This document shows, piece after piece, positions 1 to 64,000 of a stretch of 64,000 bases of DNA; the stretch's first letter is position 1; the number at the start of each line of letters is the position of its first letter. The notes below the pieces were generated by a model that made no database searches, was not told the origin of the DNA, and saw only the letters and a list, made by a program, of their open reading frames with translations. This DNA is from a virus. The translations under genes and the position numbers were made by a program. Location: IMG/VR virus record IMGVR_UViG_3300027763_000040, positions 1 to 64,000 of that record; one strand, written 5' to 3'.

Positions 1-127
1 CCAACATAATTGCTAATGCTCTTGCTTCTGATGAAGATGAATGTGCTACGATTTTTGTAATACAATCAAAGAGTTCTTCACGAGTGTATGAGAATGCTTT
101 TGCTTCTTGGTTGAGTTTGTAAGTCAT
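1..127 (-). CDS. Hypothetical small protein, C-terminus cut by window edge
   Basis: The frame opens with ATG at 127 and runs off the left end of the window, so only the first 42 residues are visible. They begin MTYKLNQEAKAF and include a helical stretch (REELFDCITKIV) that resembles DELFEIVTKVI in the gene at 339-557, which suggests the two are distant paralogs. The start overlaps the stop of the gene at 124-342 by 4 nt (ATGA), so translation is probably coupled. No function is recognised. Confidence 0.6.
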   Translation of the reverse strand, partial: MTYKLNQEAKAFSYTREELFDCITKIVAHSSSSEARALAIML

Positions 128-342
128 TTTTTTGTCATTACATAAGAATAATAAGTATCTCTACCCCTCAAATTCCAAGGGTCAAAGTTTGGTTGAGACA
201 TACGATACTCACTTTCCATTTTATACCACCCATAGTTGAGTTCTTCCCAAAATGCTGCGACATCAATTATATCATTATAATCAAATCTGGAATGAATACA
301 GCATTTCCAAGACCACCAAGCATCTTCAAACCATTCTTTCAT
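124..342 (-). CDS. Hypothetical 72-aa protein, Trp/Tyr-rich
   Basis: This is an unrecognised protein unusually rich in aromatic residues (EWFEDAWWSWKCC near the N-terminus, FWEELNYGWY in the middle, DTYYSYV near the end). Both ends overlap neighbouring genes by 4 nt (ATGA), which supports the reading frame and the ATG start. It belongs to the minus-strand run of small, probably early, genes. No signal peptide or membrane helix is evident. Confidence 0.6.
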   Translation of the reverse strand: MKEWFEDAWWSWKCCIHSRFDYNDIIDVAAFWEELNYGWYKMESEYRMSQPNFDPWNLRGRDTYYSYVMTKK

Positions 343-557
343 TTTCCCTCCAGTTCATCAAGAATACCCGCAGCATAACCACCAAAGTCAATCTCACAAC
401 CTTCCTCACAATAACCAGGCAGAGCATCAATCAGGTAATCATCAAATCCAACAAATACCTGAATAGCACGGCGTTTGTCGTGTTCTGTGATGGCAGTATG
501 AGGAGAAGCAATAACCTTGGTTACAATCTCAAAGAGTTCATCGATAGAAAGTGTCAT
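339..557 (-). CDS. Hypothetical 72-aa acidic protein
   Basis: This small acidic protein starts MTLSIDELFEIVTKVIAS. Its C-terminal half (CEEGCEIDFGGYAAGILDE) has two cysteines four residues apart. The N-terminal helix resembles that of the truncated gene at 1-127. It follows promoter signals at 586-591 and the upstream element at 621-640, so it is probably the first gene of a short early transcript. It ends in an ATGA overlap with the next gene. Function unknown. Confidence 0.6.
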   Translation of the reverse strand: MTLSIDELFEIVTKVIASPHTAITEHDKRRAIQVFVGFDDYLIDALPGYCEEGCEIDFGGYAAGILDELEGK

Positions 558-585
558 TTGCTGTTTGCGAATTGCGTATAGGAGT

Positions 586-640
586 ATTATAGGGCATTCT
601 GTGGGACTTTGGAGTGTCCTTGTGCCAGTTCTTCAAGTGT
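586..640 (-). promoter_or_regulatory. Probable early promoter with conserved upstream element
   Basis: A perfect TATAAT lies at 586-591 on the minus strand and overlaps the stop of the gene at 587-787. No good -35 box is visible. Instead a 20-nt element at 621-640 (ACACTTGAAGAACTGGCACA, minus strand) starts exactly 49 nt before the TATAAT. The same element at the same spacing precedes four other promoters in this window. It would drive the gene at 339-557. Confidence 0.5.
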
Positions 641-787
641 CCTCCTTCCAATTACAGCAAGGACTTTACGATTTGGATACTTCTCGGCAATCACATCACG
701 GGCATCCTCATAATCAATCGCATCTTCTACAGTCTCATAATACACAGTTTTATCTGCGGCATCATATGTTTGGACTTCATAGTTCAT
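587..787 (-). CDS. Hypothetical 66-aa protein (DYEDA small-protein family)
   Basis: The chosen start is the ATG at 787, because it forms an ATGA overlap with the gene upstream; the open frame extends further but has no supporting signal. The protein contains a YETVEDAIDYEDARDVIA segment. It resembles the protein at 2849-2989 (YEEVQARDYEDAKRTALA), so both may belong to one small cyanophage protein family with an N-terminal beta-hairpin and a following helix. Function unknown. Confidence 0.55.
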   Translation of the reverse strand: MNYEVQTYDAADKTVYYETVEDAIDYEDARDVIAEKYPNRKVLAVIGRRTLEELAQGHSKVPQNAL

Positions 788-987
788 TTCTTCTGCTCCA
801 TTTGTAAGTAAGTACAATCCTTGAATCGTTCCCATTCTTGTGGTGAGAAGTTGTCAGAGGCATAAGGAATACCCACAGCACTCGCACAATATCGTGCCAC
901 ACTTTCAGGCACATGAACCGTATTATGCTTCATATTATACTGATACGAAGGAAGTTGAAGAAAGGTGAAAGCAAGAAGTGAAATCAT
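784..987 (-). CDS. Hypothetical 67-aa protein with hydrophobic N-terminus
   Basis: The N-terminus (MISLLAFTFLQLPSY) is hydrophobic and could be a short signal or anchor. The rest is soluble and ends in a lysine-rich tail. A segment NFSPQEWERFKDC looks helical. Both ends have 4-nt ATGA overlaps with neighbours, placing it firmly in the operon driven from 2018-2046. No family is recognised. Confidence 0.5.
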   Translation of the reverse strand: MISLLAFTFLQLPSYQYNMKHNTVHVPESVARYCASAVGIPYASDNFSPQEWERFKDCTYLQMEQKK

Positions 988-1241
988 TGTTGGGTAGGAA
1001 GTTCGGGGGCAGGAGGAACCACAGGAGGTGGGGGAGTTACAGGTTGTTGAACCACTTGAACAGGGGGAGTAATAGGTTGTACTTTTTTTGCTTCCAGTTG
1101 TTGCTTTAGGTCTTGAATAATCACCTGTTGCTTTTGTGTATTCTCTTGTTGATTGTCAAACACTTTGTATGCAGTTACGGAAGTCACTGCGATTGTGCTC
1201 AGTGCTGCGATTGTGGATACTATTGTGCTGAACCGACTCAT
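984..1241 (-). CDS. Membrane-anchored coiled-coil, proline-rich small protein
   Basis: Residues about 8-26 form a hydrophobic helix (STIAALSTIAVTSVTAYKV) near the N-terminus. A Gln/Lys-rich coiled coil follows (about 28-52), then a proline-rich tail with VTPPPPVVPPAPELP. The architecture is membrane anchor, spacer, extended tail, similar in layout to small phage spanin or envelope proteins, but no homology is claimed. It overlaps both neighbours by 4 nt. Function unknown. Confidence 0.6.
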   Translation of the reverse strand: MSRFSTIVSTIAALSTIAVTSVTAYKVFDNQQENTQKQQVIIQDLKQQLEAKKVQPITPPVQVVQQPVTPPPPVVPPAPELPTQQ

Positions 1242-1429
1242 TGATAACTATCTCCAGATTGGTGGGAAAAATCAAATACTTCACTTACAGTCAACATTAC
1301 TGCATCTGTAATGGCATCTACAATTTGTTCTTCTGTTGGATTTTCAACTCGTTTGAATGCCCTTCGGTATCCAAGAAGTGCTCCTTCTTCTACTGCTCGT
1401 TGAAGAATCACATATGTGTTTGGTTTCAT
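1238..1429 (-). CDS. Hypothetical 63-aa protein
   Basis: The ATG at 1429 is preferred over an in-frame ATG 24 nt upstream because it makes the same 4-nt ATGA overlap seen throughout this operon. The protein starts MKPNTYVILQRAVEEGA and is largely helical (EEQIVDAITDAVMLTVSEVFDF). Conserved-looking hydrophobic spacing suggests a folded helical bundle. No family recognised. Confidence 0.55.
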   Translation of the reverse strand: MKPNTYVILQRAVEEGALLGYRRAFKRVENPTEEQIVDAITDAVMLTVSEVFDFSHQSGDSYQ

Positions 1430-1995
1430 TTTCCAGTACCATGAAGAGGACAATCACCATTCACCCACTTTTTATGATCGGGCATTTCTTGATTATCAAG
1501 AATAGGACACTTACATCCTTGCTCGTATGCTTTGTCTGAACCAGGAACTAAATCACCCCAAGACTTATAAGGTGAAGGTGCATTCCAATCACTCCCATCA
1601 TCTCTGGGATAATCACCCTTCTCACACTGCTCTGGAAGAACACTTGCAAGTTTTTCTTTCAGTTGACGGATTTCTTCCTTCAGAACAATGATGTCCTCAT
1701 AAGTGAATGGTTGTTTATCTTGCAGTTCATACTCATCCATCAACTTCTTCATATCATCTTGCCTGTTGCAATCATTAAATGCAACACGACAAGCAGCATC
1801 CATAATGCCATACTCATCAAATCCAACAGCACGAAGAAAACTCTTGAAGAGTTCAAAATACTGATGAGTAGTCAAGTCTTGTGCAGGTGCTTCAATAGTA
1901 ATCGTCTGCTTATCTACGGTTTCAGGAAAATACCTGTTGTGAGATGCTTCTGTGTCGTTGATGTAAGAAAACTTGATGGTTGCGTTGTAAGACAT
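1426..1995 (-). CDS. Hypothetical 189-aa protein, first gene of small-gene operon
   Basis: The N-terminal part (about 1-55) resembles a beta-rich domain followed by helices (TTHQYFELFKSFLRAVGF), a coiled-coil stretch (KEEIRQLKEKLASV, about 106-119), and a C-terminal region with four Cys/His residues in CKCP and CPLH contexts that could bind metal. It lies directly downstream of a well-formed promoter at 2018-2046 and leads a chain of genes linked by 4-nt overlaps. Function unknown. Confidence 0.6.
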   Translation of the reverse strand: MSYNATIKFSYINDTEASHNRYFPETVDKQTITIEAPAQDLTTHQYFELFKSFLRAVGFDEYGIMDAACRVAFNDCNRQDDMKKLMDEYELQDKQPFTYEDIIVLKEEIRQLKEKLASVLPEQCEKGDYPRDDGSDWNAPSPYKSWGDLVPGSDKAYEQGCKCPILDNQEMPDHKKWVNGDCPLHGTGK

Positions 1996-2017
1996 GGTTT
2001 TATTCGATTACCCCCAT

Positions 2018-2072
2018 ACTATAAGACCCCTGACTGCGAAAGTCAAGGGTCAGTGGACGGTTTTTCAGGTGT
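2018..2072 (-). promoter_or_regulatory. Sigma70-type promoter with conserved upstream element
   Basis: On the minus strand TTGACT (2041-2046) is followed after 17 nt by TATAGT (2018-2023). The 20-nt element ACACCTGAAAAACCGTCCAC lies at 2053-2072, starting 49 nt before the -10 box, as in four other promoters here. It drives the 1995-to-787 operon. The spacer also forms an inverted repeat (GACCCTTGACT / AGTCAGGGGTC). Confidence 0.75.
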
Positions 2073-2076
2073 CTGC

Positions 2077-2289
2077 TTAGACTTCGTAATAAGCACTAAT
2101 CACTTTATCATCCCATGCACTCGGTAGTTCGTGCTCTCGGGATTTCATATGATTTAAACCTGAAATTGGAAGTTCAAGTAACTCTGGGTCGTGCAGCACT
2201 CCATCTAACTGCTTTCTTTCGTTTTCTGTATGCGGATATCTAAATGCTCCGCTATGCCAACCTTCTGTATTCCTATAAGTTCTAGACAT
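2077..2289 (-). CDS. Hypothetical 70-aa protein
   Basis: The ATG at 2289 (MSRTYRNTEGWHSG) is preferred, because the upstream in-frame extension runs into the promoter at 2316-2344. The protein is hydrophilic and rich in His, Glu and Arg, with no membrane segment. No family recognised. Confidence 0.55.
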   Translation of the reverse strand: MSRTYRNTEGWHSGAFRYPHTENERKQLDGVLHDPELLELPISGLNHMKSREHELPSAWDDKVISAYYEV

Positions 2290-2315
2290 AATGTTTGTGA
2301 ATAAACACAATACTA

Positions 2316-2344
2316 ATTATATCACTTATTGAATTCTTTTTCAA
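2316..2344 (-). promoter_or_regulatory. Sigma70-type promoter
   Basis: TTGAAA (2339-2344) and TATAAT (2316-2321) on the minus strand are separated by 17 nt. It lies just upstream of the gene at 2077-2289 and overlaps the 3' end of the gene at 2322-2552. Confidence 0.65.
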
Positions 2345-2552
2345 GTTCCTTTGCAATTCTTAAGGAACGACGCCACATAAGATGTTTTACAATTGGATTT
2401 GCAGGATTGTGAAGCAACCACCACTTTTGTTTTTCGTATTGGAATCTTAAGATCTTAGAGACTAAGGTGACAGCATATGCTACACTATCATCCGTTGCTA
2501 CAAGGTAGAAGACGAAGATAAAGATTCCAAACCAAAAGTAGTAGGCGGTCAT
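2322..2552 (-). CDS. Small membrane protein, 76 aa
   Basis: The N-terminus has a strongly hydrophobic helix (YYFWFGIFIFVFYLVAT, about residues 4-20), and a second moderately hydrophobic stretch (YAVTLVSKILRF) precedes a basic C-terminal half (WRRSLRIAKELEKEF). This fits a single-pass inner-membrane protein with a cytoplasmic basic tail. No family recognised. Confidence 0.6.
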   Translation of the reverse strand: MTAYYFWFGIFIFVFYLVATDDSVAYAVTLVSKILRFQYEKQKWWLLHNPANPIVKHLMWRRSLRIAKELEKEFNK

Positions 2553-2585
2553 ATAGCAAATTTTTATTTTACTATTTAATCAAGT

Positions 2586-2849
2586 TTACAGAAATGTTTC
2601 TAATGATGATGTACTTGATTTTACTTTTTTTGGTTTGGATGCCTTAATCTGTTTTTGAATGTAAGATTTAGCAGTCGCAAGAGTTCCAACAACATGAACC
2701 TGCTCCCCATTGTGAAGGATCATAAACTTTTTTCCAAAAGGAACTGCAGCCCACATGCCATCATTTGACACATAACCCTGAGGATCTCCAGGAGTTGGAC
2801 CAAGAATGCTGGGAAAATCAATAAAAGGTTTTTGAAAACGTTCACTCAT
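2586..2849 (-). CDS. Hypothetical 87-aa protein
   Basis: Begins MSERFQKPFIDFPSILG and has a predicted beta-rich centre (WAAVPFGKKFMILHNGEQVHVV) followed by a helix and a Lys/Ser-rich tail. Its ATG overlaps the TGA of the upstream 46-aa gene by one base (TGATG), so the two are likely translated together. Function unknown. Confidence 0.6.
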   Translation of the reverse strand: MSERFQKPFIDFPSILGPTPGDPQGYVSNDGMWAAVPFGKKFMILHNGEQVHVVGTLATAKSYIQKQIKASKPKKVKSSTSSLETFL

Positions 2850-2989
2850 CAGAATACTGCGGTTACACTCATAAATTTTGCGGTTGGATTACGTGCAAGA
2901 GCAGTGCGCTTTGCATCTTCATAGTCACGCGCCTGAACTTCTTCATAAAAGACTTTACCAGCAACATAAAGTTTAACTTGGCATTTCAT
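2849..2989 (-). CDS. Hypothetical 46-aa protein (DYEDA small-protein family)
   Basis: A short ORF starts with MKCQVKLYVAGKVFYEEV and ends SVTAVF. Its pattern (strand, strand, YEDA helix, NP.AK, strand) matches the protein encoded at 587-787. It is the first gene after the promoter at 3019-3072, and its stop overlaps the next start. The reading frame is supported by this overlap and by the paralog-like similarity. Function unknown. Confidence 0.55.
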   Translation of the reverse strand: MKCQVKLYVAGKVFYEEVQARDYEDAKRTALARNPTAKFMSVTAVF

Positions 2990-3018
2990 TGAGAGGAACC
3001 TCTGTTGGTTACATGAAT

Positions 3019-3072
3019 ATTATAACAGAAAGGGGACCCCTAAGGATCCCCATGTGACAGTTATGAAAGTGT
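3019..3072 (-). promoter_or_regulatory. Promoter with conserved upstream element
   Basis: TATAAT lies at 3019-3024 on the minus strand. The 20-nt element ACACTTTCATAACTGTCACA lies at 3053-3072, starting 48 nt before it. A terminator hairpin (3032-3051) sits between the two, where a -35 box would be expected. It should drive the genes at 2989 and below. Confidence 0.5.
3025..3051 (-). terminator. Rho-independent terminator after the 380-aa gene
   Basis: On the minus strand an 8-bp stem GGGGATCC / GGGTCCCC with a TTAG loop is followed by TTTCTGTT. It lies just after the stop of the gene at 3085-4227. The T-run is short, so strength is uncertain. Confidence 0.5.
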
Positions 3073-3084
3073 CATACCCAATTA

Positions 3085-4227
3085 TCAGTTGGGGTTATAT
3101 GCCTGCCAAACGTTGGGAAAGAACGTTTTCAGATCAAGTTTAGCAACACCTCGTTCTGCGGCGAAGCGGTTATATGCGCGAAGAATATAATTGTAAGCCA
3201 CACTTTCTTCCCACAGACCAGAAATTCTGGGTTTGCTAAGATGAGTCATTGTCTCACCATCAATTTGAATCATTTTATCGTGCCTGTTCCAATATGTTTT
3301 GATAGAAAACTCAAGATGTTCCCGATCAAAGATAATGTTGTCAGAAACTGCTAATTGATCTGCACGATAGAAAATATAAGCAACACCTTTTAGATCATAA
3401 GCGTTTACAATTTTGGCACGTTTAAGATCTATAACTGCATATTTGGAGTTGGTATAGCATTCTTGAAGAAGACTGCAAGATTTTTTGAGATATTTTGCCC
3501 AAGGTGCCATTGAAGTGGGTTTTGTACCAAAAATCAAAGAAAAAACTGCAAAACCTTCTATGCTGTAACGATTGGGTTCTGTTGGAAATACTTTGTATGA
3601 ATTTGGCATCAGATCAAGTTTTAGATCATCCAATTCATTGTAAATGCGAATGCAATCACGGTTATTTGCATGATACCCAATAAAGAAGTTTTCTTCTGGA
3701 TTGCTCTTCTTTGATTTGTTATTTACTGCATCATATCCAAAAGCACAAATCTCTTTCGCAGTTTTTGTAGATCCTTTCTTGACAATAGTTTTGGCGAAAG
3801 GAACAGCGAAATCTAGATCATCTGCGTTATCAAGAAGTGCGGCTAAAGAATGTTGCTGATCAAATACAATGTTGCCGTAGTTTTCATCTGAAACAGATTG
3901 AAATACTCCACGAACGGAAAGATCAAACCCACGACGAGAAATTTTCTTACTATGAGTTTTTGTAAATTGGCGTTGTGCTTCAGTCAAAACTCCTGCTTCT
4001 GCAATCTTGCTTTCTGTGAGAACTTGAATTGCGTTATCGCTTTCATACAGTTTGATTTCAGGAACATGATCTGAGTTTTGTTGAATCAGATGATATTGCT
4101 CAATGACCTGTTCACGAAGTGGAAAAACTCGTGAAAGTTCTGCTCCTGCAAGTACAGGTTTTTCTACACCGCCTTTCTTCATAGACATAAGATTGTCCAT
4201 GATTGTGCGGAATTTGTTATTTAACAT
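3085..4227 (-). CDS. Hypothetical 380-aa protein
   Basis: A full-length soluble protein without any motif I recognise. The first 100 residues are helical, followed by mixed alpha/beta segments (NPEENFFIGYHANNRDC; YSIEGFAVFSLIFGTKP) and a C-terminal helix-rich part ending TFFPNVWQAYNPN. It has a promoter of its own (4302-4330) and a terminator (3025-3051), so it is a monocistronic early-type gene next to UvsW. The start ATG at 4227 is preceded by an AAGG-type ribosome binding site. Its size and independent control suggest a meaningful early function, but none can be assigned. Confidence 0.7.
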   Translation of the reverse strand: MLNNKFRTIMDNLMSMKKGGVEKPVLAGAELSRVFPLREQVIEQYHLIQQNSDHVPEIKLYESDNAIQVLTESKIAEAGVLTEAQRQFTKTHSKKISRRGFDLSVRGVFQSVSDENYGNIVFDQQHSLAALLDNADDLDFAVPFAKTIVKKGSTKTAKEICAFGYDAVNNKSKKSNPEENFFIGYHANNRDCIRIYNELDDLKLDLMPNSYKVFPTEPNRYSIEGFAVFSLIFGTKPTSMAPWAKYLKKSCSLLQECYTNSKYAVIDLKRAKIVNAYDLKGVAYIFYRADQLAVSDNIIFDREHLEFSIKTYWNRHDKMIQIDGETMTHLSKPRISGLWEESVAYNYILRAYNRFAAERGVAKLDLKTFFPNVWQAYNPN

Positions 4228-4301
4228 TAAATAATTACCTTTTTGAGATGGCGGTTAATTTTGGATTATTGGAGGAAACCTTTTCCCCAATCCATATTAA
4301 A

Positions 4302-4330
4302 AGAATAACATCTTTGGATAGACATGTCAA
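4302..4330 (-). promoter_or_regulatory. Sigma70-type promoter
   Basis: TTGACA (4325-4330) and TATTCT (4302-4307) on the minus strand are spaced by 17 nt, upstream of the ATG at 4227. The leader is about 70 nt. The conserved upstream element found at other promoters is not evident here. Confidence 0.65.
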
Positions 4331-4346
4331 GCCCCCTGTCGAAAAA

Positions 4347-5582
4347 TCAGCGTTTGATCACACTGACAGCAGGTTCGCCCTGAACAAAGATAGTGTCCAC
4401 GACTGCCTGCAGTTTCTTGGCGGTTGTAATGCCAGTGTTACTGTACACGGGAACATGAACAAATCCATATGCCTTGTGATAGTTCTTCAATTGTCCAGGA
4501 ATCAGAGACCCTTCTGAGAGGCGCCTAGCATCGTCTGTATGGAGGCGAATCACACGACCGATAGTCTGTGCCATGGCAATGTAGTCCATGTTCCTCATGA
4601 GCACACAGGAGGTCAGACCAGGGCAGTTGATACCTTCACTCAGGATCGAATAGTGAAGAAGAATGAATTTCTTCTCAGAATCCTTACCCCATTCAGTCAG
4701 AGTATCAAAGAACACTTCACGACCAACCTTCTGATTGTTGATGAATGCACCATACTTTGCAGTGATCCACATCACATCATAACCATGAGACTGCACTTCA
4801 GTCATGAATTCAGTTTCTGCAAGCATCCGCATGAGAACCTTAGTGTTTGGTGCGGCCACCAACACCTTCTCCATGTTATCCTCATTGAGAATCGTGTCAA
4901 GTAGGGTCATGCAATCACGTTCCGCAGCAAACTCTTGGTCACGGTAAACGTTCATAGAATGCACTTGAATTTGAGGAGGAAGAATGTATCCACCATTAAC
5001 CAATTCAGGTGCAGAAACATTACAGATCACTGGACCATAAATTGCACTATCATTCATTCCAGGTTTGGATGCAACAGCAGAATGCTTTGGAGTTGCAGTA
5101 AAGAAATAGGAACGATTCGCACAATCACTGAAATGTTTGGTAGGTTCAAAGAAGTGTCGTTGAACTGAATTATGTGCTTCATCAAAATAAATGGTATGAA
5201 TAGGAATACCAGATCGTTGAATCTGAATCAGTGAATGATAAGTCGTAAAGATCAGTTTATGACCTTTGACCTGATAATTCCAAGCAAAGATCTTACTTGG
5301 ATTGGTTGTACTAAAGTGATGTGTCTCACCAGAATGCACGTGCATCACAGAAGCATTTGTAATATGCTCCAAGAACTCTGCAGACAACTGCTCTGCCAGC
5401 ATGATTCTTGGAGCCACCACTACAATCTTCTGAGGAACATTACTGGAAAACTCTCTGATAGCATCAGCGATCATGGTCAGAGTCTTACCACCTCCAGTGG
5501 TCATGAGCACTTGACCTTTGCTGTGCTGCTTCATGGCATCGTAAGCACGGTCTTGATGGGGACGAAGAATCATGGGTTTCAT
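4347..5582 (-). CDS. uvsW: UvsW-like RNA-DNA/DNA helicase (T4 family)
   Basis: This is an SF2 helicase. Walker A (GGGKT) is at about residues 30-34, DEAH at about 134, a FFTATP motif III follows, and a QTIGRVIR motif VI lies near residue 350. T4 UvsW unwinds R-loops and branched DNA, resolves recombination forks and switches replication away from origins; the same role is inferred here. At 411 aa it is shorter than T4 UvsW (about 500 aa), mostly at the N-terminus. The ATG at 5582 is chosen because an in-frame ATG 15 nt upstream lies inside the -10 box of the promoter. Confidence 0.9.
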   Translation of the reverse strand: MKPMILRPHQDRAYDAMKQHSKGQVLMTTGGGKTLTMIADAIREFSSNVPQKIVVVAPRIMLAEQLSAEFLEHITNASVMHVHSGETHHFSTTNPSKIFAWNYQVKGHKLIFTTYHSLIQIQRSGIPIHTIYFDEAHNSVQRHFFEPTKHFSDCANRSYFFTATPKHSAVASKPGMNDSAIYGPVICNVSAPELVNGGYILPPQIQVHSMNVYRDQEFAAERDCMTLLDTILNEDNMEKVLVAAPNTKVLMRMLAETEFMTEVQSHGYDVMWITAKYGAFINNQKVGREVFFDTLTEWGKDSEKKFILLHYSILSEGINCPGLTSCVLMRNMDYIAMAQTIGRVIRLHTDDARRLSEGSLIPGQLKNYHKAYGFVHVPVYSNTGITTAKKLQAVVDTIFVQGEPAVSVIKR

Positions 5583-5595
5583 TGTGTATGGGACC

Positions 5596-5652
5596 ATTAT
5601 AACACTAAAAAACCCCCTGTGATGGGGGTTCAGTGGACGGTTTTTAAAGTGT
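5596..5652 (-). promoter_or_regulatory. Promoter of uvsW with conserved upstream element
   Basis: TATAAT lies at 5596-5601 on the minus strand. The element ACACTTTAAAAACCGTCCAC is at 5633-5652, starting 51 nt before it. The intervening space is filled by a terminator hairpin and no -35 box is evident. Transcription would start near 5589, leaving a very short leader before the uvsW ATG at 5582. Confidence 0.5.
5606..5630 (-). terminator. Rho-independent terminator after the 875-aa fibre gene
   Basis: On the minus strand AACCCCC-atcac-AGGGGGTT forms a strong stem followed by a T-run, about 80 nt past the fibre stop codon at 5709. Confidence 0.75.
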
Positions 5653-5708
5653 CCTATAGATCCTTAAAGCTTCATCTTCAAACCCAACAAAGGTACTCTA
5701 GCAGTATT

Positions 5709-8336
5709 TTAGAAAAGTGTCAAGCTTGTAGAACCAACACCAACAACAGTGAATGTTAATCTATTTCCAACTGTAGTAATTTTCACTGCAGTTCCAATAC
5801 CACTACTAAATCCATTGATCGATGTTACAATACCTGCTGTACCGTTTATAGTTACTCCAGTACCAACTCTGATATCAGTAGCAGTTACTATGCCAGCATT
5901 AATATTATTAAGATTTGTAGTTTCTGTAAATGGATTGGTTAGATTATTCCATTTAGTTCCATTATAATTTTCAACTGACTTAGATGTGCTATTATAGATT
6001 AATGCACCTTCTGCAGTTGAAATTCCATTCGGTCCAGCAGTTGTATTTGGAGCAATATAGAAATTGAGTTTATCTGATGTTGAAACAGTTGGTAGAATTA
6101 TGTAACGGTATGATTTGTCGGGATTTCCAGCAAATCTAAAATCAACCGTAGATTTTGGTGCAGTTGTCCCAATACCAATCGCTTGACCAAGAATAGTTCC
6201 TGATGAGGCATCTACACTAGTGGGCCCAATAGTTGGTGTGGGCCATTCAATATCTGTCCAAATAAAACTGGTTCTGACTCCTATAGCACCATCGTTGAGT
6301 ACTATAAATCCTAACTGAGAACTCGTAGAAGAAGCTTTAAAAACATATGGAAAAGGCACATTGGTTGTACCAATTCCAATTGAATTTGTTACATTTAATT
6401 GGGAAATATTTGCATTGAAAAATGTAGATACGCCCGTATTGGCATATACATTTCCAGTAAGATTTCCTTGAATATTTGCAAATAGGGTGTTAGTAAATGT
6501 GGGACTAACTCCAAATGTAGTATTTCCATATAGAGTAGTATTTCCTTTTACCTCAAGATTACTTCCAAAATATGCACTATCAGTAACTGTTGAAGTTCCT
6601 ACAACATGAAGTCTATTTGTTGGATTTGTAACTCCCAATCCAAGATTTCCACCATAAGTCAATGACATTAAAATAGAATTTTGACCTCCATAAATCCAAT
6701 TAAAACTTCCAGTTCCTAATCCACTAATTGTTCCTAAATGAAGATAACTATTGATATTTCCATAGGAATAATTTATAATATCTAAAGTATGTTGAGTACT
6801 GTATGGATATATCCCAGAAGTATTTCCATATTTAATTTCCGCATTTTGCCCCAAACGATCAGTAGACCTACCTATAGCAACATAAGATTCTGCAGAGGCA
6901 CTTGTTATTCTTACACTACATGTAGAATTTTGTCTAATATGAACATTTTCAAATACATTACTTAAATCTAGTGTTCCAATGCCAACATTACCAGTGACAT
7001 ATGCAACTGTCGATGTTGAAATCCCCAATCTAGAATAATCACTATAAATGCTATTAACATTAATATTTGGAAATCCTGTTAGATTTGATGCTAATGATGA
7101 AGTTCCAGTTACATTTCCAATAAGATTTCCACTAAAACCAGATGATGCGGAGATTGATCCACTAACACTAATATTTTGTGGCAATCTGGCATTATCTAAA
7201 GTTCCGGAAGAAATATTACTTGCATTAACTTGTGTTATTCCAATTCCAGATCCATAAAAAGAACCTGAAGTAGTACTACTTCCAACACTAATATTTGATA
7301 CTCCAGTAATATTTCCATTATTAATAGAAACTACTCCTGCCGTAACAATTCCACTAACACTAATATTTTGTGGCAATCTGGCATTATCTAAAGTTCCGGA
7401 AGAAATATTACTTGCATTAACTTGTGTTATTCCAATTCCAGATCCATAAAAAGAACCTGAAGTAATACTTTGTCCTGCACTTATGCTTCCTACCGCACTA
7501 ACAATTCCAGTGATACTAATACTTTGTGGTAATCTGGCATTATTTAAGGTTCCAGAAGAAACATTACTTGCGCTGATTGATGTAATGTTTGATCCATCTC
7601 CAAAGAAATTACTTGCTGTTATACTACCTTGTAACAAAGCATCTTGCCCATATAGATCGTCTGCTGAAGTAATACTACCAGCTACACTAATAGTTTGTGG
7701 CAATCTAGAATTAGTTAATGTTCCTGAGGAAATATTACTTGCATTGATTGTGGTAATATCCGAACCAATACCCACAAATTTGAATCCAGTAATAATACCA
7801 GAAGCATTAATTGAACCAGAGGCAGTAATTGATCCATAGGTAATAATTGAACCAGCGGTAATAATTGTACCATTCGAATTAATTCCTACACCAGATTGTC
7901 CTGCACCAACATTTCCACCAATTTGTAAGGTATAATATGGAAGAGTTGTACCTATTCCAACATTTCCTGCGGCATAGATGCTAGTATAACCAAATCCAGG
8001 ATCAACATCTATCCATTGTGAAGTTGGCAAATTAAGGAGTCTTCTACCATCACCATAATAAGTTATGATACCAGAAGTTGCTGTTACAATACCTGATGTT
8101 ATTGAAACAATTCCAACATTTAATCTGTTTGAACTAATGATTGGAGCAGTAATAGTTGGTGAGTTAATTGAAGTTGCTGTAAGAAAACCAGAAACTTTGA
8201 CAGTTCCATAAACGTCTAAGACTTCTCTTGGAATACTTGTTCCAATTCCCACCAATCCATTCGAATTGACTATAAAATTACTATTATCAACTTGTACCCC
8301 ATTTCTAAAATTAAATGACTTATTATAATTTGCCAT
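5709..8336 (-). CDS. Tail fibre-like virion protein, 875 aa
   Basis: The N-terminus (MANYNKSFNFRNGVQVD, then GLVGIGT) is a recurrent opening of cyanophage fibre proteins. The body carries four copies of an SGTLxNxRLPQxIS motif (SNISSGTL followed by ARLPQNI), a repeat seen in phage fibre shafts, plus many VGIGT turns typical of beta-rich trimeric fibres. The C-terminus lacks a chaperone domain. Two repeats are identical at DNA level over 114 bp, showing recent duplication or gene conversion. A late-promoter-like AATAAATA lies at 8357-8364. The role is inferred as a distal fibre or receptor-contact protein. Confidence 0.75.
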   Translation of the reverse strand: MANYNKSFNFRNGVQVDNSNFIVNSNGLVGIGTSIPREVLDVYGTVKVSGFLTATSINSPTITAPIISSNRLNVGIVSITSGIVTATSGIITYYGDGRRLLNLPTSQWIDVDPGFGYTSIYAAGNVGIGTTLPYYTLQIGGNVGAGQSGVGINSNGTIITAGSIITYGSITASGSINASGIITGFKFVGIGSDITTINASNISSGTLTNSRLPQTISVAGSITSADDLYGQDALLQGSITASNFFGDGSNITSISASNVSSGTLNNARLPQSISITGIVSAVGSISAGQSITSGSFYGSGIGITQVNASNISSGTLDNARLPQNISVSGIVTAGVVSINNGNITGVSNISVGSSTTSGSFYGSGIGITQVNASNISSGTLDNARLPQNISVSGSISASSGFSGNLIGNVTGTSSLASNLTGFPNINVNSIYSDYSRLGISTSTVAYVTGNVGIGTLDLSNVFENVHIRQNSTCSVRITSASAESYVAIGRSTDRLGQNAEIKYGNTSGIYPYSTQHTLDIINYSYGNINSYLHLGTISGLGTGSFNWIYGGQNSILMSLTYGGNLGLGVTNPTNRLHVVGTSTVTDSAYFGSNLEVKGNTTLYGNTTFGVSPTFTNTLFANIQGNLTGNVYANTGVSTFFNANISQLNVTNSIGIGTTNVPFPYVFKASSTSSQLGFIVLNDGAIGVRTSFIWTDIEWPTPTIGPTSVDASSGTILGQAIGIGTTAPKSTVDFRFAGNPDKSYRYIILPTVSTSDKLNFYIAPNTTAGPNGISTAEGALIYNSTSKSVENYNGTKWNNLTNPFTETTNLNNINAGIVTATDIRVGTGVTINGTAGIVTSINGFSSGIGTAVKITTVGNRLTFTVVGVGSTSLTLF
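7159..7272. repeat. 114-bp direct repeat, copy 1 (fibre gene)
   Basis: This segment is identical to 7351-7464 over 114 bp, within the 875-aa fibre gene. It encodes the ASNISSGTLDNARLPQ module. Confidence 0.9.
7351..7464. repeat. 114-bp direct repeat, copy 2 (fibre gene)
   Basis: Second copy of the 7159-7272 repeat, 192 bp away and in the same reading frame, so deletion or amplification between copies would keep the fibre frame open. Confidence 0.9.
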
Positions 8337-8351
8337 CTTCTAGATACATTT

Positions 8352-8867
8352 TTAGTTATTTATTAATTCAACTTCTGTGGATTTTTTCACATCAACCATT
8401 AAAAATTTCATTGCAGACTGGGAATAATTATATCCTTCATGAATATAATCCATAACTTCAAATACCTTTGGTTCTCCCTCATTCCAATAAACCTTCTCTC
8501 CACCCCAAATCATATAACATAATTCTTTATCGGGAATTTGTAAAGGTATCTGAATTCTTTTATATGGTTCTCTATAGATATTTGGATCTCGGTGCGGGCC
8601 CAGTTCTGTTCCAGAATCAAATGCTGCAAACATTGAAAAAATAATTTCCGAATTATCATAAATGTTTTCAACTTCGATATTCTTAATAATCTTCTTTCTA
8701 ATATACTTAACAACAGAATTTCCACATTTACTTATCGATTCACCTTTTACCCAACAATATGAAATGGGTTTATTTGAATATCCTTCGGCAGTTGGAGCAG
8801 TACGATAATAAACCTGACTATCTTTTGCCCATTGATATAATGTTTGTAAATCTTGTTTTGTTATCAT
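8352..8867 (-). CDS. Aspartyl/asparaginyl beta-hydroxylase-like dioxygenase
   Basis: A 171-aa protein of the Asp/Asn beta-hydroxylase type (cupin fold, Fe(II) and 2-oxoglutarate dependent). The likely first metal histidine is H92 in GPHRD, and the second is H143 in YIHEGYNYS, where the following N147 fits the family HxxxN pattern. A basic residue in YKRIQIPLQIP is placed where these enzymes bind 2-oxoglutarate. It lies between fibre genes with two further oxygenases nearby, so hydroxylation of a virion protein is a reasonable inference. The substrate is unknown. Confidence 0.7.
   Translation of the reverse strand: MITKQDLQTLYQWAKDSQVYYRTAPTAEGYSNKPISYCWVKGESISKCGNSVVKYIRKKIIKNIEVENIYDNSEIIFSMFAAFDSGTELGPHRDPNIYREPYKRIQIPLQIPDKELCYMIWGGEKVYWNEGEPKVFEVMDYIHEGYNYSQSAMKFLMVDVKKSTEVELINN
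8357..8364 (-). promoter_or_regulatory. Late-promoter-like AATAAATA
   Basis: AATAAATA on the minus strand lies 21 nt upstream of the 875-aa fibre start and fits the T4 late consensus TATAAATA except at the first base. It overlaps the end of the hydroxylase gene. Confidence 0.5.
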
Positions 8868-8876
8868 TTTTTATTA

Positions 8877-9386
8877 TTATAGAATATAAAAAATTCCCAA
8901 TACATCTTTATCATTCATATTTAAATTATATTTCTTATTGGCGTATATCTGCGAATAATCATATCTTTTTAACTTTTTATTATTTACTATTGGATTTCCG
9001 TCTAAACAAAGAATAAAAGTTTTCTTGGATCCAAAAACAAGATCATCATCATTTGAAGTAATTATTTTATATGCCCATTTAACATCTTTATCTAATGTAT
9101 TAAACCCAATAAGAAAAAAATCACTATCAGATGCGAATGATACTCGGTCATTTACATAATCTCGAACATCTGCAATTTCTTTTTTATTAGCATCTAAAGT
9201 TATTGGATTAGGATCAAAGATTCTACCAAATTTTCCAGATCCATATACTCCATAATAAAAAATAGTATATCTTTCATTTGGATGTTCGGAAATTACATAT
9301 CCAGATTCCCCTATATTAACGCATAAAGAAAACTCATCACAATTTCTAAAAAATCTTTTACATTTTGGATCATTTAAATCATTCAT
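8877..9386 (-). CDS. Hypothetical 169-aa protein
   Basis: Starts MNDLNDPKCKRFFRNCDEF and is predicted to be beta-rich in the middle (YTIFYYGVYGSGKFGRIF; DSDFFLIGFNTLDKDVKW). No motif is recognised. It lies two bases from the upstream gene in the oxygenase block at 8352-10356 and probably shares the late promoter at 10378. Confidence 0.55.
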   Translation of the reverse strand: MNDLNDPKCKRFFRNCDEFSLCVNIGESGYVISEHPNERYTIFYYGVYGSGKFGRIFDPNPITLDANKKEIADVRDYVNDRVSFASDSDFFLIGFNTLDKDVKWAYKIITSNDDDLVFGSKKTFILCLDGNPIVNNKKLKRYDYSQIYANKKYNLNMNDKDVLGIFYIL

Positions 9387-9388
9387 AA

Positions 9389-9787
9389 TTATAATTCAGT
9401 TTCACCTTCCTCTTCAAAAAGATCAATTTCATCCATTGATGGCAATTCCCCTATAAGAATAGTGGAAACTAAGTGGTCAACCTCAGCAACAACAACTTTA
9501 TTTAAATGATTTTCAATTGATGGAATTTTTTCCAATTCACTTTCCATATTTCCTTCCATGATTGGTTCTTCAGATTCTTGTGCCTTCATTGAACTAAATC
9601 CAGATTTCATAATACTACAAATAAATTTTTCATAATCGGTGAAATCTAAATTTACACAATCAACCATTACCGAATAATAGTCATCAATATTTTTGGGCGC
9701 CCTCTGTCTACAATACTTAACTTCAATTTGTTCTACCCCATGTTCAGTTTCTGGATAATAATTTACAATTTTAAATGCTACTTTCAT
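9389..9787 (-). CDS. Hypothetical 132-aa acidic protein
   Basis: The ATG at 9787 overlaps the stop of the upstream dioxygenase gene by 4 nt (ATGA), so it is chosen over the in-frame GTG further upstream. The N-terminal half is mixed alpha/beta (MKVAFKIVNYYPETEHGV; SVMVDCVNLDFTDYEKFI). The C-terminal half is acidic and ends DEIDLFEEEGETEL. No family recognised; context ties it to the dioxygenase operon. Confidence 0.55.
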   Translation of the reverse strand: MKVAFKIVNYYPETEHGVEQIEVKYCRQRAPKNIDDYYSVMVDCVNLDFTDYEKFICSIMKSGFSSMKAQESEEPIMEGNMESELEKIPSIENHLNKVVVAEVDHLVSTILIGELPSMDEIDLFEEEGETEL

Positions 9788-10356
9788 GATTCCTCTTGCA
9801 TTGTTGCCCACGACGTGACAATATATTTATTCTGTTCTATGGGTGGATTTCCCCTATGAGTATGAGTAAATCCTGCAGGAAAGATGAGAACTTTTCCTTG
9901 TTCTGCATTTATTCTTTTGTTTAAGTATAAAAACTCCGTCTCCCCACCTTCCTTAACTGTATTAAGATATAATTGTATTACTAATACTCTATTTGAACTT
10001 GCATATGTTCCATTTTCATAATGCCAAGTATGGGATCCTCCCCCACTATCAATTTTTGTAGCTTTTATATCATATAATAAAAATTTGTTCTGCGCTAAGA
10101 TAGAATATTTTGCCAAATACTCTTCAATATACTCCTTAATATTTGGAAGAAATAATTCTCCAATCCAACTCCAAGATTTTAAATTGTAAAAATGTGTAAA
10201 ATTTATTGAATTGTCATCAATTTTGTGCTTAAAATTCCGACTTGGAACAACAATTCCCCTATCTTCAAGTAAGTCGATATGTTCAATTAATTGTTCACAA
10301 AAATTTTGAGAAAATGCATTTTCATATGTGCCCAAAAAATTGTCATGATTTTTCAT
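9784..10356 (-). CDS. 2OG-Fe(II) dioxygenase, prolyl-4-hydroxylase-like
   Basis: The double-stranded beta-helix signature is visible: a metal-binding HxE at H112-E114 (TWHYENG), an EGGETEF strand at about 137-142, a distal histidine in FTHTHRG (165 or 167), and K177 in place of the usual Arg/Lys that binds 2-oxoglutarate. Length (190 aa) fits phage prolyl hydroxylase-like proteins. Collagen-like fibres are abundant elsewhere in this genome, but those fibres have few prolines, so the target may be a different residue or protein. A perfect late promoter (TATAAATA) precedes it. Confidence 0.8.
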   Translation of the reverse strand: MKNHDNFLGTYENAFSQNFCEQLIEHIDLLEDRGIVVPSRNFKHKIDDNSINFTHFYNLKSWSWIGELFLPNIKEYIEEYLAKYSILAQNKFLLYDIKATKIDSGGGSHTWHYENGTYASSNRVLVIQLYLNTVKEGGETEFLYLNKRINAEQGKVLIFPAGFTHTHRGNPPIEQNKYIVTSWATMQEES

Positions 10357-10377
10357 ATTATTGAAATAATTTAAAAA

Positions 10378-10385
10378 TATTTATA
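10378..10385 (-). promoter_or_regulatory. T4-type late promoter TATAAATA
   Basis: A perfect TATAAATA on the minus strand, 22 nt upstream of the dioxygenase ATG at 10356. T4-like phages use this -10 box with the phage sigma factor gp55 and the coactivator gp33; gp33 is encoded in this window. Confidence 0.7.
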
Positions 10386-10403
10386 ATTAGGTTTAAAAAT
10401 CAA

Positions 10404-11396
10404 CTATACCCCAAGTTCAGATCCAGAAATTGGATTACCAGTTATGGTATAACTGCCTCCGATACTATAGTTAACAATAACTCCATATCCATTAGAACCT
10501 GCTCCACCACCACCATTAGCAACTACATTACCAACTCCACTGCCGCCATTTTGGGCGGATGTAGATGAATCTCCACCATTACCACCAGTACCACCAGCAG
10601 CATAACCTCCATGATTTCCTCCACCTCCTCCAGCACCTCTCACAGTGGTTCCAGCGGAACTTCCCGGTCTTCCCCCTACCGCTGTTCCACCACCACCATT
10701 GCCGCCGCCGCCCGCAGGCAGGCCTGCTCCACCGCCCCCACCTCCTCCGGATGCTGACCATGTTCGTCTGCTTTTTTTACCACCTGTTGCACTTCCAGCA
10801 CCTCCTCCACCGCCTCCACCACCATAACCACATTGTATAAGTCCATTATTTGTGATTGCAACTGGATATTCAACTATTAGAGCACTAGTTCCAGGTTGTC
10901 CATTAATGTCACCACCCGCACTGCCATCACCACCTCTACCGCCGCGGCCAAGAATATATCCATTACTAGCAACATTCATTAACAAAGTTGTGTCTGCATC
11001 CCAGGATCCCGTAGCAAGGGAACCATCGCCCTGCCCCTGGGCGTAATAATTTGCAACTGTACCATTTACATTAATAATTACTTTTTTACCACTACTATTG
11101 GATGGTGGACTTATAAATCCACCAACAGTCTCTGCATAAGTTCTATTGACATAACGAGACCTTGCATTAAGTCCACTATATGAAGTGTATGTTAATAGTA
11201 CTGTATTTAATCTTGTGCTATAAAAATCACTAAATTTTATTTCTCCCGACTGTGGAATTCCTTCGGCAAGTGGAAGATTAGTCAAACTACCAATACTTTT
11301 ACTCATTCTATATGCACCAAGATTTCTTCCTGGTGGAAATCCGTGTTCTTGAGAAATTTCAGAAAAACTTAATGAACCAGATGCTTTTATAGTCAT
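10404..11396 (-). CDS. Glycine-rich tail-tip adhesin-like protein, 330 aa
   Basis: The first 65 residues (MTIKASGSLSFSEISQEHG, then SGEIKFSDFYSTR) form a module common at the start of cyanophage structural proteins. From about residue 150 the sequence becomes poly-glycine with short interruptions (RGGRGGDGSAGGD; GGGGGGGGAGS), resembling the glycine-rich loops of T4-like gp38 adhesins. The glycine codons make the DNA locally GC-rich. The C-terminus is VIVNYSIGGSYTITG. It is inferred to be a receptor-binding or tail-tip protein. A late promoter TATAAATA is at 11417. Confidence 0.65.
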   Translation of the reverse strand: MTIKASGSLSFSEISQEHGFPPGRNLGAYRMSKSIGSLTNLPLAEGIPQSGEIKFSDFYSTRLNTVLLTYTSYSGLNARSRYVNRTYAETVGGFISPPSNSSGKKVIINVNGTVANYYAQGQGDGSLATGSWDADTTLLMNVASNGYILGRGGRGGDGSAGGDINGQPGTSALIVEYPVAITNNGLIQCGYGGGGGGGGAGSATGGKKSRRTWSASGGGGGGGAGLPAGGGGNGGGGTAVGGRPGSSAGTTVRGAGGGGGNHGGYAAGGTGGNGGDSSTSAQNGGSGVGNVVANGGGGAGSNGYGVIVNYSIGGSYTITGNPISGSELGV

Positions 11397-11416
11397 ATTA
11401 CCTTAAGTTTTTTATG

Positions 11417-11424
11417 TATTTATA
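11417..11424 (-). promoter_or_regulatory. T4-type late promoter TATAAATA
   Basis: A perfect TATAAATA on the minus strand, 21 nt upstream of the ATG at 11396, followed by a TAAGG ribosome binding site. Confidence 0.7.
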
Positions 11425-11426
11425 TT

Positions 11427-12128
11427 TTATGTAAATTTTTTCCAATATTTTTCATTAATGTATCCCATAGAGTATGATAGATGTTCTTCTTTCAGAATTA
11501 AAGTAATATCTCCAACTATTGCCAATCTTTCTCCAGTAAAAACATCGGACATTGCATCAGTGCAATGAATTGTTTTACTTGGAAATAATACAACATTTCC
11601 TTCTTCGGGTACTATAAAAAATGTCTGACTATTGACTTCATTATATGATTCTACAAACATTCTTTTATGTGATGGATAATCATTATCATTCATCCCAAGA
11701 AATAAACTATTTGGTTGATGTTGATTTTTAAATGTAATTGAATGTGAATTTTTTGGCATATTCAAATAATATGCAAAAGATATATGACTAGTTGAATGAA
11801 TATGCCATTGAATTTGATCTTTTGCTTGTCTTGCTCTAGATAACCAAGTTTTAGTAATTACAACATCGAACATATCTTTGAGTAATAAAACCTCATGCAT
11901 ATATTTCTTAACATGAATTACAATTTCTTCAAATAATGGATTTAAAGTTTCTTCTAAGTGAATTAATGGATTTCCACTATTTTCACTCACCGTATTTACA
12001 TCTTCCCCATCTTCTTCATAATCAAATTTTGGATATACTTTGTAAAATTCTGCTTTATGATCCTCATGGTTATTCAATCTTCCAGCATATACCGTAGTTG
12101 GAAAAATATTAAAAATATTGTAATTCAT
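11427..12128 (-). CDS. 2OG-Fe(II) oxygenase family 5-like protein
   Basis: This 233-aa protein resembles the cyanophage 2OG-FeII_Oxy_5 family. The N-terminus (NIFNIFPTTVYAGRL) is typical. Likely metal ligands are in WHIHSTSH (H109/H111) and H188 in FPSKTIHCTD, with R201 (GERLAIVGDI) positioned to bind 2-oxoglutarate. Such genes are common among cyanophage fibre genes, where hydroxylation of virion proteins or a role in host metabolism has been suggested; neither can be settled here. A CTAAATAA late promoter overlaps the stop of the upstream gene. Confidence 0.75.
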   Translation of the reverse strand: MNYNIFNIFPTTVYAGRLNNHEDHKAEFYKVYPKFDYEEDGEDVNTVSENSGNPLIHLEETLNPLFEEIVIHVKKYMHEVLLLKDMFDVVITKTWLSRARQAKDQIQWHIHSTSHISFAYYLNMPKNSHSITFKNQHQPNSLFLGMNDNDYPSHKRMFVESYNEVNSQTFFIVPEEGNVVLFPSKTIHCTDAMSDVFTGERLAIVGDITLILKEEHLSYSMGYINEKYWKKFT

Positions 12129-12153
12129 TAAAAATAATCAATTTAAGATAAAA

Positions 12154-12161
12154 TTATTTAG
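12154..12161 (-). promoter_or_regulatory. Late promoter variant CTAAATAA overlapping a stop codon
   Basis: CTAAATAA on the minus strand, 26 nt upstream of the ATG at 12128. Its TAA is the last codon of the 2083-aa fibre gene. Confidence 0.55.
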
Positions 12162-15100
12162 ATTTCTTTAACTCATCAATTTCTTTTTTGAGTTCTTTAA
12201 TTGCTTCAATGAGAAGTGGTACAAGTTTATCATACTTAACTGTTAAATACTCATCACTTGCTGGAGCAGGACAAACTGCTTCTGGAAGAACTGCTTGAAC
12301 TTCTTGTGCTGATACACCTGAATGTCTTAGTGATACATCAAATCCAAGTTCTTCTCCAATTTCATTGAAGTTATAAGTAAATCCACGGAGTTGAAGTACC
12401 TTATCCAAACCATCCTTAATTGGTTCAACATTAGTTTTTAATCTTTCATCAGAAGCAAATGCGATAATATCACCAGCACTTGTAAGTCCACCACTTCCTA
12501 CTGCAGTTCCACCGTTGATTCCCCTAAACATTAAAGTATCTGAATCACCATTTCTGGTTGCAGTCATATTTTCCCTAAATCCATTGGTAATACCAGGATC
12601 TGTACTTCCAGAAACTGTTATTTTAGTTTTGTCTGGTAGGGTAACTGTAACATCACTGCTATTGTTAAATGTGGAATCGACTCCAGATCCCACAATTCTG
12701 ACTGATCTTTGGAGTTGTCCAATTAATCTATTACCTGCAGTAACATTACCAGTAGCACTAACATTACCGCTAGCACTAATATTACTAGATACTGATAGAC
12801 TACTTGATAATGTAGCAGCACCAGTAACTCCAAGTGCGCCAGATACTGATAGGCTACTTGATAATGTAGCAGCACCAGAAACGCTAAGAGTTCCTGCAAT
12901 AGTAGAAGATGTATTTGTAAGTCTTAAAATTTGATTTTCGGATCCACCTGCATTTTTAAGAATAAATATAGTTTCACCACCATTAGCAGTATTATAAATT
13001 CCCCATACCCCATCAGATCCACCAGAACTTCCAAGATCACCTTGACCCATTCCACTTGTATTGATATTCAGAGCATTTACGGTTGCTGATCCAGCAGCAA
13101 CTAAAGTCGAATTGAGTGTTGTAGCGCCATCAACTGTTAAAGATCCACCTAAATCTGTTGTCTTTGATGCGGCAACACCAAGATTTCCACTCAAATTAGT
13201 GTTGCCAACAACACTCAAAGTACCACCAAGAGTTGTAGATTTTGAAGTAGCGACACTTAAATTTCCACCAATATAAACATTCTTTGCGATTCCAGCACCA
13301 CCAGCAACTCTTAATGAACCTGCGGTGATACTTGTAGATTCGGTGGTATTATTAGCATAAAGAATTCCACCAATATTAACATTTTTTACAATTCCAGCAC
13401 CACCATCAATTTGCAAAGATCCCGTTGTTTCACTTGTAGATTCAATTGTATTATTTCCGTATATAATACCATTAACATGAATACTGCTAGAAATTCCAAC
13501 TCCACCAGCAACTATTAAAGATCCTGTTGAGGCACTTGTAGTTTCGGTGGTATTATTGGCATACACAGTTCCACCAATTTGAACATTTCTTGAGATTCCA
13601 GCTCCACCAGAAACTATTAATGACCCTGTTGAAACACTCGTAGACTGAGATGTATTTTCTGCATAAACAATGCCGCCAATATGAGTATTTTGTAAAATAC
13701 CAACTCCACCATTTACAACTAAGGCGCCACTATATCTACTGATAGAAGGTGTGACATCAATAATTTTTACTTGTTTGCTAAATGTTGTTTTTGCTTTAAC
13801 TCTAACCTGACCATTGAGTGTAAGAGGTCCATTAAACTGAGATAGAACTTGAGCAGAAACTCCACCCTCAACCAACAATCTTTCTTTAACTGTGACTTCA
13901 TCAAAGACCACACTTAATTTTGTTGGATCTTGACCAGTTACAGTTGGATTTGGAATATCATAAGAAACAACTTCTCCACTAGATGCTATGGTTTTAGTGT
14001 TTCCGCTGAATACATCACCTTTATTGTTCATTCCAGTGTAAATAACCGCACCGCAAGATCTTTCTTGTGCCTGCGAAAGAAACTCTTCTCTTTCTGTAAG
14101 AGATCTAATTTGAACTTGTGGAAGACCAGTAGAATAGTTACCAGGACCAAATCCCATGTATTCAAAAGTATGTCCAGAAGCACGTAGAATAGATGGTCTT
14201 CTAAATTCTACCGCAATTGGAGAAATTTTACGAATTAATGTACCCGCATCATGTTCTTCTTGAAGAGTGCCGAGGGATCCACGAATAACTCCAAATGTGG
14301 TTTCACTACCAGAACTGGTAATTCTCATAATTTCATTATCAAGTTGAATATAAGATCCTAATGGGAATCTTTGAGCAATACTTGATATTCCTGCTATTCT
14401 TGGTAAAACAGTAATACTAGTCTCAGTTGTAATTGAATTTACTAGTTTCAGAGTCTCTTTTGCATATAGATGCATTCCTCTCGTAGCAAGACTTTCGCTT
14501 CTCTTGTCAGAAACACCTTCATTTGCAGACATTCCATGCTTTAAGATATATCCATTTGTTGCAGAGATTGATTTATAAGTATATGTGGTAAAAGTAGTTA
14601 CTCCAGATCTTACATCTACAACATAATCTCCAAGATTATTATTTGAAGAATCGAGGATTCTAAATTTATTTCCACTAACTAATCCATGTGCCTCTGGGCA
14701 TGTAATTGTCAGAACTCCTGATGTAGAGTCGTATGATGTTGATGTAATTCTGACAGAAGGTCCAACAATAAATGCATACTGTGAAGTAAAAATTGGAGAA
14801 TCTCCAGAAGTTTTAGCAATACTAATTCTATTGTTATCTGGTATGGATGTAATTCGATAATATTGATTCGAAGAACTTGTTCTACCAACACCAGCAGAAC
14901 CTGAAATTTGAACAACATCTCCAACATTTGTGGAAATACCAGCAGTTGCTAGAGTGATATAAGCATTTGCCGCTCCACCAATAACTGTACTGTCAAAATA
15001 TAGGATATTTCCAGAACTATAACCAGATCCTGGAGCAATAATACTTGCAGAAGTTACAGAATTTCCGACACCAGAAACTGTAACTTTGGCAGTTGCACCA

Positions 15101-18100
15101 TTCCATGTGGATAGGGTATTTTCATTATAAAGTTTTACATTATAATATGTTCCTGCAGTTTTTCCACTACCACCAGTTAATGTTGAATAATTTACAACTC
15201 CTGATAAATTATGATCTTTATTAATAGTTATAGTTGCACTTGTTGAGGAAGATGAAACTGAGGAAATTCGAAGGCCCCTATTAAAATCAAGTAAAAATTT
15301 GTCGATAGTTTCTCTGGTGACACTCTTCTCAAGATCACTAGTTACAATATCTCCTACGGGAGATCTTTTTGCATATGTTACTGCTGATTCCGGATTTGAT
15401 TCATAATTATCTCTATCTAATTGTGGATATAAATCAACCGAATTTTGACTATATTTTAGATTTGTAAATTCTGTGGCAACGGCATTGCTTGCATTCAGTA
15501 AGTATAAGTGATATATTCCATTTTGTTTTCCTTGAATATAAGTTGATATTACTTCATTTCTATAGATAAAAATATTTGATTGTAAGTCATTTCTTTCATA
15601 TCTTGGAAGATTTCCACTGCGAACATTTAAATTATTTGTAAATGTTCCTATCACGTGTGAAATTCCATTGACATCAACAATGGAATATGTAAATGACATG
15701 TTATTACTGTCAACAGTAACAACTCTAAATTTGCCATTATATCCATCGGTAAAATCATCACCTCCAGGATTACTGGTATCAGTTACATACTTAACGTTAA
15801 TAATATCTCCTACCTTCAAATTGTGAGGTAATTCAGTAGTTACCGTAACATAAACGCCATCTGTTTGGCATTTTGCAATAAATCTTGGATTTTTTTGAAA
15901 ATCATAATCATTTTGAGTAATAGATGGCCTGGTAAAATCTGCATCATTTCTTACACCAGTTGAACTCGATTCTTGAAGAACAAATCCTGATTCTGGATTT
16001 TTGGAGTTTGTAAATTCTGCAGGAATTACCACTCTAACTTTATAGAGTTTTTCATCAAGTGCTCTTCCATCAGTAACTCTTTTAATATAAGACAAGTCTG
16101 TAGTTTCAGAAAGTTCCTCCACACCCAAAGTATTGAGAGCATTATAAAAAGAACTATCCTCTTCTACTTTAATATACCAATTTTCATTTACAGTGTCATA
16201 TTGAATTGGTGATCCAATGTCTCCCGCATTTTTATCAGATACTCTACTTTTAATTACGAGATTTGATCCACCATAAACTTCAAGTGCATTACCTAAAATA
16301 GCATTTGTATAAGATGCTGCTAATTGAATTTGAAGTGAATTAACTTTAATGGCATAATATAAAGTATGTTCGGTAATATTCTCTGGAAGATCACCAACTG
16401 CACTATTAATTATGACTTTTTCACCATCTTCCAATAAATTTAATGCGGTATCGAGGGTAAATGTATTTCCAGCTGGAGATCCAATTACTCGATAACTTTT
16501 TTCTGCGCTTATAAGACCAGTACCACTAGGGTCTGTCATATAAATTTTCGCATTATATTCCACACCATTATATGAGAAGTAGAGAATATCATTTTTACGA
16601 GCACCAACACGATATCCTTGAGTAAGACTTACTGGAATACCATCAGGAGCTGTGAAACCATAAAGATAAAGTCTCGAACTATCTGTCGTAGAATTGCCAT
16701 ATGATGTTGTAAGTCCAACATCTATAGATAACCATTCAATATCATCAGAATCAAATGGATTAATATCTCTTGGTGGAATTATTGATGTGATAAATGCTTT
16801 ATTATCTTTTGCAAACGCATCTTTTTTAAATCCTTCGGCGTTTAAAGAAATTTGTCCGAAGTTTGAGTTTGAGTTGGTAATAGATGCATCACCACCAGAT
16901 TGAACATCAAAATGCTTATTGAAACCAATTGCAAAAACAGAAACAATTTGAATAAATGAATCATTTTGAATTTTGATGTGACTAGATTCCCACCCGTTTC
17001 TATAAATTGCATCTTGATCTAAGTGATATACCTTAGCAGGATTAGTTTCAGAAGATCCTAAAGGAAGTGCTGCTCCCGATACAGGTTCAATATTAATTCC
17101 ATTATAAGTTCTAGTTGTTTCATCATACTTAACAAAGGCACGGTCATCCTTCTGCAGAGATACGGCAGTATATTGTGCAACAACCATGGAACGGAATCCA
17201 GATGCTTTTGATCCATCTGCCGTCATTCCATTCATTCCCCATACTGAACGCATCGAACAGTTGAAGATGTATGGAGATGCTCCAGATACTGTATCAGTTT
17301 CGACGGTTACTGTTGCTCCAGATACACTTGGATTTGCATCTAGATTAATTGGAAAACTTGCTAATAGGAATGTAAATTGAGTTGAACTTATTATTTCTTG
17401 AACTTTTGTTGATACATTATAGAATGCTTCTGAAACATTTCTAAGTTTTATTGGAGTTCCAACATTTAAATTGTGCTCAGCAGCAGTTGTTACTGTTACT
17501 CTATTTCCTGCTGTAGTTCCATTTCCAGAAAATAAATCAGTGATGTCAATGGGATCTGATGCAAATGCCCCAACAATTTCCCATTCTGGAGCTCTTTTTG
17601 AAAATCCTAATGGTTCTGCTGGGAATTTTGAGTCAATGTTTCGATAGGTATTATATGCATTTGAAACTTTACTATAATAGATATCAAGATCTGTAAGATC
17701 ATATATTGGATTAACATTTACACCATCAGCATATTCGAATACTGTTAGTTTATGGTGTGAAAATGTTGGAGTTGATTTATATGTATCAGTAAAATAAGTT
17801 GGATTTGTATAAACTAATCCGGTTTCATCTCCGTCAAATATAGATAATTGCCAAAAATAACATGCACCAGTAATTCTAAAGATTGCGGAATATGGTACAG
17901 AAGAATCTGTAGGATTTGGAACATATTTTGGTCTTAATTTTGTCTTTCTGAGGTCAAGACCAACAATCGAAGTACCTCTGGGTACTATAACTCCACCATT
18001 AATACTATTAAATCTATGGAGAATATTTTCTGGATCTGTTAAATCAAATGAAGAATTTAATTCTAAGGATAATACTTGAGCAGCAGGAACTCCCACTCCA

Positions 18101-18405
18101 CCTGTTGTGGGCACAGCATATGCAACTCCTCCATTATCATAAATGGCATAACCAGGTCTGTTATCAATTAAATGTTCGCCAGGAAATAATAAGATTGTTG
18201 TTTTCTCGGTAATATCATTATTATAACCTCTTAAGTAGGAAAATCTTGCAGATTCTAAAAGTGCTCTTTGAACAGTTTTGAATGGTTGTGCAAGTGAATT
18301 TCCTTGATTAGTGACTGAATCAGTGGCGTCAAGGTCATTTGGATTTACATAAAGAATACGACCTTCGGTATTCTTAATAAAATTCTCTAGCTTATTAAGA
18401 GGCAT
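12154..18405 (-). CDS. Giant fibre protein with C-terminal endosialidase-type chaperone, 2083 aa
   Basis: The N-terminal 200 residues (ILYVNPNDLDATDSV; PFKTVQRALLESARF) look like the start of a right-handed beta-helix of pectate-lyase type. A long beta-rich body follows. Near residue 1600-1850 there are five or more GSLxVxGGAGI / YANNTTE repeats. The last 110 residues hold the intramolecular chaperone of phage endosialidase fibres (Peptidase S74): SDERLKTNVEPIKDGL, then SGVSAQEVQAVLPEAV and a C-terminal coiled coil. In this family the chaperone trimerises the fibre and then cleaves itself off, usually before the SDxRxK serine. A late-promoter variant lies at 18437. Confidence 0.85.
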   Translation of the reverse strand: MPLNKLENFIKNTEGRILYVNPNDLDATDSVTNQGNSLAQPFKTVQRALLESARFSYLRGYNNDITEKTTILLFPGEHLIDNRPGYAIYDNGGVAYAVPTTGGVGVPAAQVLSLELNSSFDLTDPENILHRFNSINGGVIVPRGTSIVGLDLRKTKLRPKYVPNPTDSSVPYSAIFRITGACYFWQLSIFDGDETGLVYTNPTYFTDTYKSTPTFSHHKLTVFEYADGVNVNPIYDLTDLDIYYSKVSNAYNTYRNIDSKFPAEPLGFSKRAPEWEIVGAFASDPIDITDLFSGNGTTAGNRVTVTTAAEHNLNVGTPIKLRNVSEAFYNVSTKVQEIISSTQFTFLLASFPINLDANPSVSGATVTVETDTVSGASPYIFNCSMRSVWGMNGMTADGSKASGFRSMVVAQYTAVSLQKDDRAFVKYDETTRTYNGINIEPVSGAALPLGSSETNPAKVYHLDQDAIYRNGWESSHIKIQNDSFIQIVSVFAIGFNKHFDVQSGGDASITNSNSNFGQISLNAEGFKKDAFAKDNKAFITSIIPPRDINPFDSDDIEWLSIDVGLTTSYGNSTTDSSRLYLYGFTAPDGIPVSLTQGYRVGARKNDILYFSYNGVEYNAKIYMTDPSGTGLISAEKSYRVIGSPAGNTFTLDTALNLLEDGEKVIINSAVGDLPENITEHTLYYAIKVNSLQIQLAASYTNAILGNALEVYGGSNLVIKSRVSDKNAGDIGSPIQYDTVNENWYIKVEEDSSFYNALNTLGVEELSETTDLSYIKRVTDGRALDEKLYKVRVVIPAEFTNSKNPESGFVLQESSSTGVRNDADFTRPSITQNDYDFQKNPRFIAKCQTDGVYVTVTTELPHNLKVGDIINVKYVTDTSNPGGDDFTDGYNGKFRVVTVDSNNMSFTYSIVDVNGISHVIGTFTNNLNVRSGNLPRYERNDLQSNIFIYRNEVISTYIQGKQNGIYHLYLLNASNAVATEFTNLKYSQNSVDLYPQLDRDNYESNPESAVTYAKRSPVGDIVTSDLEKSVTRETIDKFLLDFNRGLRISSVSSSSTSATITINKDHNLSGVVNYSTLTGGSGKTAGTYYNVKLYNENTLSTWNGATAKVTVSGVGNSVTSASIIAPGSGYSSGNILYFDSTVIGGAANAYITLATAGISTNVGDVVQISGSAGVGRTSSSNQYYRITSIPDNNRISIAKTSGDSPIFTSQYAFIVGPSVRITSTSYDSTSGVLTITCPEAHGLVSGNKFRILDSSNNNLGDYVVDVRSGVTTFTTYTYKSISATNGYILKHGMSANEGVSDKRSESLATRGMHLYAKETLKLVNSITTETSITVLPRIAGISSIAQRFPLGSYIQLDNEIMRITSSGSETTFGVIRGSLGTLQEEHDAGTLIRKISPIAVEFRRPSILRASGHTFEYMGFGPGNYSTGLPQVQIRSLTEREEFLSQAQERSCGAVIYTGMNNKGDVFSGNTKTIASSGEVVSYDIPNPTVTGQDPTKLSVVFDEVTVKERLLVEGGVSAQVLSQFNGPLTLNGQVRVKAKTTFSKQVKIIDVTPSISRYSGALVVNGGVGILQNTHIGGIVYAENTSQSTSVSTGSLIVSGGAGISRNVQIGGTVYANNTTETTSASTGSLIVAGGVGISSSIHVNGIIYGNNTIESTSETTGSLQIDGGAGIVKNVNIGGILYANNTTESTSITAGSLRVAGGAGIAKNVYIGGNLSVATSKSTTLGGTLSVVGNTNLSGNLGVAASKTTDLGGSLTVDGATTLNSTLVAAGSATVNALNINTSGMGQGDLGSSGGSDGVWGIYNTANGGETIFILKNAGGSENQILRLTNTSSTIAGTLSVSGAATLSSSLSVSGALGVTGAATLSSSLSVSSNISASGNVSATGNVTAGNRLIGQLQRSVRIVGSGVDSTFNNSSDVTVTLPDKTKITVSGSTDPGITNGFRENMTATRNGDSDTLMFRGINGGTAVGSGGLTSAGDIIAFASDERLKTNVEPIKDGLDKVLQLRGFTYNFNEIGEELGFDVSLRHSGVSAQEVQAVLPEAVCPAPASDEYLTVKYDKLVPLLIEAIKELKKEIDELKKSK

Positions 18406-18436
18406 CGGATTATATCAACAAAAATATTTCTATGTT

Positions 18437-18444
18437 TTATTTAG
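18437..18444 (-). promoter_or_regulatory. Late promoter variant CTAAATAA
   Basis: CTAAATAA on the minus strand, 32 nt upstream of the 2083-aa fibre start; its TAA is the stop of the gene at 18441-18743. Confidence 0.5.
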
Positions 18445-18743
18445 TTAGTCAGATCCTCCCCATTAAACTCCATAATGTCTTCTGGTAGGTCTTGTGGATT
18501 CTCTAAATCCATCTCAAATAATAGTGGATGTGCCTCCTCATCTATCAAATAGAAAGAGTTCTTAAATAAATCTTCTGGTTCAAATGATCTTTGTTTGTCT
18601 GCCAATTTACACAGTTCTTTATCGTATAAGTGCCCGTCTGGTAATTCATCAAATGTAAAGGGAACTTGATTTATGAAATACATTTTGACTATCATACTAC
18701 CTTCATTATACCAGCAGTATGCTTGACTGATTTGATAAGACAT
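18441..18743 (-). CDS. Hypothetical 100-aa acidic protein
   Basis: Starts MSYQISQAYCWYNEGSMIVK. It has a beta-rich N-terminal half (VKMYFINQVPFTFDELPDG) and an acidic C-terminus (EDIMEFNGEDLTN). No motif recognised. It sits between the HNH nuclease and the 2083-aa fibre, and an AT-rich late-like sequence precedes it without an exact consensus. Confidence 0.5.
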   Translation of the reverse strand: MSYQISQAYCWYNEGSMIVKMYFINQVPFTFDELPDGHLYDKELCKLADKQRSFEPEDLFKNSFYLIDEEAHPLLFEMDLENPQDLPEDIMEFNGEDLTN

Positions 18744-18766
18744 TTAAGTATTTCAATATCTTATAT

Positions 18767-19231
18767 TTATTTTTTGTTTTTACCCCTATAAGTATCAGTC
18801 TGTGCGTGACAATTGGGGCACAGGATACGAAGGTTTTCTAAACGATTATCGTGATGGTTGCCGTTTATGTGATCTAATTCTATAGGTGTTGGTTGATTAT
18901 TCCATTCAGATATACCACAGCACTCACACTTATGTTCTTTGAGACCTTCTGTAATTAATCTTTTTTTAAGTTTATGTGATTGATGATGAGAGTTTTCAGT
19001 TAAGTAGTATTCTATTGGTCTTTTAGGTCCAAGTGTTTTTCCTTTACTCCAACCTTGCCCATTAGCACCATCAGCAAGACTAATGCCAAGTTTTTCTATT
19101 CTTTGTTGGGCAACTTTGTAATTACCACCTGCTTCTTTTAATCCAAGTTTTGATAATACTTGTCTTACGCTAGTAGATGTTTTTACTGCTTCAATAAATT
19201 GATTATCAGTGTAAGTTCTGGGTTTTCCCAT
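18767..19231 (-). CDS. Free-standing HNH homing-type endonuclease
   Basis: The N-terminal 60 residues hold a DNA-binding repeat typical of phage HNH enzymes (QVLSKLGLKEAGGNY, then QQRIEKLGI). The C-terminal zinc-ribbon HNH domain has the CECCG knuckle at 102-105, the catalytic LDHINGNHHDNR at 119-130 and a second knuckle CPNCH at 138-142. It is 154 aa, complete and intact. It lies 48 nt downstream of an intron-containing tRNA-Leu and carries its own late promoter. Because the intron has no ORF, this nuclease is a candidate for mobilising the intron or its surroundings. Confidence 0.85.
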   Translation of the reverse strand: MGKPRTYTDNQFIEAVKTSTSVRQVLSKLGLKEAGGNYKVAQQRIEKLGISLADGANGQGWSKGKTLGPKRPIEYYLTENSHHQSHKLKKRLITEGLKEHKCECCGISEWNNQPTPIELDHINGNHHDNRLENLRILCPNCHAQTDTYRGKNKK

Positions 19232-19255
19232 AATAGTAACGGCAAACTCTATTAT

Positions 19256-19263
19256 TATTTATA
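19256..19263 (-). promoter_or_regulatory. T4-type late promoter TATAAATA
   Basis: A perfect TATAAATA on the minus strand between the tRNA-Leu 3' end (19280) and the HNH start (19231), giving the nuclease late expression separate from the tRNA. Confidence 0.7.
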
Positions 19264-19279
19264 AAATTTGCCTTTTAAG

Positions 19280-19562
19280 TGCGAGTAGGGAGACTTGAAC
19301 TCCCACGGGCAATGCCCAACAGATTTTCTTACCACTATAGTTTTCACTACCCTTTCGGTTTGTGGTCTGGACTATACCTTCACCATACCTTTCGGTTTAG
19401 GTGTTCCCCGTCTAGTCTCTACACCTTCAAGATTTCTCTTGCTTGGCTCGGTATTGCCATTTTACAGGTTTCACCGAATTTGAGGAATTACACTCATAAA
19501 GTTTCCTAAATGAGGCTCAATTTTCATAAGTCTGGTGTGTCTACCGATTCCACCATACTCGC
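19280..19562 (-). tRNA. tRNA-Leu(UAA) interrupted by a group I intron
   Basis: The exons are 19528-19562 and 19280-19327. Joined, they form an 83-nt class-II tRNA: acceptor GCGAGTA/TACTCGC (7 of 7 pairs), anticodon loop CTTAAAA (anticodon UAA), variable stem GGGC/GCCC and T arm GGGAG-TTCAAGT-CTCCC. The first anticodon-stem pair is a C-U mismatch. The 3' CCA is not encoded; the discriminator is A. The intron splits the anticodon after its first base, exactly where the cyanobacterial tRNA-Leu(UAA) intron lies. The gene has its own sigma70 promoter at 19573-19601. Confidence 0.9.
19328..19527 (-). other. Group I intron in tRNA-Leu(UAA), 200 nt
   Basis: The intron starts ATGAAAATTGAGCC, close to the cyanobacterial tRNA-Leu intron start, follows a U and ends in G (19328), as group I introns require. 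Core elements are present in order: P (ATTCGGTGAAACC), Q (AATACCGAGCCAAGC), R (GTGTAGAGACTAGACGG) and S (AAGGTATAGTCC). It is shorter than the roughly 250-nt Anabaena intron and has no ORF. It is expected to self-splice with a guanosine cofactor. Confidence 0.9.
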
Positions 19563-19572
19563 TTGTGAGACT

Positions 19573-19601
19573 ATTATAACTCAAAGAATCATAATAGTCA
19601 A
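19573..19601 (-). promoter_or_regulatory. Sigma70-type promoter of tRNA-Leu
   Basis: TTGACT (19596-19601), 17-nt spacer, TATAAT (19573-19578) on the minus strand. It fills the gap between tRNA-Met and tRNA-Leu, and transcription would start about 5 nt before the tRNA-Leu 5' end. Confidence 0.75.
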
Positions 19602-19602
19602 G

Positions 19603-19676
19603 TGCTCCTTGTCGGGATCGAACCGACCTTAGCCGAATTATGAGTTCGGTGCTTTCAACCAGAGAGCTAAAGGAGC
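19603..19676 (-). tRNA. tRNA with CAU anticodon (Met, or Ile if lysidine-modified)
   Basis: Cloverleaf on the minus strand: acceptor GCTCCTT/AAGGAGC (7 pairs), anticodon arm CCGAA-CTCATAA-TTCGG, T arm GTCGG-TTCGATC-CCGAC. The D stem is reduced to about 3 pairs. The CCA is not encoded. The sequence alone does not separate elongator Met from tRNA-Ile(CAU). Confidence 0.85.
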
Positions 19677-19706
19677 ATTCTCTATTCGCAAATAACGAAT
19701 AGCAAA

Positions 19707-19794
19707 TAGTCGCCCAGGGTATCGAACCCTGCCAAAGGCCCTAATCTGGGGCAAAGGACTTATAAGATCCCTCTGAACACCTGTTCTGACGACC
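19707..19794 (-). tRNA. Class-II tRNA-like element, anticodon reads UAU, atypical
   Basis: On the minus strand 88 nt fold with a 7-bp acceptor (GGTCGTC/GGCGACT, two G-U pairs), a canonical T arm (CAGGG-TTCGATA-CCCTG), a long variable region and an anticodon arm with loop CTTATAA. That loop gives UAU (Ile), yet the long variable arm belongs to Leu/Ser/Tyr tRNAs. Position 8 is A rather than U and the D loop is very short. It may be a divergent, recoded or decaying tRNA, and its identity is uncertain. Confidence 0.5.
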
Positions 19795-19796
19795 AT

Positions 19797-19820
19797 AAAA
19801 AACTCAGAATACTACTGAGC
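19797..19820 (-). terminator. Terminator-like hairpin at end of antitoxin gene
   Basis: On the minus strand CTCAG-tagtatt-CTGAG is followed by six T residues. The stop codon of the antitoxin gene lies inside the loop. The T-run ends just before the class-II tRNA 5' end, so it may instead separate mRNA from tRNA by processing. Confidence 0.55.
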
Positions 19821-19985
19821 TTCGTTATTCTCCTCGGTGTGTATTCGTATAAGGTCGTCATCTGCGGGCATCATCACTGCTGCCTGCCCGTTTTCGTTGA
19901 CGATACCTAAATGTTCTCCATTTTCAACTCTTTCCACAAGTTCGTCGAATCTTTCTTGAAACTCTTCCACTGTAAAAACTTCCAT
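19812..19985 (-). CDS. Phd/YefM-like antitoxin, 57 aa, without adjacent toxin
   Basis: Starts MEVFTVEEFQERFDELVERV and continues ENGEHLGIVNENGQAAVMMP. This matches the Phd/YefM antitoxin fold: a short strand, the helical dimer segment with ExFxxRxxEL, a strand, a basic/polar turn and the characteristic AAVMMP strand. The usual C-terminal toxin-binding helix is replaced by a short acidic tail. It lies 3 nt after the 61-aa gene and ends in the hairpin at 19797-19820. No RelE, Doc or other toxin is adjacent, so it may act on a host toxin or as a DNA-binding regulator; both are inferences. Confidence 0.7.
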   Translation of the reverse strand: MEVFTVEEFQERFDELVERVENGEHLGIVNENGQAAVMMPADDDLIRIHTEENNEAQ

Positions 19986-19988
19986 TTC

Positions 19989-20174
19989 TTAAAAGGGATT
20001 ACTGTATGCAAGGCAATCTTCACTTACCCGAGTGCGAACTACTTCCAGTACGCTCATAAACTGGTCAACAGTCTCACATTCTACAACTTGTTCTTTACCT
20101 TCACTCGAATAAAGATAGAACTTTCGTGCAAGAGTATCGACAACGCAACGACTCAAGAACTCTTCGGTTTGCAT
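19989..20174 (-). CDS. Hypothetical 61-aa protein
   Basis: Starts MQTEEFLSRCVVDTLARKFY and has a mixed fold: helix, strand (KFYLYSSEG), strand, then a helix (VDQFMSVLEVVRT). It is the first gene downstream of a consensus promoter at 20200-20228 and is followed 3 nt later by the antitoxin-like gene. It does not look like a known toxin. I believe similar small proteins occur in related cyanophages, but this was not checked. Confidence 0.65.
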   Translation of the reverse strand: MQTEEFLSRCVVDTLARKFYLYSSEGKEQVVECETVDQFMSVLEVVRTRVSEDCLAYSNPF

Positions 20175-20199
20175 TCGGTCTTTGATTGATTACCTGAAT

Positions 20200-20254
20200 A
20201 TTATATGACGCTTAGGGGAATCTGTCAAGGGGGATGTGCCAGTTGATCAAGTGT
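20200..20254 (-). promoter_or_regulatory. Full-consensus sigma70 promoter with conserved upstream element
   Basis: TTGACA (20223-20228), 17-nt spacer and TATAAT (20200-20205): both hexamers are perfect. The element ACACTTGATCAACTGGCACA lies at 20235-20254, starting 49 nt before the -10 box. It drives the 61-aa gene and the antitoxin. Confidence 0.85.
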
Positions 20255-20258
20255 AACA

Positions 20259-20822
20259 TTAAATACTAAAGTAAAAATAAGCATTAGCGCCATATGTGCT
20301 CGCAAAAAGTCCATTTCCACCATTTATAGAACCATCTGTTGTGTATTGCACTTGTCCAGAATTAGAAAGTGATGCTGGATTAAATGGAGATGTTGTATAA
20401 TATTGATTACTTACATTACCCGAAACTCTAAAAATTCGATTACCATTAAATGACATGCTATAAAAATCAAAAAATAACTCAGATGCGCCATAAATTCCAC
20501 TAACTCCAAGAAATCCAGTTCTGAAGATATAAAAAATATCATTCAGTATATTATAATTTGTTGTTGATAGTGGAGTAATATTGGTTGTTTGAATCACCCC
20601 ATCGCCTGAAAAAGTTGTACCAGGATAAGTCACTGGAAATCTGATAGATTTTGTTCCGTTGGGGTCATTTAATACTTCAATACTATATGTGGTAGAAGAT
20701 GCGCCGAGGAAAGTATAAGTATTTCCAGAAGTTGTACCTAATGAAAAATCCACAGAACTTTGAACTATTCCATCAACTAATGAATAACCACTAAAAAAAA
20801 ACATCTGTTGAATAGTTGTCAT
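20259..20822 (-). CDS. Probable virion protein, 187 aa
   Basis: A beta-rich, Ser/Thr/Gly/Asn-rich sequence without charged clusters (TYTFLGASSTTYSIEVL; SMSFNGNRIFRVSG), as in tail or fibre accessory proteins. It overlaps the 1570-aa fibre gene by 4 nt and is the last gene in the long late transcript. No specific family recognised. Confidence 0.55.
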   Translation of the reverse strand: MTTIQQMFFFSGYSLVDGIVQSSVDFSLGTTSGNTYTFLGASSTTYSIEVLNDPNGTKSIRFPVTYPGTTFSGDGVIQTTNITPLSTTNYNILNDIFYIFRTGFLGVSGIYGASELFFDFYSMSFNGNRIFRVSGNVSNQYYTTSPFNPASLSNSGQVQYTTDGSINGGNGLFASTYGANAYFYFSI

Positions 20823-23800
20823 GATAATCCTGCTCCAGAAATTACAAATGTATTAGGTGTAACGACACAAAGAACAGTACATACACCTCTTTGTGCCAAT
20901 ATTCTATCTGCATTTATTGAAGTTCCGGCAAGATACATTGTTACTCCTGATCGAGAAATTGTTTGTGATGATGCAGAATTATTATAGATTGTAATTGCAT
21001 CACCTGCACTGAACACACCAGATGGAACAGTAACTCCACCTGTGGTGGTATTAATCAATTCTCCAACATCTTCTATTACAAGAGTATAACTAGCAGATTT
21101 CGCATTATTTGGAAGTTTTCTAATATTTCCACCTACATCTGCAACTATTGTTGATGTTAATGTTCCAGTTGATGGATTGTATGTGAGTTTACTTGATGAT
21201 GTTCTAAAATCAGCACTAGATGAAGATGTTGAAATTGTTGGATAATAAGTTGAATTTGTACTGGTATCATCAGATAATAATGCAGTAGATTTTCCAACAG
21301 CAGAAGTAACCGCCCAGGTACGGTAATTGGAACCAGCAGAATAAGTTTGAGTACTATATCTTAAATAAACTCCATTATAATATTTTGCCGCTGCTGGAAC
21401 TGTTGCGGATACCAATGTCCAAACATTAGAAGTATAACTTCCAACAGTAACAGTACCTAAAATATTCCAGATTGAATTGTCATAAGAATATTCCAAATAT
21501 AGATCATCATAAGCAGTATCTCCCCATCCACCACCACCTCGGTTTACATAAAATTGAATAATATCGACTGCTGCAAGACAAATCTTAGATCTGTTGGTTA
21601 TTCTTCTGGGAGATCCATACCATCCAGGATAAAGATCCGCTTCACCAAATACTACAATTGAAGTTGTGGATGGAACTTGAGTAGCTGAATTCATTCCAGA
21701 TACTGATCCAACAGTAGTTAATCTTCCCCCAGATGTAGGAGTTGGAAGATCCACCGTATCTTGATTTAATAAATCAATTACACTAAAACTACTTGGACTA
21801 TATGATTGATCAAATTCATTAATTGTTGTTACTATTGAAGTAACAGCCCAAGTACGATAAACATTTGCAGTACCATAAGAACCATTATTAAATCTTAAAA
21901 ATACACCATTATAATACTTTGCCGCTGCAGGAATTACAACTTCTCTTAGTGCCCATACGTTACTGAATACCTCTGTATATCCATCATAACTAGCAACGCC
22001 TACAGTATAAAGTGTAGTCCAACCACTAGTCCCATTAATAGAATATTCCAAGTATAACGGATCGTATGCTATATCTCCCCATCCACCACCACCTCTATTT
22101 ACATAGAAATATAAAGTTTTTAGTCCTGCAAGAAAAACCTTATTTTTAATAGTGACTGTTCTTGTAGAACTAATATATCCATTACCATCAAAAACTATAA
22201 TTGGAGTTGTGGATGGAACTTGAGTAGCTACTGCCATTCCAGTTACTGATCCAACAGTCGTTAATCTGGTTCCTGGTTGAGGTGTTGGTAGATCAAAATT
22301 ATTTGAAGATGATAAATCTAATAGTGCAAGAGAAGTAGATCCTCCAGATGAACCAGTAGATCCTGCTGCACCATCTAAATCAAATGTTATGGAAGTAACA
22401 GCCCAAGTACGATAAACACTTGCAGTACCATAATAACCATTATTAAATCTTAAAAAGACGCCATTATAATACTTTGCCGCAGCTGGAACTGTAATACTCA
22501 ATAATGTCCATACATTACTATCTTGAATATCTCCATCATCAATCGTCCATAAAGTAGTCCAACTAGAACCGTCAATAGAATATTGTAAATATAAAGGATC
22601 GTATGCTATATCTCCCCATCCACCACCACCTTTATTCACATAGAAATAAACTTTACTTACTGATGTTAGAAAAACCTTATTCTTAGTAGTGACTGTTCTT
22701 GTTGAATTATTGTAACCATTACCATCAAAAACTATAATTGGAGTCGTGGATGGAACTTCAGTTCTTGAATTCATTCCAGATACTGATCCAACAGTCGTTA
22801 ATCTGGTTCCTGGTTGAGGTGTTGGTAAATCAAAATTATTTGAAGATGATAAATCTAATAGTGCAAGAGAAGTAGATCCTCCGGATGATGCTCCTCCAGA
22901 TGATCCTGGAATAGAAAAAGATGCTACTATGGAAGTAACAGCCCAAGTACGATAAACAGTTGCAGTACCATAAGAACCATTATTAAATCTTAAAAATACA
23001 CCATTATAATACTTTGCCGCAGCTGGAACTGTAATACTCAATAATGTCCATACATTACTATCTTGAATATCTCCATCATCAATCGTCCATAAAGTAGTCC
23101 AACCACTAGTCCCATTAATAGAATATTCCAAGTATAAAGGATCGTATGCTATATCTCCCCATCCACCACCACCTTTATTCACATAGAAATAAATTTTATC
23201 TACAGTAACAAAATATACTTTATTTGGGGTGGTAACTGTTCTTGTACTACTATATATACCATTACCATCAAAAACTGCAATTGGAGTTGTGCCTGGAACT
23301 TCAGTTCTTGTATTCATTCCAGTTACTGATCCAACAGTCGTTAATCTGGTTCCAGAATTATTGGGATATGTTGGCAATATTGCTGTATTTGATGTTGATA
23401 AATCAAAAACTGCAAATGAGTTTGATCCACTACTTGATGAAGATCCGCCAGAAGCACCCAATTGATAAATTAGTGATGTAACTGCCCAAGTATCATTTCC
23501 AGAACTTGGAGATGTGGATTGGGCAAATCTTAAAAAGACGCCATTATAATATTGAGAACCTGTAAAATTACTAAGTATAATTTCTCGTTGTGTCCATACA
23601 TTACTAGATAATACCGAATAATCTACAGAATCTATAGTAGTCCAACTAGAACCATTAATCGAATATTGTAAATTTATTGCATCAAAAGGAGTATCTCCCC
23701 ATCCACCACCGCCTCGGTTTATATAATAAAATAACTTAGTTACTGATGTTAAATAAACTTTATTAATATTTGTTAAAGTTCTAGCACCAGTGCCGTCAAA

Positions 23801-25531
23801 AACTGCAATTGAAGTCGTGCCTGGAACTTGAGTATCTACATTTATTCCAGTTACTGATCCAACAGTTGTGAGTCTCGCACCTGCCCCTACAGTTAATGTT
23901 CCAGATACAGAAGTATCCATTAAAGCAAGACTTCCACCACTTCCACTAGTGGCGACTGAAGCAGAAGCACCTTGAAGTCCTTGGGTATTCTGAGTACCTT
24001 GAGCACCTGCTCCACCTTGAGCACCAGAACCGCCAGTAAATCCTTGAGCACCTTGACGACCTTGAGCACCTTGTGATCCTACACTACCTTGAGCGCCTGT
24101 AGAACCAGTTTGTCCAGATACTCCTTGAAGACCTTGGTTACCTTGAGCACCTTGACGACCTTGAGTACCTTGATCACCTACAGCACCTTGAGCACCCGAG
24201 AATCCACTAAGACCTTGAATACCTTGGCGACCTTGAGTACCTTGGAAACCTTGTGGCCCTTGAATACCTTGAGCGCCTTGATTTCCTGCAGTTCCTTGAA
24301 TACCTTGAGCACCTTGATCTCCTTTAATACCCGCCTGTCCAGTCAATCCTTGAGTACCTTGATAACCTTGCGATCCTATAGATCCTTGAGTACCTTGATT
24401 TGCTCTTCCTTGAATACCTTGAGCTCCTTGGAACCCAGCAGATCCTTGAGCACCTTGTGAACCAACACCTTGCAATCCTTGAATACCTTGAATTCCTTGA
24501 TTACCTTGATTACCTTGAGTACCTTGGAAATTACTCAAAAATCCTTGAAGACCTTGAATACCTTGATTACCTTGCGTACTTTGAATTCCTTGAGCACCTT
24601 GACCAACAAATTCACCAGAAAGTCCTTGAGCACCTTGAGTTCCTTGAGCACCTTGAGTTCCTTGAGCACCTTGTCCAACAAATAAACCAGAAACGCCTTG
24701 AATACCTTGACGACCTTGAGTACCTTGAGTACCTTGATCACCCACAGTTCCTTGACTCCCCACAGAACCAACTGATCCACTAATACCCTGAAATCCTTGT
24801 GATCCTATGGATCCTTGAATACCTTGATTTGATAATCCTTGAGTACCCTGATTTCCTTGAATACCCTGAAATCCTTGAGATCCTATAGATCCCTGAGTAC
24901 CTTGATTTGATAATCCCTGAGTACCTTGAGTACCTTGATTTCCTTGAGTACCCTGAGATCCTTGAGATCCTTGAGTACTCTGATTTCCTTGAACACCTTG
25001 ATTTCCTTGACGACCTTGAGTACCTTGAGCACCTTGACCAACAAATTCTCCACTTATACCCTGATTACCCTGATTACCCTGATTACCTTGATTACCCTGA
25101 GTCCCTTGAGTACCTTGGGCACCTTGAGAACCTTGACGACCTTGAGTACCCTGAGTACCCTGAGTACCTTGAGTACCCTGAGTACCTTGAGTACCTTGGA
25201 AATTACTTAAAAATCCTTGAACACCTTGAGCACCCTGAGTACCTTGAGCACCCTGAGTACCTTGAGCACCCTGAGTACCAGAAGGTCCAGTAGAACCAAT
25301 TCCAGAAAGACTACTTGTTTTTATCCAATATCTTTTTCCAATTTCTCCCGCTACTGCACCTAAAAGGTATTGATCTCCTACTGGAAAAGGATTTGCAACA
25401 ACAGATGATACACCAACTATTGGATCTCCTAAATCTGGTTCTGCTTGCTCTAATCCCAGATATTGGTAACGATCCGATGTAATACCAGTTTGTCCAAATC
25501 TTTTTACTCTTCCAGAATTATATTTTGTCAT
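20819..25531 (-). CDS. Collagen-like tail fibre with five tandem beta domains, 1570 aa
   Basis: Residues 1-80 are an N-terminal attachment module. Residues about 82-524 are a collagen-like Gly-X-Y region dominated by GTQGxQG triplets with short breaks such as FLSNFQ and SGEFVGQ. From about 530 to 1415 there are five tandem copies of a domain of about 155 residues. Each contains RLTTVGSV, a VxxKxxFYxNxGGGGWGD motif, LxYSxxxxxW, KYYNGVFLRF and RTWAVTS. The end is a separate small beta domain (SYTLVIEDVGELINT). The repeated domains may be receptor-binding or carbohydrate-binding units (inference). Codon repeats make the collagen part highly recombinogenic. Confidence 0.8.
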   Translation of the reverse strand: MTKYNSGRVKRFGQTGITSDRYQYLGLEQAEPDLGDPIVGVSSVVANPFPVGDQYLLGAVAGEIGKRYWIKTSSLSGIGSTGPSGTQGAQGTQGAQGTQGAQGVQGFLSNFQGTQGTQGTQGTQGTQGTQGRQGSQGAQGTQGTQGNQGNQGNQGNQGISGEFVGQGAQGTQGRQGNQGVQGNQSTQGSQGSQGTQGNQGTQGTQGLSNQGTQGSIGSQGFQGIQGNQGTQGLSNQGIQGSIGSQGFQGISGSVGSVGSQGTVGDQGTQGTQGRQGIQGVSGLFVGQGAQGTQGAQGTQGAQGLSGEFVGQGAQGIQSTQGNQGIQGLQGFLSNFQGTQGNQGNQGIQGIQGLQGVGSQGAQGSAGFQGAQGIQGRANQGTQGSIGSQGYQGTQGLTGQAGIKGDQGAQGIQGTAGNQGAQGIQGPQGFQGTQGRQGIQGLSGFSGAQGAVGDQGTQGRQGAQGNQGLQGVSGQTGSTGAQGSVGSQGAQGRQGAQGFTGGSGAQGGAGAQGTQNTQGLQGASASVATSGSGGSLALMDTSVSGTLTVGAGARLTTVGSVTGINVDTQVPGTTSIAVFDGTGARTLTNINKVYLTSVTKLFYYINRGGGGWGDTPFDAINLQYSINGSSWTTIDSVDYSVLSSNVWTQREIILSNFTGSQYYNGVFLRFAQSTSPSSGNDTWAVTSLIYQLGASGGSSSSSGSNSFAVFDLSTSNTAILPTYPNNSGTRLTTVGSVTGMNTRTEVPGTTPIAVFDGNGIYSSTRTVTTPNKVYFVTVDKIYFYVNKGGGGWGDIAYDPLYLEYSINGTSGWTTLWTIDDGDIQDSNVWTLLSITVPAAAKYYNGVFLRFNNGSYGTATVYRTWAVTSIVASFSIPGSSGGASSGGSTSLALLDLSSSNNFDLPTPQPGTRLTTVGSVSGMNSRTEVPSTTPIIVFDGNGYNNSTRTVTTKNKVFLTSVSKVYFYVNKGGGGWGDIAYDPLYLQYSIDGSSWTTLWTIDDGDIQDSNVWTLLSITVPAAAKYYNGVFLRFNNGYYGTASVYRTWAVTSITFDLDGAAGSTGSSGGSTSLALLDLSSSNNFDLPTPQPGTRLTTVGSVTGMAVATQVPSTTPIIVFDGNGYISSTRTVTIKNKVFLAGLKTLYFYVNRGGGGWGDIAYDPLYLEYSINGTSGWTTLYTVGVASYDGYTEVFSNVWALREVVIPAAAKYYNGVFLRFNNGSYGTANVYRTWAVTSIVTTINEFDQSYSPSSFSVIDLLNQDTVDLPTPTSGGRLTTVGSVSGMNSATQVPSTTSIVVFGEADLYPGWYGSPRRITNRSKICLAAVDIIQFYVNRGGGGWGDTAYDDLYLEYSYDNSIWNILGTVTVGSYTSNVWTLVSATVPAAAKYYNGVYLRYSTQTYSAGSNYRTWAVTSAVGKSTALLSDDTSTNSTYYPTISTSSSSADFRTSSSKLTYNPSTGTLTSTIVADVGGNIRKLPNNAKSASYTLVIEDVGELINTTTGGVTVPSGVFSAGDAITIYNNSASSQTISRSGVTMYLAGTSINADRILAQRGVCTVLCVVTPNTFVISGAGLS
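21290..23945 (-). repeat. Five tandem domain repeats of about 155 aa in fibre gene
   Basis: Five related units can be aligned by the GGGGWGD, YYNGVFLRF and TWAVTS motifs. Units 2-4 are close to identical at DNA level over long stretches (for example 22680-22880 against 22140-22330), implying recent duplication or gene conversion. Confidence 0.8.
23960..25290 (-). repeat. Collagen-like triplet repeat tract
   Basis: A tract of 9-nt units encoding Gly-X-Gln-Gly (complement of CCTTGAGTA-type units) covers about 440 residues. Confidence 0.85.
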
Positions 25532-25539
25532 TTATTTTA

Positions 25540-25899
25540 TTACTGCTTAGCAGTTTCAAGAACACTTAAAATAAGATTCAATACTCCATTTGCATTTGCT
25601 TGAATTTTAATAGCATCATTAGTTTCTAATGCCAGTCTCCCATCAGAAACCAAATTATAAGCATCATTTGGAGGAATTGAAACTGCATTTGCAAAAACAT
25701 AATCCGTAGGACTATCCGTACCCCTATAATGTGATGCTGTCACTGAATATGTACTTGCAGATGCTCCTACGGAAATATTAGCAACTTTGGAAAGAATAAC
25801 AATTGAAGATACTCCAATTGGGCAAGTATAAATTCCAACATTATTTGTTGTAATTCCGACTCGTATTGTTCTAAATTTATTAAGTGCAATTGCTGCCAT
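25540..25899 (-). CDS. Probable virion protein, 119 aa
   Basis: A beta-rich protein starting MAAIALNKFRTIRVGITTNN. The pattern YTCPIGVSSIVILSKVAN followed by YSVTASHYRGTDSP fits small structural proteins found beside phage fibres. It sits between two collagen-like fibre genes with gaps of 4-8 nt, so it is in the same late transcript. Exact function unknown. Confidence 0.6.
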   Translation of the reverse strand: MAAIALNKFRTIRVGITTNNVGIYTCPIGVSSIVILSKVANISVGASASTYSVTASHYRGTDSPTDYVFANAVSIPPNDAYNLVSDGRLALETNDAIKIQANANGVLNLILSVLETAKQ

Positions 25900-25903
25900 T
25901 TTT

Positions 25904-28900
25904 TTAACTCAATGCAATGATTAGGGGTGTTACTGTATTTAACAGACTTTGACTGAACGCCCTTCCAGAAATAGTACCAGTTAATTGATTAATTACAACG
26001 CCATCACCAATTTGGAAGTTACCGCCTTGATTTGTACTGGTATAAACAACTTGTCCACCATTACGTTTATCAGTTTCATTTTCCTGAATAGTAACTCCAC
26101 CCAATGCGGGTTTTGCAGTATTAATATCTGTACCAGATCCTACCCATTCAAGTGAAATTGATGTTGCAATCTGAAGGCTGATTCTTGAGAAATAAACTGT
26201 CGTACCAGGATCAACACTATTATTTAGATTCTGTGTCAGAATAACAGTTGAGATGCCAGAAACAGGAAGTGTTGCAGTTTGAATCGTATAATATAAAGGA
26301 TATAATACTGCTGTTGCATCACCACCAACTCCAGATCCTCCAGGAGCATTGGAAATTGTTACATTAGGAACTGTTGAATATTGACTTCCAGTACTAATAA
26401 CATCAATGGAAGTTATAATACCATTTTCATCCACATTTGCGGATGCTTCTGCACGAATTCCACTAGGACCTTCTGGAAAATCAATTGTCACATTTGGTGG
26501 ATTAAGTTGACTATATCCACTTCCACCATTAGTAACTTGAAGAGAATTTATTTGATAATATAATTCTCCAAAATAAATTGCCTGACCATCATATGGACGT
26601 TGCCCGCCCAATCCAGAAATTGTCACAGTATCAGTTTCAATTTCAGCACTATTAACTACTTCACCAGTATAACGGTAAATTGATTTTGTCTCATAATCTC
26701 CAACACCATCAGATACTAGTCCATAGTTTCCGAATGAACAGTTGGAGTTTGTAATGTCGCATTGTCCACCAGACTTAGTAAAGATGCCAATATCATCGCA
26801 AATTGTAAAGATCGAAACTAACTGAGAATATGCACCATTTGTAATTGAGCATCCAATTCCACCTTGATTGTATTGTGTATAAGAGTCAACACTCATGGTC
26901 CCAGTTACACCAATATCTTCTGCCTCTCCAGGTTCTGCGTTAAATCCATCAACTCTCATTCCAATACTATCTGGAATAAAGTTTGTACAGTTTCTAATAT
27001 AAGGACCTTGAGTAATAGGACCAACACCCTTAGAATATGGAGGAAGAACTACGCCACCAGTAACATACTTATGTGCCATTGGTGCTGTACCAACGTTAAC
27101 AGTAAATGTACTTCCAGTGCCAACAACACTTAATACTCTAAAATCATATCCATTATTTCCTGTTGGATAGATTGTAGTTGTTCCAGAACCACTTAAACAA
27201 GAAAACTCCAAATCACGAATGGTTACAAAATCTCCAACTCTCACATTCAAATTTGGAGCAGTGATTGTGGTAATTCCAGTTAAATTATTATATGATGCAG
27301 TGGTAACACCTACTGAACGATTTATAATATATCCTCCAGAAACATATGTATGTGGAATAGTACTAATTCCAGTATAGATGTCAAATGTCCCATTTGGATA
27401 GACTTTTTCAATATAAAACTCATATCCATATCTTCCAGATGGGAATAATTGAGTCGATGTTGGTCCACCAGATGAACAAGAGAAAAGTAAATCACGGACT
27501 TCGATAATATCACCCTTTTTCAAAGAGAATCCTTGTGATGTAATTGTTGTTTTACCACTCTTTTCATCATAAATTGCATTTTGAATTTTTCTAATCGAAT
27601 CAAATCCAGATCCCCTATTTCCGGGATATGTGGTATTAAATCCAACATATGCAAATGCTGTAGATCCAAATCCTACAATTGAAGTTACAATGCCAACACA
27701 AGATTTTAATGCTGATGCAACATCGGCACACGAAGCAATAACATCATTAAATCCGGTTTTAGGATCAACTTGCATTGCAAGATCTTTGATTTGTGTGTAT
27801 TGATTTTGGAAGTTTGTGTATTTTTGAATTGTTCCACCCGAAACATAAGTATGTGGTAAGGTTGATTGTCCAACTACAACTTCAAATGTGTTCACTCCAA
27901 CTATAGATTTAACTGGGAAAATATACCCAAGATTTCCACTTGGATATAATAATGTTCCAGGTCCAGAAGGGCAAGTGAATCCAAGACCAGCAATCTTTAC
28001 TGGATCATTTTTAGTCAATCCGTGGTTTATTGCGGTTATAGTTGTAATACCTGTATTTGCATCATACACAGCATTTACCACAGTGGTTCCCAATCCAACA
28101 GGATAACCTCCCCAGGAGCAGTTATTAATTACGGCTCGGGCAATATTGAATGAATAATTAAATGTTGAGATTGTTTGTTGAACTTCTCCAGGATTATGAA
28201 GAATTTGTGGAATTAGATTCCAATTAGAATCATAATAAGCTTTACCTGCCGCAACCGATCTAGAGTTTCCACCTCTTGTAATATCATGAATTATACACTT
28301 CCATACCGATCTAACATCATCTGAACAATCTCCACTTTCAAGTACAACACCATAACGAACTGATGGTGCAGTTAATGTACTTGCTGCCCCAATCATATTG
28401 GTCACAATACCGACAAGTTGGCGAATAGTTGTTCCGACACCAACACATCCACCATTTACAATAATTACCGATGCATCTTTGATTTGGGAAACACTACCAA
28501 TTCCAGATTGATATGAAATTGGAGGAGTATAATTATTAATCACATGAGTTGCAATTCCTGCAGCATAATTTAGTGCAGCAATTGTTGCTCTTTGAGTTGC
28601 AATACCAGTAATATGAATTAGACCACCAGAACTATTGAAATATGAATATCCCGCACCAATTGATTTGCGATTACTGTTTGCCTTAAGATCATAAGAAACA
28701 GCATTCATAATGCTGACAACATCTTCCCTACAGTTTGTATAATCTCCGCTTGATAATGTAAATCCATATCCAACAGGTGATGTTAAGAATCCAACTGCTT
28801 CTGCAGAAATATAATTTAAGTTCTTATCAATTAGTCTTGCAGCATCTTGCTCTCTGTGACTGCCTGCAAATCCACTAAATCCACTTGTTAAGAATCCAAC

Positions 28901-31900
28901 AGATTCTTTTGCAATATAATCTAAATTCAAACGAATCATTCTTGCTGCATCAAAGAATCTATCTGTCGCCACACCAGATAGTGGTTGTAAAGAAACGACA
29001 GCAGATCCACTGGTCATATTTGGTCCAATGAAACTTATATTAGTAATGTGGCATCCATTGTTTACATAGAATAGATCCTGATCTGGATATTGTGGTGTTA
29101 CTACACAGTTACGAAGTTCTGTTCCCTGTACTGATACTGTTTTTGCCAGAACAATTGGATTATTTTCAACATATACTCCCGGAAATACTTTAATTGTGTC
29201 TCCAAACAAAGCAACAGAGGCAGCTGATTTGATAGTTCTTTTTGGATAATTTTCTGCTAATCCAGTATTATCATCATTACCAGTTTGAGAAACATAAATT
29301 GTTTTTCCAATTGGACGATATGCATCAACAGTTACCCTACCTTTTCCTGGATTTTGTGTTGAGGTAATATCAATACCAATACCAGGTACTAATTGCGTTA
29401 CAATTCCAACTAGATTTACACCACTACCAAAATATTCCGTGGAAGTTGTTGTTCCTACAACTGTTAAAGTATTTGTTACAATACTTGTTCCAATACCAAC
29501 ACTACCGGATGATGGATTATAAACTAATTTTTTAGAAGAAACATATTCATTATTTGTTGTTCCACTTGTTTGTTTTACGAATGTTAGATAATCAACTTCA
29601 TTGGTAGTATTATTGTCTTCTAATACTATGACTCCAGAACCAGGAATTCCTTGAAGACCTTGGTTTCCTTGAGTACCTTGGCGTCCTTGAGTACCTTGAG
29701 TACCTTGAGTACCTTGAGGACCTTGAAAAGATGCTGCACCCTGAAGTCCTTGATTAGCCTGAAGACCTTGGCGACCTTGAGTACCTTGAACACCTTGATT
29801 ACCCTGAGTACCTTGAACACCTTGATTACCCTGAGTACCTTGAGTACCCTGAGTCCCTTGAAAAGATGCTGCACCCTGAAGTCCTTGATTACCTTGTGTA
29901 CCTTGTGTACCTTGATTACCTTGAGTTCCTTGGAAATTACTTAAAAATCCTTGAACACCTTGGTTTCCTTGAGTGCCTTGAGTGCCTTGAGCACTTTGTT
30001 GTCCTTGAGTGCCTTGAAATCCCTGATTACCTTGTGTACCTTGTGTACCTTGATTACCTTGAGTACCTTGATTACCTTGAGTACCTTGGAAATTACTTAA
30101 AAATCCTTGAACACCTTGGTTTCCTTGAGTACCCTGGTCACCTTGAGTACCTTGGAATCCTTGAGTACCTTGAGCACCTTGAGTACCTTGGAAATTACTT
30201 AATGGTCCTTGAAGTCCTTGGCGACCTTGATTACCTTGCGTACCTTGATTACCTTGCGTACCTTGATTACCTTGAGTTCCTTGACGACCCTGATTTCCTT
30301 GAGTACCTTGAGCACCAAGGCCTTGATTACCTTGAAGTCCCTGAGTACCTTGGAAATCACTTAATGGTCCTTGAAGTCCTTGAGTTCCTTGGAAATTACT
30401 TAATGTACCTTGATTTCCTTGAGTACCCTGGCGCCCTTGAGCACCCTGAGTACCTTGAGTACCTTGGGCACCTTGAGTTCCTTGGAAATTACTTAAAAAT
30501 CCTTGAACACCTTGACGACCTTGGGGACCTTGAATACCTTGAGCACTTTGTTGACCTTGAGTACCTTGAGTACCTTGGAAATTACTTAATGTACCTTGGT
30601 TTCCTTGAGCACCTTGGTTTCCTTGAGCACCTTGAGTACCCTGGGACCCTTGAAAAGATGCTGCACCCTGAAGTCCTTGATTACCTAATCCTTGAGTACC
30701 TTGAGTACCTTGATCACCTTGAGTACCTTGATTTCCTTGAGTACCTTGGAATCCTTGATTTCCTTGTAGACCCTGGCGACCTTGATTTCCTTGTAGACCC
30801 TGGCGACCTTGGTTTCCTTGAGTACCTTGATTTCCTTGATTTCCTTGAAGACCTTGATTTCCTTGATTTCCTTGATTTCCTTGAAGACCTTGGTTTCCTT
30901 GATTACCTTGAGTACCCTGGTCACCTTGAGTACCTTGGTTTCCTTGATTTCCTTGAGTACCTTGGCGCCCCTGGCGTCCCTGAGTACCTTGAGTACCCTG
31001 GTCACCTTGAGTACCTTGGTTTCCTTGATTACCTTGGGTGCCCTGGTCACCTTGAGTACCTTGGTTTCCTTGATTACCCTGGCGACCTTGAGTACCTTGA
31101 GCACTTTGTTGACCTTGAAGACCTTGATTTCCTTGAATACCTTGATTGGAAAGTCCTTGAGTACCTTGGGCGCCCACGCGCCCTTGAGCAGCTTGAGTAC
31201 CCTGGCGACCCTGATTACCTTGGTTTCCCTGATTACCTTGGACACCTTGATCACCTTGAGTACCTTGGCGACCTTGAGTACCTTGGAAATTACTTAATGG
31301 TCCCTGAAGTCCTTGGCGACCTTGAGTACCTTGAAATCCTTGGCGACCTTGAGTACCTTGAGCACCCTGAGTACCCTGAAAATTACTCAAAAATCCCTGA
31401 ACACCTTGATTTCCTTGAAGTCCTTGAGTACTTTGGTTTCCTTGAGTACCTTGGAAATCACTTAATGGTCCTTGAAGTCCTTGAAGTCCTTGAGTGCCTT
31501 GACGACCTTGAAGACCTTGAAGACCTTGAAGACCTTGATTACCTTGAGTACCTTGGAAATCACTTAATGGTCCTTGAAGACCTTGAAGACCTTGAAGACC
31601 TTGAAGACCTTGATTGCCTTGGTTTCCTTGAGTTCCTTGGTTTCCTTGAGTGCCTTGACGACCTTGAAGTCCTTGATTACCTTGAAGACCTTGAAGACCT
31701 TGATTACCTTGAGTACCTTGGAAATCACTTAATGGTCCTTGAACACCTTGAACACCTTGAGTGCCCTGAGCACCTTGACGACCTTGAGTACCTTGGTCAC
31801 CTTGAGTGCCTTGATTACCTTGAGAACCAAAACCACCAGTAAATCCTTGAGCACCTTGACGACCTTGAGTACCTTGGACACCTTGATCACCTTGAGTACC

Positions 31901-32323
31901 CTGAGTACCCTGATTGCCTTGGTTTCCTTGAGTACCTTGAGTACCTTGAGTACCTTGAAATCCTTGAGTACCTTGAGTACCCTGGAATCCTTGATTGCCC
32001 GGAGTACCTTGAAGTCCCTGTAGACCTTGGCGACCTTGAAGACCTTGAGTACCTTGTCCAGAAAATTGCCCACTTGTACCCTGAATAGCTTCGACGGATG
32101 CGTATCCTAGATTATTCCAAGGAGTAACTCCATCACCAAACTTAAAGCGATTAGTATCAGATTCAATACCTAAAGTACCAGCTGATAAAATTTCATTTTC
32201 AGATTCCCATTCTGAAGCTAATTGATATTTACCATCTTGAAGATTTGGTGCAATAATATTTTTAAAAAAAGTTACCTTTTCATTAAAATAAGATTCATTT
32301 CCAAATACGGTAATATCTGCCAT
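25904..32323 (-). CDS. Giant collagen-like fibre with beta-helix domain, 2139 aa
   Basis: The first 80 residues are an attachment module (MADITVFGNESYFNEKV, then RFKFGDGVTPWNNLGY). Residues about 83-897 are a collagen-like tract of some 800 residues with GTQG, GNQG and GLQG units, punctuated by repeated breaks (PLSDFQ, FLSNFQ, AASFQ, QQSAQ). A right-handed beta-helix of pectate-lyase type follows (KTIYVSQTGNDDN, then FPGVYVENNPIVLA). Four repeats of a YDxxTGxTTIT / HTYVSGG module come after that, and the C-terminus is beta-rich. It is inferred to be a long flexible host-contact fibre. One frame stays open through the whole repeat tract. Confidence 0.8.
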   Translation of the reverse strand: MADITVFGNESYFNEKVTFFKNIIAPNLQDGKYQLASEWESENEILSAGTLGIESDTNRFKFGDGVTPWNNLGYASVEAIQGTSGQFSGQGTQGLQGRQGLQGLQGTPGNQGFQGTQGTQGFQGTQGTQGTQGNQGNQGTQGTQGDQGVQGTQGRQGAQGFTGGFGSQGNQGTQGDQGTQGRQGAQGTQGVQGVQGPLSDFQGTQGNQGLQGLQGNQGLQGRQGTQGNQGTQGNQGNQGLQGLQGLQGLQGPLSDFQGTQGNQGLQGLQGLQGRQGTQGLQGLQGPLSDFQGTQGNQSTQGLQGNQGVQGFLSNFQGTQGAQGTQGRQGFQGTQGRQGLQGPLSNFQGTQGRQGTQGDQGVQGNQGNQGNQGRQGTQAAQGRVGAQGTQGLSNQGIQGNQGLQGQQSAQGTQGRQGNQGNQGTQGDQGTQGNQGNQGTQGDQGTQGTQGRQGRQGTQGNQGNQGTQGDQGTQGNQGNQGLQGNQGNQGNQGLQGNQGNQGTQGNQGRQGLQGNQGRQGLQGNQGFQGTQGNQGTQGDQGTQGTQGLGNQGLQGAASFQGSQGTQGAQGNQGAQGNQGTLSNFQGTQGTQGQQSAQGIQGPQGRQGVQGFLSNFQGTQGAQGTQGTQGAQGRQGTQGNQGTLSNFQGTQGLQGPLSDFQGTQGLQGNQGLGAQGTQGNQGRQGTQGNQGTQGNQGTQGNQGRQGLQGPLSNFQGTQGAQGTQGFQGTQGDQGTQGNQGVQGFLSNFQGTQGNQGTQGNQGTQGTQGNQGFQGTQGQQSAQGTQGTQGNQGVQGFLSNFQGTQGNQGTQGTQGNQGLQGAASFQGTQGTQGTQGNQGVQGTQGNQGVQGTQGRQGLQANQGLQGAASFQGPQGTQGTQGTQGRQGTQGNQGLQGIPGSGVIVLEDNNTTNEVDYLTFVKQTSGTTNNEYVSSKKLVYNPSSGSVGIGTSIVTNTLTVVGTTTSTEYFGSGVNLVGIVTQLVPGIGIDITSTQNPGKGRVTVDAYRPIGKTIYVSQTGNDDNTGLAENYPKRTIKSAASVALFGDTIKVFPGVYVENNPIVLAKTVSVQGTELRNCVVTPQYPDQDLFYVNNGCHITNISFIGPNMTSGSAVVSLQPLSGVATDRFFDAARMIRLNLDYIAKESVGFLTSGFSGFAGSHREQDAARLIDKNLNYISAEAVGFLTSPVGYGFTLSSGDYTNCREDVVSIMNAVSYDLKANSNRKSIGAGYSYFNSSGGLIHITGIATQRATIAALNYAAGIATHVINNYTPPISYQSGIGSVSQIKDASVIIVNGGCVGVGTTIRQLVGIVTNMIGAASTLTAPSVRYGVVLESGDCSDDVRSVWKCIIHDITRGGNSRSVAAGKAYYDSNWNLIPQILHNPGEVQQTISTFNYSFNIARAVINNCSWGGYPVGLGTTVVNAVYDANTGITTITAINHGLTKNDPVKIAGLGFTCPSGPGTLLYPSGNLGYIFPVKSIVGVNTFEVVVGQSTLPHTYVSGGTIQKYTNFQNQYTQIKDLAMQVDPKTGFNDVIASCADVASALKSCVGIVTSIVGFGSTAFAYVGFNTTYPGNRGSGFDSIRKIQNAIYDEKSGKTTITSQGFSLKKGDIIEVRDLLFSCSSGGPTSTQLFPSGRYGYEFYIEKVYPNGTFDIYTGISTIPHTYVSGGYIINRSVGVTTASYNNLTGITTITAPNLNVRVGDFVTIRDLEFSCLSGSGTTTIYPTGNNGYDFRVLSVVGTGSTFTVNVGTAPMAHKYVTGGVVLPPYSKGVGPITQGPYIRNCTNFIPDSIGMRVDGFNAEPGEAEDIGVTGTMSVDSYTQYNQGGIGCSITNGAYSQLVSIFTICDDIGIFTKSGGQCDITNSNCSFGNYGLVSDGVGDYETKSIYRYTGEVVNSAEIETDTVTISGLGGQRPYDGQAIYFGELYYQINSLQVTNGGSGYSQLNPPNVTIDFPEGPSGIRAEASANVDENGIITSIDVISTGSQYSTVPNVTISNAPGGSGVGGDATAVLYPLYYTIQTATLPVSGISTVILTQNLNNSVDPGTTVYFSRISLQIATSISLEWVGSGTDINTAKPALGGVTIQENETDKRNGGQVVYTSTNQGGNFQIGDGVVINQLTGTISGRAFSQSLLNTVTPLIIALS
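29640..32075 (-). repeat. Collagen-like triplet repeat tract, 2.4 kb
   Basis: Near-continuous 9-nt units encode Gly-X-Gln-Gly. The cassette encoding PLS(D/N)FQGTQG recurs several times, suggesting growth by unequal recombination. All units are in phase, so the opposite strand also stays open by chance. Confidence 0.9.
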
Positions 32324-32324
32324 T

Positions 32325-32879
32325 TTATGAACCTATCACTGTAGTTTTTGCTATATCAAACGCTTTACCAACAATATCTCCACCAACAAAACTTCCAGAA
32401 AATATTTGACTACCAAAAGATTGTTTAATCGCATTTCCAGTTAAAGCATCAATATCAGCTTTATTACCCTTCATTAAAATTCTACCAGATCCAGAATTTA
32501 ATGTAATATTTCTTCCCGCTTTAATATCTACGTCTTCATCTGCATCTATCATTATATTTTTCCCCTTAATTCTAACTGAACCATTTCTCATTGCTGTAAT
32601 AGTAACATCTCCACTCATTCCCGCAATTACAATGTCTACCCCGTCACTACTTTCCTTATTTCCTGCAATAATTTCAATATGCCTATCATTATAAATTCTA
32701 TATGATCCAGATTCAGTTAAACCGACAAGATTGACATCATTGTTGTCAGTTACTCCATAAAGAGCATAAACATTTGTTCCGTTGGATCCCATTTGGGGAT
32801 TAGTAACGTCAATTCTAAACTTTGGACCTAAACTCCAAATATCTCTTGCTTCCCAATTTTGATTCGGTCTTTCTGCCAT
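32325..32879 (-). CDS. Baseplate spike-like beta-helix protein, 184 aa
   Basis: Residues about 65-150 follow a repeating pattern of the type VxIxGxN (VTITAMRNGSVRIKGKN; DVDIKAGRNITLNSGSG), as in the triple-stranded beta-helix of T4 gp5 and related spikes. In T4 the spike is the C-terminal part of gp5. Here it is a separate gene immediately downstream of a gp5-like hub gene, with one base between them. The arrangement suggests a hub and needle made from two polypeptides. A spike-tip role is inferred. Confidence 0.65.
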   Translation of the reverse strand: MAERPNQNWEARDIWSLGPKFRIDVTNPQMGSNGTNVYALYGVTDNNDVNLVGLTESGSYRIYNDRHIEIIAGNKESSDGVDIVIAGMSGDVTITAMRNGSVRIKGKNIMIDADEDVDIKAGRNITLNSGSGRILMKGNKADIDALTGNAIKQSFGSQIFSGSFVGGDIVGKAFDIAKTTVIGS

Positions 32880-32880
32880 T

Positions 32881-35382
32881 TTATGTTATACAGTCAACTA
32901 CTATTTTTAATTCTCCCTGAGGAGTTGTTGAAAGTTCTCCAACAATTGGTTTTAATATTGCTCCAACACCAGTTTTCGATTTAATTTTAATAACTGGTAA
33001 ATCTGATATTGTCATACTATTTATTGGTCGTCTCTGAGTAAGTTTTTTATTAGTATTGGTATTGGTACTAGAAACTGTTAGTCCAGGATTTTCTTGAATG
33101 ATATTTGATATGATTTCTGGGGTCAGGGTGTCTTGTAAGGTTATGGAAACTGACGTAACAGTTCCAACATCATCAACAATTAGATTGTAGGTATTATTAT
33201 AATTATCAGTTCCGACATCTCCAGCATTGTATCCTATTCCACCATTAATAACTGCAACTCTAACAACACCATATGGTTTGTATTGTGGATTTGTTTCAGC
33301 AGTAGATACTGATGATTGGAAATTAACATCTCCTAAAGGATAATTTTCACCTTCTGATACCATATAAATCTCAACTATTTCACCAGCATCATTAATTATT
33401 GATCTAGCAACAGCCCCATATCCTTGATTACAATTATCGACAAATTCTACAAATGGTGGATAACGATATCCCGATCCAGCATTATCTAATCTAACTCCAA
33501 TTATACTTGCGGTTCTTTGTTCGGTAATATTATTATTGTTTAATACATTGTTAGCAAAATTTCCCAAAATTGCTGTTGCTGTTCCCCCAGATCCACCACC
33601 ACCAAAAATACGAACTTTGGGAGGCCCACACGATGTTGGTTTCCCAGTATAACATCCCCCTAAAGGACTATTAGTTGCAGGGGTTTTTGTTCCTGCTCCA
33701 AAAATATCCCATTGACCATATTCTTGATTAAATGTGAAAGTTGGAGATGCTTCCGATAAAGTAGTATCTGTAATTGGAGAAATTAATGAAAAACTTGATC
33801 CAACATCATAATTTGTAGAAATTCCAGAATATGCCCTTTCAACAGAAATTTGATTGATTTTTGGATTTATTGAAGTAATTTTCATAATTTCAGAATTACT
33901 TGTAAGTAATCCATCAACTTCAAAACCATTCAAATTATCAAATAAAAGAGTATTATCGGTTTTAGTAACTATACTAGTTACTTTTCTTAATCCTACGTAA
34001 TTATCTTTTACAATAGAATCATTTTCTTGAACATCTTTCACATATGGTGATAGTCCAACAGCTGCAGCAACATTCATATTATCCAATATACTTTTAAAGG
34101 TGCTCTCTTCATTTTCGCTTGATTTTGCACCACTTCCAATAGTCCATTCTTTAACAAGTCCAGAACATTTTCCCTTTGATTGGTTGCAATCAAACAATCC
34201 ACCAATAGATTTAATTGAATCAATGCCACTACGAAGAAAATTAGCAACATTAAACCCCCCAATTAAAGATAGGAGTTTTTGCACCCCATTTAAAGGTCCT
34301 GCAAGACCTTGAACAATCTTATTAATAATTCCATTCATAAATGCACCAGAAAATTGATTTCCAGCACATGTAACAAAGTTGTCAACATTATCTAAGACAG
34401 ATTTTAAAAGATTTTTTACAATACTGCCAAGTCCACTTACAATTTTTCCAGCAACACATGGAATTGCTTCTTCCAACTTTTTAACTGGATTAATCATAGC
34501 AGTTTGTGCTGCTACTCCTGCTAAATGTGCAATTCCAGGATTTAGTGTTGCTGCCAATACTTTTGCAAAAACTGTTTTAAATAATAATTGAAGACCTTTT
34601 TTAAGAAGTGGAATAAGTTTATTGAAAAGAGAGTTGAACATTTGTCCAACTATGTTATTTGCAATCGAAACTATTTTTTCAACCGAACGACTAATTTCTC
34701 CGGCAATATTTGAAACTTTTGAAACTCCATCAGATACCTTATCCAACAAATTAGTTACTTCAGTTATTATTCCCTTTACTGCAGTATCATCACAAGTATT
34801 TGCGAATACAATTTTTTTACCTACACCACTGTAATATGCAATTTCATCTTTAGTTTCTTTATTTGAATTTAATTTATTAATAACCTTTGGCGGAACATCT
34901 CTTGGAGATTTCTGAGATGTTGAATTTGATTCACTTGTTTGACTATTATATACTTTACCATTTGGATCTGCAACATTATCAGTATACCCAGTAAATGGAA
35001 CGAATGGAGAAACATAGTCATTGGATGGAACTTGACTTGTTCTACCAAAAAGTCCCATAATTACAGGATTTTGTCCATTATCTCCGTCCAAGAAAAATCC
35101 AAAAACAACATCACCAGGTCGAAGTTTGGGATTTGTTGAGTAATTTGCTGCGCCAGATCCAGAAGTTGTTGGAAGAAGAACTTGCGCCCAGGGCAAATCT
35201 TCATTCTTAAGTTCTACATTATTATATGGGTGATAACCCATAATACGAACTTTACAACGATTTCCCCATCCACCACCATTAGTCTGCTTTCCTTGAGACT
35301 CAATTGGTGGAATTTGCCCAATCCACCAACGAAATCCATCTCTTCCTATAAAATTACTTTGAAGTAGTGATTGATCAATCAT
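32881..35382 (-). CDS. Baseplate hub protein, gp5-like, 833 aa
   Basis: The N-terminal 130 residues resemble the gp5 OB-fold: FRWWIGQIPP, KVRIMGYHPY, LRPGDVVFGFFLDGD and NPVIMGLFGR. No T4-type lysozyme domain follows. Instead there is a helix-rich region (about 190-390) and beta-rich segments that include a Cys-containing loop (CYTGKPTSCGPPKVRIF) and a Gly-rich stretch. It overlaps the gp27-like gene by 4 nt. In this genome the cell-wall hydrolase activity seems to be carried by the protein at 36701-38671. Confidence 0.75.
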   Translation of the reverse strand: MIDQSLLQSNFIGRDGFRWWIGQIPPIESQGKQTNGGGWGNRCKVRIMGYHPYNNVELKNEDLPWAQVLLPTTSGSGAANYSTNPKLRPGDVVFGFFLDGDNGQNPVIMGLFGRTSQVPSNDYVSPFVPFTGYTDNVADPNGKVYNSQTSESNSTSQKSPRDVPPKVINKLNSNKETKDEIAYYSGVGKKIVFANTCDDTAVKGIITEVTNLLDKVSDGVSKVSNIAGEISRSVEKIVSIANNIVGQMFNSLFNKLIPLLKKGLQLLFKTVFAKVLAATLNPGIAHLAGVAAQTAMINPVKKLEEAIPCVAGKIVSGLGSIVKNLLKSVLDNVDNFVTCAGNQFSGAFMNGIINKIVQGLAGPLNGVQKLLSLIGGFNVANFLRSGIDSIKSIGGLFDCNQSKGKCSGLVKEWTIGSGAKSSENEESTFKSILDNMNVAAAVGLSPYVKDVQENDSIVKDNYVGLRKVTSIVTKTDNTLLFDNLNGFEVDGLLTSNSEIMKITSINPKINQISVERAYSGISTNYDVGSSFSLISPITDTTLSEASPTFTFNQEYGQWDIFGAGTKTPATNSPLGGCYTGKPTSCGPPKVRIFGGGGSGGTATAILGNFANNVLNNNNITEQRTASIIGVRLDNAGSGYRYPPFVEFVDNCNQGYGAVARSIINDAGEIVEIYMVSEGENYPLGDVNFQSSVSTAETNPQYKPYGVVRVAVINGGIGYNAGDVGTDNYNNTYNLIVDDVGTVTSVSITLQDTLTPEIISNIIQENPGLTVSSTNTNTNKKLTQRRPINSMTISDLPVIKIKSKTGVGAILKPIVGELSTTPQGELKIVVDCIT

Positions 35383-36701
35383 TTCTTTTTGGGTCCGAAT
35401 GTATCTCTAATTAACTTCATAGAAGTATATGATCTTTCAACATCAAAATGATGGCATAATTCTTTTATCATATATAGACCACTTGTTTCTGAATCATATT
35501 CTTTTGCATCAGATTCGGAAATTTTGGGAAATTGACATTCGATAATATCACCTGCTCTCAAATTTGTATTTGAGGGAACCATAATACTCATAGTTTGTGT
35601 GAAAAGAGTGTTATATCTCATCAATGATTGTGATTGGTGTAATGATGGATCCGAATTTTGCGATGTAGATACGCCTGGATCCATTGTTCCAACATCCAAA
35701 ATTTGACTCATAATTCTTGTTGGTACTTCATCGAGACCTAGATTGGAACTATTTGAAATTTTTGGAAGTTCTAATTTTTTACCTAGATTCTTTGTTTTTT
35801 TAGAATAATTATTATATGTAAATACAGTGTTTGAAAAATTAAAATCCAATGGATTGAAGAATAATCTTTGACTAGAATACGCCCCTAATCTAAGTTTTTC
35901 TATTAGATTTTGATTTTTATCAGTAATATAATTTAAAATTTTCAAATCATTATCATCTTTCTTATCTTCAGAATCATAAGAAGTTGTTGCTTCACTATAT
36001 GTGTATGTTGCTTTTGGAGATTGTTCAATCAAATTATCAATAGATCTAAATTGGAATCCATCAATTGTTTGATAAAATAAAAATCCTGCTGTACCAGATC
36101 CAGAAGATTCGGGAACAGATTTTGATGCTAACCAAGTTAAAATTGTAAATGGTTTTCTCATATTTCCAACAAAACCATATTTGTTTGAGGTCTTATCAAT
36201 TTTTCCAATTTTTTTCGCTATCAAATAGTCATTAAGAATTGCTCTAACAGAATTATCAATTGTTGATGATGGGTTAAATTTTTTTGGAACTCTAGAAGTT
36301 TCATTTGTAATTGATTCTCTTGAAGTTAAATGAAGAGTAAAACTTTCTCTTTGAGTCTCAGAAATTACATCAGTAATACTTGAAACATAAAGATAACCAT
36401 TAGAATTTTTTGAAAAATCTAATCCTGGATTTTTTTCACTGTTTCCTGAAATTCTTATTGATAATCTCTCTCCACCTCTTAAAGGAAGTCCATTATAAAT
36501 TGATTGCTTATCTCCATCTGGATTTTCTTTGGGAGCAATTACATTTCCAGTGTCCATTACTTTAATTTTGGCAGTAATGGTAGGTGAAAAAATATCTTCA
36601 AAATATTCAACTGCAATAGTACCACTACTAATATCAACAGTTCTACTTTGATCGTTTGATTCTATAATTAATTCTTCAAATATAGATTTTTTTATTGACA
36701 T
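35379..36701 (-). CDS. Baseplate hub protein, probably gp27-like, 440 aa
   Basis: The N-terminal segment (SGTIAVEYFEDIFSPTITAK) and the later FTLHLTSRESITNET followed by a helical region resemble the tube-like domains of gp27 / late-control gene D hub proteins, which form the trimeric channel above the spike. The C-terminal TMSIMVPSNTNLRAGDIIE fits the second barrel domain of that family. It lies immediately before gp5 in the transcript and overlaps it, as expected for partners. Assignment rests on context and partial similarity. Confidence 0.6.
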   Translation of the reverse strand: MSIKKSIFEELIIESNDQSRTVDISSGTIAVEYFEDIFSPTITAKIKVMDTGNVIAPKENPDGDKQSIYNGLPLRGGERLSIRISGNSEKNPGLDFSKNSNGYLYVSSITDVISETQRESFTLHLTSRESITNETSRVPKKFNPSSTIDNSVRAILNDYLIAKKIGKIDKTSNKYGFVGNMRKPFTILTWLASKSVPESSGSGTAGFLFYQTIDGFQFRSIDNLIEQSPKATYTYSEATTSYDSEDKKDDNDLKILNYITDKNQNLIEKLRLGAYSSQRLFFNPLDFNFSNTVFTYNNYSKKTKNLGKKLELPKISNSSNLGLDEVPTRIMSQILDVGTMDPGVSTSQNSDPSLHQSQSLMRYNTLFTQTMSIMVPSNTNLRAGDIIECQFPKISESDAKEYDSETSGLYMIKELCHHFDVERSYTSMKLIRDTFGPKKK

Positions 36702-38671
36702 TATAGATACGCTAGCTCTAGAAGAAGTTTTTGCTTAATAAATCTATTTAACAAGTAAGTATTATCTACTTGACCAGTAGGTTTTTTTCCTTCTGTTGGA
36801 TAAGATGCTACTGTGGTTTGTGGAGGTGGTGATGATTCGGGAACATCGACAACAATTGTTTGACCTTTTCTTTCTGGAGTAATTACTTGTTCAACATTTG
36901 ATTTTGCTGTAGGATATAAATTTGCCTTCGCTGGTTTTCCAGAAAGATCCGATCCAGAAGATCCAGAAGCACCGTGAGAAACGGTAATTCCCTGACTTCC
37001 AACAATTTCTGCCTCTCTTCCATATCCTCCCCTATAATAGACCGAACCTACGGCAAAGGGAAATTTAGTTGCCGATCCTGGTTGAGATGGAAAAGTTCTT
37101 TGCACTGAAGGATTAGTTTCCTGTATATCAACTGCCATGCTGCTTCTTGCACCATGTGCTTGCTGTTCTGCAGCAATTTGAGATTTTAGAGTTGCATCAT
37201 CTTTACTTGCAAAAATTCCAGCATTTCCAAAATAAACACTAGATCCTCTTGCAAACATTGCCTTTACAGCATAAAAGGCAACATCTCTAATTCTTGCAAG
37301 TATTGATGGATCATTTGTTTTGGAAGAATAATCCAAATGAAAATGTGTTGCATATAATTTATCTTTACCATTTCCAGATCCACCCTGAATAAATCCACCA
37401 GACCCACTTTGGGGTATAAGTGATAATCCAGTGGAAGTATTTGTAGGTTTTGTTGAGATTGTTGTTGGAGTTGGTTTTGCTGATTGTGTTGGTTGTGCCT
37501 TTGATACTGGAGTTCTTCTCGCCTGCTCAACAATTGCCCTTTCTTTAGTAGAGTATTTGGATCCTCCAGAAGTCCAAGGTGCTATTCCCCTTTCTTGCAT
37601 TAATGCAAGTGCCATTCTATCTTGATTTTCGGGACTAAATTGATCGCTTGGTTTTAAACCTGCAGAATTCATTGCTCCTGGAAGAGTATTACCAATCATT
37701 TGATATTTTCCAGCAGCATGAACTCCCAAATCAGGTTTTGCGTTTCTTGGATATTTTCTTTCATTTTGACGATCAATGACTTCACCAATGGTCATATCAG
37801 TTAAATTTTTACCAATAATATCTTTTGAAGTTTTGCCTCCCATAGTTGATCCAACTATGTTTCCATTTTTATCAGTTCCTTGATTCATAGCATTATAATT
37901 GCCACCACTTTCTGGACCAGCAATAATATCCAATGCTTGTTTATGAATTCCTCCTACAGGGCTAGAAGGTGTTGATGGTTGAGGATAAAGTGTATTTGGC
38001 GCTTCTTCTCCTAATGGTGGTGCTTCTTCTTCAGTATCAGAAGATTGTGTAAGTGGTGTGGTTAATAATTTATAAGCTTGAAACAATTCATCATTTACAG
38101 ATTGCATGGAAGAATTTAAATCTAAAAATGAATTTTTTACTCTGCCTGATTGATCAGTAAAATCAAAAGTTGCTATGTTAGTAACAACACTTGTTAAAAG
38201 AGTTCCAAAATTACTTATTATATTTAAAGTATCTCCTATAAAATCCGATATTAAACTTCCAACTTTAAATACTCTAGAAATAAATTCCTTTCCTATAAAA
38301 ATTATTGTTGGCAAATTCTCAACTAACCATCCAGCAGTTAAAAATCCAAGAAATCCCAATAATCTCTGAAATGGTCCAGCAGAACTTGAACTAATCATTC
38401 TAAATCCACTTGTTGGATTTGTAGTTACTTTTGATGCTTCAATCCTATCTTCAATTTCCTTTCTTCTAGATGCTTCTCTTCTTCTTGCATCAAGAATACT
38501 TGATTTAAATGCCAATCTTTCCTTTTCTTTCGTATTAGATGATATTACTCTAGAAATTTTATTAATAGAAATATTAGATTTTAAGATTTGGTTTTTTGTA
38601 GTATTAATAGATCTATTAGCATCTTCGGATGCAAGTAAAGATAATCTAAAAGAACTGGATATAGATGCCAT
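36701..38671 (-). CDS. Virion hub protein with lysozyme/transglycosylase-like domain, 656 aa
   Basis: Residues about 1-85 are a coiled coil rich in Arg, Glu and Ser. Residues about 100-165 contain hydrophobic helices (RLLGFLGFLTAGWLVENLP) resembling a segment of the next protein upstream (FLFAGWLTNELVKFF). Residues about 240-385 look like a lambda-type lytic transglycosylase / GH104 lysozyme: IIAGPESGGNYNAM with the likely catalytic glutamate, GVHAAGKYQMIGNTL, and QFSPENQDRMALALM. The C-terminal part has a region reminiscent of peptidoglycan-processing proteins (YATHFHLDY) and proline-rich linkers. It likely digests the cell wall during injection. Confidence 0.7.
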   Translation of the reverse strand: MASISSSFRLSLLASEDANRSINTTKNQILKSNISINKISRVISSNTKEKERLAFKSSILDARRREASRRKEIEDRIEASKVTTNPTSGFRMISSSSAGPFQRLLGFLGFLTAGWLVENLPTIIFIGKEFISRVFKVGSLISDFIGDTLNIISNFGTLLTSVVTNIATFDFTDQSGRVKNSFLDLNSSMQSVNDELFQAYKLLTTPLTQSSDTEEEAPPLGEEAPNTLYPQPSTPSSPVGGIHKQALDIIAGPESGGNYNAMNQGTDKNGNIVGSTMGGKTSKDIIGKNLTDMTIGEVIDRQNERKYPRNAKPDLGVHAAGKYQMIGNTLPGAMNSAGLKPSDQFSPENQDRMALALMQERGIAPWTSGGSKYSTKERAIVEQARRTPVSKAQPTQSAKPTPTTISTKPTNTSTGLSLIPQSGSGGFIQGGSGNGKDKLYATHFHLDYSSKTNDPSILARIRDVAFYAVKAMFARGSSVYFGNAGIFASKDDATLKSQIAAEQQAHGARSSMAVDIQETNPSVQRTFPSQPGSATKFPFAVGSVYYRGGYGREAEIVGSQGITVSHGASGSSGSDLSGKPAKANLYPTAKSNVEQVITPERKGQTIVVDVPESSPPPQTTVASYPTEGKKPTGQVDNTYLLNRFIKQKLLLELAYL

Positions 38672-38672
38672 C

Positions 38673-40415
38673 TTACATTACCACATTATAATTTAACTGA
38701 GAATACAAGATATAAAAATTATCAGGGTTTGCTGAATTTATCAATGGAACATCAGTCATACTTTCACCAGTACTTGGAAAAACTTTCTGTGATTTTTGTG
38801 GAGATTGTCCAGATGATGTGACGATAACATTTGGTTTTGCTTCGGGCAAATTACCTACATTTGGAACTGGTTTTGGTATATTTTGAACTTGAGCTGGTTG
38901 TATATTTAATTTTTTCTCATTTGATTGAGTGGGTGAAGTTACTTCTGGAATATTTTGTTCATTTGTTTTAGACTCTACCTCTAATTTTTGTTCAGATTGT
39001 TTACTATCAAATGAATTTTCGATACGCTTAAATTCTGGATTTGATGTGTCAATATTGAAAGTATAATTACCAACTCCAGCAGTCATTGGTGTTTGTGGAG
39101 TAGATTTAATTTCAGGTTGTGTTGGTGCTGGTGAAGGTGTTGCTGAATTAATCTTTGGTTGTGTTGCTGTTACTGATGGTGCAGCTGCTGGTGAAGGTGT
39201 TGCTGAATTAATCTTTGGTTGTGTTGCTGTTACTGATGGTGCAGCTGCTGGTGAAGGTGTTGATTTTTGTGAATTAATTTTTGGTTTTGCTGTTTCTGAT
39301 GATTTTTCTGCTGGTTTTGGTGCATTTGCTCCTGTAAGAAGGTCAGTACCTTTTCCTGCAAGTATAAATCCTGCAGCTCCACCAGCAATCATTCCTGGAA
39401 GTTTTAATGGTCCTGGCAATTTTGCCCCCATCTGAGCGCCTTTTTCTGCCCCATAAAGACTAGCAGCAGTTCCTGCTCCCGCCTGAACATTTGTTTGTCC
39501 CTCATTCTTTCTTTCTATAAATTCGGTAGCACCCAGAACAACATTAACGGCACCTTTAGCAACACCCTTAAGTACATTACCAGTATTTTTTAATAATCCA
39601 CTAGTGGCACCCTCTGTTGCACCTTTAGTGGCGGCCGTTGTTGCGCCTTTAGCAGCACCACCACTAAAAATACTTTTTGCCGTAGATGTAACTGCTTTAA
39701 TTGGAGCGGTAATAATTTTTCCAATCAATCCTGTAATTTTTGCAACAACACTTCCAAGTGTTTTAATAATTAAATTAAATCCACCTTTAATTGTAAAAAG
39801 AATTCCAGCGGCAATACCAAGATGTTTAATAATATTATTTTTAATCTCAGTAAGTTTACTCCTATCTCCTTGCTGCTTAGCATCAAAAAATTTAACTAAC
39901 TCATTTGTTAGCCACCCAGCAAAAAGAAATGTGAGTGCCTTTTGAACATTACCAAAAATATCTTGAACTTTTGGTGTAAGTTTTTGAACTGGTATAAGAA
40001 CTGCAGATTGTATTTTCTGCTCTATCTCATTTTCTTTACCAATTCTTATTTCCTGTTCTGCATATCTTCTTTGTCTTTCTGCTTCTGATATTAATCTAGA
40101 TTGGTCGGAAGCACCATCTTGCTGAATTAATACTGCAATTTTTTCTAATCCAGAATTTAAAGTTACAACTTGCTGATTGAGATTTTTAACCTGAGTATCA
40201 AGTGCAATTAAAGATTGTTGATTTGTTTGTGCAAGTTGTAAATTTTGATTATTATTCTCTACATATTGGGATATAAAAGTAGTATCTCCCCTAAAGGATG
40301 AACTTGATATTTTTGTACTATTTAAAATTGCCTGCCTTACTTCTTTGGACAGCGGAGATCCTGTAATTGGATCTACTCCATTACTAGCAACTGATTTTAA
40401 ATCAACTTCCGCCAT
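38673..40415 (-). CDS. Baseplate hub / tape-measure-associated protein, 580 aa
   Basis: A coiled coil (about 55-140) is followed by helices with the AGWLTNELVKFF segment shared with the 656-aa neighbour. A long Ala/Gly/Lys-rich helical region (GGAAKGATTAATKGATEG) and a Pro/Ala/Thr/Ser linker with two exact 20-residue repeats come next, and the C-terminus is Pro/Gln/Asn-rich. The position next to gp51 and gp26 suggests a hub protein comparable to T4 gp28/gp29. Hydrophobic stretches could help membrane penetration. Assignment is from context. Confidence 0.55.
   Translation of the reverse strand: MAEVDLKSVASNGVDPITGSPLSKEVRQAILNSTKISSSSFRGDTTFISQYVENNNQNLQLAQTNQQSLIALDTQVKNLNQQVVTLNSGLEKIAVLIQQDGASDQSRLISEAERQRRYAEQEIRIGKENEIEQKIQSAVLIPVQKLTPKVQDIFGNVQKALTFLFAGWLTNELVKFFDAKQQGDRSKLTEIKNNIIKHLGIAAGILFTIKGGFNLIIKTLGSVVAKITGLIGKIITAPIKAVTSTAKSIFSGGAAKGATTAATKGATEGATSGLLKNTGNVLKGVAKGAVNVVLGATEFIERKNEGQTNVQAGAGTAASLYGAEKGAQMGAKLPGPLKLPGMIAGGAAGFILAGKGTDLLTGANAPKPAEKSSETAKPKINSQKSTPSPAAAPSVTATQPKINSATPSPAAAPSVTATQPKINSATPSPAPTQPEIKSTPQTPMTAGVGNYTFNIDTSNPEFKRIENSFDSKQSEQKLEVESKTNEQNIPEVTSPTQSNEKKLNIQPAQVQNIPKPVPNVGNLPEAKPNVIVTSSGQSPQKSQKVFPSTGESMTDVPLINSANPDNFYILYSQLNYNVVM
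39126..39262. repeat. 60-bp tandem repeat (two exact copies plus part of a third)
   Basis: The 60-nt unit at 39126-39185 is repeated exactly at 39186-39245, with a further partial copy. It encodes 20 residues of the Pro/Ala/Thr linker of the 580-aa protein and keeps the frame. Confidence 0.9.
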
Positions 40416-40581
40416 TTGATTGATTCTTCAGATTTTCTTCTTCGATGTATTGTTGGAGAAGAGATACATAAATTTCTCTTTCCCAAGGTATCATATTTTC
40501 TAACTCCGTCAAAGAGTATTTATGATGTTGAATCAAAGCAAAGTTCGTTTTATAGTATGACGCAAGATCTTCATGCGACAT
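40402..40581 (-). CDS. 51: Baseplate hub assembly catalyst, gp51-like, 59 aa
   Basis: Starts MSHEDLASYYKTNFALIQHH and continues with LTELENMIPWEREIYVSLL. The LTELExMxPWER pattern is, as I recall it, the hallmark of the short cyanophage gp51, which acts catalytically in hub assembly in T4. It lies between gp26 and the 580-aa hub protein with a 2-nt gap and a 14-nt overlap, matching the functional partnership of T4 genes 26 and 51. Confidence 0.75.
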   Translation of the reverse strand: MSHEDLASYYKTNFALIQHHKYSLTELENMIPWEREIYVSLLQQYIEEENLKNQSNGGS

Positions 40582-40583
40582 AC

Positions 40584-41303
40584 CTAAGCGAAAAAACTTG
40601 ACAATCCCTCTAAAACAACTGTGCTTTCAACATTAGTATTTGGATTTTTGAGACTAACAGTATGAGAAAGTTTTGGCATAGTCTCAAAGAATTTTTCAAT
40701 TTCTTTAAATTGATTAGAAGTTAATTGCTCCAAAAATTGAATTAGATCTTTGTTGGAAAAATCACTTGCATTCCAAGACTCTTCTTCGCTATAAACTTGC
40801 TCAATGCATGAACAGATCAGGTCAAAAGTATCATCAACACTAACATCATTAGTATTGGAAAAATTACTTTTAATAAATTCCTGTATAGATGGATACTTCA
40901 TTCTCATTGTCAAAGCATCGTCCAATTTAATATCCCGAGAATGTTGATCACTAACTTCAACTTTAATTTCGTCAAGATTGATACTTACTGGTACTTTTGT
41001 TACACCATCATCTGGGCAAGTAATCAAAACATTTACAGTTTCTCCTACAGATTTTCCACGAATATTTAAAAATAGATATTCAATATCAAATGTGGATAGT
41101 TTTTCAATTTTGATTCCTCTTGTAATCAAACAGTTTGAAATTACATTTTTAACAGCATCTGCAATTTGCTTGGAATCTTCACTTTCCATTGCAATGATAA
41201 GAATTTTTTCTTCCTTTACAAGAAATGGTCTATATTTAATTGTTTTTTTAATTGAAGGAATTTCCAACTCATATGTTGGTGTAGAGATTGTTGGTAAAGG
41301 CAT
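40584..41303 (-). CDS. 26: Baseplate hub subunit gp26
   Basis: A 239-aa protein with the gp26 hallmarks: KYRPFLVKEEKILIIAMES near the N-terminus, FDIEYLFLNIRGKSVGE at about residues 72-88, and the middle segment MRMKYPSIQEFI. Its size is similar to T4 gp26. In T4 gp26 is needed for assembly of the central hub. A CTAAATAA late promoter lies at 41328-41335. It is followed by gp51 in the same transcript. Confidence 0.85.
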   Translation of the reverse strand: MPLPTISTPTYELEIPSIKKTIKYRPFLVKEEKILIIAMESEDSKQIADAVKNVISNCLITRGIKIEKLSTFDIEYLFLNIRGKSVGETVNVLITCPDDGVTKVPVSINLDEIKVEVSDQHSRDIKLDDALTMRMKYPSIQEFIKSNFSNTNDVSVDDTFDLICSCIEQVYSEEESWNASDFSNKDLIQFLEQLTSNQFKEIEKFFETMPKLSHTVSLKNPNTNVESTVVLEGLSSFFA

Positions 41304-41327
41304 AATGACCTATAGAATTCAGTAAAT

Positions 41328-41335
41328 TTATTTAG
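41328..41335 (-). promoter_or_regulatory. Late promoter variant CTAAATAA
   Basis: CTAAATAA on the minus strand, 25 nt upstream of the gp26 ATG at 41303. Confidence 0.55.
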
Positions 41336-41337
41336 GG

Positions 41338-42150
41338 TCAAATTGTTTGAATAGGATTGTATGGTCCACCAACTCCTCTTGGTCTTGGATCATCCAATCT
41401 TCCCGTACCTTGATTTAGATTTCTCCAAAGCATTTCCTGCTTACCAGTAGCAAGTTTATTTGGCAATACACTATTGTCAATTGTAGCAGATGCTGGTATT
41501 AAATTATTGTTAATATTTTGATAAATTGATAAACTAGTAGTTCTTCCTGCAATATAACGATCAAATTGGAATGAAACGTTGATGAGCATTATATTTGAAG
41601 AACTATATGAAACTGGAATTGAGGATATGCTTAACGGGAAAAGTCCAATAAAGTTATACTCAATTTCTGCATTATAATCTCGATCAAATTTAATTATTTT
41701 TGTGGATTCCGATTTATAGTATTTTGGATACTGCATCCTAACAAAATATGCCTGAGATTCTTGCCGAATAGGATTAGAAACTCCTGCAATTGGATTATAA
41801 GAACCACTCGTAGTGAATTCCATCCAATATTCTAAAAATTTTAATATATTATAATTACTATCAACATAAAATTCCATCGAAATTTGAGAATAAACTTTCG
41901 AATGGGCAAATTTTTCTTGAACTCCTATATGATTATAAATCTCCCCAGATCCCAATTGAAATGTTGGAAGAGATGTGGAAGAACACAGAAGTCCAGCATC
42001 ATTGGTAATAAATCTTTGAGTTATTCCTCTCCTATCCAAATAGGACAGCAATTGACCACTAAATCCACCAAATTGAACTTCATAGTGTGAAGTTTGGGCA
42101 AGATTTGAAAATAGTGGTTTAATGTCCGATATTCTACGCGGTGAAGCCAC
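41338..42150 (-). CDS. Tail-tube-like / baseplate tube initiator (gp54-like), 270 aa
   Basis: The C-terminal two thirds follow the tube-protein pattern: ISMEFYVDSNYNILKFLEYW, a loop, FVRMQYPKYY, then IEYNFIGLFPLSISSIPVSY and INVSFQFDRY. This resembles gp54 and gp19-type tube folds in T4-like phages, where gp54 primes tube polymerisation. The N-terminus (PRRISDIKPLFSNLAQTSHY) would contact the baseplate. It is divergent from the gp4/gp48/gp53 block and has its own late promoter at 42178-42185. Confidence 0.65.
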   Translation of the reverse strand: MASPRRISDIKPLFSNLAQTSHYEVQFGGFSGQLLSYLDRRGITQRFITNDAGLLCSSTSLPTFQLGSGEIYNHIGVQEKFAHSKVYSQISMEFYVDSNYNILKFLEYWMEFTTSGSYNPIAGVSNPIRQESQAYFVRMQYPKYYKSESTKIIKFDRDYNAEIEYNFIGLFPLSISSIPVSYSSSNIMLINVSFQFDRYIAGRTTSLSIYQNINNNLIPASATIDNSVLPNKLATGKQEMLWRNLNQGTGRLDDPRPRGVGGPYNPIQTI

Positions 42151-42151
42151 T

Positions 42152-42159
42152 CTAAATAC
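42152..42159 (+). promoter_or_regulatory. Late promoter variant CTAAATAC (plus strand)
   Basis: CTAAATAC 26 nt upstream of the gp4 ATG at 42186. Its inverted copy at 42178-42185 serves the opposite gene. Confidence 0.6.
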
Positions 42160-42177
42160 CTATTATATGTCGTATTA

Positions 42178-42185
42178 GTATTTAG
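42178..42185 (-). promoter_or_regulatory. Late promoter variant CTAAATAC (minus strand)
   Basis: CTAAATAC on the minus strand, 27 nt upstream of the ATG at 42150. It ends immediately before the gp4 start codon. Confidence 0.6.
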
Positions 42186-42623
42186 ATGTCATATAAGGGA
42201 AAATATCAACCAGCATTCCCCAAAAAGTATAAGGGCGATCCATCAAATATCACATATAGGTCTTTGTGGGAACGTAAATTTATGGTGTATTGTGATACTA
42301 ATGAAAATATTTTAGAATGGGGAAGTGAAGAATTGGCGCTTCCTTATAGATCTCCAATAGATAATCGCATTCATAGATACTTTCCAGACTTTTATATTAA
42401 GGTCAAAGAAAGTAACGGTTCAATTAAGAAATATCTAATTGAAATCAAACCAAAAAAACAAACAGTAGAACCAATACCACAAAAAAGAAAAACAAAAGGA
42501 TATATCTATGAAGTTTATGAATATGCTAAAAATCAGGCAAAATGGAAAGTGGCGCGGGAATTCTGTGAAGATCGCCAATGGGAATTTAAAGTTTTAACCG
42601 AAGATGATTTGGGGATTAAATAA
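42186..42623 (+). CDS. 4: Head completion protein gp4
   Basis: A 145-aa homolog of T4 gp4 (50/65): MSYKGKYQPAFPKKYKGDPS, ITYRSLWERKFMVYCD, LPYRSPIDNRIHRYFPDF and YLIEIKPKKQT. The H-R-YFPDF and EIKPK residues form a PD-(D/E)XK-like nuclease signature common to gp4. In T4 it is needed to finish heads before tail joining. Its stop overlaps the next start (TAATG). No Shine-Dalgarno is evident; the late promoter lies just upstream. Confidence 0.95.
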   Translation: MSYKGKYQPAFPKKYKGDPSNITYRSLWERKFMVYCDTNENILEWGSEELALPYRSPIDNRIHRYFPDFYIKVKESNGSIKKYLIEIKPKKQTVEPIPQKRKTKGYIYEVYEYAKNQAKWKVAREFCEDRQWEFKVLTEDDLGIK

Positions 42624-43189
42624 TGGCATCTAAATTAACTGGATACGAGAAACAATTAGACAGTTATACTAAAAATGAATTGGTCGAAATTGCACAGAAA
42701 TATACAATTTATTATATTGGAGAATCTGGTCAAGGAAAAACATCTGGTTATAGCAAATTAACAAAAGAAAAGTTAATTTCAATTATTCGTAATGATAATG
42801 ACTATAAGGATGCAAATCCAAATATTAATAATAGACCAGTTAATAGAATTCAAAGACTGGTTAACAGTTTATATGGAACTGAGGAACCTGAGGAACTGAT
42901 GGATTATATTTTGGAAGCACTGTCTGATGGAGGAAGTTCAAGTACATCCAAAGGAAAATACTACACCTTTTTATATTATGCAAAAACTCCAAGAATAACT
43001 TACGATCAACATCCACTTATTCTTGCTGGCGATTCTACTGCAAATGGATTTTATGGATTCAATTATCACTGGGGAAAAGTACGCCGATATACTTATCCAG
43101 AAGCTGCTAGTCCATTTTTTGAAGTTTCAGTTCGAGAATTTTATTCCTTGAAGCAACTTCCTTATGCAAAATATATTACAAAGACCTGA
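42623..43189 (+). CDS. Hypothetical 188-aa protein with SAP/Rho-N-like N-terminus
   Basis: Residues about 10-52 (YTKNELVEIAQKYTI ... KLTKEKLISIIRN) match the helix-turn-helix pattern of SAP or Rho-N nucleic acid-binding domains. The C-terminal half (TFLYYAKTPRITYDQHPLIL, then GFYGFNYHWGKVRRY) resembles a family of small proteins in T4-like phages whose role is uncertain. It lies between gp4 and gp48, so a virion or DNA-terminus function is plausible. Confidence 0.6.
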   Translation: MASKLTGYEKQLDSYTKNELVEIAQKYTIYYIGESGQGKTSGYSKLTKEKLISIIRNDNDYKDANPNINNRPVNRIQRLVNSLYGTEEPEELMDYILEALSDGGSSSTSKGKYYTFLYYAKTPRITYDQHPLILAGDSTANGFYGFNYHWGKVRRYTYPEAASPFFEVSVREFYSLKQLPYAKYITKT

Positions 43190-43195
43190 TAAATA
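43188..43195 (+). promoter_or_regulatory. Late promoter GATAAATA overlapping a stop codon
   Basis: GATAAATA on the plus strand begins inside the TGA of the preceding gene and lies 14 nt upstream of the gp48 ATG at 43210. The spacing is short compared with the other late promoters. Confidence 0.5.
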
Positions 43196-43209
43196 GTTAG
43201 AAAACAATA

Positions 43210-44106
43210 ATGGCAGGATCTTTAAGATATCCGATTAAAAACATAGGAATAAATGATGATTATCTCAGAATAGAGATTGTTGAATATGTTCCACCTGGAC
43301 TTGGGCAGCAAGGGCAAGGATTTGCATTGGGAACTACGGATCAAGCAATAAAAAATAATAAAAAACTATTACAGACGATTATATTACCAATACCACAAAA
43401 TATTTCAGATTCAAATTCTGCTAGTTGGGGAGAAAATTCATTAGATTCTGTTGCGGGTGGACTTATGAGTGGAACTGCAGATGTAATGTCCTCATCAACT
43501 CCATTTAATACTGGATTAAAAGCAGTAAAAGGTGTAATTGATAAAGTTACGGGAGGAGTTACTGATGCTACAGGACAAAAAGCAGCAACGACAGCATTTA
43601 CAGGATTAGCAGTACAAACATTATTAAGTGGAGAAGCAAATATTAATCAACTAGTTTCCAGATCAACTGGAGCAGTTATTAATCAGAATGTTGAGTTGTT
43701 ATTTGGAGGAGTTACGATTAGAACACCATTTCAATTTTCATACGACTTGATACCCAGATCTGAAGAAGAATCGTTAGTGGTTAAAAATATTATTAGATTA
43801 TTCAAACAAAATATGACAGCAAGTAAAGGTAGTGCAGAGTCTAATGGTGGAGGATTTTTTGTAAAATCTCCAAATGTATTCTTACTATCTTACATGAGTG
43901 GTGGAAAAATACACCCATTTTTAAACAAATTTAAACCTTGTGCTCTATTAAATATGGGAGTAAACTATACTGCTTCTGGACAGTATGCAACTTATTCAGA
44001 TGCTACTCCAGTTCATCTACAACTAAGTCTTTCATTTCAAGAATTATCTGTTGTATATGCTGAAGATTATAATGAAGGAGACGGTACAATAGGAGTAGGT
44101 TACTAA
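43210..44106 (+). CDS. 48: Baseplate tail-tube cap gp48
   Basis: A 298-aa protein with gp48 features: SLRYPIKNIGINDDYLRIEI at the start, an Ala/Gly-rich middle (GGLMSGTADVMSS; GVTDATGQKAATT), then FQFSYDLIPRSEEESLVVKN and a tube-like C-terminus (HLQLSLSFQELSVVYAEDY). In T4 gp48 binds the baseplate centre with gp54 and starts tail tube growth. It is followed one base later by gp53. Confidence 0.85.
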   Translation: MAGSLRYPIKNIGINDDYLRIEIVEYVPPGLGQQGQGFALGTTDQAIKNNKKLLQTIILPIPQNISDSNSASWGENSLDSVAGGLMSGTADVMSSSTPFNTGLKAVKGVIDKVTGGVTDATGQKAATTAFTGLAVQTLLSGEANINQLVSRSTGAVINQNVELLFGGVTIRTPFQFSYDLIPRSEEESLVVKNIIRLFKQNMTASKGSAESNGGGFFVKSPNVFLLSYMSGGKIHPFLNKFKPCALLNMGVNYTASGQYATYSDATPVHLQLSLSFQELSVVYAEDYNEGDGTIGVGY

Positions 44107-44107
44107 A

Positions 44108-44755
44108 ATGTCATACTTTAGAGAATTACCAAATCTAGAATATCAATCAATACTTTCTGATAGAGTATCTTCTGACGAATATTTAATTGTAAAAAATTTA
44201 TTTCGTAGAGCAAAACTTAGAGAAGATCTTCAAAATGTTTTTACGATCTTTAATAAGTATCAAATACCAGATGGATCTAGACCAGAATTAGTTGCTAAAG
44301 AGATCTATAATAGCGCACAATATGATTGGATTGTTTTAATTGGTGCAGGAATCACTAATGTTAGGGATCAATGGCCATTATCCGATAGAGATCTTTATAC
44401 TTATGCCGAAGAAATATATGGTGAAAATTTAAATGATATTCATCATTATGAGACTACGGAAGTCAAAGATTTAAAAGGAAGATTAATTCTTCCTGCAGGA
44501 AAAGTTGTTGATGCATCCTTCACTATACCAAACCAAAATTTGTTGACTCAAACTATAAATCCTGTAACTGGAATTACTAATTATGAATATGAAGTAAGAA
44601 AAAATAATAAAAAAAGATTAATATATGTTATCAAACCATCTTACTTAAAACAAATTATTAAAGATATGAGAAACAGTTTACTTTATGATGAATCTTCACA
44701 ATATATTAATGAAAAATTGATTAAAACTGAAAATACTAGAAATACCTTACCATAA
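44108..44755 (+). CDS. 53: Baseplate wedge subunit gp53
   Basis: 215 aa with the gp53 N-terminus (SYFRELPNLEYQSIL), YDWIVLIGAGITNVRDQWPL and the YEVRKNNKKRLIYVIKP segment. T4 gp53 links wedges around the hub. Its 3' end overlaps the convergent Mom-like gene by 9 nt, so late plus-strand and minus-strand transcripts collide here. Confidence 0.9.
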   Translation: MSYFRELPNLEYQSILSDRVSSDEYLIVKNLFRRAKLREDLQNVFTIFNKYQIPDGSRPELVAKEIYNSAQYDWIVLIGAGITNVRDQWPLSDRDLYTYAEEIYGENLNDIHHYETTEVKDLKGRLILPAGKVVDASFTIPNQNLLTQTINPVTGITNYEYEVRKNNKKRLIYVIKPSYLKQIIKDMRNSLLYDESSQYINEKLIKTENTRNTLP

Positions 44756-45334
44756 GAGTTCTAGATTCTTATCAAATATCATTACATATCGATGTTTGCG
44801 GGAGCGGTCTTTCCAGTCTCCTTCAGCACCTTTAATTTTGCCTCTAGAGTGTTTAGTTCCGTCTGCATAATAGAAATCTTTTTTTGCGTCTGTGAGTCCG
44901 CAATATTTAAAATTACAAGCGCGATAGATTGTACCATTATGGAAATCACTATCAGCGTAAGAGATGATTGCTTTAACTTCAGTATCCTTCCGTAACTGTC
45001 TAATCGCTCTTGAAACAAACCAAGAAGTGATATTATGCTCAGTTCGTTGAGTTTCGGGATGGATGCAGAGTCTTGATAACTCAAAAAGTCCTTGTTGTTC
45101 ATTTCGTTCAAGTCCAAATGCACCTGTTGCAATTTCGGGAACAGGCAGTCCAGTAAAAATACAAACTCCTTGAAGACCACCAATATTTAATGGGCAAAAA
45201 TCATTATTTTTATAAAGACCATAGTTATACCCAGATTTAAAATCTTTAGATATATCTTTAAGATAATGAAACTTCAGAAGTAACTCTGAAGATTCGGATT
45301 TACTTATGCGATCTATATAAAAATCTGACTTCAT
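44747..45334 (-). CDS. Mom-like DNA adenine modification protein, 195 aa
   Basis: The protein resembles phage Mu Mom, which modifies adenine in DNA to evade restriction and belongs to the GNAT-like fold. Residues 85-93 (ELSRLCIHP) and 124-142 (ISYADSDFHNGTIYRACNF) match the core pattern, as I recall it, of LSRxxxxPE and TYADxxxxHxGTIYRAxNW in Mom. Its ATG overlaps the TGA of the upstream HNH-like gene by 4 nt, forming a two-gene cassette. The acyl donor and exact product cannot be read from sequence. It could protect phage DNA from host nucleases. Confidence 0.75.
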   Translation of the reverse strand: MKSDFYIDRISKSESSELLLKFHYLKDISKDFKSGYNYGLYKNNDFCPLNIGGLQGVCIFTGLPVPEIATGAFGLERNEQQGLFELSRLCIHPETQRTEHNITSWFVSRAIRQLRKDTEVKAIISYADSDFHNGTIYRACNFKYCGLTDAKKDFYYADGTKHSRGKIKGAEGDWKDRSRKHRYVMIFDKNLELLW

Positions 45335-45729
45335 AAGAGTTTTTCTAAAGGATTTCTAATATCACTACCACTAAAATGATTTTTTAACAAATTTACTTGT
45401 TCTTTAAATTTTTCTTCTGGACAGCGTTGTCTGCCCAAATTAAATAATCTAAGTGCAATAACAACATTGCCAGGAATATAACCATCAAATTCGTCCAATC
45501 TTTCTAAACTTGGCGCAAGTGGATTATGAGATTCAAAAACTCCTTGTGGGTTAATTGGAAATCCTGTCCAATAACATTTGCCATTTTGGTTAAAAAATTG
45601 CTCAACTAAATACGTTTCATCAATAGTAACATCTAATGGTTCTGTTCTTTTGATTCCGTTTTTCTTTTCTTGTCCAGGTCGCGCAGCAGTTTTTGCTTTA
45701 TGAATAAGTGCTTTCCAAGGATTTTTCAT
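45331..45729 (-). CDS. HNH-fold nuclease-like protein beside Mom, 132 aa
   Basis: The start at 45729 (MKNPWKALIHKAKTAARPGQ) is chosen because the longer frame would be translated through a terminator hairpin. C52 (GKCYWTGFPI), SLERLD (75-80) and GYIPGNVV (83-90) follow the C-x-TG ... S-x-R-D ... GYxxxNVV pattern of HNH endonucleases such as the phage GIY/HNH families. The usual second cysteine pair is incomplete. Pairing with a Mom-like enzyme suggests a functional partner, perhaps a modification-sensitive nuclease (inference). Confidence 0.6.
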   Translation of the reverse strand: MKNPWKALIHKAKTAARPGQEKKNGIKRTEPLDVTIDETYLVEQFFNQNGKCYWTGFPINPQGVFESHNPLAPSLERLDEFDGYIPGNVVIALRLFNLGRQRCPEEKFKEQVNLLKNHFSGSDIRNPLEKLL

Positions 45730-45733
45730 AATT

Positions 45734-45768
45734 AAAAAAATAGGGGAGAGGACTCTCAACTTCTCCCC
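45734..45768 (-). terminator. Rho-independent terminator after gp32
   Basis: Minus strand: GGGGAGA / TCTCCCC stem with a 12-nt loop, followed by TA and seven T residues. It lies just beyond the gp32 stop at 45787 and before the HNH-like gene. Confidence 0.8.
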
Positions 45769-45769
45769 C

Positions 45770-45798
45770 ATTATAGCACAAATATCTTATTCTGCCAA
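45770..45798 (-). promoter_or_regulatory. Promoter overlapping the gp32 3' end
   Basis: TTGGCA (45793-45798), 17-nt spacer and an extended -10 TGCTATAAT (hexamer at 45770-45775) on the minus strand. The -35 lies inside the gp32 coding end. Transcripts would start within the terminator stem at 45734-45768 and lead to the HNH/Mom genes. Confidence 0.6.
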
Positions 45799-46704
45799 CT
45801 TTGCGAAGTAGGACAGAGTATCATCCTCATCTTCATCATATGAAGAAGACTTAGAAGAAGAACTCAGATTACTCAATTCGGTGCGAAGATCTTCATCAAG
45901 GTCACGAACTGGACCGCGAGAAGTCTCTTCCTCATCAGCAACCTCAGGGTCTTGACGACGAGCAGTCTTGTTGCCGAGAACATAATCAAGACGCTTCTTC
46001 AGTTCATCATAAGACTTGAACTGGTCAGCAGCAACGAGTTCTGCAAGAGAATACTGCTTCTTCCAGATTGCTTCCATTGCATCATCATCGTCCAGAAGAG
46101 CACCTTGTGCGGCAAACTCTGAAGAATCATAATTACGATAACCAGCAACATTCTTTGCCTTCAGTTTGAAGTTAGCACCCTGCCAGAAGTCAAACGGATC
46201 GATAGGAGTCTCATCTTCAAACTCTGGTTGCATTGCAGCAGTCAGTTTATCGAAGATTTTCTTACCAAACTTATAAAGGAACACTTTACCTTCGTTAGCA
46301 GGATTAGCAGGATCCTTGACAACATAGATGTTGCTCACATAAGTCAGTTTGCGCTTCTGCTTACGTGCTACTTCTTTACCAGCATCAGTACCATTGTTCC
46401 ACAATTCGGAGTTGAGTTCCGATACGGGATCCTTCTGGTTCATGGTAGTAAGAGAATTCTCAATATACCAACCGCCAGGGCCTTGAAATGCGTGGGAGTA
46501 CAGTTTTACAAACGGAAGATCTTCACCGTTAGGAGCAGGGAGGAAACGAATGACGGCATAACCATTGCCGCTCTTATCACATTCGAGTTTCCAAAGACGA
46601 TCATCGCCAGATGATGTGTTATTATTCATTTTTTCTACTTCCTTGACCAGTTTTGCGGTCAGGGAACCAAGTTTAGATTGTTTCTTAAGATCAGAAAAAG
46701 ACAT
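45787..46704 (-). CDS. 32: Single-stranded DNA-binding protein gp32
   Basis: 305 aa with the gp32 layout: basic N-terminal domain (SFSDLKKQSKLGSLTAKLVK), the DNA-binding core with YAVIRFLPAPNGEDLPFVKL and YVSNIYVVKDPANPANEGKV, and an acidic C-terminal tail (EDEDDTLSYFAKLAE) that recruits replication partners. In T4 the core binds zinc through cysteines around the segment before VVKDP; here that region (MNQKDPVSELNSELW) has no cysteine, so the zinc site seems lost. It is driven by a full-consensus promoter and ended by a terminator. Confidence 0.95.
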   Translation of the reverse strand: MSFSDLKKQSKLGSLTAKLVKEVEKMNNNTSSGDDRLWKLECDKSGNGYAVIRFLPAPNGEDLPFVKLYSHAFQGPGGWYIENSLTTMNQKDPVSELNSELWNNGTDAGKEVARKQKRKLTYVSNIYVVKDPANPANEGKVFLYKFGKKIFDKLTAAMQPEFEDETPIDPFDFWQGANFKLKAKNVAGYRNYDSSEFAAQGALLDDDDAMEAIWKKQYSLAELVAADQFKSYDELKKRLDYVLGNKTARRQDPEVADEEETSRGPVRDLDEDLRTELSNLSSSSKSSSYDEDEDDTLSYFAKLAE

Positions 46705-46747
46705 TTGGATTCGTTGTGTAAATTGGATGTTTTGGATTTACTTAGAT

Positions 46748-46776
46748 ATTATAACAAAAATAATATCACTTGTCAA
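46748..46776 (-). promoter_or_regulatory. Full-consensus sigma70 promoter of gp32
   Basis: TTGACA (46771-46776), 17-nt spacer and TATAAT (46748-46753), both hexamers perfect, on the minus strand. It overlaps the end of the DUF1825 gene. Confidence 0.85.
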
Positions 46777-47098
46777 TAAATTCCTTGAGAGACTCAATTG
46801 TTTTGTTCATACTATTGAAAAGTATATTCATATCTGTGTCAGGAGGAAATCCCATAATTGCCACAGATTTGCGAAGATTCTCTTTCATCTCAACCGCTTG
46901 TGGATCATCAGAAAGAGAAAGTCTTGTGTACATAATACGTTGCTTTTCTAGCAACTGAGTCAATTTATCAATGTGTTCCAGTTTATCTTCACGGGTCATC
47001 GAACCAAAAGTAAGAATACTTCCATAAATGAACTTTTGAAGTTCATTAATTTCTTCAAGTTCTTCCTGAATCAATTCAGAATCAAAGAATTTACTCAT
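46766..47098 (-). CDS. DUF1825 family protein, 110 aa
   Basis: Starts MSKFFDSELIQEELEEINEL and runs through YGSILTFGSMTREDKLEH to NILFNSMNKTIE. This is close to the DUF1825 family known from cyanobacteria, whose function is unknown. The protein is all-helical. Its position between gp59 and gp32 in the replication block suggests a host-derived gene recruited to DNA replication or transcription. It overlaps gp59 by 8 nt. Confidence 0.8.
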   Translation of the reverse strand: MSKFFDSELIQEELEEINELQKFIYGSILTFGSMTREDKLEHIDKLTQLLEKQRIMYTRLSLSDDPQAVEMKENLRKSVAIMGFPPDTDMNILFNSMNKTIESLKEFIDK

Positions 47099-47681
47099 TT
47101 ACAATTTCCCGTAAAAGTTTTTTGTACTGGAATACATCGATATTTAGAAACGGTTTGTATTTTTTAATTTTTAAACTTACGGTTTCCCACACTGGGTCCA
47201 AAAGTTTTTTATCAAACACATTCCCGAACTGGAATATTATATCATAAATCACCAGGGTTTCAATACCAATCTTCCCGCCCAGGAACTTTTTTAGAACTGG
47301 TGGATGTCCTTTCGAACAATTGAAAGCATCTTCTAATTTTGTTTCCGAGAGTAATTCTTCCGATTGTTCTTTGAACAAGTAGGTCAAACTCTGCTGTCGT
47401 TTCATCCACTCGACGTATGTTCTTTCTCCAGAATTTATAATTTCTCCAATCCATATGTTTTGTGGGTTATCGGCGGCAAGAAAATTGGCAAGAAAATAAT
47501 CTACTATTTCTTTATCAGAATATTTACGACTGGATTTCTCAAACCAATATTTATCTTTGCGTTTGTTAAAAGAAGTTAGAGTTGCCCTTGACTTCCCACC
47601 ATATTTAAAGAAATCGTATTTTGGATTTGTAAAATGACTTTTGAGTGAAAGATAATGTTGATAGGTCTCAAAAGGACTCAT
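47091..47681 (-). CDS. 59: Helicase loader gp59
   Basis: 196-aa all-helical protein with the gp59 opening (SPFETYQHYLSLKSHFTNPK, then YDFFKYGGKSRATLTSFNKR) and the DKYWFEKSSRKYSDKEIVDY segment. T4 gp59 (217 aa) loads the gp41 helicase onto gp32-covered forks. It sits close to gp32 and gp33 as in other T4-like phages and overlaps gp33 by 4 nt. Confidence 0.9.
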   Translation of the reverse strand: MSPFETYQHYLSLKSHFTNPKYDFFKYGGKSRATLTSFNKRKDKYWFEKSSRKYSDKEIVDYFLANFLAADNPQNIWIGEIINSGERTYVEWMKRQQSLTYLFKEQSEELLSETKLEDAFNCSKGHPPVLKKFLGGKIGIETLVIYDIIFQFGNVFDKKLLDPVWETVSLKIKKYKPFLNIDVFQYKKLLREIVNE

Positions 47682-47938
47682 AGGGGCAATTTTGCTCTCG
47701 AAGTTTTTTTCATAAAGTTTAGGTTGATAGCATCATACTTCAATCTTTCTTTAAGTGGTTTTGATACGAGTTTCGTAATTGAATCTACTTCAATACCATT
47801 CACTTCACAATAGTGAACGATTGCATCAATATAGTTGCACTTTTCTTCTGCAACAATTTTTTCCACTTCCAGTGCAAACTTGGAAGGGGTGAGGAATTTA
47901 TCCTCCATTACCTGCTCTAGTTCTTTATTTGGTTCCAT
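47678..47938 (-). CDS. 33: Late-transcription coactivator gp33
   Basis: 86 aa beginning MEPNKELEQVMEDKFLTPSK. Segments KFALEVEKIVAEEKCNYIDA and YCEVNGIEVDSITKLVS resemble gp33 of T4-like phages, which binds the RNA polymerase flap and links late transcription to the sliding clamp. The ATG at 47938 is chosen for its 14-nt overlap with the upstream nuclease gene; the longer frame lies entirely within that gene. It fits the T4 order 59-33. Confidence 0.8.
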   Translation of the reverse strand: MEPNKELEQVMEDKFLTPSKFALEVEKIVAEEKCNYIDAIVHYCEVNGIEVDSITKLVSKPLKERLKYDAINLNFMKKTSRAKLPL

Positions 47939-48605
47939 ACTGCTCAAGTTTATCTCCAACAAATTTTCTAATATATTGGACGAGCAATTTAAGGTACTTT
48001 GCTTTGTCGTATTCTTCATAAACTACACATTCTCCATTTTCACAAGACATAATGATAACAAATTTTTTGACTGGTATCTCAGTCAGTTCGTAATACATTG
48101 CTGCATAAGCACAGCACTGTACAAAATAATGGTCAATCCACTCACGTGGTTTGGGTTTTTTGGAAGTCTTAAAGTCGATGATCGCTAGTTCGCCATTATA
48201 TTCAGCAATGCAATCAACGGTTCCCGCAACACCTAATTGCTTACTATATAGGGAACCTTCAAGAGCGTGAATATTATTTATATTATTCAGTTCCGTTTTT
48301 GCAATCTTAAAAAGAAAATCCGCCAGCGGCGCAACAGACGGCAAATCTTGATTTTTAAGATAGTTCTCCGTAAGAGAATGCATATCCGTACCGCGAGAAG
48401 TAGCCGCCTTAGTAATCTTCTCCGCCTCCGCCTCACCAATCCTTTTGCGCCACTTAACAAATATTTCACGATTAAAATGACTTGTAACAGAAGTAATTGA
48501 AACTAGTTTAAGAAGTTCTTCCTCGTCAGGAACTTTATAATATCGAATACCATCTATAGTCTCCCGTTCAAGTTTTGGGAGAATCACATCAACATGATTG
48601 AACAT
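47925..48605 (-). CDS. PD-(D/E)XK (RecB/Cas4-like) nuclease, 226 aa
   Basis: Catalytic elements are clear: E116 (ALEGSLYS), D131 (GVAGTVDCIA), the IDFKTSKK motif with D144 and K146, and Q163 in the QCCAYA helix. RGTDMHSLTE (71-80) is the N-terminal motif of this nuclease group. It probably processes DNA ends in recombination or host DNA breakdown. It overlaps PhoH by one base upstream and gp33 by 14 nt downstream. Confidence 0.85.
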   Translation of the reverse strand: MFNHVDVILPKLERETIDGIRYYKVPDEEELLKLVSITSVTSHFNREIFVKWRKRIGEAEAEKITKAATSRGTDMHSLTENYLKNQDLPSVAPLADFLFKIAKTELNNINNIHALEGSLYSKQLGVAGTVDCIAEYNGELAIIDFKTSKKPKPREWIDHYFVQCCAYAAMYYELTEIPVKKFVIIMSCENGECVVYEEYDKAKYLKLLVQYIRKFVGDKLEQYGTK

Positions 48606-49360
48606 TAAAAACCTGCTTCTATTTTAGCAACAATGTATTCTTTGACAAGTCCAGAACGAACAATATCATCAACACCAAATTCTATTATATCAATAGATGG
48701 CATTTTACGCAAGATGCTCATAAAATCAACAATTCCATTACGCTCATTAGATTTCTGCAAATCCGACTGAGTAGCATCTCCACAAAACATAATCTTAGAG
48801 TTTTCACCAACACGAGTAATGATTGAATCCAATTCATGTGCCGTACAGTTTTGAAATTCATCTACAATAATGATTGAGTTATCAAGTGTCGTGCCTCTCA
48901 AAAATGAGGTACTCCAGAACTTAATCGTTTCCTGTGCCTTAAGATTACCATAAAGCATCTCAAACTCTGCATCAGAAGGCATCTGGAACATATACTTTAC
49001 CATATTCTTATAAGGAATCTGATAGATATCCGATTTGTCTTCATAGGAACCAGGAAGGAAACCAATCTCCCTTGTAGCAACTAAAGAACGAACCAAATAG
49101 ATTTTCTCATAAGGAGTTCTTTCATCAAGAACTTCACGAAGAGCATTATAAAGAGTGATGAAAGTCTTACCGGTTCCTGCACATCCATATGCGACAAGAT
49201 GTTTACCTTCGGCATATGCGTCAAAAAGTTTGCCTTGATTATCCGTAAGTGGATCAATATCTAATAGATATTCGCTCCCGAGTGCCTTTTTCCTCTTTGC
49301 CTGACGGGTTGTAAGACCAACACCAATTGGTTGGTCGTTCGTCCTTTTTCTTCTTGCCAT
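48605..49360 (-). CDS. phoH: PhoH-like ATPase
   Basis: 251 aa with Walker A GCAGTGKT at 59-66 and Walker B SIIIVDEFQN at about 161-170, followed by the KIMFCGDATQSD sensor and SGLVKEYIV near the end: all are PhoH family features. PhoH is widespread in cyanophages; its cellular role is not settled, and RNA helicase or RNase-linked activity has been proposed for relatives. It lies in the DNA metabolism operon. Confidence 0.95.
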   Translation of the reverse strand: MARRKRTNDQPIGVGLTTRQAKRKKALGSEYLLDIDPLTDNQGKLFDAYAEGKHLVAYGCAGTGKTFITLYNALREVLDERTPYEKIYLVRSLVATREIGFLPGSYEDKSDIYQIPYKNMVKYMFQMPSDAEFEMLYGNLKAQETIKFWSTSFLRGTTLDNSIIIVDEFQNCTAHELDSIITRVGENSKIMFCGDATQSDLQKSNERNGIVDFMSILRKMPSIDIIEFGVDDIVRSGLVKEYIVAKIEAGF

Positions 49361-49361
49361 A

Positions 49362-49604
49362 TTAAAGTTTTTTTATAGTTGAACCGGGCATTTTCTGTGC
49401 TTTTCCAAGAACATCATTCCATCCTGGATGTTTGTTGGCGAGTTTATCTCTCCATTCTCCAACCTCTCCTGGACTTGCGGATCCCTGCGACCAATCCCTT
49501 TGCCACTCAGGATTGTCCTGATACCACTGCGTGATGTCATGAACACTCATTTCAATCACTTTCGTCTCACCAGTTTCTTTATGAATAATCGGATAAATTG
49601 CCAT
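49362..49604 (-). CDS. FmdB-like small protein lacking zinc cysteines, 80 aa
   Basis: The start (MAIYPIIHKETGETKVIEMS) and the later GWNDVLGKAQKMPGSTIKK resemble FmdB-type zinc ribbon proteins in length and layout. The paired cysteines are missing, so metal binding is unlikely. Such proteins recur in cyanophages as small unknowns. A CTAAATAA late promoter overlaps the ThyX stop 22 nt upstream. Confidence 0.6.
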   Translation of the reverse strand: MAIYPIIHKETGETKVIEMSVHDITQWYQDNPEWQRDWSQGSASPGEVGEWRDKLANKHPGWNDVLGKAQKMPGSTIKKL

Positions 49605-49625
49605 GGGGTTTAATAATGTGTATCG

Positions 49626-49633
49626 TTATTTAG
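49626..49633 (-). promoter_or_regulatory. Late promoter variant CTAAATAA overlapping the ThyX stop
   Basis: CTAAATAA on the minus strand; its TAA includes the thyX stop codon. It lies 22 nt upstream of the ATG at 49604. Confidence 0.5.
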
Positions 49634-50265
49634 ACCCATTCAAGGGCTTCTGAGACTGCTGGGAATTGTTCGGCAAACACTTTCTTACATGCCTCTGCAA
49701 TTTCCATATGTTCTTTTTGAGTTCCGTGTGCAGAACGCAGATTGATATAATGAATCCACGACCTGCAAGAGCCTGTCATATAAATTTTTGTAGGAACTGC
49801 AAGTGGCAATACAAACCTAGCACACTCCTTTGCCACATCACACTCTAGGAGTTCCTTGTAGAGGTCTTGAGCGGCATCAAAATGATCTTGGATCTTAGAG
49901 TAGAGTTCTATCTTAAGGTCTGCTGGGAGGTCGTCTGTGGAGTTCTGGCGGTTCTTTGTGTCCTGCCTACGAAGTTCTGGTAGGGGAATATCCTCTGCAA
50001 TCAGATTTGTGTCAGCATAACGTTGTGAGAACTCTTGGAATGTGAAGCTACGATGACGCAGAATTTGTGCGGCAATACCACGAGTAGTCTCAATCTCCAG
50101 TGTCATAGAAGACTGTTCAAACACAGACCAATGATTATGCTTAATGCAATAAGCAAGCAACTTGGAATAGTTTTCGTTATCCTGATTTGCAGGATTAGAA
50201 ACTCTCGCAATAAATGCCATTGTTTTTTCTGCATCTGGTGTAATACTAATTAATTTTACAGTCAT
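49630..50265 (-). CDS. thyX: FAD-dependent thymidylate synthase ThyX
   Basis: 211 aa with the ThyX motif RHRSFTFQEFSQRY at 70-83 (R-H-R followed by S/E-F-S-x-R-Y) and the C-terminal WIHYINLRSAHGTQKEH segment. It methylates dUMP to dTMP using methylene-tetrahydrofolate and FAD, supporting phage DNA synthesis. Its ATG overlaps the stop of the small gene upstream by 4 nt. Confidence 0.95.
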   Translation of the reverse strand: MTVKLISITPDAEKTMAFIARVSNPANQDNENYSKLLAYCIKHNHWSVFEQSSMTLEIETTRGIAAQILRHRSFTFQEFSQRYADTNLIAEDIPLPELRRQDTKNRQNSTDDLPADLKIELYSKIQDHFDAAQDLYKELLECDVAKECARFVLPLAVPTKIYMTGSCRSWIHYINLRSAHGTQKEHMEIAEACKKVFAEQFPAVSEALEWV

Positions 50266-50429
50266 TTCTTTCCAAATCCTTTTGATGTTTGTTGTTCAAT
50301 TTGTTCCAATTCTTGTTTTACACTTCGAAGTTGTGCTTTCATTTCTTTCAATTGTTCTCCAGAATAAAGATGATCTTGTTTGATCAATTTTTCCAACAAT
50401 TTTACAAGTTCTTTTGCTTTATTAGTCAT
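50262..50429 (-). CDS. Small coiled-coil protein, 55 aa
   Basis: Starts MTNKAKELVKLLEKLIKQDH and has heptad-like leucines through QLRSVKQELEQIEQQ, predicting one long coiled coil, with a basic tail. The reading frame is supported by a 4-nt overlap with thyX and an 8-nt overlap with the upstream gene. No family recognised. Confidence 0.6.
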   Translation of the reverse strand: MTNKAKELVKLLEKLIKQDHLYSGEQLKEMKAQLRSVKQELEQIEQQTSKGFGKK

Positions 50430-50580
50430 TATAGTCCTCAAAGATTTCGTCGTAATCTAATTCTCTTGGTTTAATATCATCATATCGATATGATGGTGTA
50501 TCGGAATAAATTTCCGCCTTTAACGAATCAAGAAGAAGTTCCATATTTCGGATTATGAGTTTTAATTTGTCTTTGTCCAT
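50422..50580 (-). CDS. Small acidic protein, 52 aa
   Basis: Starts MDKDKLKLIIRNMELLLDSL (helix) and ends in an acidic tail RELDYDEIFEDYND. It overlaps the coiled-coil gene by 8 nt. The helix followed by an acidic tail would suit a protein-protein adaptor or nucleic acid mimic, but this is speculation. It begins just past the terminator at 50611-50636. Confidence 0.55.
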   Translation of the reverse strand: MDKDKLKLIIRNMELLLDSLKAEIYSDTPSYRYDDIKPRELDYDEIFEDYND

Positions 50581-50610
50581 CCTTTATAGATCTCTCAAAA
50601 CATTTTACAT

Positions 50611-50636
50611 AAAAAAAAGGAGGGTGTCAACCCCCC
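50611..50636 (-). terminator. Strong rho-independent terminator
   Basis: Minus strand: GGGGGG-ttgaca-CCCTCC followed by eight T residues. It ends the short transcript that starts at the glutamine riboswitch promoter. Confidence 0.8.
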
Positions 50637-50642
50637 AGTATA

Positions 50643-50756
50643 TTATCGCATTGCCATTACAAGTTTTGCTTGATGCTTGCGTTGTTCTTTTTCCTTTTGC
50701 TGCTTGATTAAAACAAGTTGCCAGTTATTTTTATTTTTCACATTTGCTTGTGACAT
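50643..50756 (-). CDS. Tiny basic protein, 37 aa
   Basis: A short ORF starting MSQANVKNKNNWQLVLIKQQ and ending KLVMAMR. It is highly basic (many Lys/Arg/Gln). A strong Shine-Dalgarno (AAGGAG) lies 9 nt before the ATG, and the stop is followed directly by the terminator, so the unit looks genuine. It is co-transcribed with the riboswitch downstream peptide. Confidence 0.6.
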   Translation of the reverse strand: MSQANVKNKNNWQLVLIKQQKEKEQRKHQAKLVMAMR

Positions 50757-50796
50757 TAGGTTTTCTCCTTAGTGGTTTAGGTTAAAGAGCGTTCCT

Positions 50797-50949
50797 TCAG
50801 TCGGCGGTTGCGTCTATTTTACACTCTTTGGGAGTAATTTTTTTGATTTCCCAAATTAAATCGTTGCGAGTTTGTGGAGGCATATTTGCCTTCATAACTC
50901 TTCCAATGATTAACTTTGCTTGTAGACAACTAAGTAAGAGTGCTTCCAT
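50797..50949 (-). CDS. Peptide downstream of glutamine riboswitch, 50 aa
   Basis: Starts MEALLLSCLQAKLIIGRVMK and continues ANMPPQTRNDLIWEIKKITP. The ATG at 50949 is chosen because the frame further upstream runs back through the riboswitch and the promoter hexamers. It is helical with two cysteines. It corresponds to the short ORFs that follow downstream-peptide type glutamine RNAs in cyanobacteria and their phages. Function unknown; expression is expected to respond to glutamine. Confidence 0.65.
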   Translation of the reverse strand: MEALLLSCLQAKLIIGRVMKANMPPQTRNDLIWEIKKITPKECKIDATAD

Positions 50950-51002
50950 AGATGAACGATCCGTTCCGCGTCGGCTTACTTCCGACCCTTTCGGGTTGAA
51001 CG
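50950..51002 (-). ncRNA. Glutamine riboswitch (downstream-peptide / glnA type)
   Basis: Minus strand: P1 CGTTC (50998-51002) pairs with GAACG (50962-50966). Inside are hairpin P2 (ACCC-GAAA-GGGT) and P3 with the hallmark GTCGGAAGTAAGCCGAC. The order CGTTCA, CGGAAGTA, GGAACG matches the glutamine aptamer consensus as I recall it. Downstream, CGTTC (50954-50958) can pair with the same GAACG, offering an alternative structure 5-17 nt before the ATG. Confidence 0.8.
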
Positions 51003-51009
51003 TAGAGGT

Positions 51010-51039
51010 ATTATACCCCCATTGCGGGTATTTAGTCAA
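51010..51039 (-). promoter_or_regulatory. Sigma70-type promoter of the glutamine riboswitch
   Basis: TTGACT (51034-51039), 18-nt spacer, TATAAT (51010-51015) on the minus strand. The predicted start is around 51003, exactly at the first base of the riboswitch P1. Confidence 0.75.
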
Positions 51040-51065
51040 ATAATTCTGTAAAATGTGATACAGTT

Positions 51066-51410
51066 TTACTTGCGCTTTTTCTTTTCTGGAACACTATATC
51101 CCCAATTTCTAGGGTTAATCTTACCATAACCCCATCTAATACTACGAATAGTATTGCCTATTTTATCATAGTACATATCAAAAAGATTTACTCTTTTTCC
51201 ACATCTTGTTAAATCATAACAAATCTCACCATCTACGATATATTCAACAATATATGCATCTGTTGGTACAGTATAATCTTTTGTTTCTTGTAATGTACAA
51301 TTGTGTTTGAGTATTTCACACCCATAACGAGATTTAAGTTCTTTTATTTCCTGAGCGTTCCAAATATAATTGGAATCTTTATCAGATACTTTATTTTTTT
51401 CTGTTGACAT
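51066..51410 (-). CDS. Hypothetical 114-aa protein
   Basis: The first ATG is at 51410 (MSTEKNKVSDKDSNYIWNAQ); the frame also extends to an upstream TTG. The protein has IWNAQEIKELKSRYGCEILK, a beta-rich centre (AYIVEYIVDGEICYDLTRC) and a basic C-terminus (YSVPEKKKRK). A TTGAAA-N17-TATAAT arrangement overlaps the start codon, making the exact start uncertain. No family recognised. Confidence 0.5.
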   Translation of the reverse strand: MSTEKNKVSDKDSNYIWNAQEIKELKSRYGCEILKHNCTLQETKDYTVPTDAYIVEYIVDGEICYDLTRCGKRVNLFDMYYDKIGNTIRSIRWGYGKINPRNWGYSVPEKKKRK

Positions 51411-51471
51411 TATATTTTCTGCAACTACATTTTTCAATTTTTTAAATCCACAATATTAATTAATAACAATA

Positions 51472-52101
51472 TTAACCACGATTTCCCCAACAAATATCCG
51501 GATATGCTTGGGAAACAATGTCCTTTGAAATTTTATACTTTGTCTCTAGATTCTTATCTTTAGTAAGGCAGAGAATTTCCGATTCAAGTGGATGAAGTCC
51601 TTGAAGAATATTAATAAACATTGTCTCTCTACGAATAGAAGATAGTCCATCATTACCACCTTTTACAAAATTATAAAATTTGGTATATTCTTTACGAATT
51701 GATGATTTACCTTGATCCGTTGAACCAAGTGATTGTGTTCCAAGTTCTCCCATTTTATAAACAGCATCTTCAATTTTTTGACTTAGAGTCGAATTAAAAG
51801 ATCCTTGTTCACTAACATCAGAGTAAGGAACTTCTCCCGAAGGAAGTAATGAAATTATAGTTTCATCAAAATTCCAAATAAAAATTGCTTTTAATGAATC
51901 ATGTTCATATTTTTTAAGAACTTCAACCTTTTTAGAAATACTCCTTTGCTTTGAAGCAAGATTGAGAATTTCAAATATAAATGGGTTAGCTGGAAGTTCT
52001 AGAATTGGAGTTTCAACAACCTTTTCGGTAACTGTTTTTGGTTGTACCGTTTTAGTTGCCGCTTTAGTTGCTGCTTTAGTCGTCGTCTTCTGTGTCGTCA
52101 T
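51472..52101 (-). CDS. Conserved cyanophage-type hypothetical protein, 209 aa
   Basis: Starts MTTQKTTTKAATKAATKTV, a low-complexity Thr/Lys/Ala tail, followed by a helical globular domain (NPFIFEILNLASKQRSISKK; EYTKFYNFVKGGNDGLSSIR; FINILQGLHPLESEILCLTK). The layout, with a disordered basic N-terminus and helical body, is similar to phage proteins that bind replication or transcription complexes, but no family name can be given. It overlaps the upstream membrane protein gene. A second ATG lies 6 nt earlier. Confidence 0.6.
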   Translation of the reverse strand: MTTQKTTTKAATKAATKTVQPKTVTEKVVETPILELPANPFIFEILNLASKQRSISKKVEVLKKYEHDSLKAIFIWNFDETIISLLPSGEVPYSDVSEQGSFNSTLSQKIEDAVYKMGELGTQSLGSTDQGKSSIRKEYTKFYNFVKGGNDGLSSIRRETMFINILQGLHPLESEILCLTKDKNLETKYKISKDIVSQAYPDICWGNRG

Positions 52102-52303
52102 ATTCATAGTCAGTGTTTTCAAATCTAAATGCGATTACTTCATCGGGAATAACATTCCCATGATTATCATAAAATTCAGGATGCATTCTTGGCGTTTCCT
52201 GATAACTCAACATATACTCTCTAGCAACCCATCCCAAACCTATTCCCACTATAAGAAATAATACGGTTAAAAATGAGCCAAATACTAAACTGATTGCTAA
52301 CAT
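52076..52303 (-). CDS. Small membrane protein, 75 aa
   Basis: An N-terminal hydrophobic helix (ISLVFGSFLTVLFLIVGIGL, about residues 4-23) is followed by an acidic soluble tail ending DYEYDDTEDDD. A good Shine-Dalgarno (GGAG) lies 8 nt upstream of the ATG. It probably sits in the inner membrane with its tail in the cytoplasm. Function unknown. Confidence 0.65.
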   Translation of the reverse strand: MLAISLVFGSFLTVLFLIVGIGLGWVAREYMLSYQETPRMHPEFYDNHGNVIPDEVIAFRFENTDYEYDDTEDDD

Positions 52304-52320
52304 TTTTTTTCTCCGGGAAA

Positions 52321-52500
52321 TTACTTCTTTTTTCTTGATTGAAAGTAAAATTCGAAATGAATGGTTGTTTCCCGATTAAGAAAGCAGACCATCTTTTCAA
52401 AAATAATATGGAACGGTTTGGTCTGCTTTTTGTTGCCTCCTTTAAGTATAACTTCGACTCCACGATTAATATCGGGGAATTCATTATTATTTATGCCCAT
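52321..52500 (-). CDS. Hypothetical 59-aa basic protein
   Basis: Starts MGINNNEFPDINRGVEVILK and ends FYFQSRKKK. The ATG at 52500 lies one base after the glutaredoxin stop; a longer frame overlaps glutaredoxin and is rejected. The middle of the gene contains an 11-bp perfect inverted repeat (52381-52391 and 52419-52429), which may serve RNA structure. Coding status is less certain than for the neighbours. Confidence 0.45.
   Translation of the reverse strand: MGINNNEFPDINRGVEVILKGGNKKQTKPFHIIFEKMVCFLNRETTIHFEFYFQSRKKK
52381..52429. repeat. 11-bp inverted repeat with 27-nt loop
   Basis: AAAGCAGACCA at 52381-52391 is the exact reverse complement of 52419-52429. On the plus strand the second arm is followed by TT, on the minus strand by CTT. 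It lies inside the 59-aa gene. Confidence 0.8.
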
Positions 52501-52501
52501 C

Positions 52502-52738
52502 TTAGACAATTTTTTGTTCCCTAAGGAAATTGATTGTATCAATACATCCGCCCAATTTTGTACCGTCACAAACAACTTGTGGGAAAGTTGACCCTTCACC
52601 AAATTCTGAATAGAATTCATCTCTAGTAAAGTCGGAATCTAAAGTATAAACTGCAAAGTTACTTTTTGTCAACTCCAAAACAGTTTTGACTTTATAGCAA
52701 TAAGGACAATCATTTTTGCTGTAAACTGTAAAATTCAT
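52502..52738 (-). CDS. grx: Glutaredoxin
   Basis: 78 aa with the redox motif CPYC at 11-14, a TFPQVV cis-proline strand at about 51-56 and GGCIDTINF near the end. Phage glutaredoxins supply electrons to ribonucleotide reductase. It is probably part of the DNA precursor module with thyX. Confidence 0.9.
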   Translation of the reverse strand: MNFTVYSKNDCPYCYKVKTVLELTKSNFAVYTLDSDFTRDEFYSEFGEGSTFPQVVCDGTKLGGCIDTINFLREQKIV

Positions 52739-52772
52739 AATAGAAAAAAATTAATTTATTGTTAGTATATAT

Positions 52773-54869
52773 TTAAAATCCAAGATTCTTTCTACGAACA
52801 AATTTTAAATCATATGTCGTATGTGAAGCGGATAGTGTTTCATTATTAAATGGATATTCAAATGGATGAAAATTCCAATCTGTTCCTTCTTGATTTCTCC
52901 AATAGTCTCCCCATTTTTCTCTCATATAATACCCATTACAGTCATGGGCATAATCTATTTTTTCCCTCAATTGAGGATCTGTTCTCCAAGTTTGAGACCC
53001 ACTATTTTCATAATCTTTTTCGCCATGTAGATATTCTACCGACAGATTATGAATCTTAATATTTTTCTTCACGGTTCTCAAATAATAATCACAATCCTCC
53101 ATATAAGCGGGATAAAAATTCTCATCAAATAATCCACACTCTTGAATAACTGAATCTTTAATTAAAAACAAATCCCATTGATATTGCTTTCCTTTGATAA
53201 TATCAACATTTTCATCCTTCGATTTCTCCACAAATTCTTTTAATAAATTTGGAGTAAATGCAATATCATGACTACAGATAATCCAATATGGAGATTGCAT
53301 GTATGATTTGATAATTAAATTATAAGCTCCAGAGCATCCAATATTTGATGGTAGATTGCAAATATGAATTTTTTGAATAAAGTTATGAGGGGTTTTAGAG
53401 AGTCTCTCCAAATCCTCATCAAGTTCACCCCTTCCGTTATTATTAATTACACATAATTCTTTAACAGGATAATCAACACTATCAACTAATCTTTGCAACC
53501 AATTAAAACCATTAACAATTGGTACACCAATTACGGGGATTGGATTTGAAAACTCTGGTGGTAATTTTTTTTCAACTTCAACTCCAATACGATTTAAGTT
53601 TTCGTATACCGATTGTTGATATTGTGCGTTTAAATCATAATTATTATAGAGATCTAATAAAATTGATTTAGATTCCTCATTTTTTCCCCACCACCAACCA
53701 GAGATTGCCTTTTCAAAAAGAAGTCCATATCTTCCAGGATATTCAACATCAGTTAAAAGTGGAGGATTGGATTCAAAATCTGCGTACATCAATGCATTAT
53801 TAGCATGAATATAACAATCTTGCCACCATTGCCTTCTTTCAGCAAATCTACTTAAAAGAAAATATGCTTCTGGTCTTTTGGGTAATACACAGAGTGCTTG
53901 TTCAAGAAGAGATTTTGCACTTCCATCTCTAGTACCTTGCTTATCATAACAATATGATGCACGAATCAATGCCTCATAGGCAAGATTATCATCATCAGAT
54001 CTCTCAGCGCATCTCAAAAAATAAGAAAGTGCTGGGGCCGTATGTCCCTGATTTTCATACCAAACAGCAATATTAAAATTATGCATTGGATTCTCAGTAT
54101 CCAAAGAATAATTGGTCAAAAGTTGTTCCAGTTCTGATTTTAAATGAATCTTCTTTATTTCCATTTTAGATTTCCAATAATTCAATACAATATTATGAGC
54201 AATTTTATGATTATTTTTTTGTCCAAAATTTACATCGTCATCCTGATCTTTTGAAAATGTTGAATCAAATTCAATATTTTCTACAAATAATGGAACAGTA
54301 TATGTTTTACCCGTCGTGAATAAAATATTTTCTATTAAAGGCATTATTTCACAATTTGGAATTTCCAAGTGAAAAGTATCACCGTTAATATAAGTATCTA
54401 TAAGTTTTTTTGCATATCCCCTAGTAATAATATATGCAGTTGCTCCCCAATCATTCCAATATCTATCACGAATAGAAAACGTATCAAAATCTTGCCTAAT
54501 TGTTAATAACTGAATACAGTCATAATCCATGGGAAAAGTTTTTACAAATTCTTCCCAAGTAAAGTCCCAATATTCAATAGTTTCTAACGAAAGATCATCC
54601 TCACAAAAAAATGCAAAATTTTCATTATAATTTTCATACCAATGCTTAATGGCTTTCAAGTGTGATACACAACATCCAGCAGTTCCAGCATTTAATTGAT
54701 GTAAATATTTACCACTAACACTATCATTAGATTCAGAAAATCTTTTTGAAATTATGGGAGTTAAGGAAATATTATATTTGGAGAATTGATCGTTCATATT
54801 TTTTTGACGATCTACACACTCCTCCAAAGACATGTAATATGCAGTTGGAAAATTTTCTAACTTATTCAT
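52773..54869 (-). CDS. Fusion glycosyltransferase: GT25-like, TPR, GT2-like (698 aa)
   Basis: Starting at the ATG at 54869 (MNKLENFPTAYYMSLEECVD), residues about 1-230 resemble the GT25 LPS glycosyltransferases: a YxMSLxxxxxR opening, GCCVSHLKAIKHW and FFCEDDLSLE. Residues about 255-430 form TPR-like helical repeats (FNIAVWYENQGHTAPALSYF; LLSRFAERRQWW). Residues about 445-698 are a GT2 domain with NNNGRGELDEDLERL and YMEDCDYYLR. Two transferases joined by a TPR scaffold suggest processive or sequential sugar addition. It overlaps the upstream gene by 8 nt, so it is in the glycan operon. Confidence 0.75.
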   Translation of the reverse strand: MNKLENFPTAYYMSLEECVDRQKNMNDQFSKYNISLTPIISKRFSESNDSVSGKYLHQLNAGTAGCCVSHLKAIKHWYENYNENFAFFCEDDLSLETIEYWDFTWEEFVKTFPMDYDCIQLLTIRQDFDTFSIRDRYWNDWGATAYIITRGYAKKLIDTYINGDTFHLEIPNCEIMPLIENILFTTGKTYTVPLFVENIEFDSTFSKDQDDDVNFGQKNNHKIAHNIVLNYWKSKMEIKKIHLKSELEQLLTNYSLDTENPMHNFNIAVWYENQGHTAPALSYFLRCAERSDDDNLAYEALIRASYCYDKQGTRDGSAKSLLEQALCVLPKRPEAYFLLSRFAERRQWWQDCYIHANNALMYADFESNPPLLTDVEYPGRYGLLFEKAISGWWWGKNEESKSILLDLYNNYDLNAQYQQSVYENLNRIGVEVEKKLPPEFSNPIPVIGVPIVNGFNWLQRLVDSVDYPVKELCVINNNGRGELDEDLERLSKTPHNFIQKIHICNLPSNIGCSGAYNLIIKSYMQSPYWIICSHDIAFTPNLLKEFVEKSKDENVDIIKGKQYQWDLFLIKDSVIQECGLFDENFYPAYMEDCDYYLRTVKKNIKIHNLSVEYLHGEKDYENSGSQTWRTDPQLREKIDYAHDCNGYYMREKWGDYWRNQEGTDWNFHPFEYPFNNETLSASHTTYDLKFVRRKNLGF

Positions 54870-55698
54870 GTTCCTTTGCAATATAAAATTGAGGATGTAC
54901 TTCCTCCACTTTCCACTCAGTCATTGGATTCGCATAAATGTAATTTTTTTCCATATTAGATATCCATTCATGATTCATATTAATATGTGTTTGTGCCAAA
55001 CAAAAATCAGTTTGCCATTCCAATTCTTGGTTTCCAAATCCATTATTTTTTAATACTTCTTTTATTTCATCTCTACGATGTCTTTCAGAATCTGATGCTT
55101 CAAAATTTTCTGTTCTTTTATTATCTGGATGAGGAATATGAATTATATTGTGGTCATAATCAATTCCACGATTTTTTAAACCACAATTTTCCAATCTAAT
55201 CATAATATCTTGATCTTCAGAAGCATACCATTTGCGGAATTTTTCAGAAAAACCATTTACCTTCATAAAATTGTCTTTTGAAAGGTAAAGAAATCCAAAC
55301 AAATACTTATAATAAGGATCGAATCCTCTATCAATAGTATTTTGTCCACAAACAAAAGATTGATCATCTATAAAATAGTTTTCATTTTCAAAAAAACTAA
55401 AGTATGGATTTAAGATATAGTCACAATCCATTTTAAGAATATACTTACTGGTCGCTAACACAGCAGCAAGATTTAATGGTTGTGGTTGATTAAAATACTT
55501 TTGATCGGGTACTGATACAATTTTAATCCTTTTATCCCATTTTGTCAAATATTCCAACGATTCATCTGAGCTCCAATCAACAATAATAATTTCAGAAATT
55601 TGGTCAAAATTTAACCAAGATCGAAGAGAAATATTTAATGCAGGATTTCTATTTTTACAGGCACAAATAGCGGTAATAGATTTTTCAAACATATTCAT
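54862..55698 (-). CDS. GT2-family-like glycosyltransferase, 278 aa
   Basis: N-terminal ITAICACKNRNPALNISL, the IIIVDWSSDESLEYL strand-turn and YILKMDCDYIL (a DxD-type metal motif) identify a GT-A fold. Later KWYASEDQDIMIRLENCG contains the ED motif of galactosyl/GalNAc-transferases. The start at 55698 (MNMFEKSITAI) follows the upstream stop; a longer frame would overlap the previous gene. The sugar donor is unknown. Confidence 0.75.
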   Translation of the reverse strand: MNMFEKSITAICACKNRNPALNISLRSWLNFDQISEIIIVDWSSDESLEYLTKWDKRIKIVSVPDQKYFNQPQPLNLAAVLATSKYILKMDCDYILNPYFSFFENENYFIDDQSFVCGQNTIDRGFDPYYKYLFGFLYLSKDNFMKVNGFSEKFRKWYASEDQDIMIRLENCGLKNRGIDYDHNIIHIPHPDNKRTENFEASDSERHRRDEIKEVLKNNGFGNQELEWQTDFCLAQTHINMNHEWISNMEKNYIYANPMTEWKVEEVHPQFYIAKEHE

Positions 55699-55702
55699 AT
55701 AA

Positions 55703-57340
55703 TTAATTTTTTGTATATTGCCAAACACCAGAAGAATGTACGATCACGCTATCGCCAAAATATTCATGAACAGCTTTTGATACTCCAGGAAAATGATTAT
55801 AGTCATCTCCACAAATAATTCCATTTTGTTTTAATTTTGGATACCATGCAGTAATATCAGCAAGAACATCAGAGTATTCATGTGAGGCGTCAACATAGAT
55901 TATATCAATGCTACTATCATCAAATTCGTTGCAAGAATTTAAACTAGTACCCCTAATAGTTTGTACATATTGAGAGACTTTACAATAATCAAGATGCTTT
56001 TCATATTCTTGTAAAAAACTAGAATTATTTGCAGTCAATTGAGTTGAGATATCAATATGACATTGTTCAGTTTGACTGCCTTCAAAGGTATCAATTGCAT
56101 AGAATTTCACATCCTTATTTGACTTTTTAATCAATTCAGCAATGTAACAAGTTGATCTTCCCATGAAACATCCAACCTCAACAACAGTTGATTCTGAAGG
56201 AATTTCCTTTATGTACTTTTTAAATACTTCGGTGTGTGCAAACCATCCCGGCACGTGCTCCCAACTTGGATTTTCTGGAGTATTTAAATTTCCATAATTG
56301 TAGTAAGTATTATCTATAGCATTGGTTGGAATTATTTTTACAAATTTGCTACTACTATTACCAAATATAAAATCAGTAACAAACTGCTTTGAAACGCGAA
56401 GAAGGTATGCGGCGTTGTCTTGAAATCCAAAAGTGATCAAATAATCATTTTCATACTCACACATACCAACAGCAAATTCCACTTCTGCATTTAAAAATGC
56501 AAATTGATCAGAAACTTTTACAATATTCCAATCTTTATCCCAAACAACAAATCGATGACGATATGTACCATCTTTCCTATCCGCTGGACTACGGAAAAGA
56601 TACGTTTCGTGATTAAGACAAACACGATACTCCCCCATAGGAATTACTTGAGATCCTCCACGAAGATCAATGCATCCAAGATTTTTCCAATCTTTAACCA
56701 GAACTTGTTCTGTGGTATTTGTCTCTATATCATATTTTACAACTTCAGTTCCATTAGTCCATTTGACAAAGTGATATGGCATATCAAGAATTGGCATCCA
56801 ATTCTTTTCACAATATGATCCTTCATTCCCAACATGATTTGGAACTGGAATGCGATATTGGGCAATTTCCTTTACTCCATCTTCAGTGATTTCAATTTCA
56901 GAGAGTTCCATTCTACCAATACCGGTAGTTTCAAGATCTCGTCTTACTCCACACATGTAGAGTTTTCCATCCCATCGAACAATTCTTGCATCTTCAAGTC
57001 CAACAAATTCCCAAAGTTCTTTATCTGGAAACTTTGATGTATCGATATGATTGTATCGTTTAATTTGCATATTTTCATCAACTTCGCACATAATATTTTT
57101 TGTACGAAGACGCAAATCATTCTCGGGATGAATATAAACCAATGGTCCCCAATGATGCTCAAATTTTTTCTTTTCAGAATGATAAAGGGTATAATTTATA
57201 TTTCTAAGATTCATAAGAATCTTTCCATTATCATTATAAATTGATGGGTTAGTTACCGCAGGCCCCATCAAATATGAAGATGGGACCAATAATGGATGAA
57301 TACTTCCACCATTTTCTAATGCACGTTTTACAAAATTCAT
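55703..57340 (-). CDS. Fusion: beta-propeller (GH130/GH43-like) plus SAM methyltransferase, 545 aa
   Basis: Residues about 1-330 have the five-bladed propeller pattern of GH130/GH43-like proteins: MGPAVTNPSIYNDNGKILMN, ELWEFVGLEDARIVRWDGKL and LRGGSQVIPMG. Residues about 350-545 form a class I methyltransferase: STVVEVGCFMGRSTCYIAEL (motif I), FYAIDTFEGSQ and DIIYVDASHEYSDVLADI. The usual GH catalytic residues cannot be confirmed by eye. It may recognise or trim a glycan and methylate it. The fusion is unusual. Confidence 0.7.
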   Translation of the reverse strand: MNFVKRALENGGSIHPLLVPSSYLMGPAVTNPSIYNDNGKILMNLRNINYTLYHSEKKKFEHHWGPLVYIHPENDLRLRTKNIMCEVDENMQIKRYNHIDTSKFPDKELWEFVGLEDARIVRWDGKLYMCGVRRDLETTGIGRMELSEIEITEDGVKEIAQYRIPVPNHVGNEGSYCEKNWMPILDMPYHFVKWTNGTEVVKYDIETNTTEQVLVKDWKNLGCIDLRGGSQVIPMGEYRVCLNHETYLFRSPADRKDGTYRHRFVVWDKDWNIVKVSDQFAFLNAEVEFAVGMCEYENDYLITFGFQDNAAYLLRVSKQFVTDFIFGNSSSKFVKIIPTNAIDNTYYNYGNLNTPENPSWEHVPGWFAHTEVFKKYIKEIPSESTVVEVGCFMGRSTCYIAELIKKSNKDVKFYAIDTFEGSQTEQCHIDISTQLTANNSSFLQEYEKHLDYCKVSQYVQTIRGTSLNSCNEFDDSSIDIIYVDASHEYSDVLADITAWYPKLKQNGIICGDDYNHFPGVSKAVHEYFGDSVIVHSSGVWQYTKN

Positions 57341-57358
57341 AATAACTAAAAAAATTTA

Positions 57359-57574
57359 TTATTCGGTTACTTCTTCAGCAGTGGTTTCTACAACTTCAGG
57401 TTGTGGTTCTGGAACTGGTGTAGTAATAGTGATTTCGATCTGGTGATCCGCACCATGCTCTTCAATCAATGCTGCTACTTCCTCAACAGTATAACCAGTA
57501 GTATTTGCTGGATCCGCAGTCAAGTGATATACATGCATCAAAGGCATTGTAAGAGTTTCAGTTTTAGTATCCAT
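57359..57574 (-). CDS. Small acidic protein in glycan cluster, 71 aa
   Basis: Starts MDTKTETLTMPLMHVYHLTA, with a central helix GYTVEEVAALIEEHGADHQI and a Pro/Glu/Val-rich acidic tail (EPQPEVVETTAEEVTE). It begins immediately after the upstream glycosyltransferase stop. It could be a carrier or adaptor, but no such motif (for example a phosphopantetheine serine) is evident. Confidence 0.55.
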   Translation of the reverse strand: MDTKTETLTMPLMHVYHLTADPANTTGYTVEEVAALIEEHGADHQIEITITTPVPEPQPEVVETTAEEVTE

Positions 57575-59428
57575 TTAAAATTTCCTCCAAAGTTCTTTTG
57601 AAAATTTAACCCAGTCTTGGATTCTAGTATCCCAACTGTAGTAGTTATTTATTACTTGTACTTGAGCGGTGCTATCAAACTGCCCATTTCGGTATTCCGT
57701 AATAGTTTGTTTGAGTTCTCCTGCAAAACGCTCAATGTGCTTTTGACGATCAGGAATATACCCATAAAGACGAGCAAATCCCATTCCAGTCTCAGGAAGT
57801 GCTGCAAGATTACTTGCAACAACAGAACATCCAGCAGCAAGTGCTTCAATCAAACAAATACAAGATGTCTCTTGGAAATATGATGGATATGCAAAGATAT
57901 GAGTCTTCATGAGTTGCTCACGGATCTTAGAGTTATTCGTTCTTGTATGGCGAACAATTCTCTTATCAGCATTTGCAAGTGCTAAGCAATAGCGAAGAAA
58001 CTGTTCTTCTTGCTCATTGACATGAGAGTATTCATAAGTTTGCAGGCCCTGAGCATATTGTTTTTTACGCTCATCAGGATCAAGTTCATGAAAAATATGA
58101 AGTTCAAAGTCCTCTTCTGGAATTAGTTTAATACCTTCTAGAAGAAGATCCAATCCACGAATAGGATTAGGATGGAACATCAATTGAAGTTTTCCTTCTG
58201 GTTTTTTATGTGATTCAAATGGATGAATAGCATTCTTAAGAACAAAACATTTTTCCATGGGAAGATTAAACTTCTCACCAAATCTTTCGTACTGCCAGTC
58301 AGAAACAAACACATATGCCTTGAAATGTTTCTGGAATTGTTTATCCATCAACTGTTCAAGACCAACCTCATTATGATGAGGATGCAACCAAACAATGTTA
58401 GAATTATCTGGTGCAATAATATTATCTCCAGGAATCACACACCAGTGCCAATCAGCAAGATCTGGTGCGGCAGGAAGAACTAAATCTTGCCATGCTCTTC
58501 CCATAATCTCCGTACCACCAGTTCCATCAGGATTCAATGATGCCTCAAGAAGTGGTGGCATATTGTTGTGAAGAAACTCTGGTTTTGTTACAACTTCAGG
58601 TTCTGGCATTTTATAATATTCTTCTGCGAATGTTTTAATTATAGCACTTTTAAAGTCTTCTGGAAAGTTTGAAAAGTCATATTTGATGAATTGCTTATTC
58701 TCATGCTTACGATCTAAAAGATCAGTTCCAGTTTTAATTGCTTTAAGAATGTGCTGTTCGTTTTTAATTTCATCTGTATTGAATTCCTGATGAGCATAAG
58801 ATTCAATCTTTGTTTTGATTTGTTCAACACCACCAAAAAATGTAAGATGCCATCCAGACTTTTCTGCAAATGGGAATGAAAAACAATTTGCTCTTAAGTA
58901 GTTACATCCTTTTTCTAAGGCATTTCCAACTGTAGTGAATACAGTTCCCGCCCAAGTATCATTTTCATAAGTGTTAAAATTATAATAAAAGTTATCACAT
59001 ATTGCAGTTGCAAATGGTTCTTTAGAAATATTATCTTTCATATAAAGGATGAGTTCCTTTTTAGGAATCTCATCGGCATCACTTAACATGAAAAGATCTT
59101 CAAAAGCAAACTGAAATAGACCTTTACTAATATGATCTCTCTGACCTTGTTCTAGTTTCCAAAATCCAGATTCAAAATCACATTCTTCTTTGTTACTAAA
59201 ATCATATTCACTAATGTCTGGTTCATATTGCAATCTAATAATTTTATTACGAAGTTCTTCATCAAACTGATCAATCACTTGATCCAAATAATATGGTTTT
59301 GGTTTTCCAGAATGCGTATAGTTACATTCTGAGATTACAAAATAATCTACCACATCACGAAGATATTCCAATCTTAACTTAAGAATATCAAACTCATTGA
59401 AAAATGAAAATCCATCAATAACTTTCAT
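57575..59428 (-). CDS. Fusion glycosyltransferase: GT17-like plus GT4-like (617 aa)
   Basis: Residues about 1-265 resemble GT17 (N-acetylglucosaminyltransferase III-like): IDGFSFFNEFDILKLRLEYL, FVISECNYTHSGKPKP and FMLSDADEIPKKELIL. Residues about 285-617 are a GT-B glycosyltransferase of group 1: MFHPNPIRGLDLLLEGIKLI, then TNNSKIREQLMKTHIFAYPS and FQETSCICLIEALAAGCSVV (the EX7E-like region). The ATG at 59428 overlaps the upstream stop (TGATG). Two different transferases in one chain suggests stepwise glycan building. Confidence 0.8.
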   Translation of the reverse strand: MKVIDGFSFFNEFDILKLRLEYLRDVVDYFVISECNYTHSGKPKPYYLDQVIDQFDEELRNKIIRLQYEPDISEYDFSNKEECDFESGFWKLEQGQRDHISKGLFQFAFEDLFMLSDADEIPKKELILYMKDNISKEPFATAICDNFYYNFNTYENDTWAGTVFTTVGNALEKGCNYLRANCFSFPFAEKSGWHLTFFGGVEQIKTKIESYAHQEFNTDEIKNEQHILKAIKTGTDLLDRKHENKQFIKYDFSNFPEDFKSAIIKTFAEEYYKMPEPEVVTKPEFLHNNMPPLLEASLNPDGTGGTEIMGRAWQDLVLPAAPDLADWHWCVIPGDNIIAPDNSNIVWLHPHHNEVGLEQLMDKQFQKHFKAYVFVSDWQYERFGEKFNLPMEKCFVLKNAIHPFESHKKPEGKLQLMFHPNPIRGLDLLLEGIKLIPEEDFELHIFHELDPDERKKQYAQGLQTYEYSHVNEQEEQFLRYCLALANADKRIVRHTRTNNSKIREQLMKTHIFAYPSYFQETSCICLIEALAAGCSVVASNLAALPETGMGFARLYGYIPDRQKHIERFAGELKQTITEYRNGQFDSTAQVQVINNYYSWDTRIQDWVKFSKELWRKF

Positions 59429-60270
59429 CACAACACCTCCTTAAGAAAGTTTTCCATAGGAGACTTTTTAAATACTTCTAGAGCATTTTCTGCACCATTA
59501 TCCATTTGTACTGGATTTCTAAGAAGTTCGTATGCAGTGTTAACAAACTCATGATAAGGTGCTGTATAAGATGTTTGTTCCATATATGAAGGAAAATCAG
59601 TATCTGGATTTCTTTCACAAAGAACAGGAACATTATTTTGAATCAAATGACTTATACGAACCATTTCAAAGATCTTATTGTCATTGTTATGTAGATTAAT
59701 CACCAACTTTGCTCTCTTAATATAATCATCTCTTTCATCACCATAAATGCTATTAATAGAAACAAAATTAATATTTGGATCCTTTTCAAAGACTTCCATT
59801 ACAGCAAGTCTTCTAGGAGAAGGATTCATATAAGCAAGAATGTCAATATCCCTTTCTTCAGGTCTATTTCTTTCAAAATAACTAATCTCTGGAACGTAAC
59901 CAATCTTACAGTGTTTGATGTTCTCAACTCCTGCCTTACGAAGAACTTCAACATTTCTCATTGAATAGTCCCACACTTCAAGACCACGATACTTACGACA
60001 CCAACGCATACATTCTGGGGCATCTTTCATTTGCTCCAAGGAATAAATGATCGTATCCTTTGGAATATCATGTCTCACAACATCCACAGGACAGTGATGC
60101 ATCCCAAATACAATGTTTCGTGCATTAGTTTTAAACTCATTCACACTATTGGTAACTTCATATCCCATTCTTTGAAGAGTGAAGAACATCGCTGCTTCAA
60201 TTTCATTAAAGACCTGAGAATGAACATAAAACCCATTATCGGGTACAATACGGCATAAATTAAATTTCAC
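59428..60270 (-). CDS. GT-B-like glycosyltransferase-type protein, 280 aa
   Basis: A GTG start at 60270 is chosen because a GGAG ribosome binding site lies about 8 nt upstream; an in-frame TTG at 60285 is an alternative. The C-terminal half (IDILAYMNPSPRRLAVMEVF; KLVINLHNNDNKIFEMVRIS; NNVPVLCERNPDTDF) resembles CgeB-like/GT-B enzymes, where the last segments bind the sugar nucleotide. The N-terminal half holds Rossmann-like strands. The substrate is unknown. Confidence 0.65.
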   Translation of the reverse strand: MKFNLCRIVPDNGFYVHSQVFNEIEAAMFFTLQRMGYEVTNSVNEFKTNARNIVFGMHHCPVDVVRHDIPKDTIIYSLEQMKDAPECMRWCRKYRGLEVWDYSMRNVEVLRKAGVENIKHCKIGYVPEISYFERNRPEERDIDILAYMNPSPRRLAVMEVFEKDPNINFVSINSIYGDERDDYIKRAKLVINLHNNDNKIFEMVRISHLIQNNVPVLCERNPDTDFPSYMEQTSYTAPYHEFVNTAYELLRNPVQMDNGAENALEVFKKSPMENFLKEVL

Positions 60271-61702
60271 GAATAAACTCTCCAAAATTCTTTTTGATTT
60301 CGTTAATAAGATTTATATCTTTACTCACAACTCCCAATCCGTTGCAATGTCCAAAATTAGTTTTAGGAAGACTGATCTCTTTAAAGAATCTACTCACACC
60401 GAACTCTGGATTTTCAACCATGGTATCATGCATTAGTATTATACCACCTTCTTCCAAAAATGGCGACCACTTCTCAAAATCATTCTTGACTGCCTCATAG
60501 GTATGAAGACCATCAATATGAAGAATATCAATCTTCTTATCCCAGGTTTGAACCACATCATCAAAGAATCCCTTAATGAAAGTAATATTATTCAGTTCAA
60601 GTTCTTTCTGTTTATCGGTCACATATTTGTAAAGTTGCTCAGTATCTCTTTCTCCTGCATGGACATCACCTTCAAAACTATCAATACCATAAACATGCCC
60701 AATCTCAGGAATCGCAAAACAGAAAGTTGAGTATGCATAATCAACTCCCAGATCCACAATCGTTTCTGGTTTCTTATAGCGAACAATCCAATCAGCAAAC
60801 CGACGATGATCTCTCCAGTTGAATAGATTCTTACTACCAACTTCCATCAGAATATCAAGTTTGTTTCTGGTGTATTTTGTCTCATCAGTTTTAATATCTT
60901 CACGATACATCTCAGGTGGGAAGTATGTGAAGTATCTTTCTAGCCCCTGATTATCATATTGATGATGGCGACGATAATGAAAACAATGTTGCTTTGGATT
61001 ACCAGTTGCCATCCAAAGTTCAAAACAATAGCGATAGTTTTGAAGTTCTCGCATCATTGCTTCTACATCCATATACTCTTCAATCTTAACTGGATGTTTC
61101 AGTTTGCGAATATAATCATTTCGTGCCCACCAGAAGTTTCCAGCATAGTGCTGAACCACAAAATCCAATTTAATATCATGGCGTTCGACCCAATCAACAC
61201 CACAACATTCATATCCTTCGTCCAGTTTAGCAATACAATCTTCCCACTTTTCAATATTATAATACTGCATATAGTGTCGCCAATCTTTAATGGCACCAGC
61301 AATATGAGTTGTATAAGAACTTATTCCTTTATTATGAAAATAGAAAACATATCCATCCTCATTTTGGCAGTGCTCATAAATCTTTGCAAGAGTTTGACCC
61401 TCATAAAGATTTGGTTGCTCTCCTAAAGGACGAGTATCAATGATATTCACAAATGGATAGCGATCTTTGATATAACCGAATACCATCTCATCATATGAAT
61501 GTCCTGTCTTGGAATTATGCAATCCAAGAGGAAGAGTCACACACATATTAATTCTTGCCTTATCAGCAAGTCCAGATGATTTTAACAGTCCCATCTGCTC
61601 ATCAATCCACCAAACCCACATATTATTAGTATCGGGAATGAATAAATGATAGAAAACTGTAATGGTTTTTTCGACTTTCTTTTCGTTTCTATACTGTAAC
61701 AT
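60260..61702 (-). CDS. Fusion: DEQxGLxKSSGLAD domain plus SAM methyltransferase, 480 aa
   Basis: The start at 61702 (MLQYRNEKKVEKTITVFYHL) is preceded by GAGAG. Residues about 10-260 repeat the fold of the next gene upstream (237 aa): WWIDEQMGLLKSSGLADKAR, YEGQTLAKIYEHC, YVFYFHNKGISSYTTH and HYAGNFWWARNDYI. Residues about 310-480 form a class I methyltransferase: ETIVDLGVDYAYSTFCFAI, VYGIDSFEGDVHAG, KIDILHIDGLHTYEAV and EEGGIILMHDTM. The first domain resembles glycosyltransferase-like proteins of phages and is probably glycan-related. Confidence 0.65.
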   Translation of the reverse strand: MLQYRNEKKVEKTITVFYHLFIPDTNNMWVWWIDEQMGLLKSSGLADKARINMCVTLPLGLHNSKTGHSYDEMVFGYIKDRYPFVNIIDTRPLGEQPNLYEGQTLAKIYEHCQNEDGYVFYFHNKGISSYTTHIAGAIKDWRHYMQYYNIEKWEDCIAKLDEGYECCGVDWVERHDIKLDFVVQHYAGNFWWARNDYIRKLKHPVKIEEYMDVEAMMRELQNYRYCFELWMATGNPKQHCFHYRRHHQYDNQGLERYFTYFPPEMYREDIKTDETKYTRNKLDILMEVGSKNLFNWRDHRRFADWIVRYKKPETIVDLGVDYAYSTFCFAIPEIGHVYGIDSFEGDVHAGERDTEQLYKYVTDKQKELELNNITFIKGFFDDVVQTWDKKIDILHIDGLHTYEAVKNDFEKWSPFLEEGGIILMHDTMVENPEFGVSRFFKEISLPKTNFGHCNGLGVVSKDINLINEIKKNFGEFIREI

Positions 61703-62402
61703 AACGCTCTCTTGGATAAGGTGCATAGTAATGATCAATCGCACTATAATGAATCGATCTTACCTTTGGACTATTGGTTGCCATCCAGACTTCATAACAG
61801 AATCGATGGCCTTCAAACTTTTCTGTAAATTTTTCATCATAATATGAACTCCTGTCCAGAACATTCGGAAGAGTTTTAATATAATCAGTTGTTGCCCACC
61901 AGAAGTTTCCTGCAAAATGAGGATAAGGGTCACGAGTCCAGTTCGTAGAAACTGCATCAACCTGATCATCTTCTAGTTTTTTAATACAATCCTTCCACCT
62001 TTCAACACACCAATAGTTCATATAATGGCGCCAATCTCTTGTTGGGATTGTTTGATGTGAGTTTATGGCATGAAGCATTCCTTTAGAATGAATATAAAGA
62101 ACATATCCATCATTTGCTTTTGAATATGTTTGAAGTTCTTTGAGTGTTTGTCCTTCAAATAAGTTCTCTTGTTCTCCTTTACCTTCAAGAATTCTAGAGG
62201 AAAGGATATTTACAAAAGGATATTTTTGTCTCACATAAATCTTGATTTCATTAATGGCATGATCTGGAGCAGCATAGCACATATTTACAGTTGCCACATC
62301 TGCAAGTCCAGAGGACTTAATCAATCCAAGTTGTTCATCCAAAAACTTATTCCAGAGACTATTGATTGCTCCAAGATGATAAAAGACTGCAAGTTTTTTC
62401 AT
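61689..62402 (-). CDS. Stand-alone DEQxGLxKSSGLAD-domain protein, 237 aa
   Basis: Contains LDEQLGLIKSSGLADVATVN, LFEGQTLKELQTYSKANDGY, IHSKGMLHAINSH and PHFAGNFWWATTDYI, all shared with residues about 10-260 of the gene downstream. The two are thus paralogs by tandem duplication, one fused to a methyltransferase. It overlaps neighbours by 4 and 14 nt. A glycosyltransferase-like role is likely but no catalytic motif is certain. Confidence 0.6.
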   Translation of the reverse strand: MKKLAVFYHLGAINSLWNKFLDEQLGLIKSSGLADVATVNMCYAAPDHAINEIKIYVRQKYPFVNILSSRILEGKGEQENLFEGQTLKELQTYSKANDGYVLYIHSKGMLHAINSHQTIPTRDWRHYMNYWCVERWKDCIKKLEDDQVDAVSTNWTRDPYPHFAGNFWWATTDYIKTLPNVLDRSSYYDEKFTEKFEGHRFCYEVWMATNSPKVRSIHYSAIDHYYAPYPRERYVTV

Positions 62403-63058
62403 ACTACAATATTAGATTTCACATGTCCTACGACTACAGTGGGATCTACATGAACTTGATATCCAAGATCTGCGACTCTTTCACACCAATAAAGATCTTC
62501 GCCCAATGGAAGATCATAAATCTCACCATCAACTTCCTGAGTAACTTTACCCAGTCCGTACCAAGGACGCTTCAAGGATTCAAAAACTCCTTGATTAACA
62601 CACATGAATCCAAGGCCAACACCATATGCGGGAAATGAATCTCCAGTTTGTTGAAGTGCTGTGATTTCTTCACGACTCATGGGACGAAAATCATCTTTGT
62701 TGCGATGAATCATGGCATCGGCACCTTGTGCTTCATAATAAACTCCAGAGATAATGTCTTTATCAGACTGAAGTAATTTTATAAACTGATCAGGATTCCA
62801 AACAATATCACTATCAATACAGAAGATTTTATCGTAGGTGTATTGACCTTTTCCTGGTGCCCGATTAAAAACTTCCAGTTGGCGACTACCAGTAATCGTT
62901 GCTTCTCGTGCATTAGTGACAAGAGATGCATATTCATTTTGATAGTGCCAGGTGATATTATTTGCCTGAAGAACTTGAATCGTTCCCAGCAGTGATTTTA
63001 CATATTCAGACACCAGTGATTTTCCTGGAGTCATGATTACTACATTAAAATGAGTCAT
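62399..63058 (-). CDS. GT-A glycosyltransferase-like protein, 219 aa
   Basis: Starts MTHFNVVIMTPGKSLVSEYV; the ATG at 63058 makes a 4-nt overlap with the upstream gene and is preferred. The core YDKIFCIDSDIVWNPDQFIK carries a DxD motif for a sugar nucleotide and metal, followed by SDKDIISGVYYEAQG and GVGLGFMCVNQGVFESL. GEDLYWCERVADLGY supplies a conserved D/E near the end. It is a paralog of the next gene upstream. Confidence 0.75.
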   Translation of the reverse strand: MTHFNVVIMTPGKSLVSEYVKSLLGTIQVLQANNITWHYQNEYASLVTNAREATITGSRQLEVFNRAPGKGQYTYDKIFCIDSDIVWNPDQFIKLLQSDKDIISGVYYEAQGADAMIHRNKDDFRPMSREEITALQQTGDSFPAYGVGLGFMCVNQGVFESLKRPWYGLGKVTQEVDGEIYDLPLGEDLYWCERVADLGYQVHVDPTVVVGHVKSNIVV

Positions 63059-63771
63059 AGGATTACCATTTTTTGATGACCGACACGAACTTTTGGATTG
63101 CACCAGATTTCAAATCCATGATCTCTGATATCTTCACACATAGCAACATCTTCAGAACACATATCTTCAAGAACAATTCCATCTTCACGAATGAGTTGAA
63201 CTTTCTTTGGTGCAAACCAAGGATAAGGAATCTTTTCAAAGATACCTTTCTTCATCAGAACCCAACCAAATCCACAGTATTCAATCTTAAATGGTTCTGA
63301 GCGGCGTTGCATATCTTCAATCGTTTCAAAATAATAAGAACCCTTCTCAAGAAGAAGTTTCTTATCCATATTCACAACAACAGTTGATTGATTGGATACA
63401 GGAGTTCCATTCGACTGAACATACCATCCAGTAGAAATATCCTTATCCATTTGCAGAAGTTCTATCAGATCTTCTGTCTTAAAAATAATATCACTATCGA
63501 TCCACATAATATAGTCATAAGGAACTTGACCCCTCCATGGAGTCAGTAGTGTCCCTGCAAAGTTATCTGCCTGCAGACAATCAGTTCTGGCGAAGTTTAC
63601 CATCGAACTGTATTTCTGCGAAATATAAAAGTTGATTCCCATTTGATTGAGATCAAACAAAAGGCGAATCATCTGAGTCATAAAGGTTCCTGAATATGAA
63701 AATCCAGGAAGACAGAATGCTATTGTTTTTCCCTTGAAATCATTCTTCGGTTGATTTGAATAATTAAGCAT
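63055..63771 (-). CDS. GT-A glycosyltransferase-like protein, 238 aa
   Basis: The N-terminus (GKTIAFCLPGFSYSGTFMTQ) and YDYIMWIDSDIIFKTEDLIE with a DxD motif match the downstream paralog. MDKDISTGWYVQSNG and CSEDVAMCEDIRDHGFEIWC are also shared in pattern. It is the first gene of the glycan cluster, just after an extended -10 promoter at 63794. Confidence 0.75.
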   Translation of the reverse strand: MLNYSNQPKNDFKGKTIAFCLPGFSYSGTFMTQMIRLLFDLNQMGINFYISQKYSSMVNFARTDCLQADNFAGTLLTPWRGQVPYDYIMWIDSDIIFKTEDLIELLQMDKDISTGWYVQSNGTPVSNQSTVVVNMDKKLLLEKGSYYFETIEDMQRRSEPFKIEYCGFGWVLMKKGIFEKIPYPWFAPKKVQLIREDGIVLEDMCSEDVAMCEDIRDHGFEIWCNPKVRVGHQKMVIL

Positions 63772-63793
63772 AAACTAAAGTCATATACTAATG

Positions 63794-63802
63794 ATTATAG
63801 CA
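63794..63802 (-). promoter_or_regulatory. Extended -10 promoter of glycan cluster
   Basis: TGCTATAAT on the minus strand (hexamer 63794-63799, TG at 63801-63802), 23 nt upstream of the ATG at 63771. No clear -35 box. Confidence 0.5.
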
Positions 63803-63816
63803 TATCTAGGCAAGTT

Positions 63817-64000
63817 TTACCACCAGGTTATTTTAACATATCCATTTCCACCCGAAGCACCATCTCCAAATCTATTTTGTTCTTGAGAATATCCTCCACC
63901 ACCTCCACCACCTCCACGAGTTCCAGCGCCACCATCTCCTGCCACAGATTGTGTTGTGGATGATGCAGTAGCAAGAGTTCCCGAAGGTCCAGCAGCAACA
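63817..64000 (-). CDS. Glycine-rich adhesin-like protein, C-terminal fragment
   Basis: The gene enters from the right edge; about 60 residues are visible. They contain an eight-glycine run (TRGGGGGGGGYSQE) and end GNGYVKITWW. Glycine loops with a terminal GNGYVxI strand are typical of phage tail-tip adhesins and glycine-rich fibre ends, similar in style to the protein at 10404-11396. The 5' end is outside the window. Confidence 0.6.
   Translation of the reverse strand, partial: VAAGPSGTLATASSTTQSVAGDGGAGTRGGGGGGGGYSQEQNRFGDGASGGNGYVKITWW

Follow-up and report, generated by a model that had tools for sequence, protein, structure and literature searches.

The cyanophage gene analyzed here encodes a 57-aa protein with a Phd/YefM antitoxin fold that, throughout its lineage, has lost the arginines with which YefM contacts DNA, carries a recurrent short tail motif and keeps a stable place beside tRNA genes. 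On the sequences compared, the lineage is best read as an antitoxin fold that does not bind DNA rather than as an ordinary antitoxin, and our leading, if tentative, explanation is that of a domesticated cyanophage antitoxin which would act in trans on a host toxin. The annotation as such is already known: the family is phrog_375, 'Phd-like antitoxin', listed for many cyanophages. The toxin-less Phd-like genes of many cyanophage genomes have so far been assumed, with no test, to be antidotes or regulators; the arginine loss, the tail motif and the place by tRNA-Ile and tRNA-Met together would narrow this to a protein-binding role directed at few host toxin families. No report of the lineage-wide arginine loss, the tail motif or the tRNA synteny was found in the open-licence literature. 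The idea that toxin-less antitoxins act on host toxins is in print for another cyanophage, S-CREM1 (PMC9964418, available in part).

The window, that is, the whole 64,000-nt stretch of DNA analyzed, is part of a 98.9-kb virus record, IMGVR_UViG_3300027763_000040, a fragment or contig that also contains psbA. The features of the locus are collected in Table 1.

Table 1. Features of the Phd-like locus and its surroundings in the window
Feature	Position	Strand	Basis
Sigma-70-type promoter, TTGACA-17-TATAAT, 12/12	20200..20228 (20228-20200)	-	Promoter scan
61-aa DUF7294 / phrog_662 gene, first behind the promoter	19989..20174	-	ORF list, Pfam, PHROG
57-aa gene of predicted Phd/YefM fold without the DNA-binding arginines, second behind the promoter	19812..19985	-	ORF list, profiles, AlphaFold2 model
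Short tail, codons 43-57, with recurrent motif (DDLIRIHT and the residues after it)	19815..19859	-	Sequence comparison
Hairpin resembling a terminator, with a run of six T after it on the minus strand and an overlap with the 3' end of the Phd-like gene	19803..19819	-	By eye
tRNA-Ile(UAU), long-variable-arm form	19706..19795	-	ARAGORN with pseudogene option; covariation
tRNA with CAU anticodon (tRNA-Met)	19602..19676	-	ARAGORN default
tRNA-Leu(UAA) interrupted by a group I intron (Rfam 19346-19537)	about 19279..19562	-	By eye
HNH endonuclease beside the split tRNA	18767..19231	-	phrog_10822, 4.7e-47

The first-pass annotation, made from the sequence alone, had placed a complete Phd/YefM-like N-terminal domain behind a full-consensus promoter, beside tRNAs and without an adjacent toxin, and all four statements hold. 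The promoter precedes the 61-aa gene, and the Phd-like gene comes second in the two-gene unit. It is one of two 12/12 TTGACA-17-TATAAT sites in the window, the other being located at 46776 (-). Among the best 80 close IMG/VR loci listed, the promoter was found within 330 nt upstream at 12/12 in 62 and at 11/12 in 17, hence in 79 of 80, one locus being too short; a 12/12 site occurred in none of 3168 random windows. Identical copies of both small proteins are present on at least four IMG/VR contigs among the matches listed. The tRNA-Ile, tRNA-Met and tRNA-Leu genes lie directly downstream. The terminator-like hairpin, a palindrome that the scan reports for the plus strand only, extends into the 3' end of the Phd-like gene, which leaves it in doubt whether gene and tRNAs are co-transcribed. 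The HNH endonuclease is probably a neighbour that stands outside the function of the Phd-like gene.

The assignment to the Phd/YefM fold is confirmed by sequence profiles together with a predicted structure. Residues 1-43 match PF02604 with an E-value of 8.6e-7 (29.1 bits, just below the cut-off of 29.8), TIGR01552 (phd_fam) is matched at 22.5 bits, above its cut-off of 20.8, and phrog_375 at 2.9e-12. PF02604 was detected at E <= 0.001 in 33 of the 52 relatives in alignment A2, the other 19 falling below; alignment A1 showed too little conservation for a pattern search. The AlphaFold2 model, built from the 52-row alignment, has a mean pLDDT of about 90 over residues 1-40, and the tail blocks score 59 and 46. 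When this model was compared with the PDB using Foldseek, the first 40 rows were antitoxin chains, mostly named Phd or YefM, among them operator-bound P1 Phd and the N-domain of VapB46, with E-values of 0.004 to 0.25, none at or below 0.001, which are modest for so short a protein. VIA-align gave Z scores of up to 7.9, with unrelated rows beginning at 3.8. A sequence search of the PDB returned one chance match for the query (E 5.5), and PADLOC reported nothing for either the 57-aa or the 61-aa protein.

P1 Phd and E. coli YefM share this predicted fold over the first 43-50 residues, but differ from the window protein, which has no toxin gene, lacks the DNA-binding arginines, has an acidic N-terminal domain and ends in a much shorter tail with a different motif. 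The phrog_375 proteins of cyanophages S-PM2 ('PhDYefM tox-ant domain'), S-TIM5 ('Phd-AT') and S-RSM4 belong to the same family as the window protein (2.9e-12) and are likewise small, without a listed toxin, and embedded in a tRNA-rich neighbourhood. Window-like members are 56-57 aa long and lie after DUF7294 and before tRNA-Ile/Met/Leu, whereas S-RSM4-like members are 67-70 aa long, adjoin talC or glutaredoxin, and often have a tRNA-Pro upstream. Every phage record matched (25 and 71) bears one of the labels Synechococcus, Prochlorococcus, cyanophage or marine virus. S-CREM1, a cyanomyovirus, likewise carries toxin-less antitoxin genes, a likeness by description; in those parts of its published account that were available, neither the DNA-binding residues nor synteny with tRNAs is analyzed (PMC9964418).

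The loss of the DNA-contacting residues was assessed by aligning 145 distinct phage proteins (134 distinct IMG/VR proteins and 11 further ones, taken from named phages or from the window) with 40 picocyanobacterial antitoxins and two reference sequences. Arginines R10 and R31 of YefM are essential for DNA binding, according to the available part of a review (PMC4803016). In the R10 column, the phage proteins have Q (120) or E (25) and none of the 145 has a basic residue, whereas 38 of the 40 host antitoxins have K or R. The R31 column holds R in two of the 145 phage proteins and K or R in 28 of the 40 host antitoxins, in an alignment that is less clear here than at R10, given that 22 phage proteins, mostly S-RSM4-like, have an arginine one column before. 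The net charge of residues 1-43 ranges from -1 to -11 among the phage proteins, whose groups average -9.7, -5.0, -7.5 and -7.3, and from -2 to +4 among those of the hosts. The basic patch with which YefM binds its operator through R10 and R31 is thus missing from the phage lineage.

What replaces the usual tail is short and distinctive. The tail of the window protein comprises about 15 residues, as compared with about 30-50 residues after position 43 in the host antitoxins; in total length, 57 aa stands against 48 aa in one host antitoxin and 73-134 aa in the others. The earlier description of a shortened tail is thus correct as to length, but the tail is not featureless: a motif of approximately DD-LIRIHT recurs in 129 of the 134 distinct phage proteins among the matches listed and in none of the 40 host antitoxins, and a stricter pattern in 111 of the 134 and again in none of the 40, both patterns having been devised after inspection of the sequences. 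The exact octamer DDLIRIHT occurs in 20 of these 134 listed proteins. It is common to the window protein and S-SRM01-like proteins, e.g., those of loci L101 and L118, in which the domain before the motif is rather different; S-SRM01 itself has DDLVRIHT and is 38% identical to the window protein overall. The possibility that the motif also marks non-Phd phage proteins was dismissed, as the sole match outside the Phd-like filter (L123) is itself Phd-like. The phage tail is unlike every host antitoxin tail tested and, for this reason, no cognate toxin can be named.

No toxin gene adjoins the Phd-like gene, the neighbours being DUF7294 and the tRNAs. Profiles of RelE/ParE, PIN and Fic each matched none of 14 phage records (the window record and 13 named phages), with positive cellular controls. 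Likely hosts, in contrast, can be rich in such pairs: PF02604 has 26 and 28 matches in two genomes with close psbA relatives, and one and two in two others. The host set used in the comparisons covers 40 of these 57 places, mostly the best-scoring ones (19 in G001, 19 in G002 and two in G004; G001 and G004 are labelled Cyanobium and G002 uncultured cyanobacterium), with starts picked by script and with some near-identical pairs. A downstream ORF was in range for 37 of the 40, and of these ORFs 23 match PIN, six YoeB and four ParE, the last two counts possibly overlapping. Recent capture from the host family was considered and rejected: the phage profile A2 gave no match at E <= 1e-6 in 151 genomes of the family of G001, whereas it recovered all six phage records used as positive controls, five of them outside A2, at 7e-31 to 1e-12.

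With the fold and the tail motif retained, three toxin families absent from the phages and many toxin-antitoxin (TA) pairs in the hosts, neutralization of a host toxin is the best reading of the Phd-like protein and a plausible one. Most economically, the antitoxin fold would have been kept for protein binding and freed from autoregulation, with a host toxin as its natural partner. In the proposed mechanism, the strong host-type promoter would drive expression of the protein, which may fold as a Phd-like dimer; the tail would then bind one or more host type II toxins and hold them inactive. Candidate targets are the partners of Phd/YefM antitoxins in the likely hosts, namely, PIN/VapC RNases and YoeB/RelE, which, if free, might otherwise halt translation during infection. 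The adjoining tRNAs would supply codons that are rare for the host, and could also replace tRNAs destroyed by the toxin. Points against the host-toxin reading include the lack of likeness to the host tails tested, a variability that is greater in the tail than in the domain (median dN/dS of 0.20 and 0.076, respectively), and the fact that R31 is less clear than R10.

Host toxins of these classes have been linked to cyanophage infection. Inactivation of a PIN-PhoH gene in Synechococcus WH8102 increased DNA replication and progeny of phage Syn9 (PMC5490813, available in part), and relE1 is upregulated within 30 min of infection (PMC5498466, likewise in part). Co-expression of the phage protein with host PIN or RelE toxins could thus reveal whether common aquatic viruses carry toxin antidotes. 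The same role was proposed in 2023 for the toxin-less YefM, TacA and MazE of S-CREM1, which were suggested to bind host toxins (PMC9964418, in the part available).

The Phd fold might instead have been reused for another task in host takeover, with a protease or RNA polymerase, for instance, as the target. It is common for small phage proteins to bind host machinery, and the protein is acidic, phage-restricted in the searches made and strongly conserved under purifying selection, with a median dN/dS of 0.087 over the unsaturated pairs from 54 distinct sequences (synonymous change frequently approaches saturation, and saturated pairs were excluded). However, nothing specific points to any such target, and we consider this unlikely.

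The lists of relatives comprised the best 80 of 186, the best 80 of 239 and the best 80 of 279 matches, and the loci of groups A, B and C share relatedness and are not independent. By default, ARAGORN reports only the tRNA-Met of the window; the tRNA-Ile appears when pseudogenes are allowed and the split tRNA when introns are allowed, the latter being mislabelled as Tyr(ata), whereas its counterparts in sister loci are labelled Leu(taa). The 1-kb counts that follow were made with the intron search, and loci too short for a set distance were omitted from both the 1-kb and the 300-nt tables. In the best 80 window-like loci listed (49 distinct proteins), a tRNA lies within 1 kb downstream for all 49, and the first is Ile(UAU) in 44. 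Among the S-SM2-like matches listed (64 distinct proteins), a downstream tRNA was found in 58 of 61 testable cases, with Ile(UAU) in 48, and the nearest upstream tRNA is tRNA-Pro in 32 of 60. For the listed S-RSM4-like loci (22 distinct), the corresponding figures are 15 of 20 testable with tRNA-Pro upstream and 7 of 19 with a tRNA downstream. ARAGORN took the loci as circular, and four tRNA calls span a locus end, including the counted tRNA-Ile of L037. In 12 of the 13 named phages, a tRNA lies no more than 50 nt from one end of the gene, S-RSM4 having one at 670 nt (pseudogene option), and tRNA-Ile(UAU) is immediately downstream in eight. The typical neighbours are tRNA-Ile(UAU), tRNA-Met(CAU) and tRNA-Leu(UAA), and the order Phd, Ile, Met, Leu also occurs in S-TIM5, which is assigned to another genus, Aurunvirus.

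Because the loci share ancestry, which may itself account for the synteny, it represents one stable association and not many independent ones. Codon supply alone may also explain the tRNAs: AUA makes up 187 of the 1007 Ile codons in 24 window ORFs, compared with one of 303 in sampled host TA ORFs. The functional link between antitoxin and tRNAs is thus suggestive only. A possible reason for an antitoxin to lie beside tRNAs comes from the proposal that phage tRNAs counter tRNA-depleting nucleases of the VapC/PrrC type; in the part of the source available, the proposal is made without a link to an antitoxin gene (PMC10264068). Cyanomyoviruses might have in this locus a two-part answer to host RNA-cleaving toxins that moves as a unit across phage genera, the antitoxin, which would no longer bind DNA, capturing the toxin with a short tail unlike the bacterial ones compared and the tRNAs serving as replacements, among them tRNA-Ile(UAU), often in a long-arm form that the toxin may miss; in this full form, the idea is unlikely.

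Also unlikely is a function tied to the tRNAs themselves, in which the protein would bind a tRNA or a processing or modifying factor and help to make, protect or use the phage tRNAs. Besides the proximity in the named phages, this would account for the observation that a tRNA starts within 300 nt downstream of 45 of 46 and 48 of 53 Phd-like genes (one per distinct protein), whereas of the other ORFs in these loci only 54 of 398 and 182 of 1304 have one. However, the loci share ancestry, the protein is acidic (pI 4.05-4.63 in 14 members), unlike most RNA binders, and location alone is weak evidence for a tRNA role since cyanophage tRNA clusters contain several small ORFs.

The two remaining ways of acting on host TA systems involve their regulation. 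Mixed dimers of the phage protein with host Phd, YefM or VapB antitoxins, unable to bind DNA, could disturb host TA control. The dimerization-type fold is conserved without the DNA-binding arginines and the hosts have many Phd/YefM antitoxins, but derepression of host TA genes is of no obvious use to a lytic phage, the recurrent tail would be left unexplained, and the host antitoxins are very divergent, making this reading decidedly doubtful. Direct repression of host TA promoters was one of the two functions that the first-pass annotation had put forward, neutralization of a host toxin being the other, and the two have fared differently. Neutralization is the reading retained above. Repression is disfavoured: although the fold is that of DNA-bound Phd, the lineage as a whole has lost both YefM DNA-contact arginines, and its acidic domain has a net charge that is always negative, so that repression of TA promoters in the host, or of a promoter of the phage, is very unlikely.

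The 61-aa partner, initially listed as unknown, now has a family name, DUF7294 / phrog_662, with its function still unassigned; all 25 members of its alignment match DUF7294 in Pfam, and NCBIfam gave no match. Among the matches listed, a DUF7294-like ORF lies within 60 nt upstream of the Phd-like gene in 77 of the 79 window-like loci of testable length (in L059, one of the two misses, the DUF7294 pattern is off by one residue), and of 78 close loci, 77 have a Phd-like gene next after DUF7294 (61 recognized by filter and 16 on reading), L114 being the single one without it. The two genes are also adjacent in S-SKS1 and S-SRM01, but far apart in S-SM2, Bellamy, S-B05 and SynMITS9220M01; DUF7294 is therefore not an obligate partner. 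The AlphaFold2 model of the 61-aa protein (pLDDT 88.8) has no convincing match in the PDB, to a toxin or otherwise, only weak and scattered rows, and an obvious toxin was rejected on these grounds, an unlisted fold still being possible. Despite the conserved adjacency, a toxin-antitoxin pair in reversed order is scarcely credible, given the separation of the genes in these four phages and a predicted fold for which no convincing toxin match was found. The model gave a VIA Z score of 6.2 to a ribosomal protein and, in a viral structure library, six matches at E <= 0.001, all without a named function, five from cyanophages and one nameless. Its likeness to the periplasmic domain of FtsH (E 0.02 in Foldseek, TM about 0.5) is too weak to interpret.

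Several observations concern the tRNA genes themselves. The displayed annotations of S-SKS1, S-SRM01, S-B43, S-B05 and DSL-LC03 (L162, L163, L166, L167 and L172) omit the tRNA-Ile(UAU) and tRNA-Met beside the Phd-like gene. The group I intron (RF00028) inside the phage tRNA-Leu(UAA) scores 62.1 bits against a cut-off of 50, and the HNH endonuclease gene lies close by on its 3' side; in sister loci the tRNA-Leu occurs both with and without an insert, and nothing specific on a group I intron in cyanophage tRNA-Leu was found in the literature. RF04354 ('Plastid-ycf2 5UTR') matches the antisense strand of the tRNA-Met (+) at 43.3 bits, below its cut-off of 65.7, and this model perhaps contains an antisense tRNA.

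The tRNA-Ile(UAU) of the window and those of L006, L007, L009, L040 and L043 have a D loop of 4 nt and, in addition to the usual arms, a variable arm of 4 bp whose loop is invariably CAGATTA. The window copy was not among the Rfam matches at E <= 1, and the literature search found nothing specific on a phage tRNA-Ile with a long variable arm. In the six aligned sequences, 99.4% of the cells are paired and two-sided changes occur in every helix; 13 of the 28 pairs changed on both sides, a number reached in none of 500 shuffles. Sister loci have an ordinary tRNA-Ile(UAU) of 72-75 nt in the same place, the long and short forms numbering 35 and 43 in group A and two and 58 in group C. In L127 and L135, a 90-nt tRNA-Ile call is followed in tandem by one of 73-75 nt, perhaps the long and ordinary forms side by side.
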